The notes under the pieces are model-generated. The model was not told where the DNA came from. It ran no database searches and was given only the letters and a program-made list of their open reading frames with translations. Below, in pieces: positions 1-31,777 of a stretch of 31,777 nucleotides of DNA; the stretch's first letter is position 1; each line of letters starts with the position of its first letter. The translations under genes were made by a program, and so were the position numbers. Origin of the DNA: a candidate division KSB1 bacterium (GTDB lineage Bacteria > Zhuqueibacterota > JdFR-76 > DREG01); contig JADFJB010000051.1 in the NCBI GenBank assembly GCA_022566355.1, positions 1-31,777 on the forward strand, read 5' to 3'.

Positions 1-1
1 G

Positions 2-208
2 TCACTTCGAGGTCAGGGGGCGATTATATTTCTCAATTTCTCTGATGGAACTGCCACGTTTCAGGCGTTATTAAAAAAGGGGGAAGTGGAAAAAGAACAC
101 TTTACATTATTTAATGAAACTATTGATATAGGAGATTTTATTGAATTCAAGGGTTCATTATTTTTAACAAAAAGAAAAGAAAGGATTATCAATTTAATAT
201 GTCAATAA
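2..208 (+). pseudogene. Truncated lysyl-tRNA synthetase N-terminal OB-fold (5' end off window)
   Basis: Reading frame 2 is open from the window edge to a TAA at 206-208. The peptide contains DGTATFQALLKKGEVE, then DIGDFIEFKGSLFLTKRKE, which matches the anticodon-binding OB-fold of bacterial class II LysRS (the 'GKIQ..lkkdevg....lfk..DiGDfi.v.G.lf.TkrGE' pattern). It then stops after only eight further residues, so the end of the OB-fold and the whole catalytic domain are missing. The stop overlaps the ATG of the following ABC ATPase gene. I read it as a remnant left by a deletion or rearrangement; a free-standing OB-fold protein or an assembly join near the edge are alternatives. Confidence 0.55.
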
Positions 209-1143
209 ATGTTATAGAAATATCTTTGTTAGTAAAAAAATATGATAATGTTAATGCACTGAACGGAATATCACTTAATATTTCAGAAGGAACTATATTT
301 GGGTTTATTGGACCAAATGGTGCAGGAAAAACTACACTGATCAAAATTCTAAGCAGCCTCATCTTACCGTCATCCGGAAAGGCACTTGTAAACGGATTTA
401 ATGTTGTTACAGACAATAAATCGGTTCGCAGATCCATTGGTCTTGTGGTTAGTGACGAACGCAGTTTTTACTGGAGATTAACCGGCAAACAAAATCTTAG
501 GTTTTTTGCCACTTTAAACAACTTATCAAAAGTGACTTATGAAACCAGAATCGAATCAGTTCTCGGGTTATTAGATTTGCATAAAGAAGCTAATAAACCT
601 TTTAAGAATTACTCTACTGGCACGCGGCAAAAGTTTGCAATTGCAAGAGGTTTGCTTACAAATCCAAAGATATTAATCATGGATGAACCCACCCGCAGTT
701 TGGATCGGTCTACTTCGCAAGATTTAAAAAAATTAATCAAAGAAAAAATTGTCGGGGAAGAAAAAAATACAGTGCTGTTAACGACTCACAACATTTATGA
801 AGCTGAAGAACTTGCTGATCGAGTCGGAATTATTCACCAAGGTGAGATCAAAACAATCGGAGCCTTACAGCAAATCCGTAATACGATTAACTTAGAAAAA
901 ATATACAAGATTTCAGTGGAAAATTCGGACACACAATTCAAACACATAATAGAATCTGCAAATTTCAAAGATTCTGTATCCTTTCACAATGTAGAGAACG
1001 GAATATGGGCAATCCAAATTAAAAATGGCAAAGTCGGAATATCGGATATCATTTCGCAAATTGTTAGTTTTAATGGCCGAATTCTGGAGTGCACACATCA
1101 AAAGCCTGATCTTTCGAAAATTTATGATAGGATTGTACAATGA
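199..1143 (+). CDS. ABC exporter ATP-binding protein
   Basis: A 314-residue ATPase of the DrrA/CcmA-like ABC-2 exporter type. It shows Walker A GPNGAGKTT (residues 38-46), a Q-loop-like region followed by WRLTGKQNL, an ABC signature STGTRQ (about 139-144), Walker B ILIMDEP (158-164), and the H-loop in TTHNIYEAE. About 90 residues follow the nucleotide-binding domain, as in drug and polysaccharide exporters. The start ATG overlaps the end of a broken lysS-like frame, and the stop overlaps the ATG of the permease gene (ATGA), so the pair is translationally coupled. It should power export by the next gene product. The substrate is unknown; the PqqD-like gene immediately downstream makes a modified peptide plausible. 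Confidence 0.92.
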   Translation: MSINVIEISLLVKKYDNVNALNGISLNISEGTIFGFIGPNGAGKTTLIKILSSLILPSSGKALVNGFNVVTDNKSVRRSIGLVVSDERSFYWRLTGKQNLRFFATLNNLSKVTYETRIESVLGLLDLHKEANKPFKNYSTGTRQKFAIARGLLTNPKILIMDEPTRSLDRSTSQDLKKLIKEKIVGEEKNTVLLTTHNIYEAEELADRVGIIHQGEIKTIGALQQIRNTINLEKIYKISVENSDTQFKHIIESANFKDSVSFHNVENGIWAIQIKNGKVGISDIISQIVSFNGRILECTHQKPDLSKIYDRIVQ

Positions 1144-1964
1144 GTGAACTCTTATTATCACTTAAAAAACCATTGGCTTTTGCCAAAAGAGATTTTCTAA
1201 TCTCAACTAGTTACCGTTTTGATTTTATTTTTCAGTTTTTAGGAGTGTTATTTTCAATCTTAACATTATACTTCTTATCAAATTTATTTGGATCGAAACC
1301 TCTTGAATCTATTTCAAAATATGGCGGTGATTATTTTTCTTATGTGATCATAGGATTTAGCTTTTCCAGTTACTTAGCCGTTTCATTAAATGGCCTTTCA
1401 AAAAGTATCCGGGAAGCCCAAACCACTGGAACTTTGGAAGCGCTCCTGGTAACACAAACTGAAATACCGACAATCATAATTTCATCATCCATTTATAGCT
1501 TCTTAATTACATCCGTTCATGTAATACTTTTTTTAACAATTGGTGTTGTTTTTTTAGGTATTGATTTTTCCAATGCAAATTATCTTGCCGCTATAATAAT
1601 CTTTTTATTGACAATTATTTCATTCAGTAGTCTCGGAATAATCTCAGCTTCATTTATTATGATTATGAAACGTGGCAATCCTGTCGATTGGTTAGTTACA
1701 GGAATTTCATGGTTGCTAGGCGGTGTTTATTATCCTGTTTCTGTGTTACCGGATTGGTTACAGAAAATTTCATATATGTTGCCAATTACTCATTCACTGG
1801 AAGGGATGCGTATGGCATTATTAAAAGGTAGTTCGATTGGAGAGTTAACGAATAGTGTTATGGCTCTTGGTATATTCTCAATCATTATGCTACCCATAAG
1901 CGTATTATCATTTAGAATGGCAGTACGGCAAGCTAAAATACACGGAAGTTTAACACAATATTAA
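1140..1964 (+). CDS. ABC-2 type transporter permease
   Basis: A 274-residue hydrophobic protein with about six membrane segments, typical of the ABC-2 membrane family. The pattern GTLEALLVTQT after the second membrane segment matches the family's conserved cytoplasmic coupling region ('r.sGTLe.LL.tP'), and GGVYYPVSVLPDWLQ matches the conserved 'sGv.fpv..lP.wlq.is...P.t...e..R' segment near the C-terminus. It overlaps the ATPase gene by four bases, so the two form one exporter (probably two ATPases and two permeases in the inner membrane). Fifteen bases later comes a PqqD-like gene. No substrate specificity can be read from the sequence. Confidence 0.9.
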   Translation: MSELLLSLKKPLAFAKRDFLISTSYRFDFIFQFLGVLFSILTLYFLSNLFGSKPLESISKYGGDYFSYVIIGFSFSSYLAVSLNGLSKSIREAQTTGTLEALLVTQTEIPTIIISSSIYSFLITSVHVILFLTIGVVFLGIDFSNANYLAAIIIFLLTIISFSSLGIISASFIMIMKRGNPVDWLVTGISWLLGGVYYPVSVLPDWLQKISYMLPITHSLEGMRMALLKGSSIGELTNSVMALGIFSIIMLPISVLSFRMAVRQAKIHGSLTQY

Positions 1965-1978
1965 TAAAGGAAGAAAAA

Positions 1979-2257
1979 ATGAATAACGAAGTTAAAAAAT
2001 ACCAGGTCAATTCACAAGTCGTATCTACAGAACTCGAACCGACCGAAGCTGTTCTGCTTCATTTAGACAACCAAAGATATTATACTTTAAATGAAACCGG
2101 TTGGTCGATTTGGAAACATCTAAAAAATGGATTGGCATTACAACAAATCACCAACGAATTACAAAAAGAATTTGATGTGGATCATTCAAAAGCCGAAGAA
2201 AGTGTGCGGGAAATCGTTAGTGAACTTGAATCTGAAAGGCTAATCGAAACTCAATAA
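1979..2257 (+). CDS. PqqD-family protein (RiPP recognition element-like)
   Basis: A 92-residue protein with the PqqD fold signature: a short beta segment with LLHLDNQRYYTLNETGWSIW ('..vlld...g.yy.Ln.tg..iw..l'), followed by a winged-helix-like stretch of helices. PqqD proteins bind leader peptides of ribosomally made, modified peptides and present them to maturation enzymes; in lasso-type clusters the equivalent is the B1 protein. The start is well supported by AAAGGAAG seven bases before the ATG. It lies 14 bases after the exporter permease, so it is in the exporter operon. No radical SAM, asparagine-synthetase-like cyclase or B2 protease gene is present in the window, and no convincing precursor peptide was found, so the pathway is incomplete here. 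Confidence 0.85.
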   Translation: MNNEVKKYQVNSQVVSTELEPTEAVLLHLDNQRYYTLNETGWSIWKHLKNGLALQQITNELQKEFDVDHSKAEESVREIVSELESERLIETQ

Positions 2258-2292
2258 GATCAGTACAGATATTAAAACTGGATACAAAAGAA

Positions 2293-2572
2293 ATGCCCCA
2301 TCTTAATGAAACTTTAATTAATAACATCCAGATTAGACCGCTTCATTAAACGATCTTAGCGCTATAACGGATCTTCACAAAAAAGAAAGACTATATCATC
2401 AACAGTTTGATCCATTATTTGAACTTTCTCCTGAATTTGACCATTAAACTTTTTTTGTAAATCTCTGCAGAATGCAAGTGATTTGATCCTTGTTGCAGAA
2501 ACGACAACCAAGGTGATTGCTTATGTTTATGTTCGAATTCTAAAAGAACTATTGATATACCCAAAAATCAAA
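2293..2572 (+). pseudogene. GNAT acetyltransferase, N-terminal half (decayed)
   Basis: Three frames must be joined to read this relic. Frame 1 from the ATG at 2293 gives NIQIRPLH. Frame 3 from 2346 gives LNDLSAITDLHKKERLYHQQ and FDPLFELSPEFDH, then a TAA. Frame 2 from 2447 gives SLQNASDLILVAETTTKVIA and YVYVRILKE. Together these are the N-terminal half of a GNAT-fold N-acetyltransferase ('IR....Dl..i..l...yh.qfdp.feL.p....f...l.....lilVAe..gkviGYv..ri'). The acetyl-CoA-binding half is missing here but appears on the same strand at about 3690-3926, beyond a formyltransferase gene. This fills most of the otherwise empty gap between PqqD and the formyltransferase. Confidence 0.75.
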
Positions 2573-2586
2573 ATGGAAAAGGCATC

Positions 2587-3600
2587 ATGCTCAAAGTCCT
2601 GTTGATTTCAAACTGGTACCACTGGCGCATCCATGCACTCAAGCGGATTGCCGTGAGCGGCCACCAGCCGATTGGGATCGTTATCTATCCTTCAAGAGAG
2701 TGGACCCAAGCTTTACCGAAACTTGTGCGCGGCTTACTGGCGTACTCAAATAAAGCACGTTCACTTGCGACCAGTTTTTTGTCGCCGGAATCACTTGAGC
2801 AAATCAAGCTCGCACACAGTGCAAGCAGGCTCGGAGCGTCTGTACTTGAGGTTGCGGATATCAACCGGCATGACGCTCGGTCACACATTCGCCAGCTTGC
2901 CCCAGACGTTATCCTTACTTTTGCCTGGCCCAGAAAATTTGGTGCGGAACTGCTGGCAATCCCGGCGCTCGGCTGCATCAATTGCCACCCCTCTCTCCTG
3001 CCCCGCCATCGCGGACTGCACCCCATCTCGGCTGCAATTCTCGCCAACGATAACGAAACGGGCGTGACCTTTCACTTAATGAGTGAAGTGTATGACTCCG
3101 GCGACATGCTTCTGCAAAAGACCACGCCGATTGCACCTGATGAAACCGGCCTATCCCTTCTGAACAAATGCGGTAAGCTCGCAACCGACGCTTTGCCAGA
3201 GTTACTGGATGGTCTGGCCTCTGGCTCACTGCAGCCAATACCACAGGACGACTCGCTGGCTACGGAAACGCCAAAACTGGCCGCCAATGACGCTGTTGTA
3301 AACTGGACCCTGCCCGCCGCGGAAATCGAGTGGCAAACTCGTGCGCTCTACCCTTGGTTTGTACGGCGAACATATCACGACAATGAAGCGATTACCTTTC
3401 GAAAATGCGAAGTGGCAGAGAATAGCATTTCTGCTGTGCCCGGCCAGATTCTTGGCAGCTCTGCCTGCCATTTGGCCATTGCAACCGGGAATGACGCCAT
3501 TATCATCACTGAACCTCAGATCGATGGTTTAACCAAAAGGCAGTCGCGACGCTACCTGCGGAACCATGTAAAAGTGGGCAAAATTCTGCAAGAGCGGTAG
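2587..3600 (+). CDS. Formyltransferase-domain protein, Fmt-like
   Basis: A 337-residue protein of the methionyl-tRNA formyltransferase / 10-formyltetrahydrofolate-dependent formyltransferase family. The catalytic signature is intact: NCHPSLLPRHRG gives Asn132 and His134, and ETGVTFHLMSEVYDSGDMLL gives Asp170, with the same 36-residue His-Asp spacing as E. coli Fmt (N106/H108/D144). The C-terminal third has the 'W...a.ei....RA..PwP' type segment (WTLPAAEIEWQTRALYPW), so a C-terminal Fmt-like domain is present. GGAAAAGG lies shortly before the ATG. Its base composition is clearly GC-richer than both flanks, and it sits between the two halves of a GNAT pseudogene, which suggests arrival by transfer. 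It may be a second Fmt or a sugar/amine N-formyltransferase; the true initiator-tRNA enzyme is probably elsewhere. Confidence 0.85.
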   Translation: MLKVLLISNWYHWRIHALKRIAVSGHQPIGIVIYPSREWTQALPKLVRGLLAYSNKARSLATSFLSPESLEQIKLAHSASRLGASVLEVADINRHDARSHIRQLAPDVILTFAWPRKFGAELLAIPALGCINCHPSLLPRHRGLHPISAAILANDNETGVTFHLMSEVYDSGDMLLQKTTPIAPDETGLSLLNKCGKLATDALPELLDGLASGSLQPIPQDDSLATETPKLAANDAVVNWTLPAAEIEWQTRALYPWFVRRTYHDNEAITFRKCEVAENSISAVPGQILGSSACHLAIATGNDAIIITEPQIDGLTKRQSRRYLRNHVKVGKILQER

Positions 3601-3689
3601 TTTCTGTCAGTCTCAGTCGCTATGCTTCCTCAGTCCGGCCACATCATCGGTACTTAACATTTTACGGGCGTTTACAACTAACCTACTTC

Positions 3690-3926
3690 ATACACAAAAC
3701 CTTCGAAATGAATTTTTTAAAAGACAGAGGACTGCTGATGGATTGCCCAATTGGGGAAGCACAAGCATTGGTACTCTACAATTGAAAGAAAGTTTAGAAT
3801 GACTTAAAGCACAAAAAGTTCATTTCCTGGATTTGGATATCCACATCCTAAACAAGGGTGGAAATTCAATTCTGGCAGCAAAATGGTTTTAAAACATTTA
3901 AATTGATGATGCGCAAAAAACTATAA
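3690..3926 (+). pseudogene. GNAT acetyltransferase, C-terminal half (decayed)
   Basis: The frame running through 3755-3860 reads SIGTLQLKESLE, an in-frame TGA (3800-3802, where Trp is expected), then LKAQKVHFLDLDIHILNKGG. After a one-base frameshift near 3862-3868 it continues IQFWQQNGFKTFKLMMRKKL and ends with TAA at 3924-3926. This is the second half of a GNAT domain: the end of the acetyl-CoA loop and helix ('GIGt.LL..sl.WlK..g'), then the '..v..Nk.ai.Fy...GFk.f...M.k.l' terminus. It matches in subtype and strand the N-terminal half at 2293-2572, so the two are best read as one gene interrupted by the formyltransferase segment. The left edge is approximate. Confidence 0.72.
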
Positions 3927-3934
3927 TTGAAAAT

Positions 3935-5143
3935 TTATTTTTTCTTTAAAGAAAACACAAACCCAAACCCATATTGAGAGATCAACCTGATTGGTTTCAC
4001 TACAAAATATAGAAATGAAAGGAATGAAGGAAGAGAAAGAAAATAGCGGTCTTTTTCATTTGGAGTTAAGACCCAGTGTGTATTGCGAGCTAGAATTACA
4101 ATCTTATCACGATAACGTTCTCTTGCCTTAATCCTGAACAAGGGGGTTTTGTGGGTACCATAATCGGACATTGTAAATAACCACTTATAAACCTGTTGAG
4201 CAAGCGAATGCACAGCACGATTTGATTGTAATAATGATTTTATTTGATCGGGTAATTGAGCGCCAAGAAGGTCGTTAGCCAGGAAAAGACCCAGTGAAAG
4301 CACCCTTTCGCCACCAATACTTTTAGCTAACTTCAGAATACAATTCAAATCCACTTCAGGATTTGCTTCAATTAATTTAGAGATGTCACAGATCCACTTT
4401 AATCTTTTCCAATTATGTTTTGTCCCATGAATACAATGGATGATAAACAAATCCTCAGACGACAAGTTAAGAACTGTTGCCCCAGCGAATGATATCTTAT
4501 GCGTGTTCTCCCATAACTTATCCAGGTCCAGGGGGAAATGGTAAATTTTTGATATAATATCCCAGTGAAGCTCTACCCTGATACGGCCCTCTTCTTTTAA
4601 GAACTCAAAATCATTTCTTTCTATAAGATAAACCTCTTCATTTATTTCTATTTTTTTTAATAAATTATATTTGTTTGAAAGTAAAAGGCTTTTGGCTTTT
4701 AACACATTCTTTTTCCGTACCAATATGTCCAAATCAACAAATTGTCTCAGCGATAAACTTCCGTAAACCGATTCTGCAAAGACCGGTCCTTTCAAAGGAA
4801 TTGCTTCTATCCCGTTTGATTCAAATAAATCCATTATCTTTAGCAACTCTCCTGTCAGAATAAGATTACGTTGTACGTTTGCTAAATATTGTTCTTTAAG
4901 GTGATTCATCTCCTTAACGGGAACAGAATCTTGAGCAATGTTTTTCAAATTAGTATAAATGATTGGCAAAACTCCATGTAGCGCTACTATGCGATGAAAA
5001 TAGTCCCAATCTATCTTTTGAGTAAGCAATTCCTTGATGTCAAGAGCATTCTTTTGATCCATATGAGACTTAAGGCAAGCTATTAGTAGCTTGTGTTCAG
5101 GACGGGTATTTAAAATAGTTTTTAAATTTTTCAACCGAGTCAT
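3935..5143 (-). CDS. Nucleotidyltransferase family protein (PF14907-like)
   Basis: A 402-residue protein resembling the 'uncharacterised nucleotidyltransferase' family. The core is LFESNGIEAIPLKGPVFAES followed by VYGSLSLRQFVDLDILVRKK, where the G-S and D-x-D (DLDIL) correspond to the metal-binding nucleotidyltransferase motif, and RVELHWDI supplies the later conserved segment. Helical regions flank it on both sides. This family often sits in lasso-peptide and other PqqD-containing RiPP clusters, where its reaction is not well defined; the nearby PqqD and exporter genes fit that context, although this gene is convergent to them. No strong ribosome-binding site precedes the ATG. Its substrate cannot be told from sequence. 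Confidence 0.8.
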   Translation of the reverse strand: MTRLKNLKTILNTRPEHKLLIACLKSHMDQKNALDIKELLTQKIDWDYFHRIVALHGVLPIIYTNLKNIAQDSVPVKEMNHLKEQYLANVQRNLILTGELLKIMDLFESNGIEAIPLKGPVFAESVYGSLSLRQFVDLDILVRKKNVLKAKSLLLSNKYNLLKKIEINEEVYLIERNDFEFLKEEGRIRVELHWDIISKIYHFPLDLDKLWENTHKISFAGATVLNLSSEDLFIIHCIHGTKHNWKRLKWICDISKLIEANPEVDLNCILKLAKSIGGERVLSLGLFLANDLLGAQLPDQIKSLLQSNRAVHSLAQQVYKWLFTMSDYGTHKTPLFRIKARERYRDKIVILARNTHWVLTPNEKDRYFLSLPSFLSFLYFVVKPIRLISQYGFGFVFSLKKK

Positions 5144-5230
5144 TTAAATATTATCGACTTAAAAATAGCTTATCAAAAGTTCTGAAATAGGTTTTCAGAG
5201 TAAGGACTAATCAATTCCCATCGTTTAAAC

Positions 5231-7216
5231 TTACTTTAAAAACACTGCTTTTTTTATCGCAGTAAATCTACCGGCTTCTAATTTAAAAAAATATATTCCC
5301 GAGCTTAAGGATTTTGCATTCCACTCGATGGTGTAGGTTCCGGTCTTCTGCTTTTCTTCAATAAGATTAGACACCCATTTTCCATTGAGATCTAAAATCT
5401 GCAAACTCACATTTGTGTCTTCCGGAATATGGTATCGAATTGCTGTAATCGGATTAAACGGATTCGGATAATTTTGCCAAAGCGTAATTGTAACTGGTAC
5501 AGAATCAATTTTTATTTCACGAGAATATTCGAAAGAACCATCACTGTTAATTTGTTTTAAACGGTAGAAATAGGTAGTACCTGGCATTAGGTTTTGATCC
5601 AGAAAAGTATATTCGTTTAGGTTTGCAGTCGTTCCACTCCCCTTTACAAATCCTATTTTGTCCCAGGATCCATTTTCACTTTTTCGTTCAACAACAAATC
5701 CATAATTGTTTGTCTCGGACAAAGTAGTCCAAAATAATTCTACTGTATTATCTTTGAATTTTGCTGAAAATGTGCTTAACTCCACAGGCACAGTATTGGT
5801 TCGCGGTTTGCTAGGATCAACAATGTGGTACCACATTGTGTCTTTTAAACCTGCTTGATCCATTGCAATAGCTTGGAAATAGAATGATCTGCTAGGTTGG
5901 GTTGATGTGGCAGAGATAATTACGATCGAATCTTGCTGAAGAGATACAAAATCCAATTCATTCAACAAAGAGTATGTGACTTCTCCTCCAAGAGATGAAA
6001 CTCTAAGCGTATCCCGCTGTGTCTCTTCGTTTATGCGAAATGACCGTCCGGCAAGAGGTGCAAATCGCGGCCGAAATACTGTATTCTCCCCCACCTCAAA
6101 ATCAACTTGCTTTTTTACGGATACATCAACACTTATTGTGGCTGTCCACCTACCATAATCGGTTGGGAATACATTTTGCGCGAAATTCCAATCCAAATAA
6201 TACCATGCTCTTTGAGCTTTATCCGGAAGCGTAAAGCTCGATTGATCAAACAGCGAATTATCAGAACGACGGACTCTTAATGTAAAAGCATCACCCGCCT
6301 GGCCCTGAACCTGTAGCCAAACGATAATAACTGTTTCATCTTTTCCAAATACTTCCGGTTGAGACAGTCTCTCTTTAAATAGATCAAAAGAAATATAATT
6401 TTCATCTCCACCGGCAGAAGCCCTGGTTGTTACCCCCATATCGTAAATTCTGATCGGATCATTCCCCACATACGGCTCCTGGTTCTGCCAAAGACTTGGT
6501 AGCGTATTTAAGGTTCCCTGCCATGGATCACGCTTCTGCCAAATTCCGTTGATGTATTCCCCAACTTCAAAATGTAAATGCGCCTCTGTTGAATTACCTG
6601 AACTACCGGCAAGTCCGAGCACATCACCTTTTTCAATTGTTTCACCTTCTTCAACCGTAACAGAATTCTTTCGAAAATGAACGTACCAGGCATGAGTTCC
6701 ATCATCATGTTGAACAATGACTCTATTTCCAAAATCGGGATATGGCGGTTTGGTGTTTCGGTCTTGTTTAGAAAAAACGGTTTCAACCACAGTCCCATCT
6801 GCAGCTGCAACGATTTTCATGCCACGATCCATTGCTCGAAAATTGAAAAGGGTCACATCAGTCCCTTGGTGTCCATTGTAGGTATGAGGATTACCCATGT
6901 AATCAGCAAAAGTGTTTGAATTGTCATCATCGACATAGTTGAACAAAAATAAACCATCGTGTAATTGGTTAATAAGCGGCCAGTCAAATAATGGGTAATT
7001 AATTTTTTGTATTGCATTTGAAGATGTTCTGTATCTTCCTATTTTTTGCCAAAATGTAGCATGGTTAATAATTGGCAAGCAGTTGAATTCATATTCCTTT
7101 GGGTTCACTATTTTTACGGATTGGTGAGAATTAAAAGGATAGGTTTGGCTATTAACCGGATTTGATACCAGGCTCATCGAGAGGTATAAAATGAAGAGGG
7201 CTGTTTTACCAATCAA
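5231..7216 (-). CDS. Secreted M23-family peptidase with type IX-style sorting domain
   Basis: A 661-residue exported protein. A Sec signal (about residues 1-23) is followed by an M23 (lysostaphin-like) domain with HQGTD (His116 and Asp120), WYVHF (His180) and AHLHFE (His213, His215), giving the full zinc and catalytic set. Such enzymes cut glycine-containing peptide cross-links or other secreted peptides. Residues about 470-570 form a fibronectin-like segment (VELFWTTLSETNNYGFVVER), and the end (from NYPNPFNP, about 580-661) is the FlgD-like sorting domain seen in the FCB group. The start is a TTG with AAGGAG seven bases upstream; no in-frame ATG precedes the hydrophobic core. It is transcribed alone, divergent from a broken toxin-antitoxin pair. 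Confidence 0.9.
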   Translation of the reverse strand: MIGKTALFILYLSMSLVSNPVNSQTYPFNSHQSVKIVNPKEYEFNCLPIINHATFWQKIGRYRTSSNAIQKINYPLFDWPLINQLHDGLFLFNYVDDDNSNTFADYMGNPHTYNGHQGTDVTLFNFRAMDRGMKIVAAADGTVVETVFSKQDRNTKPPYPDFGNRVIVQHDDGTHAWYVHFRKNSVTVEEGETIEKGDVLGLAGSSGNSTEAHLHFEVGEYINGIWQKRDPWQGTLNTLPSLWQNQEPYVGNDPIRIYDMGVTTRASAGGDENYISFDLFKERLSQPEVFGKDETVIIVWLQVQGQAGDAFTLRVRRSDNSLFDQSSFTLPDKAQRAWYYLDWNFAQNVFPTDYGRWTATISVDVSVKKQVDFEVGENTVFRPRFAPLAGRSFRINEETQRDTLRVSSLGGEVTYSLLNELDFVSLQQDSIVIISATSTQPSRSFYFQAIAMDQAGLKDTMWYHIVDPSKPRTNTVPVELSTFSAKFKDNTVELFWTTLSETNNYGFVVERKSENGSWDKIGFVKGSGTTANLNEYTFLDQNLMPGTTYFYRLKQINSDGSFEYSREIKIDSVPVTITLWQNYPNPFNPITAIRYHIPEDTNVSLQILDLNGKWVSNLIEEKQKTGTYTIEWNAKSLSSGIYFFKLEAGRFTAIKKAVFLK

Positions 7217-7362
7217 AAAAAAGCTCCTTAACGTTTAATGTACAGTTAACTTTTATAGCAAAAATTATGCAAAAGTAGCTTCGCATTGAGAATCCTATGA
7301 TTGGATTTCAAACAAAAACATAACAAATTGATTATTGCAATTTTTTTAATATTTTTCCCATA

Positions 7363-7368
7363 AAGGAT
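7363..7368 (+). promoter_or_regulatory. Ribosome-binding site of the relic antitoxin
   Basis: AAAGGA lies five bases before the GTG at 7374. It supports translation starting at that GTG rather than at the downstream TTG (7433), and therefore that the antitoxin once had the usual N-terminal AbrB strand pair. Confidence 0.5.
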
Positions 7369-7373
7369 TCGTA

Positions 7374-7630
7374 GTGATAACCAAAATCGACAATTTTGGA
7401 AGAATACTTATCCCCAAAAGATAAGAAAAAAATTGGGATTAGAACCAGGAGAGAAAATAAGCATCGAAACAACTAGAAAAAAAATTATTCTCAAAGCAAA
7501 CCAAGAAAATAAAGCGAATCAAAAAAACCTAAAAAGTTTTGAAAAGCTTCTTGCGTTTAACCAACAGTTTCAACTTACAGTCGATCCTAACATAGATCTA
7601 TCAGAACTGACCAATGAGATAAATAAGTGA
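7374..7630 (+). pseudogene. AbrB/MazE-like antitoxin, frameshifted
   Basis: From the GTG the frame reads VITKIDNFGRILIPKR and stops at TAA (7422-7424). The adjacent frame continues exactly in family register as IRKKLGLEPGEKISIETTRK and runs to the TGA at 7628-7630. Joined, they give a complete SpoVT/AbrB DNA-binding domain ('..d..GRi.IPk.iRkkLgl.pGdk..i....~iil') with a polar tail that would hold the toxin-binding region. A single missing base at about 7419-7420 explains the break. The TGA overlaps a GTG that begins a PIN-like toxin relic, the usual tight arrangement of AbrB-type vapBC pairs. If the lost base were a sequencing error the antitoxin would be intact, but the toxin is damaged several times as well. 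Confidence 0.75.
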
Positions 7631-8029
7631 TATATTTTGATACAGATGTAATTATTCATTCAATAATAATTTAAGACAAAGAAAAGCATATTGTATCTAT
7701 CGACATCATTAAAAAAGCAATAAAAAATGGCAGTTTTTTTTCTCATTTTTAGTATTACAAAAAATTGCTTTTGCATTAAGTAAATTGGGATTTTCAAATC
7801 ATTTCATAGAGCACAACATAACAAGTTTTCTAAGTTTAACTTCTTTTCAATATTCTGAAATGCAATTTTCCAGAGCATGTATGTTGGCAAATAAAATCGG
7901 ATTCAATCATTAACGATTGTATTCATACTTCTATTGCACGAACAATTTTGTGATGAATTGATCACTTATAACAAAAGTGATTTTAGAAAATTAAGGTCAC
8001 ATTCAAATTTAAAAATAACTATTCTATAA
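7627..8029 (+). pseudogene. PIN-domain (VapC-like) toxin relic
   Basis: This appears only when frames are joined. From the GTG (7627): VIYFDTDVIIHSIII, a stop at 7672-7674, then DKEKHIVSIDIIKKAIKNGS. A second frame gives LVLQKIAFALSKLGFSNHFI and SLTSFQYSEMQFSRACMLAN, ending at NKIGFNH. Two further shifts give INDCIHTSIA, then EQFCDELITYNKSDFRKL, ending with a TAA at 8027-8029. The first Asp (YFDTDV), the later acidic position in NDCIHTSIA and the terminal 'liTyNksDF' block correspond to the PIN ribonuclease metal-binding residues. At least three frameshifts and one internal stop make the gene inactive. It accounts for the otherwise empty 400 bases before the M55 gene. Confidence 0.72.
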
Positions 8030-8096
8030 TCTAGAGACACAGGACTAACTTTGAAATTGAATCTTCCACCAAAACCAGCTAATAAGCTCAATAATC

Positions 8097-8990
8097 TCAA
8101 TAACTAATATATTTATACATTAGTCGTATTAGTTTATAGGCCTCGTTCATATTCTTAGCCGTATAAGTAACCGTAAACCCATTCTCACCTTTTCCCATTC
8201 CCGGAATAGCTTGCAAAATATCTACATGCATTGTTGAGGCCAACTTCATTTTGATTCGCACAGGAGTTCCGATATCATAAGGCCTTGCCTGATCCAGGTT
8301 TCGCAAAGCCTCCTTCGTTGCAAATGTCAGGCGTTTATGTACAACTTTGGGGTGAACCAGTTTTGCCACCTGTGGAGTAATAGCCTCTTTCGTACTCACA
8401 GTATTTGTTCCAAGCAATTGCTTTAATTCCTTGGTTAAATCCAAATCTCCGCAAGCCAAAATCACAGGTACTCCAAGCTCCCCGGCAAATGCAGCATTTA
8501 AGCCGCCCTCCCCTACTTCAATATCATTCAGCCATAGTCCCTTCACCGATCCCGAACCGGTATGGGCCAGGAATCCGTTGGGATCGCCAGCTTTTGAGTG
8601 GTAGCCAATAAATATTACCCCATCAAAACTTTCTTCCAAACCCTGTACCATCCCTAATGGTTTGAGATTCCCCTGGATATATGTGACTCTTTCATCCAAT
8701 TCAGTATGATATAAATTCTGCATATCACCATGGGAATCATTCACAAGAATATCAGCAGGGCCATGCTCAAAAATAGCTTTTACTACAATATTTACTTCGT
8801 CGGTCATTAGCCTGCGCCCAATTGAATAATCCTTGCCATTTCCACGAGTCATCTTTGCGGTTCCTATACCACCAATTCCCTCCATATCTACAGAAATAAA
8901 TATTTTGAGTGGTTTTTCCTGGGCTGACACAATACTGCATAAGAAAGTGAATAAAAGAATAAATGAGGCAGTTGATAATTTCCGAATCAT
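8097..8990 (-). CDS. Exported M55-family D-aminopeptidase (DppA-like)
   Basis: A 297-residue metallopeptidase of family M55. The N-terminal block is KIFISVDMEGIGG (Asp35, Glu37), then NDSHG, FIGYHSKAG and VGEGGLNAAFAGELGVPVIL, the conserved zinc-ligand segments of DppA, which hydrolyses D-amino-acid-containing peptides such as D-Ala-D-Ala. Unlike cytoplasmic Bacillus DppA, it has a Sec signal peptide ending near VSAQ (residue 24), so it probably acts in the periplasm or outside. AGAGAGGA stands just before the ATG. It lies 37 bases downstream of the BNR-propeller gene on the same strand and is probably co-transcribed with it. Its likely role is recovery of D-amino acids from peptidoglycan or peptides. 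Confidence 0.9.
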   Translation of the reverse strand: MIRKLSTASFILLFTFLCSIVSAQEKPLKIFISVDMEGIGGIGTAKMTRGNGKDYSIGRRLMTDEVNIVVKAIFEHGPADILVNDSHGDMQNLYHTELDERVTYIQGNLKPLGMVQGLEESFDGVIFIGYHSKAGDPNGFLAHTGSGSVKGLWLNDIEVGEGGLNAAFAGELGVPVILACGDLDLTKELKQLLGTNTVSTKEAITPQVAKLVHPKVVHKRLTFATKEALRNLDQARPYDIGTPVRIKMKLASTMHVDILQAIPGMGKGENGFTVTYTAKNMNEAYKLIRLMYKYISY

Positions 8991-9027
8991 GATTTCCTCT
9001 CTTTTAATTGCTGATTAAAATATCGCC

Positions 9028-11964
9028 TTAATTACCCATTGGATCGCTTCGTAAGGTAATTTTGCTTGTGTAGATTTTGCCGTTAACTTTCATTTTGACT
9101 AAATAATCCCCTGGATTTGCTTGTTCTCCTCGCAGTCTGCCACGAAAAGTTCTTCGAAACAAACTAATACTTCCAAAAGTTTTTCGTAATTGATCGATCA
9201 GTTGGTTTAGCGCTTCAATACTTTTTGATGATTTTACCATTTTTTGAGCATGTTCTAATACCTGCTTTTGTTTTTTAGTTTTTTGTGGAAATTTAGCAAT
9301 TAGGTCGAGATTCGATTCAAGGTTCTTAATAAATCGATTGATTTGTTCAGGTGTTGGATCGAAGCGGAAATTCCAAAGAACTCTATTTAATCCCGATTCG
9401 CCTGGAACGGAAATGGTTCTTTTCTTGGCGCCTAAAAGATCGGTTATTTCGATAGAGACTTCTTTGGATTTTGATTTGAGATAATAGTTGATCAATCCGC
9501 CGCTAATTAATTTAGCCCTGACTATATTTTCTCTTTTTGGAATGTATGGAGGATTCTCTCCCGCATAAAACATCTGTCCACGAACACCGCCGCGGGAAGC
9601 ATCCTGCCAAATCGTCATAGGTCGGTTGGTAAAAATATGAGCTTCAGAATCCAGGATAGAATTCGTCAATTGCTGCAAGGGAGTAATATCATCGGCAATC
9701 CAAAAACCACGGCCATGAGTCCCTGCGATCAAGTCGCCATCGCGAGGATGAATGACCAGATCGTAAAAAGCGACAGTAGGCATATTATTCATGAATCGCG
9801 TCCAGAATTGACCTCCATTTAAACTCACAAAACAGGCAAATTCAGAACCGGCAAAAAGCAGGTTTCTATTTTTAAGATCCTCCCGAATCACATACATTGA
9901 ATGCCCATCAGGTATATTATTGGTAATTTTATTCCATGTTTTACCAAAATCGTTAGTCTTGTAAATCCATGACGAAAGATCCGCACTTCGATGGCCATCA
10001 AAAGTTACATAACAAATACCTTCATCAAAATGGGAAGCTTCCACACAACTGACCCACATGCCATCGGGAACACCGGGAATATTCTCTCGAATATTTGTCC
10101 AGTTAACTCCGCCATTGCGGGTTATCTGAATATTTCCATCGTCTGTTCCAACCCAAAGGAGAGCTGAATTTAAAGGCGAAACCGAAATACTGGTTATGGC
10201 GCAATGGGTTTCCGCACCAGACATGTCACGGGTTAAACCACCGGAAAGCGCATCTTGTTTAGCCGGATTATTGGTCGACAAATCCGGGCTGGCAATTCGC
10301 CAGTGATAACCACCATCCACTGTTTCAAATAAATAATTACTACCCAAATACAAAGTTTGCGGATTGTGGGGAGACATCACCAGTGGCGCCCGCCAGTTAA
10401 AACGGAATTGCTTTGGTAATCGGTTACCAGGAGCAGAATCTTCTTTAACATAATCGTTATAATTAATAATATTGGAAGGATTTGGGCGACTAAATTCAAC
10501 CTGTCGTGTTTCCGCATTGTATCTTCGAAAGCTGCCGTTTTCAGCCTCGGTGTAGACTTGACGCCAATCGGTTGGATCCACCTGGACAAACATGCCGTCT
10601 CCCCAATGTAATTTCCACCACGAATCATTCAACACTCCACGGACATCTTTGCTGAAGTTAGGACCGCCCCAGGTGCCATTATCCTGGGTTCCTCCATAAA
10701 CAAAATACGGATCTCGCATATCAACGCCGAGTGCGTAAAATTGACCCACCGGAATATGATCGAATAATTGGAATGTTTTACCATGATCATAGGTCAGGGT
10801 TAACCCTTTGTCCTTGGCCAGGTAATATCTATCTTTGTTGGATGGGTCCAGCCACATGCCATGATAATCGAGACCGCCTTCGAATTCGAGACCGCCGGGA
10901 ACAAAAGTTTTGCCGCCATCTTCTGATAACCGGATTGTTGTGGTTAACACATACACTCTTTGATCATCCAATGGATTGATACGAATCTGGCTGTAATAAA
11001 AGGGCCGGTTATTGTAGCGATTCATGTATTGCCAGTTTTGCCCGCCATCCTCGGAGCGGTAAATTCCAGTACCAAGCAGTTTCATATTATAATAATCCGG
11101 ATTGTCTTCCCTAGGCTGAAATCCGTGTTCGATAATTGCCATAAGAATTTTTGGATTCGACTGATAAATGTCAAGCCCAATGCGCCCTGTTTCTCCAGCA
11201 GGTAAGCCGTTAGTTAATTTGGCCCAGGTATCTCCGCCATCTGTTGTTTTGAAAATTCCGCCATTGGGGCCTCCGCTATCAAATCGATTGGGTTTGCGAA
11301 GCCGTTGATAAAATGCAACATACAGAGTATTGGGATTGCCCCGATCTATGACCAGGTCGATTGCACCTGTTTTACCATCATCGGGTAAGCCATTGGTTAA
11401 TTTGTCCCAGCTCTTACCGCCGTTCGTGGTTTTGAACAAACCCCGGTCGCCGATATATCCCCATAAATAGCCAATCGCTGCAACATAAACAATATTTCTA
11501 TGGGTTGGATGAACGACTACCCTGGCGATCTGATAAGTTTTTTTTAGTCCCATATGATGAAAGCTTTTTCCACCATCTGTGGATTTATAAATACCATCCC
11601 CCCAGGCTACACTGTTTCTATTGTTTGCTTCACCCGTTCCCACCCAGATGATGTTCGGATCATTCTGAAAAATGGCAATATCCCCGATCGATGCACTCCC
11701 GTAATCATCAAAAATCGGTTTCCATGTAGTTCCGGCATTGACGGATTTCCACACACCACCCGAGGCAGAAGCAGCCACAACATGGCTAAAATCGTTATCC
11801 AATGCTTCAACATCAACGAACCTTCCCGAAAAATTTCCCGGACCGATGTTACGCCATTTTATTTCTTTTAGGAGATCCCCATTATTTTGAGCAAATAATC
11901 CCTTTAGACAAAACAAAAGAATTAAAATGACGAATAAATTCACTTGTCTCAGTTTGACTATCAT
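9028..11964 (-). CDS. Secreted BNR/sortilin-like beta-propeller protein
   Basis: A 978-residue exported protein when started at the ATG at 11964, which is preceded by AAGAGGA and begins a clear signal peptide (MIVKLRQVNLFVILILLF, cleavage near LFAQ). A longer in-frame start at 12069 would bury the signal behind 35 charged residues and is less likely. The body carries many BNR/Asp-box-like repeats (IYKSTDGGKSF, LFKTTNGGKSW, IFKTTDGGDTW, IYRSEDGGQNW, ITRNGGVNW), giving one or two beta-propellers as in VPS10/sortilin-like proteins and xyloglucanases. The last 250 residues hold a helical segment (about 880-935) and a beta domain ending GDYLVKMKVNGKIYTSKITL. Homologues are often labelled glycosyl hydrolase without proof. 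It sits between peptidase genes, so a role in peptide processing is possible but inferred. Confidence 0.88.
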   Translation of the reverse strand: MIVKLRQVNLFVILILLFCLKGLFAQNNGDLLKEIKWRNIGPGNFSGRFVDVEALDNDFSHVVAASASGGVWKSVNAGTTWKPIFDDYGSASIGDIAIFQNDPNIIWVGTGEANNRNSVAWGDGIYKSTDGGKSFHHMGLKKTYQIARVVVHPTHRNIVYVAAIGYLWGYIGDRGLFKTTNGGKSWDKLTNGLPDDGKTGAIDLVIDRGNPNTLYVAFYQRLRKPNRFDSGGPNGGIFKTTDGGDTWAKLTNGLPAGETGRIGLDIYQSNPKILMAIIEHGFQPREDNPDYYNMKLLGTGIYRSEDGGQNWQYMNRYNNRPFYYSQIRINPLDDQRVYVLTTTIRLSEDGGKTFVPGGLEFEGGLDYHGMWLDPSNKDRYYLAKDKGLTLTYDHGKTFQLFDHIPVGQFYALGVDMRDPYFVYGGTQDNGTWGGPNFSKDVRGVLNDSWWKLHWGDGMFVQVDPTDWRQVYTEAENGSFRRYNAETRQVEFSRPNPSNIINYNDYVKEDSAPGNRLPKQFRFNWRAPLVMSPHNPQTLYLGSNYLFETVDGGYHWRIASPDLSTNNPAKQDALSGGLTRDMSGAETHCAITSISVSPLNSALLWVGTDDGNIQITRNGGVNWTNIRENIPGVPDGMWVSCVEASHFDEGICYVTFDGHRSADLSSWIYKTNDFGKTWNKITNNIPDGHSMYVIREDLKNRNLLFAGSEFACFVSLNGGQFWTRFMNNMPTVAFYDLVIHPRDGDLIAGTHGRGFWIADDITPLQQLTNSILDSEAHIFTNRPMTIWQDASRGGVRGQMFYAGENPPYIPKRENIVRAKLISGGLINYYLKSKSKEVSIEITDLLGAKKRTISVPGESGLNRVLWNFRFDPTPEQINRFIKNLESNLDLIAKFPQKTKKQKQVLEHAQKMVKSSKSIEALNQLIDQLRKTFGSISLFRRTFRGRLRGEQANPGDYLVKMKVNGKIYTSKITLRSDPMGN

Positions 11965-12145
11965 CCTATTCCTCTTATTTGTTTTAAGATTAATTATGTT
12001 ACTCAACTTAGCCCCTTTAAATCTATCTTTTTGTTTACGCGTCCAATCAACTACCGAGTATTGTTTCACAAATACACTTCCGATCTACATTGGAAAGTCA
12101 CTTAACATTCAAATCAGGATAGTCACACTCAACATGAAAGTTGAT

Positions 12146-13075
12146 TTACTCCCAAATCTTCACTTCATAGATATTCTCCGAATCGGCGGCAGCTCGGAAC
12201 ATGCCTACCGAATTATAATCAAACACAATATTGCCAAGATTATCCACGGCAATAATGCCGCCATCATCAGGCTTTAGCGTTTGATGAACCACATTATGCG
12301 CTGCTTGTTCTAAACTCAAGCCTTTGTAAAACATTTGACTATGAATGTCATATGCAACCACATGACGGATAAATTCTTCACCTGTGCCAGTACATGAAAC
12401 TGCACAGGTTTTGTTATTTGCATAATTTCCACAGCCAATTTGGGAGCTGTCACTAAGACGACCATATTTTTTGTTGGTCAATCCTCCTGTAGAGGTTGCA
12501 GCCGCCAGGTTGCCATTTTTATCCAATGCCACAGCGCCAACCGTCCCTTTTTCTTTTGTCTGCGAATCATCATCTACAGAATGATCCAGGCGAATCGAAT
12601 CTCGTTCTTTTGCTTTCGTCCACTGGTCATAACGAAGTTGGGAATAAAAATAATCGTTATCACAAAATTCAACATTCATTTTTTGGGCAAACTGTTCAGC
12701 TCCCAAACCAACCAAAGCCACATGAACAGTCCTTTCCATAACCAAACGAGCAAGTTTGATGGGATTTTTTACTCCTCGAATCCCAGCCACAGCGCCGCAT
12801 GATAGATCGGTACCATTCATAATTGAAGCATCCATCTCATGGTTGCCTTCATGATTGAAGACTGAACCTTTCCCGGCGTTGAATTTCAGATTGTCCTCTA
12901 AAGTTTTAACTGTGGCTTCAACGGCATCCAGGCTGGCGCCGCCTTTCTGTAAAATTACGAGACCCACTTTTAGCGCTTCCTCTAAGCCATCCAAATATTC
13001 CTGCTTAATTTTGTCAGCAAAATTTCTTGGGATAACACCAGCGCCGCCGTGCACAGCGAGAGCAAATTCTTTCAT
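12146..13075 (-). CDS. Isoaspartyl peptidase / L-asparaginase (plant-type Ntn hydrolase)
   Basis: A 309-residue Ntn hydrolase started at the ATG at 13075, where the conserved N-terminus begins (KEFALAVHGGAGVIPR). A longer frame to 13153 adds 26 residues with no family match. The autocleavage and nucleophile Thr is about residue 178 in GTVGAVALDKNGNLAAATST, followed by GGLTNKKYGRLSDSSQIGCG and SCTGTGEEFIRH, all standard for the asparaginase 2 family. The enzyme matures into two subunits and removes beta-aspartyl (isoAsp) residues from dipeptides and hydrolyses asparagine. No signal peptide is evident, so it is probably cytoplasmic. It lies about 180 bases upstream of the BNR gene on the same strand. 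No strong ribosome-binding site was seen. Confidence 0.9.
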   Translation of the reverse strand: MKEFALAVHGGAGVIPRNFADKIKQEYLDGLEEALKVGLVILQKGGASLDAVEATVKTLEDNLKFNAGKGSVFNHEGNHEMDASIMNGTDLSCGAVAGIRGVKNPIKLARLVMERTVHVALVGLGAEQFAQKMNVEFCDNDYFYSQLRYDQWTKAKERDSIRLDHSVDDDSQTKEKGTVGAVALDKNGNLAAATSTGGLTNKKYGRLSDSSQIGCGNYANNKTCAVSCTGTGEEFIRHVVAYDIHSQMFYKGLSLEQAAHNVVHQTLKPDDGGIIAVDNLGNIVFDYNSVGMFRAAADSENIYEVKIWE

Positions 13076-13607
13076 ATTATAATTTGAGATATTATCATAA
13101 AAATAAATATTTAAAAGATACCTTTTGATAAATAATATCCTGGATATAATCAAGTAGTTTCAGAAGGGCATCATCGAAACGACAAATTTCGTTGAGTGTT
13201 TACACAATACAAATTGCTCCTATTACGTCAGCCGATTCACGTTTTTCTTAGACGTTGATCATTAAAGGACATATAGGTTGTAAATCATGATACGTATCTT
13301 TCTTCGATAATTTCCCTCAATAAGGCATCTTCTTTTGATAGGCACTATATTCATTTTCCATTCCACCAGCCTCAAACCTGGGCCACCTAAATACTGCCTA
13401 TAAGCTCTATGGCATTTTTCATTGGGAGTACCATCTTTTGCAAAGTATGACCTTAATAATACGAAATGCGATTTTCCCCCTCGGATTTGTAAGCAATAAG
13501 AGAAAATCTGGAAAAATCCGTGCGTATCCGTTACTAAATTTTTTTCAGCCTCAGATGGGAATGACACGAAAGTACTGCTTTTATTCAGACTCTAATTATT
13601 GGGGGGT
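13076..13607. other. Intergenic stretch with no recognisable gene
   Basis: About 530 bases between the asparaginase start and the DUF3179 gene end. A 101-residue minus-strand frame (13262-13567) exists, but it has no recognisable motif, no good ribosome-binding site and a composition unlike a real protein. The upstream region of the asparaginase gene must lie in the left part, where the sequence is very AT-rich. I saw no strong repeat or hairpin that I could defend. Confidence 0.4.
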
Positions 13608-14345
13608 TTATTTGGAATCGGGATCCATAAACTTAGTATTCGGATGCTCTTGCTTCCACGTGCGCCAGCGAGTTTTAGTCGATTGGAATTCTGCAAGTTT
13701 GCGGTCTGCATATACCCCGCTGATACAGGTTAAACCGTCTTCTCCTGGCATGTGATACCATAAACTTTCGGTTTCATAATCATACAATACAAAAGTGAAG
13801 TCATACGTCCAGCCACTAGCACTTAGTGTAAGGACATTGTTACCACCGTCCGAATTCGATAATTCCCGGCTGTACACGGCAGCCAAATCGACCAGCGGTC
13901 AGTAAGCCACAGCCACGTGCACATCGCCAAATTTCTCATCGGCGACTTCGCTAGAACTCAGCCTTTGAATAGAATAAGCACGAGCATCCTCTTCCAAGCT
14001 GATCCCAAGAACTAGAAAAGTGCTGCCATCATCCGGATAACCAGGTTGACCAGGCCAAATCATTTGAGGGTCAAGAATTGGTGGGATCGCGTTCGGCCCC
14101 AGTCCAAACTGAAATTTGACGGGCTCGAAGCCATATTGACGCACTGCGTGACCTATTTCCCACTTTTTACCGGTTGCATCGACGATAAAGATCTCAGTTG
14201 TATCTGTCTGCACCGGGTCATCTGTGATTACTTCATCTTCCGGATTAGGATTTTGAAGATATTCTACGGTTGTTTCATCTTTACACGCACTCAGAAAGAC
14301 GAGGAGAACAACAACGAAGAAACTGGAAATACTGGAAGACTTCAC
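13608..14345 (-). CDS. DUF3179 lipoprotein with in-frame TGA (possible selenoprotein)
   Basis: A frame of 246 codons that is open except for one TGA at 13899-13901 (codon 149 from the GTG at 14345). Before it: a lipoprotein signal with lipobox LSAC, then LVLGISLEEDARAYSIQRLS and KFGDVHVAVAY. After it: PLVDLAAVYSREL, SGWTYDFTFVLYDYETESLW and RWRTWKQEHPNTKFM. This is the DUF3179 pattern '..G.arAYp...l..hEi.ND..g..pv.vtYCPL......', and the TGA falls precisely on the Cys of YCPL. A hairpin (stem GGCTG/CAGCC, seven-base loop) lies 14 bases after the TGA, at 13868-13884. Either the TGA is read as selenocysteine or this is a fresh nonsense mutation. GGAG precedes the GTG by five bases; a TTG at 14375 is an alternative start. 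Function of the family is unknown. Confidence 0.72.
13868..13884 (-). promoter_or_regulatory. Candidate bacterial SECIS-like hairpin
   Basis: Read on the minus strand, GGCTG, a seven-base loop CCGTGTA, then CAGCC. It begins 14 bases after the in-frame TGA of the DUF3179 gene, so the loop starts about 19 bases after it, within the range usual for bacterial SECIS elements. Weak outer pairs (T.G) can lengthen the stem. The loop does not start with G unless the closing G-C pair is opened, so support is modest. Confidence 0.3.
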
Positions 14346-14489
14346 ACCTGCTCCATAAACATTTATTCTGCACAAGTTATCTATTTTGTAAAATAACAGT
14401 TCAAGAACAAAGTTTATTCCCCTAATCAGAGGCAGGGTTTGTTAATGAATTCATCCCGTGGTTCTATGGGCGGTCCTGTCCTTCTTTAC

Positions 14490-14697
14490 CTCATCTGTGC
14501 AATTGTGATTACGATGATTAAAAGTAAACCCGTATTGGTAAATCTGAATCATTGGAAAACGGGAAGGTTGTACGAACAACACTATCTGCCGCTTCATATC
14601 GGCCGTCCAATAGGGTGAAAATCAGTTCATGCCAGTGATTAAGTTCAGCAGACGGAAAAAAAACGGATATTCTCATAATCACAATTGCACCGATGAG
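14490..14697. repeat. Imperfect 25-bp inverted repeat pair (MITE-like remnant?)
   Basis: The left arm begins CTCATCTGTGCAATTGTG at 14490 and the right arm, reverse-complemented, begins CTCATCGGTGCAATTGTG (14697 downwards). 23 of 25 positions agree by my count. The arms enclose about 158 bases with no gene. Terminal inverted repeats of a small non-autonomous element, or the legs of a long RNA hairpin, would both look like this. No target-site duplication was identified. Confidence 0.45.
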
Positions 14698-14958
14698 ATT
14701 AAGACTGCTGCTGCGAGCAATGCCTATGAGCTGATTATAGTTCTCTATTGTTTTTAATTAATGTGTTTAATTAAAATATAGCTATTGGAGCAGCACCTTC
14801 CTTATTTATTTTTACACAAATTTAACGACATTACTATCACAAATCTATTCATTGAATATTGTAAAGTTGGTTCCTAATAAACACAGGAAATTTATATTTA
14901 AATATCTCTGAAGAAACTATCCCATGAATTTAACATTCCCAAATTCCTTATTTTTTAG

Positions 14959-14988
14959 TTGAATTTCTTTATAAAAAGTGTGTAGATT
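14959..14988 (+). promoter_or_regulatory. Possible promoter of the PTS-metK-ahcY operon
   Basis: TTGAAT (14959-14964) and TAGATT (14983-14988) are separated by 18 bases, about 50 bases before the first gene, in an AT-rich stretch. This is a weak match to a generic housekeeping promoter; FCB bacteria may use a different consensus. Confidence 0.3.
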
Positions 14989-15038
14989 ATGCAACTCATC
15001 TGTAAATTATCTGGTTTTCTGCCTGAGATTGTTTCTAA

Positions 15039-15728
15039 ATGATAAATGAAATCTTGGTGGTGTTTTTTGTTGGCGGAGTTATTGGGCTTGATTCAACAGC
15101 TGCTTGGCAGGTTTTAATATCACATCCAATTATAGCCTGCACACTAATCGGAACAATTTTCGGAGATCCTCAGCTTGGTTTATTTTTTGGAATTATTTTT
15201 GAGTTAATCTGGCTTTACGATGTTCCCACCGGCGGGGCAAAATACCCGGAAGGAAACATCGGCTCATTCGTCGGTCTGATGATTGCTCTTTCAATTAAGA
15301 ATAATTCAAACTTCTCGGAGTCCTGGATTATTCTACTGACATCTGTCTTTGCAATAATCATTGCTTATATTTTTGGCTCTGCCATCGTAAGATTGCGCCA
15401 GTTTAACAAGCGCTTAATTGAAAAGGCTGATCAGTTTGCCGAAACCGGCGATGTTAATGGCGTTGAAAGGATTCATCTGATTGCTTTTGTTTTGGCATAT
15501 TTTCACAGTGCGGTACTTAGTTTAGTATTTTATTTAAGTGGATTATTTATTGTGAATCAACTTTTAATGCAGTTACCGGGTGAAGCCCCGTTGACAAAGC
15601 AACAAATTCAACTGGTCTTCTTAGCAATGGGATCCGTTATCATTTTCCAGTTATTTTTTGAACGAAAGAACATGCGATACCTGGTAATAGCCATTTTTGC
15701 CGGAATTCTCTTAACTATCATATTTTAA
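15039..15728 (+). CDS. PTS mannose/sorbose-family transporter subunit IIC
   Basis: A 229-residue polytopic membrane protein of the mannose-family PTS EIIC type. FVGGVIGLDSTAAWQVLISH and PIIACTLIGTIFGDPQLGLF match the family start ('..Gl...D.....q.mis.Pi..g.l.Gl.lGd...Gl..G...el.wl'), followed by IIFELIWLYDVPTGGAKYPE. IIC forms, with IID, the sugar channel; substrate is phosphorylated by IIB as it passes. It is somewhat shorter than E. coli ManY (about 266). It begins a plus-strand operon in which IID follows directly. No IIA or IIB gene lies upstream in the window, where they would normally be. Confidence 0.85.
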   Translation: MINEILVVFFVGGVIGLDSTAAWQVLISHPIIACTLIGTIFGDPQLGLFFGIIFELIWLYDVPTGGAKYPEGNIGSFVGLMIALSIKNNSNFSESWIILLTSVFAIIIAYIFGSAIVRLRQFNKRLIEKADQFAETGDVNGVERIHLIAFVLAYFHSAVLSLVFYLSGLFIVNQLLMQLPGEAPLTKQQIQLVFLAMGSVIIFQLFFERKNMRYLVIAIFAGILLTIIF

Positions 15729-16478
15729 ATGCGATCACTCAGGAAAATAGATTTAATTAGAATATTGTTTCGAAGTTTTTATATCCAGGCATCCTGGAAT
15801 TATCAAAGGCTTATCGCATTGGGATTTTGCTATTGTTTGATACCATCTATTAAAAAACTATATTCTGATAAAGAAGGTAGAAGCGAATGCTTGAAACGGC
15901 ATTTGCAATTTTTTAATGCACATCCTTATTTTGCCTCTTTTGCATTAGGCGCCGTAGCTCGCCTGGAGGAGAAAAAAATATTTGAAAAATGGGAATCTGA
16001 TAAACCTATCATAGTTTTTAAAGATCGCCTTTGTGGGCCGTTAGGTGCTGTTGGCGATAAATTATTTTGGCAAACGATTAAACCCCTAACTGCTTTACTG
16101 AGCGTGTTTACAAGCTTACTCTTGGGCTTTTTAGGACCTATTGTGCTGTTTGTCTCTTATAATATTCCGCATTTATATATGCGTTATTACGGCATAATTC
16201 GAGGCTACGAAATGGATTTCGATATAGTACGTGAATTATCAAAAAGAAAATATGAAAAACAATACCAAATTTTGCGTTCCATAGGATTTGTACTTCTTGG
16301 ATTGTTCATCGGCTATATTATTGTTTTCACCGGAGAAACATTCGACTGGTCTATGGTCGCTTTTCTATTTTTAGTAGTTTCAATTACATGGTATTTCGTA
16401 AAAGCCAGAAAACCAATTAGTTGGCCTATTTTTTTAAACCTTGCTTTACTAATGGTCTTTAATATCTTTGTACCTTAA
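15729..16478 (+). CDS. PTS mannose/sorbose-family transporter subunit IID
   Basis: A 249-residue protein of the EIID family. FRSFYIQASWNYQRLIALGF matches the start ('..l.r.f..q..wN.er.q..G..y.i.P.l'), and HLQFFNAHPYFASFALGAVA, DRLCGPLGAVGDKLFWQTIK matches the central family blocks. The C-terminus has three or four membrane segments. With IIC it makes the inner-membrane translocator of a mannose-family PTS. Its ATG follows the IIC stop codon with no gap, so the two are translated together. The specific sugar is unknown; a downstream glucose/mannose-phosphate isomerase hints at a hexose. Confidence 0.87.
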   Translation: MRSLRKIDLIRILFRSFYIQASWNYQRLIALGFCYCLIPSIKKLYSDKEGRSECLKRHLQFFNAHPYFASFALGAVARLEEKKIFEKWESDKPIIVFKDRLCGPLGAVGDKLFWQTIKPLTALLSVFTSLLLGFLGPIVLFVSYNIPHLYMRYYGIIRGYEMDFDIVRELSKRKYEKQYQILRSIGFVLLGLFIGYIIVFTGETFDWSMVAFLFLVVSITWYFVKARKPISWPIFLNLALLMVFNIFVP

Positions 16479-16519
16479 TAAGTTAAGAAAAATAATCCAC
16501 CTATCTTTATAGAATCCGG

Positions 16520-16786
16520 ATGATAGAAAAAGAAGTAACAATATCAAATCAATTAGGCTTGCATGCTCGACCAGCCGCTTTACTTGTAAAAACGGTTGCA
16601 AAATTCTCATCTTCATTTACTATGGTGAAAAATGGTGTTGCAATTAATGGGAAAAGCATTATGAGTGTAATGGCGTTGGCTGCCGAACCCGGTTCAACCC
16701 TTGTTTTGCAAATGAATGGACCGGATGAAATAGAAGCAATGGAAAAAGTCGTTGAACTTTTTGAAAATAAATTCGAGGAAGATTGA
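16520..16786 (+). CDS. ptsH: HPr phosphocarrier protein
   Basis: An 88-residue HPr. The active-site His15 is in LGLHARPAALLV, and the regulatory Ser46 is in NGKSIMSVMALAA, both at the classical positions and with the classical neighbours. It takes phosphate from enzyme I on His15 and passes it to a IIA domain. Ser46 is the target of HPr kinase/phosphorylase in many bacteria; no hprK is in the window. The end overlaps the TTG start of the enzyme I gene by four bases (TTGA), so HPr and EI are translationally coupled. Confidence 0.95.
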   Translation: MIEKEVTISNQLGLHARPAALLVKTVAKFSSSFTMVKNGVAINGKSIMSVMALAAEPGSTLVLQMNGPDEIEAMEKVVELFENKFEED

Positions 16787-18576
16787 ACCGATTACCAGTA
16801 AAAGAAGTAATTTGTAAGGGTATTGCCGCTTCTCCTGGAATAGCAATCGGAGTTGCCACCGTTCTTTCCCGGGAAAAACTAGAATTTGATCGGAAAGAAA
16901 TCTCCAAGAATCAGGTCGATGAAGAGATTGAACGATTTCATGAAGCACTTGTAAGTACACGGAGTCAATTAAAAGTAATTAGAAATCGCGTTTTAAATCG
17001 ATTAGGTGAGACAGCAGCAAATCTATTTGAATCCCACATACTAATCCTCGACGACCCGGTCGTGATCGATGAGACTATCAAACGAATCCGAAAGCAAAAA
17101 CGGAATACGGAATGGGTTTATTTTGATTTAATGAGTGAATTCTTTAATACTCTTTCAAGTAGTGAAGATGATTACCTTAAAGAACGAGGTGTGGATATTC
17201 TCGATGTAAAACGTCGAGTTCTTAGAAATTTGATGGGGGAAAAAAGCCAGGAAATAAAATCAAATAAAGGGATGAGAATCATGGTTGCCCACCAGATGAC
17301 TCCTTCTCAAACAGTAATGCTTGATAGAAATATCATCCTGGGTTTATCTGTCGATTTGGGTGGCCGAACATCTCACGTAGCTATTTTAGCTAAGGGACTG
17401 GAAAAACCTGCAGTTGTTGGATTGAAGAATTTTTCTGATCGTGTAAAAAATGACGATCGATTGGTTGTCGATGGCAACAGCGGAAAAGTAATTCTTCATC
17501 CTTCAAAAGAAACGCTACTCCGCTACCGGGAGTTGCAGGAAAAATACCAGGAATTTCAACAGACTCTGCAACCCTTAAAGGAACTTCCGGCTAAAACATT
17601 GGATGGGCACGATGTGCAGATTGCCGCAAATATTGACCTGCCCGATGAAGCAAAGTCTGCTTTGAATTATGGTGCAAAAGGAATTGGACTTTTCCGAACC
17701 GAATATATTTTCCTTAATAAAACGGATTTCCCATCTGAAGAAGAACAATACCAGGAGTATTTAAAAGTTGTGGATAGTATCTATCCAAATTCAGTGAAAA
17801 TCCGAACATTTGATTTAGGAGGAGACAAATCGGTTTTGGGAGAGGATTCTTATGATGAGGAAAATCCATTTTTAGGATGGCGATCCATTCGGATTAGCCT
17901 TGATATTCCGGAACTATTTTTGAAACAATTAAAAGCGATACTTAGGGCCAGCAGCCGAAAAAGCCTTCGTATGATGTTTCCAATGATTTCCGCAGTTGAA
18001 GAAGTGAGGGAGAGCAAGATACTCCTTAGACAGGCAATGGAGGAACTCAAAAAAGAAGGTAAGGCTTTTAATCAAAATATCGAAATCGGCATTATGGTTG
18101 AGGTGCCATCTGCCGTTTTATTGGCCGGTCATCTGGCTAAGGAAGTCAACTTTTTCAGTATTGGAACAAATGACTTAATCCAATATACACTTGCAGTAGA
18201 TAGAGGAAATGAAAGAATTGCTAATCTTTATACAAATTATCATCCGGCTATTCTGCGACAAATAAAGGAAACTGTCGAGGTCGGTCACAAAAATGGCATT
18301 TGGGTAGGACTATGTGGAGAAATGGCAAGTGATCTACATATGGTTCCTTTTTTGGTTGGATTGGGTATGGATGAATTGAGCGTTACACCTGCTAATATCC
18401 CGGGAGTCAAAAAATTAATTCGATCTATCCGATTCAACTCTATGAAACGCCTGGCAGATGAAATAGTCAATTTTTCCACAGCAGATGAAATTGAAGACAG
18501 GCTAAAGGCCTTTATGCTTAAGGAAGCACCCCAGTTTTCCGAAGTTTTTCAAGTAGAAATTACCGATAAAAATTAA
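16783..18576 (+). CDS. ptsI: Phosphoenolpyruvate-protein phosphotransferase (enzyme I)
   Basis: A 597-residue enzyme I. In order: an N-terminal HPr-binding helical domain, the phosphohistidine site DLGGRTSHVAILAK (His198), and the PEP-binding barrel with KGIGLFRTEYIFLNKTDFPS, IRTFDLGGDKS, EVPSAVLLAGHLAKEV, FFSIGTNDLIQYTLAVDRGN and the catalytic Cys in GLCGEMASD. All expected residues are present, so it should autophosphorylate with PEP and pass phosphate to HPr, encoded just upstream with a four-base overlap. The start is a TTG; the second codon onward (NRLPVKEVICKGIAASPGIA) fits the normal EI start. Length is normal for the family (about 570-600). Confidence 0.96.
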   Translation: MNRLPVKEVICKGIAASPGIAIGVATVLSREKLEFDRKEISKNQVDEEIERFHEALVSTRSQLKVIRNRVLNRLGETAANLFESHILILDDPVVIDETIKRIRKQKRNTEWVYFDLMSEFFNTLSSSEDDYLKERGVDILDVKRRVLRNLMGEKSQEIKSNKGMRIMVAHQMTPSQTVMLDRNIILGLSVDLGGRTSHVAILAKGLEKPAVVGLKNFSDRVKNDDRLVVDGNSGKVILHPSKETLLRYRELQEKYQEFQQTLQPLKELPAKTLDGHDVQIAANIDLPDEAKSALNYGAKGIGLFRTEYIFLNKTDFPSEEEQYQEYLKVVDSIYPNSVKIRTFDLGGDKSVLGEDSYDEENPFLGWRSIRISLDIPELFLKQLKAILRASSRKSLRMMFPMISAVEEVRESKILLRQAMEELKKEGKAFNQNIEIGIMVEVPSAVLLAGHLAKEVNFFSIGTNDLIQYTLAVDRGNERIANLYTNYHPAILRQIKETVEVGHKNGIWVGLCGEMASDLHMVPFLVGLGMDELSVTPANIPGVKKLIRSIRFNSMKRLADEIVNFSTADEIEDRLKAFMLKEAPQFSEVFQVEITDKN

Positions 18577-18607
18577 TCTTAAGAAAAATATACCTGAACT
18601 GAGTAAA

Positions 18608-19657
18608 ATGAAAAGCGCTATCCAAAAATACGACTCCGGGAATATGCATAAGTTGATCCGAGAATTTCCGAACCAGGTACAAGCTGCTTTGACGATTGCC
18701 CAGGATAATCGTATCCCCAAACCGCAAATTAAAATTGATAATGTTTTGATCATCGGAATGGGTGGATCGGCCATTGGCGGAGATATCTTAAAAGACCTGA
18801 TTTCTGCTTCGGGTACATTTCCTTGCAGTGTGATCCGAGGGTACGAGGTTCCTGGTTGGGTAAGTGATCGTAGTTTCACTTTAGTTTCAAGCTATTCTGG
18901 CAATACCGAAGAAACATTAGCAGCATATCAAGAAGCAATATCAAAAGGTTGCCAATGTCTGGTATCTACAAGTGGCGGTAAGCTGCTAAACATTGCAAAT
19001 GAAAATAAACATCGGATAATACAAATTCCAGGCGGACAACCTCCTCGTACTGCATTGGGCTACCTGTTTATCCCATTTCTTATGAACCTGGTTGATTGGG
19101 GTTGGATTGATTCTCGTTTTATTGATATGAATGAAGTAATTGAACTTTTAAGTTCTATGAGTGAACGGTACGATCCGGGCAGCGAAGTTGATTCAAAAGC
19201 TTTGGAAATCGCAGAATTTTGTAAAGGCCGGATTCCGGTTATTTACTCTTCATCAAAGATGGAAACTGTGGCAATTCGCTGGAAAGGACAGATCAGCGAA
19301 AACAGCAAAGTGTTGGCATACAATAACGTGATTCCCGAGATGAACCATAATGAGATCATTGGCTGGCAGAGAGCTGGAAAAATGGGTTTGAATAAACAAT
19401 TGGCAGCCATCCTTATTAGGGATCATGAAGATCATCCGCGTGTCCAAAAACGAATGGATATTGTAAAGGAGTTGATAAACCGGAGTGAAACCCCGATGCT
19501 TGAATTGGAAACATCGGGGAATACCTTGCTTGCCAGAATGTTTTCTTTGATCTATTTAGCTGATTTTGTAAGTTTTAACTTAGCCATGTTAAATGAAGAG
19601 GATCCCACGCCGATATTAAATATTGAGTTTCTGAAATCGAAATTAGCGGAAGAATAA
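18608..19657 (+). CDS. Bifunctional phosphoglucose/phosphomannose isomerase (SIS domain)
   Basis: A 349-residue SIS-domain protein of the archaeal/bacterial PGI/PMI type. Motifs: VLIIGMGGSAIGGDILKDLI, SSYSGNTEETLAAYQEAI (phosphosugar-binding Ser cluster), PGGQPPRTALGYLF, and the C-terminal SSKMETVAIRWKGQISENSK followed by NNVIPEMNHNEIIGW, which carries the catalytic Glu and His of this family. It interconverts glucose-6-P or mannose-6-P with fructose-6-P. It lies 31 bases after enzyme I in the same operon, a sensible partner for a mannose-type PTS. It is unrelated in sequence to the classical PGI. Confidence 0.9.
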   Translation: MKSAIQKYDSGNMHKLIREFPNQVQAALTIAQDNRIPKPQIKIDNVLIIGMGGSAIGGDILKDLISASGTFPCSVIRGYEVPGWVSDRSFTLVSSYSGNTEETLAAYQEAISKGCQCLVSTSGGKLLNIANENKHRIIQIPGGQPPRTALGYLFIPFLMNLVDWGWIDSRFIDMNEVIELLSSMSERYDPGSEVDSKALEIAEFCKGRIPVIYSSSKMETVAIRWKGQISENSKVLAYNNVIPEMNHNEIIGWQRAGKMGLNKQLAAILIRDHEDHPRVQKRMDIVKELINRSETPMLELETSGNTLLARMFSLIYLADFVSFNLAMLNEEDPTPILNIEFLKSKLAEE

Positions 19658-19688
19658 AAGGAATTGATAAATAATTGAAAGGAATTAA

Positions 19689-20825
19689 ATGAGCAACAAT
19701 AGATTATTTACTTCAGAATCTGTAACTGAAGGCCACCCTGATAAAATTGCAGACCAGATTTCCGATGCTGTTTTGGACGCGGTTTACAAAGAAGATCCCA
19801 ATGGGCGTGTTGCATGTGAAACATTTGTCACAACCGGTATGGCCCTGGTAGGAGGTGAAATTTCAACTGACTGTTATGTCGACATTCCAACTTTGGTCCG
19901 TAAAGTGATTCAGGACATTGGCTACACTGACGCCGCGTACGGTTTTGATTATCTCACCTGTTCAGTGTTAACAACGATCGATCAACAATCTCCCGATATT
20001 GCATTGGGAGTGGATAAAGAAGGAGCCGGGGACCAGGGAATGATGTTCGGTTTCGCAATCGATGAGACCAAAGAACTGATGCCATTACCCATCCAATTAG
20101 CACACAGGTTGATAGAGCGCCTGGATACTGTCCGAAAATCCGGTGAGTTGCCTTACCTTCGCCCGGATGGAAAATCGCAGGTGACCATTCAATACGAAGA
20201 CGGCAAGCCGGCATATGTTCATACTGTAGTCATTTCAACGCAACATGATCCGGATGTTACCAATGAAAAACTTCACCACGATGTGATCACTAATGTCATC
20301 GATCCCGTATTGCCAAAAAATCTATACGATCCCGATAAAGTTAAATTCCATATCAATCCTACCGGAAGGTTCGTGATAGGCGGACCCCAGGGCGATGCCG
20401 GTTTAACCGGTAGAAAGATTATTGTTGATACTTATGGCGGTTATGCTCGCCATGGCGGCGGAGCATTTTCCGGAAAGGATCCGTCCAAAGTTGATCGATC
20501 GGCGGCATATGCCGCAAGATGGGTAGCAAAAAATGTAGTGGCAGCCGGATTAGCAAACTCCTGTGAAGTTCAATTAGCTTATGCAATTGGTGTTGCAGAA
20601 CCAGTTTCCGTTTCCGTAAACACATTTGGTAGCGGCATCATGCCAGACGAACAAATTGTAAATAGAATTCAACAAATATTTGATTTAACCCCGCATGGAA
20701 TCATTGAGGCTTTGGATTTAAGAAAGCCCATTTATAGGAAAACGGCATCCTATGGTCATTTTGGCAGAAATGAGGATGGTTTTACCTGGGAGTTAACCAA
20801 CCGAGTAGAAGAATTAAAAAGATAA
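19689..20825 (+). CDS. metK: S-adenosylmethionine synthetase
   Basis: A 378-residue MetK with [20 protein letters not shown] at the N-terminus, [16 protein letters not shown] in the middle, then [20 protein letters not shown] and [20 protein letters not shown] with the ATP/metal-binding residues and [20 protein letters not shown]. It makes SAM from methionine and ATP in the cytoplasm. Length is typical (about 380-400). It is 31 bases after the isomerase gene and 30 before ahcY, so SAM synthesis and SAH recycling are expressed together. The 31-base gap leaves no room for a SAM riboswitch. Confidence 0.97.
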
Positions 20826-20855
20826 CCTGGTAAATAATTAAAGAAAGGCACTATT

Positions 20856-22115
20856 GTGAAATATGATGTTAAAGATCTTGGACTAGCGTCAAAAGGGAAA
20901 AAAAGAATTGAGTGGGCGGATAACGATATGCCGGTTCTGAAGAAAATTCGGGATCGTTTTATTGCCGAAAAACCCTTAGACGGGTTTCATATGTCTGCTT
21001 GCTTACATGTAACCGCCGAGACAGCAAACCTGGCTAGAACACTAAAAGCGGGTGGCGCCGTGCTTTATCTCTGCGCATCAAATCCGCTGAGCACACAAGA
21101 TGACGTAGCTGCATCACTGGTTTCTGATTATGATATTCCAGTGTTCGCGATTAAAGGTGAAAACAGAGATACTTATTATGCCCATTTGCGGGACTGTGTC
21201 GAGCATAATCCTGTTATAACAATGGATGATGGCGCTGACCTGGTTTCCGTTATTCATTCGGACTATCCCGAAGTTTCCAAATCAGTTTTTGGCAGTCTGG
21301 AAGAAACTACAACTGGCATGATCCGGTTGAAGGCAATGGCAAAAGATGGCGCTTTAAAATTTCCGGTGATTTCGGTGAACGATGCAGCAACAAAATATTT
21401 ATTCGATAACCGTTACGGAACAGGCCAGTCGACAGTTGATGGAATTATCAGGGCCACTGATGTATTGGTGGCGGGTAAAAATGTCGTAGTAGTGGGTTAT
21501 GGCTGGTGTGGCAAAGGATTTTCCATGCGTATGCGCGGATTAGGCGCCAAGTTGATCGTGACCGAAGTCGATCCGATTCGTGCATTGGAAGCCGCAATGG
21601 ATGGCTATGATGTGATGCCAATAGAGAAAGCTGCGGAAATTGGTGATGTTTTCTGTACTTTAACCGGTGACATCAACGTCATCAGGGCTGAGCATTTTGA
21701 AAAAATGAAAAATGGCGCCATAGTTGCCAACTCCGGTCATTTTAATGTAGAACTTGACTTAGATGGTCTTGCGAAGATTGCAACAAATATTCGTAAAGAC
21801 GTTCGAGATTTAGTGGATGAATATACCCTTCCGAGCGGAAACCGTATTTTCATCCTCGCCGAAGGCCGATTAGTAAACCTTGCCTGCGCCGAAGGCCATC
21901 CTGCTTCTGTAATGGATATGAGCTTTGCGACCCAGGCCTTAGCTTCCGAATGGGTAATCAAAAATAAAGATCAACTAGTAGCAAAAGTTTATGATGTCTC
22001 GGCAGAAATCGAAGATTGGATTGCTCGGTTAAAACTGGAAACCATGGGTATCGGGATTGACACCCTTACGCCGGAACAAAAAGAATACCTCTCTTCATGG
22101 GAGCAAGGCACATAA
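20856..22115 (+). CDS. ahcY: Adenosylhomocysteinase (S-adenosyl-L-homocysteine hydrolase)
   Basis: A 419-residue SAH hydrolase of the short form, lacking the roughly 40-residue insertion of many bacterial and eukaryotic enzymes. Motifs: [38 protein letters not shown], the NAD-binding [59 protein letters not shown] and [20 protein letters not shown]. It splits SAH to adenosine and homocysteine, relieving inhibition of methyltransferases, and completes the methyl cycle begun by MetK just upstream. GYGWCGKG instead of GYGDVGKG is a known variant of this short type. It is the last gene of the operon, followed by terminator hairpins. AAAGG precedes the GTG start. Confidence 0.96.
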
Positions 22116-22155
22116 GTTTCACTCAGGTATATTTAGCGGTCTAGAGCCAATAACA

Positions 22156-22193
22156 AAGGGTCAGCCATTTATGGAAGGCCCTTCTTTATTTTT
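22156..22193 (+). terminator. Rho-independent terminator after ahcY
   Basis: AAGGGTCAGCC, loop ATTTAT, then GGAAGGCCCTT forms a stem with two internal mismatches, followed by a T-rich run (CTTTATTTTT). It starts 40 bases after the ahcY stop. Confidence 0.65.
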
Positions 22194-22207
22194 GGGTAAA
22201 CTGTAAA

Positions 22208-22230
22208 GCGAGATTTATCTCGCGTTTTCT
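22208..22230. terminator. Second hairpin, possibly bidirectional terminator
   Basis: GCGAGAT, TT, ATCTCGC is a perfect seven-base palindromic stem followed on the plus strand by GTTTTCT. On the minus strand the same stem is followed by TTTAC. It sits between two convergent genes and could serve both. Confidence 0.5.
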
Positions 22231-22245
22231 CGAGTAGTTTGGCCA

Positions 22246-22330
22246 ATCATTACAATGCTTCCACTTCAATCAACTTCGCCAACCTCGCTTTTGCATCGTT
22301 ATAAGCCCAATGTTAGGGGCTGACATTTGT
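22246..22330 (-). other. Cassette-boundary (attC-like) sequence
   Basis: Just after the hydrolase gene on the minus strand comes TGTCAGCCCCTAACATTGGG, CTTATAACGATGC, and after about 35 bases GCATTGTAAT. The GCCC...GGGC inner palindrome and the pairing of ACGATGC with GCATTGT give an imperfect folded site. The first block resembles the end of Vibrio cholerae repeats (GTCAGCCCCTTAGGCGGGC, from memory). No integrase gene is in the window, so this is only suggestive of an integron-style gene cassette edge. Confidence 0.3.
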
Positions 22331-23260
22331 CTATCGTTCAGAAAAGTTCTTATCCAGAAATTGTAATAATTTTGTGGCATATTCTGTATCCTTTTCAGGC
22401 TCAGTAAAGTTTTTGGTTACAAAATGTATGTTTCCTTCGCGAATAAATGTTTCAACATGGGGAGGCGAATGACTAAGTATTCTTTCAAAGTTGGAAAATG
22501 AAACTCCGGCGTCTCCCTTCGTATGCATGAGTAATGCTGGTCTGCTTCCCAATTTTTCAATCTCTTTCTTAGGATTGACGGACCAACTGTTTACCTTGAA
22601 TTTTAGTATTGTAGCCAATGTAACAAATGGTTTTACAATTTTTGCAAAAAAAACTGGAGCTTGAGTTGCCATGTCTTCATAAAGATAATCTTCCACTGAT
22701 GAATATGCTGATAAACTTATTAAACCGTCAATTTCAGGTATTTCTCCTATGGAATTGATGGCGGTTGCACCTCCCATTGATAAGCCGAAAACAACGATTG
22801 GAACATTGTTGTATGCGGGTTTTGCTTTTATGTGTTGTACAATGGCTCTTGTATCAAGAAACTCCTTATAGCCCAAACAAATCATATCGCCATCGCTTTC
22901 TCCATGAGCTCGCATGTCGAAAAGAATAGTGGCATAATCGTGTTCTTTAAAAAAACGGGCATGTCCGAAATATATAGTGGCAGAAGGGTTGCTGAATCCA
23001 GACAGGCAAATAATAACTGCTTTGGGTTTTTCTACTGCAACTTCATATGCTGAAATATTCAACCCATCATCTGTCTTGACAAAGAAGTGCTCCGCTTCTA
23101 TCCCAAATTCTTTTGCTGTCCATACTTTGTTAAAGTCAACATGCTTATTAACCATCGGGTTAATTATAAGAAATGGGATTGTGAGTAAAATTCCAAAAAT
23201 CAACAAACCAAATCCTAGTATTACTCCAATAATAATTTTTTTCTTTTTTCTCTTTTCCAT
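22331..23260 (-). CDS. Membrane-anchored alpha/beta hydrolase
   Basis: A 309-residue protein with a lysine-rich N-terminus (KRKKKK), one membrane segment (about 9-32), and an alpha/beta-hydrolase domain resembling bacterial esterases of the 'YqkD/BAAT-like' type. The nucleophile is Ser in VVFGLSMGGATA, the acid is likely Asp in HTKGDAGVSF, and the His is in GNIHFVTKNF. FDMRAHGESDG is the usual pre-elbow block. Substrate is unknown; lipid or aryl esters are typical. It is transcribed toward ahcY and flanked on both sides by sequences that look like gene-cassette boundaries, so it may be an acquired single-gene unit. The ribosome-binding site is weak. Confidence 0.85.
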   Translation of the reverse strand: MEKRKKKKIIIGVILGFGLLIFGILLTIPFLIINPMVNKHVDFNKVWTAKEFGIEAEHFFVKTDDGLNISAYEVAVEKPKAVIICLSGFSNPSATIYFGHARFFKEHDYATILFDMRAHGESDGDMICLGYKEFLDTRAIVQHIKAKPAYNNVPIVVFGLSMGGATAINSIGEIPEIDGLISLSAYSSVEDYLYEDMATQAPVFFAKIVKPFVTLATILKFKVNSWSVNPKKEIEKLGSRPALLMHTKGDAGVSFSNFERILSHSPPHVETFIREGNIHFVTKNFTEPEKDTEYATKLLQFLDKNFSER

Positions 23261-23294
23261 TGCTTTATCTCAATTGTTTCTATGTCGTTCAAAG

Positions 23295-23320
23295 CTTGCT
23301 GCTAACGATTGTACTAACTC
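23295..23320 (-). other. Upstream cassette-like boundary
   Basis: On the minus strand, 35 bases or so before the hydrolase ATG, the sequence reads CAATCGTTAGCAGCAAGC, of the 'CGTTAGCnGCAA' type seen at the front edge of many single-gene cassettes in environmental genomes. It pairs in concept with the attC-like site at 22246-22330. Evidence is by resemblance only. Confidence 0.25.
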
Positions 23321-23411
23321 ATAGTTCTTATCAATCCATATTACCGTATATAAACAATGAGTTTCATCTTTTCGAAAACTGGGTTATATAATTATTTTAT
23401 AATCTCTATTC

Positions 23412-23840
23412 TTAAATTTTAAATTTGGAATATCCAGTGCCAGATAACATGAAGCCATAGGCAATATTTGATGCATTTTTGGGAGATTCTAAGATAATTT
23501 CATAATTTTTCCAATTAGTTGTACCTTGTATTGGTGTATACCAAATATTATCAAAACTGACCAAGTTTTTCTTTGGTATCAACTCTAAAAACATTCGTAC
23601 TCCTTCAATAACATCTTGAGTTCTTATTAGCGCTGATAATTTAATTTTATGACCCAAAAATTTAGATGGGTCACTATTAATCATATATGTACACCAAAGG
23701 GAATTATCATTAGTTTTAGATTTAATATAACCATAATAATTAGATTCACCTTGGACAGTTGGATCACCACCAGTATTTTGACATCCTAATATGAAAACGA
23801 AAAGAATCAGCATAATGAAAATGTTTCGAATCTCTTTCAT
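23412..23840 (-). CDS. Small lipoprotein with jelly-roll-like domain
   Basis: A 142-residue lipoprotein: signal peptide with lipobox FILGC (Cys20), then one beta-rich domain. FLGHKIKLSALIRTQDVIEG, LVSFDNIWYTPIQGTTNWKN and NIAYGFMLSGTG follow the pattern of a carbohydrate-binding-like jelly roll ('..GkrvrlSAyvkTe.Veg....l...g....laFDnm..rpi.GTtdW..yevvl.vp.~a..IaFG.lLsGtG..w.D'). The family normally continues about ten residues beyond SGTG with a 'vWiDdv.fe' strand; here it ends after YSKFKI, so the last strand is lost or altered. AAGGAG lies nine bases before the ATG, indicating an expressed gene. Function unknown; it is a lone gene between the hydrolase and the metalloprotease. Confidence 0.75.
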   Translation of the reverse strand: MKEIRNIFIMLILFVFILGCQNTGGDPTVQGESNYYGYIKSKTNDNSLWCTYMINSDPSKFLGHKIKLSALIRTQDVIEGVRMFLELIPKKNLVSFDNIWYTPIQGTTNWKNYEIILESPKNASNIAYGFMLSGTGYSKFKI

Positions 23841-23894
23841 TCCTTATCTCCTTCGTCTTAGTTGATTAAATTTATAGGTGATTAGATTTATTTT

Positions 23895-26612
23895 TTACAG
23901 TTGTCTTTGTAATTCAGCATTGAGTGCTGCTGTAATGCGAGAAAGGGACTCCTCCAAATGGGCCCGGGAAGTGACATCTAATGCTGAATTGTTCAGTGAC
24001 TTTGTGATGCCTTCTTGCAGTAACTTTAAATCTGCTCTTGCGAGCGCTATGGCATCTCCTGGCGGCATCGTCTTACCGGCAGGCTTTTGACTGCTTGCAG
24101 GTGAGAAGTACGGGGCGCCTGTTGGTTTCACTACCAGAGCAATAATTTTGTTGAGATGTGCACGCTGTAAGTTACGTCGAAAACTGTTTATGCTCGCTCG
24201 TTCCTCGACTTCCGACCAAATTGTATTTCGCAATTCCAGAAACATTTCGGCAAGGGAGAACATCGAATGGCCATTTTCAAAATATAAACCTAAATCCACC
24301 ATCCGGTTCATTCTGATCGGATGGTACAGGCGATTAAGCGCAGAGTTTTGTAAATTGATAACCACATCATGAATTGGGTAATCTACACGCGGTACATAAT
24401 AAAGTGAAAAATCGAAATCGTAAAAACGTTCTGGTGTGAGTTTTCTCATCAGGCTGGGTGGAAACTTGAAGGCTTCTCGGCCAAAAATATGCTGCTTCAA
24501 AGCCTCCATCGCTTCCCGCTGTTTTTTTGAACTCACCGGTTCGAAAGGTGTTCGCTGACCTTTATCGCCGATGTGATCGCGGCGGTGGTAGATGCCGCCG
24601 ACATACTTGGGTAACGTAGCTGCCGCAATAAAGTACTGCCGCATAACCTGCCCTAAAACAAGCCGCATTTTCTGATAACGCGTGCCCTTTTTTTCAAAAT
24701 TATTCTCAATATTGTTCAGGAGTTCTGTAGCCAGTTCAAGTCGTTCCTTGAAGAAAGCAATGGGATCTGGACCCAGGTCGAACATGTTGGTCACCGGGTC
24801 GATACCTTGCGGCGAAAAGCCAAACGCATCTTCATCGGTTCCATAAGCAAGTTTAGGTTCCGAAACTCTGCTTGCAATTTTCTTTAATTCTTTCAGTTCA
24901 GCTTCCGGGGATTTGGCATCGATTTGTTTGTAAGCGTATTCAATGGCCCAGTAGTCATATATACCTACTGAAGTGTGCCAAAACTGTCCTTGCTTCTTTC
25001 CCTTGCCAGCGAGATTGACAGGATTGTAATCCATCACGGAACCAGAAATTCCTTCCTTAATCGTTAAGCTCTTGTCTCGTAATTCATCGGCTGTATGAAT
25101 TGTGCTGGCACGGAAATTATGCCGCAGACCCAAAGTATGACCGACTTCATGTGCGATCAGGTCTTTAATGGCATCTCTAATGTATTCTTTTGCCTTAGGT
25201 GAATCGAGATAAAAAGAGTCGCGGCTACTTAAGATGCTCCAACCAAAAGCGGCTTCTTGTGCTTTGCCTTCACCATAGTTGCAGGCTTTCATGGGTTGGC
25301 TCCAACTCGATAATGTTGGATTTAAGATATCCGAGACAATGGACAAAGGATCTACATATTCTTCGAGTCCACGTACCATGTAGCGAATGTAGTCGGCGCT
25401 AATACGAATATCCGCATCGTAGATTTGACCGGTAAAAGGATTTGCAAGCGAAGGGCCTACGGCATAGCCGCCGCCAGGCATCACAATCCAACGTATGGTG
25501 TGATAGCGAACGTCCGCCGGATCCCAATCCGCGTCATCGGGTTGTTGTTTGACGACTATGGCTTGTTTAAAGCCGATTTGTTCGAATGCCGCATTCCACA
25601 TCAAGGCGCCCTCTTTTACGGCCTGTCGATATTCATAGGGAATGGTATTTTCCAGCCAGAAGACGATGGGCTGCTTGGGCTTCGAAATCTTAGCATTTGG
25701 ATTAGTCTTTTCCAGGTGCCAGCGGTTGACGTATCGAACATAAGGTGAATCTTTTGTTTGCGTGGTGTAATCCTGGTGCAAAGTTAAAAAATGGCCAACA
25801 CGGTCGTCGGCCAGCCGAGGCCGGTAACCGGTTTCGGGCAGAGTAGAGAGGCTATATCGATAACGGTGCTGCATGCTGCGACCGTCGGCAATTCGCGCAA
25901 GGCTGGGTTTTGGTTTACTGTTTTTGAAATGGATGACGGTTTCAATCTCGGTGTTAAAAGGGAAAGATTTGAGCATACTGAAATAGCTTTCCTCTTTGTC
26001 AAACTTAAAATCGACCTTTGCAATCTCACTAAGATAGTATCCAATATCGCCGTAGTCCTGAAGGAAAAAGCCAGAGGGATCTACTAAAATGCTGTTGCGT
26101 TCAGGATGAGGTTTACTTTCTATTTTGGCCGAACCGATGATCGAACTGGAAACGCCGCGGCTTACGGCCCTTGAGATTGGCGTATTGGGATCGGCACGAT
26201 AATAAACATTTTTGTGAATAAACTGAACCTTCTTACCAACACGCTTGAAAATAAACGGAAAGTTAATCCACATAGCGCCGGAGTCAAAATAAACTCCGTC
26301 TCCAGCCTCCAAAGTCACGTTGCAAAGAAAAATATTATCCATCTGTTCGGGCTTGATTTCCAGAAAGACTGTATTGTCTTCCTCCTTGTGATACATAGTA
26401 AATAAGCCTTCGATAACTTTGAAGTCCTTTACGACTTCATCAAACTTCTTTTCTTCATCTTTCTTCTCCTTAACTTTGGTCGTGTCGCTTATTGCAGCTA
26501 CAGTGTCTGCTTTTGCAGATGCTTCAGTTTTTTCTTGAGCTACCGTCAGCGAACCCTGTAGAATACAAAAAATGAGAATGAATGCTGGCATTAGAAAAAA
26601 ATTCCTTTTCAT
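23895..26612 (-). CDS. Secreted zinc metalloprotease (DUF5117/DUF5118 type)
   Basis: A 905-residue exported protease. The ATG at 26612 is chosen because AAGGAGGTC lies four bases upstream and a signal peptide follows directly (MKRNFFLMPAFILIFCILQG, cleavage near TVAQ). A longer frame to 26648 has no such support. After a charged linker comes a long N-terminal domain, and at about residue 487 the metzincin motif HEVGHTLGLRHNF, with a Met-turn candidate SVMDYNP. GGGYAVGPSLANPFTGQIYD and DADIRISADYIR are typical of this Bacteroidetes-type family. A helical region (LNNIENNFEKKGTRYQKMRL) completes the fold. It degrades extracellular or periplasmic proteins by inference. It lies 64 bases downstream of the TPR lipoprotein gene, in the same transcript. 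Confidence 0.88.
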   Translation of the reverse strand: MKRNFFLMPAFILIFCILQGSLTVAQEKTEASAKADTVAAISDTTKVKEKKDEEKKFDEVVKDFKVIEGLFTMYHKEEDNTVFLEIKPEQMDNIFLCNVTLEAGDGVYFDSGAMWINFPFIFKRVGKKVQFIHKNVYYRADPNTPISRAVSRGVSSSIIGSAKIESKPHPERNSILVDPSGFFLQDYGDIGYYLSEIAKVDFKFDKEESYFSMLKSFPFNTEIETVIHFKNSKPKPSLARIADGRSMQHRYRYSLSTLPETGYRPRLADDRVGHFLTLHQDYTTQTKDSPYVRYVNRWHLEKTNPNAKISKPKQPIVFWLENTIPYEYRQAVKEGALMWNAAFEQIGFKQAIVVKQQPDDADWDPADVRYHTIRWIVMPGGGYAVGPSLANPFTGQIYDADIRISADYIRYMVRGLEEYVDPLSIVSDILNPTLSSWSQPMKACNYGEGKAQEAAFGWSILSSRDSFYLDSPKAKEYIRDAIKDLIAHEVGHTLGLRHNFRASTIHTADELRDKSLTIKEGISGSVMDYNPVNLAGKGKKQGQFWHTSVGIYDYWAIEYAYKQIDAKSPEAELKELKKIASRVSEPKLAYGTDEDAFGFSPQGIDPVTNMFDLGPDPIAFFKERLELATELLNNIENNFEKKGTRYQKMRLVLGQVMRQYFIAAATLPKYVGGIYHRRDHIGDKGQRTPFEPVSSKKQREAMEALKQHIFGREAFKFPPSLMRKLTPERFYDFDFSLYYVPRVDYPIHDVVINLQNSALNRLYHPIRMNRMVDLGLYFENGHSMFSLAEMFLELRNTIWSEVEERASINSFRRNLQRAHLNKIIALVVKPTGAPYFSPASSQKPAGKTMPPGDAIALARADLKLLQEGITKSLNNSALDVTSRAHLEESLSRITAALNAELQRQL

Positions 26613-26616
26613 ATTT

Positions 26617-26625
26617 GACCTCCTT
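26617..26625 (-). promoter_or_regulatory. Strong ribosome-binding site fixing the metalloprotease start
   Basis: On the minus strand AAGGAGGTC stands four bases before the ATG at 26612, a near-perfect Shine-Dalgarno that decides between two in-frame starts. Confidence 0.8.
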
Positions 26626-26676
26626 TTTTCTAAGGGTTTTACCATCAAATCGTTAATTATATTCCGGTATCTGACA

Positions 26677-28161
26677 TCAATAAGTCATGGCAGCCAACAT
26701 TCTCTCAGCTTTTTTCTTGGCAAAACAGTGGTTTAAACTATTCAACGCATTGAAATTTATGGTTCTCATGCAGAATTCTTTGGCCTTCCCACTATCACCT
26801 TTGCCTTGATAGGCTAGCGATATTCTGTAAAGGTTGTATGAGTTCTGCTGATTGGCTTGATGGAGTTCTTCCAGCGCTTTGTCATAATCTTTCTCTTCTA
26901 GTGCGATCATCCCTGCCAACTGGTGTGCCGAACGAATTTGTGACGAATTTTTTAAAACTTCAGCTTGACGATGATATTCTTCGGATTTGGCCTTTGCAGT
27001 TGTAAAATCTCCTTTCATCAAGGCAACGCGGGCGGTATTGAAAAGGTGACCACGTTTTACATTCTCTTTGATCTTTTGAGAAAGATCGGATTTCTCGATA
27101 AGTAGCAAAGACTTTTCAAACTTCGCCATAGCTTCCTCAAATCTCCCGGCCTCAAGAAGAATATTAGCCATCGTGCCAAGATCGCCTGACATGGCCACGG
27201 CATCGTTAATCTTGTCCGCTAGAGTGTATTGTTTGTTAAGCTCTTCCAGCGCCATTTCCGTTTTGCCCTCATCAACATATATGACCGCCCTAGCAAAGAG
27301 GGCTGTTCGTCGCTCGCCATCGTCGTGGGCCATGTCGTAAAACTTTTGAAGTTGATCTCTTGCCTGCTGGTGTTCTCCCTTAAAACACAGGTTTGTGGCA
27401 ATACCTACATGAGAGAAAACAAAATTCGGATTAATCTCCAGAGCTTTTTGGTAAGAATCGATGGATGCATCATATTTACCCATCTTCAACAGCAATTCAG
27501 CATAAGAATCGTACGGATTGGGATCATCTGGAATCAATTCGATGTATTTCTTAAAGGCCTCTTCCGCTTCCGAATAGTTGCCTAAAGATCTGTAGTTGTA
27601 GCCCATCATGTTATAAGGGGGTGAAAAATTCGGATTAATTTCGATGGCTTTTTTGCGCTCTTCAATGGCCAGCTCGTATTCTTGTTGACCACTGTAGTGG
27701 TCAGCTAAAATGTTGTGAACGCGTTCGTCGTTGGGGTAAGTCGTGACCAGCTTTGTGAGCAGCTCTCGCTGTTTCATGGGCTCGCCATTTACCGCTGCAT
27801 CAAAGCTTAAAATCAATAAACGCTCCCCCTCAGAAACCTTGTTGGCTAATGTCTGCGCCTTATTGAAATGATCAAAAAACTCTTTAGTGCTCGGCGCGAC
27901 AAAGGACAACCTCAAATATGCCAACGCAAAATCCGGATCTTCGGCAACAGCTTTCTCAAAATATCGAATGGATTCTTGAGCGCGAAATTTGTCAGCGAGC
28001 TCTTGTCCCTGCAGGTAGTATTCCCGCGCTTTTTCAGACGAGGTGGTAATGGGAATTTTCCCGTCATCATAGCTGGAAATAGTAGAACAACTTGAGCTTG
28101 AGAGTAGGAATAAACAGATGGCTAGTACGGTGGCACATTTTGCCAAGATATATTTACTCAT
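26677..28161 (-). CDS. TPR-repeat lipoprotein
   Basis: A 494-residue protein with a lipoprotein signal (lipobox-like SSSSC near residue 25) and tetratricopeptide repeats over most of its length. Clear repeats include YYLQGQELADKFRAQESIRY, then FALAYLRLSF, YELAIEERKKAIEINPNFSP, YSEAEEAFKKYIELIPDDPN and YDASIDSYQKALEINPNFVF; the C-terminal half has more diverged helices (RFEEAMAKFEKSLLLIEKSD). TPR proteins are protein-binding scaffolds. AAGGAGGTTGTT lies directly before the ATG. It is upstream of and probably co-transcribed with the secreted metalloprotease, so it may help deliver, assemble or regulate it at the membrane; that is inference. Confidence 0.88.
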   Translation of the reverse strand: MSKYILAKCATVLAICLFLLSSSSCSTISSYDDGKIPITTSSEKAREYYLQGQELADKFRAQESIRYFEKAVAEDPDFALAYLRLSFVAPSTKEFFDHFNKAQTLANKVSEGERLLILSFDAAVNGEPMKQRELLTKLVTTYPNDERVHNILADHYSGQQEYELAIEERKKAIEINPNFSPPYNMMGYNYRSLGNYSEAEEAFKKYIELIPDDPNPYDSYAELLLKMGKYDASIDSYQKALEINPNFVFSHVGIATNLCFKGEHQQARDQLQKFYDMAHDDGERRTALFARAVIYVDEGKTEMALEELNKQYTLADKINDAVAMSGDLGTMANILLEAGRFEEAMAKFEKSLLLIEKSDLSQKIKENVKRGHLFNTARVALMKGDFTTAKAKSEEYHRQAEVLKNSSQIRSAHQLAGMIALEEKDYDKALEELHQANQQNSYNLYRISLAYQGKGDSGKAKEFCMRTINFNALNSLNHCFAKKKAERMLAAMTY

Positions 28162-28464
28162 AACAACCTCCTTAAAATTTTGTGAGCTTTTAAAATTAAT
28201 TGATTAAATCCATTATCTTGATAGATCCAAGGCCCTCGCCTCTTGGCATTCTTTACAAAAATAGTTTCTTACACGTCAAATCAAGAACGAGGCTCTGTAA
28301 GTAAGTGAGAAGTTGACGTCAGGACTAACTGGCTTGCAACCGCGTCCACAAGAAAAACACTTTATATGGTAGTTGCGAGCAAAAGCAGTACAACTCTCAA
28401 TTTACAATTCACGATGAACTCCTTTCAGTTTAAAAGAGACTATCTACTATTAGGAAAATCTTCC
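28162..28464. other. Intergenic leader of the TPR-protease operon
   Basis: About 300 bases without a gene between two minus-strand genes. It should hold the promoter of the TPR-metalloprotease operon. It contains a TGACGTCA palindrome (28314-28321). No coding relic was recognised. Confidence 0.4.
28250..28279 (-). promoter_or_regulatory. Possible promoter of the TPR-metalloprotease operon
   Basis: On the minus strand TTGACG (28279-28274) and TAAAGA (28255-28250) are separated by 18 bases, about 90 bases before the TPR start codon. The -35-like box is good, the -10-like box poor. Confidence 0.3.
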
Positions 28465-31400
28465 TTATCTCATCAAACTCATCTTCCTCACCTGTGAAAA
28501 TACAGCCGTTCTCAACTGGTATAGATACACACCACTCGAAACCGGATTGCCCTGGTTGTCCATCCCATTCCAGCGAAGACTGTGGTAGCCTGCTGCATAC
28601 TCGGCATCCACCAACCTGCGAATTTCCTGGCCGTTGGTATTGAAAATGGTCACGACCACATGATTTGCCTCAGGTAGCTGGAAGTAGATCTCCGTCTCAG
28701 GATTGAAGGGATTGGGGTAATTTTGTTCAAGCCCATAGCTCTCCGGAATGGTCTCGGACAGAAACTCTTCCTGGGAATCGTTTGCAACTATCTTGCTGCT
28801 ACCCATGTGGATCTTTATACTGCCACCACCGATAGCCGTCGTCGGATCGTCATTGTCCCCGGCGCCCGGCTGGTTGTCATAGATGACTCCGCTGCCGGTT
28901 TCTTTGATCTTAATGCGGAACCTATCTACCCCGCCACCACCATTGACCTGCCCGTCGATGGCGTTGATCTGAAAGGTGTAGCTGCCTGTGCCGTTGATTG
29001 TTCCGTCGCCTTTGTACATGGCCTTCGCCCCGGCGACCACTAACCAGTCGTAGTTCGACGAGTTAAAAACGAGGCTGCCAGCTTTGAACTTGAACTGAGT
29101 CCGTCCAGTCGGCACCGAAGCACCTTTCTTATATTTTGAAACGAAGCCGAAAGTAGCTTTGCCGGAGGCGCCAACGCAGAAATCTGCACACGCTTCCGCT
29201 GGCGAGTCGATCCAGCCACCGCCGGTTACAAAGCCTCCAGTCGGGTCGTAAACCACGATGAACTCGGTTGCGTCCGCACTTCCGTTTGCATTATCTTTGT
29301 CGGTAACCGTGACGGTGACAGTGTAGACACCGGGTTCTGCATACGTATGGCCGGGACCGGCACAGGTGGTTCCGGTCACCGTTCCCGCCTGTGGCCCGGT
29401 ACCGTCGTTGTAGTCCACGGTGCAGGTGTATGTCTCATCGGCGGTGTTGGCTGGGTCGATGAAGGTAGCACTGACGCCGGTCACGGGTTGGTTATTGATG
29501 TCAATTGGGTCCGTTGGAACTATGATGGCGTCAATGGTTGGCGCGACGTTATTTACTGTCAATTGGAACGTGGTCTGGCTGGTTTCCGTCCCGTCATCGG
29601 CTGTGATGGAAACCGTCTGGCTTTGAGCGGGACCATCATCGGCGCTGAAGCTCCAGGACCATGTACCATCGTTGTTGTTGCTGACCGCTCCGACAGAGAC
29701 AGTCAGCGTGACGGGATCATCATCCGGGTCGCTTACGGTGCCGGTATTAGTAGCTGTTTGTCCTTCGTCAACAGAAATGGTTGCCTGATCTGACGCTACA
29801 AATGGCGCTTGATTTGCCAAGAAGATTTCGATAATGGTGTTTTTGATAGCCACAAACATGCTTTGGCCATCCGGAGCTAACGTGAATGATGGCGATGTTT
29901 GTAGGCCGGAAAAGATGAAGCCCTGGGCAAACGTCGAGACCGAACCGACCGACGAAATCTGTTGAATCTTCCCACCTGAAAACACGTACAGATCTGTTCC
30001 GAAGGCCCCTCCAGTACCAAATTCGAGGGGTCCGGCCAGTCCTTCTACAAAGATACTGATATTTCCTTGAGGGGTTACACGCCAGATTTTGCGAGGGCCA
30101 CCCACCGAAGAACCGTCTGAGACATACAGATCGTTGCCAAATCCGCCTCCCGAGCCGAAGGCGATAATTGCAGGTGATCTATTAACGGTCCATATTGATG
30201 AATTGACCAAGAAGGTTGTTGCCGCCCCAGTATTCTCATCGATGCGATATAACACGGGCGGATTAACTGAGGCGCCCATGAAATCCATGACGTATAGATG
30301 AAAACCGAAATCGCCGCCTGGTCCAAAAGCTAGGCCAAACGGATCTCCCGGTATTGGAAATTCGGGATTTCCTTTTGCTAGGACTGTGATTCCACCTGTT
30401 GTCCTGTTGATTCTGAAAACTCGGCCGTCACAGCAGAATCCGGTTTCCACCGTGTTGTGATCGGATACGATCAAGTCGGTCCCAACCACTGGGTGTCCAT
30501 TGCCGATGATCAACTGGCCCGGCTGTGATATGGGAAGTCCATTTACAAGAGTAGATACAGCAAGAGTGGAGAGATCGATCTCATGAATCTTTGCTTTGAG
30601 AGTCAGGATCGGATTCCCATAATCACCAACATAGAGTTTTCCGTCTGAACTCGCAGCCAAGTCCGTGGTGTTGTCAAATGGCGGCCCACTAACCAAAATT
30701 CGAGCACCGAATCCAGAAGCAAGACTAATCGAGTGTATCTCTGAAATTTTGCATTTACCACCGCTGCCCGCATTATAGATATTCTGTATTTCTGAAACAG
30801 AAAGAGCGCGATTGTAAATCGAAAGTTCGTCGATATCGCCATTGAAAACGCCATTACACTCCCCATTTGACCCGATATGATACGTGTCGGATGAATTGTC
30901 TACGCTCCCAACTTGGACTGTACCCACATTGTCAAAATTCGTAATTTCAGACCCATCGACATAAATCCTAACAGCTGTATTTCTGTCAACTGCAGCAACC
31001 GCATGATGCCATTGGTTATCGTCAAACCTAGCTGTCGTCATCCAGTTTTGTTGGGGTAGACCCACGCCACGCATTACAAAATGAAGCTTACCATTATCTC
31101 CCCTAACTCTAAGAAGCGTATAAGATATTGGACCACCAGAGTGAACATTACTTAATATATTACCCCCTACCCCGGTTTTGAACCAGGTGCTTATAGAGTA
31201 GCTGCTGCTACCAATCAAGTTTTTAGTATTCAAATCAATACAGCCATTCACCCCATTAAAGCTAAACGCGTCGTCAACCATTCCGGCAGCAAACGTGGCC
31301 CCATTCAACAATGTCCCATCATTACCTCCTTGGACATCAAGGGCGTTGCCATCCCCTGGCCAGAAACCCACTAAACCAGGTGGAGAAGAAATGCAATTTG

Positions 31401-31482
31401 ATTGGGCCTGGCTTAGTGTTGTGAGGCCCAGCAGGAGGAGTCCTGTGTAGGCCAGCGCGGAATAATATTTCAGCGTTTTCAT
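28465..31482 (-). CDS. Multidomain secreted protein: LamG, beta-propeller, PKD, type IX-style sorting tail
   Basis: A 1005-residue exported protein. After a Sec signal (cleavage near SQAQ, residue 27) come a concanavalin-like LamG domain (about 30-245; LVGFWPGDGNALD, YSISTWFKTG, WHHAVAAVDRN), a propeller-like region (about 250-555; DLAASSDGKLYVGDYGN, DPFGLAFGPGGDFGFHLYV), a cadherin-like Ig domain (about 560-650; DPDDDPVTLTVSVG), a PKD-like domain (DYNDGTGPQAGTV to YAEPGVYTVTVTVTD), a beta domain beginning GGGWIDSPAEAC, and a sorting tail with NYPNPFNPETEIYFQLPEA ending KMSLMR. GGAGG precedes the ATG. Architecture suggests a surface or released adhesin or sugar-binding protein. It is GC-richer than the left part of the window. 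A near-identical tail occurs at 31682-31777. Confidence 0.88.
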   Translation of the reverse strand: MKTLKYYSALAYTGLLLLGLTTLSQAQSNCISSPPGLVGFWPGDGNALDVQGGNDGTLLNGATFAAGMVDDAFSFNGVNGCIDLNTKNLIGSSSYSISTWFKTGVGGNILSNVHSGGPISYTLLRVRGDNGKLHFVMRGVGLPQQNWMTTARFDDNQWHHAVAAVDRNTAVRIYVDGSEITNFDNVGTVQVGSVDNSSDTYHIGSNGECNGVFNGDIDELSIYNRALSVSEIQNIYNAGSGGKCKISEIHSISLASGFGARILVSGPPFDNTTDLAASSDGKLYVGDYGNPILTLKAKIHEIDLSTLAVSTLVNGLPISQPGQLIIGNGHPVVGTDLIVSDHNTVETGFCCDGRVFRINRTTGGITVLAKGNPEFPIPGDPFGLAFGPGGDFGFHLYVMDFMGASVNPPVLYRIDENTGAATTFLVNSSIWTVNRSPAIIAFGSGGGFGNDLYVSDGSSVGGPRKIWRVTPQGNISIFVEGLAGPLEFGTGGAFGTDLYVFSGGKIQQISSVGSVSTFAQGFIFSGLQTSPSFTLAPDGQSMFVAIKNTIIEIFLANQAPFVASDQATISVDEGQTATNTGTVSDPDDDPVTLTVSVGAVSNNNDGTWSWSFSADDGPAQSQTVSITADDGTETSQTTFQLTVNNVAPTIDAIIVPTDPIDINNQPVTGVSATFIDPANTADETYTCTVDYNDGTGPQAGTVTGTTCAGPGHTYAEPGVYTVTVTVTDKDNANGSADATEFIVVYDPTGGFVTGGGWIDSPAEACADFCVGASGKATFGFVSKYKKGASVPTGRTQFKFKAGSLVFNSSNYDWLVVAGAKAMYKGDGTINGTGSYTFQINAIDGQVNGGGGVDRFRIKIKETGSGVIYDNQPGAGDNDDPTTAIGGGSIKIHMGSSKIVANDSQEEFLSETIPESYGLEQNYPNPFNPETEIYFQLPEANHVVVTIFNTNGQEIRRLVDAEYAAGYHSLRWNGMDNQGNPVSSGVYLYQLRTAVFSQVRKMSLMR

Positions 31483-31583
31483 GTTATGCCTCCATAGTTA
31501 TTTTGTTATTATGATTAATTGTTTTTGTTGTCACTGAATTGCTCGTGTCCTGTTAGAAATTTAGTACAAAAAGAAATCCCATA

Positions 31584-31610
31584 GATGATACTTCCTCCTG
31601 GAATATCATC
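31584..31610 (-). promoter_or_regulatory. Strong hairpin in the leader of the 1005-residue protein gene
   Basis: GATGATA and TATCATC pair perfectly, and the inner TTCC/GGAA adds four more pairs around an AGGA loop with one bulge. It lies about 100 bases before the start codon. It is not directly followed by a T-run, so it is more likely a leader structure than a simple terminator. Confidence 0.45.
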
Positions 31611-31625
31611 CTTTGCCGTCTTCAA

Positions 31626-31665
31626 GGCCACCAGTTTGTAAGACTTTGGCGAGTCGCCGGTGGCC
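31626..31665 (-). promoter_or_regulatory. Nested hairpin in the intergenic leader
   Basis: On the minus strand GGCCACC (31665-31659) pairs with GGTGGCC (31632-31626); inside lies a second small stem GGCG/CGCC and about 15 unpaired bases. It starts 17 bases after the stop of the upstream gene and lacks a T-run, so it is unlikely to be an ordinary terminator. It could be a structured RNA leader. Confidence 0.4.
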
Positions 31666-31681
31666 TCTTAATTTGTAAATA

Positions 31682-31777
31682 TTAACGCATCAAACTCATC
31701 TTCCTCACTTGCGAAAAAGCAGCCGTTCTTAACTGGTATAGATAAACACCACTCGAAACCGGATTGCCCTGGTTGTC
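31682..31777 (-). CDS. C-terminal sorting tail of an upstream paralogue (cut by window edge)
   Basis: The last 31 residues and stop of a minus-strand gene that enters from the right edge: DNQGNPVSSGVYLYQLRTAA, then FSQVRKMSLMR. Over 90 bases (31688-31777 versus 28471-28560) I count six differences from the end of the 1005-residue gene, so the two tails are about 93% identical in DNA. It is thus the end of another type IX-style secreted protein placed head-to-tail with its neighbour, 199 bases apart. The rest of the protein is outside the window. Confidence 0.9.
   Translation of the reverse strand, partial: DNQGNPVSSGVYLYQLRTAAFSQVRKMSLMR

Follow-up and report, generated by a model that had tools for sequence, protein, structure and literature searches.

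The DUF3179 lipoprotein gene on the minus strand of contig JADFJB010000051.1, from a candidate division KSB1 bacterium, almost certainly is not broken: its apparent stop is read as selenocysteine (Sec), because the same UGA, followed by a conserved hairpin, recurs in dozens of relatives. The gene very probably encodes a secreted, lipid-anchored protein, with SelB and tRNA-Sec inserting Sec at UGA codon 149 under the direction of that hairpin. As judged from comparisons between homologous sequences, the UGA is translated through and replaces a conserved Cys; the residue inserted would be Sec. The window (the whole stretch of 31,777 nucleotides analysed) contains the following features.

13608..14345, minus strand: coding sequence of the DUF3179 lipoprotein, GTG start, TAA stop, 245 residues including Sec149 (basis: translation with TGA as U, Pfam, purifying selection on both sides of the TGA)
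14283..14345, minus strand: signal peptide ending in the lipobox LSAC (basis: sequence, and lipobox Cys kept in homologues)
13899..13901, minus strand: in-frame TGA, the Sec codon, in the alignment column of the conserved DUF3179 Cys (basis: frame and homologue alignment)
13867..13885, minus strand: SECIS-like hairpin UGGCUG-CCGUGUA-CAGCCG, apical loop starting 19 nt after the UGA (basis: covariation and synonymous constraint)
13725..13727, minus strand: Cys207 (GLTCISG), which may serve as partner thiol (located by counting to codon 207 in the frame starting at 14345)

The gene and the codon at its conserved Cys site

Read 5' to 3' on the minus strand, the frame extends over 246 codons (14345–13608), from a GTG preceded by GGAG to a TAA at 13610–13608. 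The TGA at 13901–13899 is its sole in-frame stop, and there is no frameshift. A first-pass annotation, which gave no strand, had described a 246-codon frame running from lipobox to C-terminus and broken by one TGA, located exactly at the conserved DUF3179 Cys. Translation agreed with the former statement, and the latter was confirmed both by the alignment and by a Pfam DUF3179 match (PF11376) that spans the TGA. This match scored 98 bits, for a cut-off of 27, and aligned residues 95–253 of the read-through protein with positions 2–150 of the profile, which places the protein in the family. The Cys of the lipobox (codon 14285–14283) was invariant in 15 close homologues, and found in 34 out of 38. 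NCBIfam had no family for this protein, and no PDB chain matched it by sequence.

The window's genome is a draft of 4.62 Mb in 213 contigs, with an estimated completeness of 98.5%. It contains four DUF3179 loci, on four contigs, all of which have TGA at this residue ([YW]-U-P-L); three are short, and one is of a longer UPLA type. This longer paralogue (L001, C101:8183-9043) has its UGA in WUPLAN, with neither Cys nor Thr at +3, and all seven sequences of its type placed in the tree have TGA.

Inspection of the Cys-site codon in 67 distinct relatives, taking in DUF3179 first-domain matches that bear the Cys-site motif, revealed 40 TGA, 27 TGC or TGT, and no other codon. One exception was seen, a weak domain from a distant phylum (L048), with Ser in a GLSDS context and no PL motif. 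Genome contigs were also scanned for the short subfamily with seed patterns lying outside the UGA site. This yielded 42 copies with TGA, one extra copy with TCC and none with a Cys codon, the TGA copies being spread over Calditrichota, KSB1, Latescibacterota, Gemmatimonadota, Acidobacteriota, Zixibacteria and others. In a tree built without the site, the short lipoproteins formed a clade (SH-aLRT 95) in which all 47 sequences have Sec, and the Cys form from genome G028 branched just outside it. Alignment of homologues, which the first-pass annotation had proposed as a check, thus returned U or C at this position. Calditrichia bacterium IP29b_bin.73 (L158) has two Sec copies together with a third copy that has Ser (TCC) at the Sec position.

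Downstream of the TGA, comparison of the window gene with its nearest homologues gave pS values of 0.73–0.86, versus pN values of 0.13–0.24: synonymous sites are near saturation and the protein is conserved. The gene therefore presents an in-frame UGA aligned with the Cys of homologues, and conserved coding sequence after it. Ordinary genes of the window also terminate at TGA, so that a global reassignment of this codon does not apply.

The RNA hairpin following the UGA

The first-pass annotation had pointed to a GGCTG...CAGCC hairpin starting 14 nt past the TGA, and this element was found as described, with a stem pairing 13885–13880 to 13872–13867 and a loop, CCGTGTA, at 13879–13873. Folding of the single 54-nt sequence was unremarkable (z −0.73), and an Rfam search of the window gave no match. 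Over 36 representative sequences, 91.2% of cells were paired, versus 78.2 +/− 1.3 after shuffling. Changes on both sides of the stem numbered 29, versus 8.6 in shuffled data, and affected five of the six pairs. The covariation score was 0.489, as compared with 0.259 +/− 0.021 for shuffled and at most 0.114 for slid alignments. Compensatory pairs were apparent at individual positions, one of them being U-A in 21 sequences, C-G in 14 and A-U in 1.

Synonymous codons were then resampled so as to preserve the protein. The stem of the TGA group keeps 4.55 pairs out of 5, versus 2.93 +/− 0.14 upon resampling, whereas no excess was observed for the Cys homologues (2.19, versus 2.09 resampled). Synonymous constraint was focused on codons +5 to +10 downstream of the TGA, in the TGA group only, and was absent from the Cys group. 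Several codons following the TGA are nearly fixed in the TGA group (Val GTG 35/40, Ala GCC 19/19, Tyr TAC 34/38). The SECIS-like element suspected initially is thus a conserved and covarying hairpin with a synonymous-codon constraint, and these alignments indicate that selection acts on the RNA structure downstream of the UGA.

The published consensus for bacterial SECIS elements allows a loop of 3–9 nt, a stem of 4–16 bp, a spacing of 16–37 nt and an MFE of −7.5 or lower (PMC13188914 Fig 2). The window hairpin lies within these limits, with a 7-nt loop, 6 bp and a spacing of 19 nt, and its energy, −7.9 kcal/mol when the 22-nt hairpin is folded and −11.5 over 48 nt, is below the limit. The published rule also places a G in the first two positions of the loop. 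In the window the G is third by strict pairing (CCGUGUA), and comes second (CGUGU) only if the loop-closing C-A is counted. In many relatives the loop-closing pair is U-A, so that the G falls within the first two positions there.

Selenocysteine genes and the competing readings

In the proposed mechanism, SelB would deliver Sec-tRNA to UGA codon 149, and the hairpin, with its apical loop 19 nt past the UGA, would direct insertion of Sec. The first-pass annotation had suggested looking for selA, selB, selC and selD in the same genome, and one of the four was found. The selD gene is present (375 bits, for a cut-off of 125) and has itself one TGA, in CGUAAK, whereas selA, selB and selC were not found in the 213-contig draft, only part of the selC candidates being scored. 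SelD is encoded at C12:35945-36865 (L078), and a hairpin directly follows its UGA. Absence of selB and selC from a complete genome had been named as an observation that would speak against Sec; the present genome is a draft, and carriers of the same subfamily that are filed as single chromosomes have selB.

In two genomes of the same family, G001 and G002, selA and selB are adjacent, and selC was found in G001. A gene for a membrane protein, adjoining selAB in both, was not found in the window's genome, which fits a missing locus, and proves nothing. Among the relatives, 20 of 21 TGA-bearing genomes had selA or selB (17 had both, three had one), the only one with neither being the window's draft. 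The association between TGA-type DUF3179 and selA or selB gave p=0.002 in a Fisher test uncorrected for relatedness. For further carriers, selB was found in 15 out of 17, including both Latescibacterota records titled 'chromosome'. Genome G028, which has neither selA nor selB, has Cys codons in all the DUF3179 copies read, including a relative of the short subfamily. Single components were missing elsewhere: selA was not detected in drafts G032 and G033, and G002, G013 and G056 have selA, selB and a UGA-type DUF3179, yet no tRNA-Sec was found by Rfam or by a lineage-specific model, which may be due to the limits of the search, to loss during assembly or to a selC that has diverged. The distance between selC and selB is 1–2 kb in several relatives, so that one gap could remove selA, selB and selC together. 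Since relatives and further carriers mostly have selA or selB, and single components are also absent from other drafts that have UGA genes, the three missing genes are most economically, and most probably, explained by a gap in the draft.

These missing genes are also what a pseudogene, resulting from a recent nonsense mutation (an alternative raised in the first-pass annotation) or from a sequencing error, has in its favour. However, the same TGA is shared by four paralogues, each on its own contig, and recurs across dozens of independent assemblies, the frame has no frameshift or other stop, and past the TGA the protein is conserved while synonymous sites are saturated. That the TGA recurs at a single residue, with conserved coding downstream, refutes this reading, to which we leave a practically negligible chance. 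It is very improbable, too, that an opal-reading tRNA-Cys, of the selC* kind that some Deltaproteobacteria have together with SelB* (PMC7609411), inserts Cys at the UGA, which would give a protein with Cys and not Sec. The existence of such tRNAs elsewhere (PMC7609411), the Cys found at this site in other DUF3179 proteins and the failure to find selA in the draft would suit this decoding, but relatives have selA and ordinary tRNA-Sec with anticodon UCA, the UGA-bearing SelD points to the use of selenium, and, in the subset of the genome's tRNAs inspected, the sole tRNA-Cys seen has anticodon GCA.

Loss of the Sec machinery in this species, the UGA genes being relics or depending on some unknown factor to be read, would account for the lack of selA, selB, selC and the selAB neighbour gene in a draft that is 98.5% complete. 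This appears slightly less probable still, as the same-family genomes G001 and G002 retain adjacent selA and selB, other well-scored drafts miss single components (selA in G032 and G033, selC in G002, G013 and G056), the proximity of selC to selB in several relatives means that one gap could have removed all three, and five UGA genes, including that of SelD, stay intact in frame, with hairpins. We give an equally slim chance to a species that reads at least five UGA genes without SelA, SelB and ordinary tRNA-Sec, by an undescribed or replaced route still using a SECIS-like hairpin. Decoding of the UGA as Sec by SelB and tRNA-Sec is thus the reading that we retain.

A variant motif in a listed selenoprotein family

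DUF3179 is already listed as a selenoprotein family, with the motif UxxC/T (PMC9312934, PMC13188914), a listing credited in both to Zhang and Gladyshev 2007; the statement in the first-pass annotation that some DUF3179 proteins are annotated in this way was therefore correct. That the window gene is an additional member of this family, with a variant motif, is well supported. It shares with the listed proteins the PF11376 domain, the replacement of the same conserved Cys by Sec (UGA) and a bacterial SECIS-like hairpin immediately downstream of that codon. In contrast to the DUF3179 selenoproteins as reviewed, it is a short single-domain lipoprotein, and has UPLV (UPL-V/I in its clade) instead of UxxC/T, a motif that is descriptive and not family-defining. 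At +3, the short clade has V in 25, I in 7, C in 1 and T in 0 of 38 sequences. Cys-form DUF3179 proteins (YCPLCG or YCPLTG) have a homologous domain with the active-site position aligned, but they use a Cys codon, have no hairpin constraint after it and are mostly longer. SelD in the window's genome is likewise UGA-recoded, with a hairpin after its UGA, but is an unrelated enzyme, of the Sec pathway.

Sec149 may act as the nucleophilic or redox residue of a lipid-anchored protein, outside the cytoplasmic membrane. Its partner in the UPLV subfamily would be Cys207, in those proteins that have it, or an external thiol, rather than the usual +3 residue. Among 38 homologues, Cys207 is the only other recurrent Cys besides that of the lipobox; 29 of them have Cys at this position, 8 have Gly and 1 has Ser. 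Because of these Gly and Ser residues, Cys207 was rejected as a universal resolving residue. The oxidised form could be resolved through a bond between Sec149 and Cys207 or by an external thiol, a redox chemistry that we propose tentatively and hold to be rather doubtful.

The AlphaFold model of the lipoprotein (pLDDT 90.7, pTM 0.80) gave no Foldseek match at E≤0.001. With VIA-align, the top 20 rows were all Rieske proteins, with Z scores of 3.2–6.6, below the yardstick of 7–8 used for models without a clear match. Profile comparison with Rieske by hhalign was not significant (probability 0.6%), and there was no Pfam Rieske match to the protein. The Rieske fold was not adopted, and is kept as a weak lead. 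The near-gapless VIA-align ranges would place Sec149 off the cluster ligand, contrary to an alignment by eye of CPLH with UPLV.

A gene for an exported protein of about 310 residues (GAWTQKK...YYxKxS) adjoins a short DUF3179 selenoprotein gene, in either orientation, at 11 loci (L003, L147, L148, L150, L152, L153, L157, L161, L163, L170 and L174). Locus L003 belongs to the window's genome, where the neighbour is at 544-1497 on the minus strand; there is none beside the window copy. This protein has no Pfam match, looks by eye like an outer-membrane barrel, and is likely a functional partner of the short DUF3179 selenoproteins. Upstream of the window gene is a 32-nt inverted repeat (14483-14514 and 14673-14704, 88% complementary, 158 nt between arms), which may be a small mobile element or what is left of one.

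The DUF3179 lipoprotein gene is thus intact, although automatic annotation would split it or call it a pseudogene. The DUF3179 lipoproteins of Calditrichota, KSB1 and several other uncultured phyla constitute a lineage whose members, as far as they were placed in the tree, are all selenoproteins. Such a lineage, with Sec retained nearly throughout and the usual +3 partner lacking, is useful for asking what Sec does beyond Cys in the DUF3179 family.
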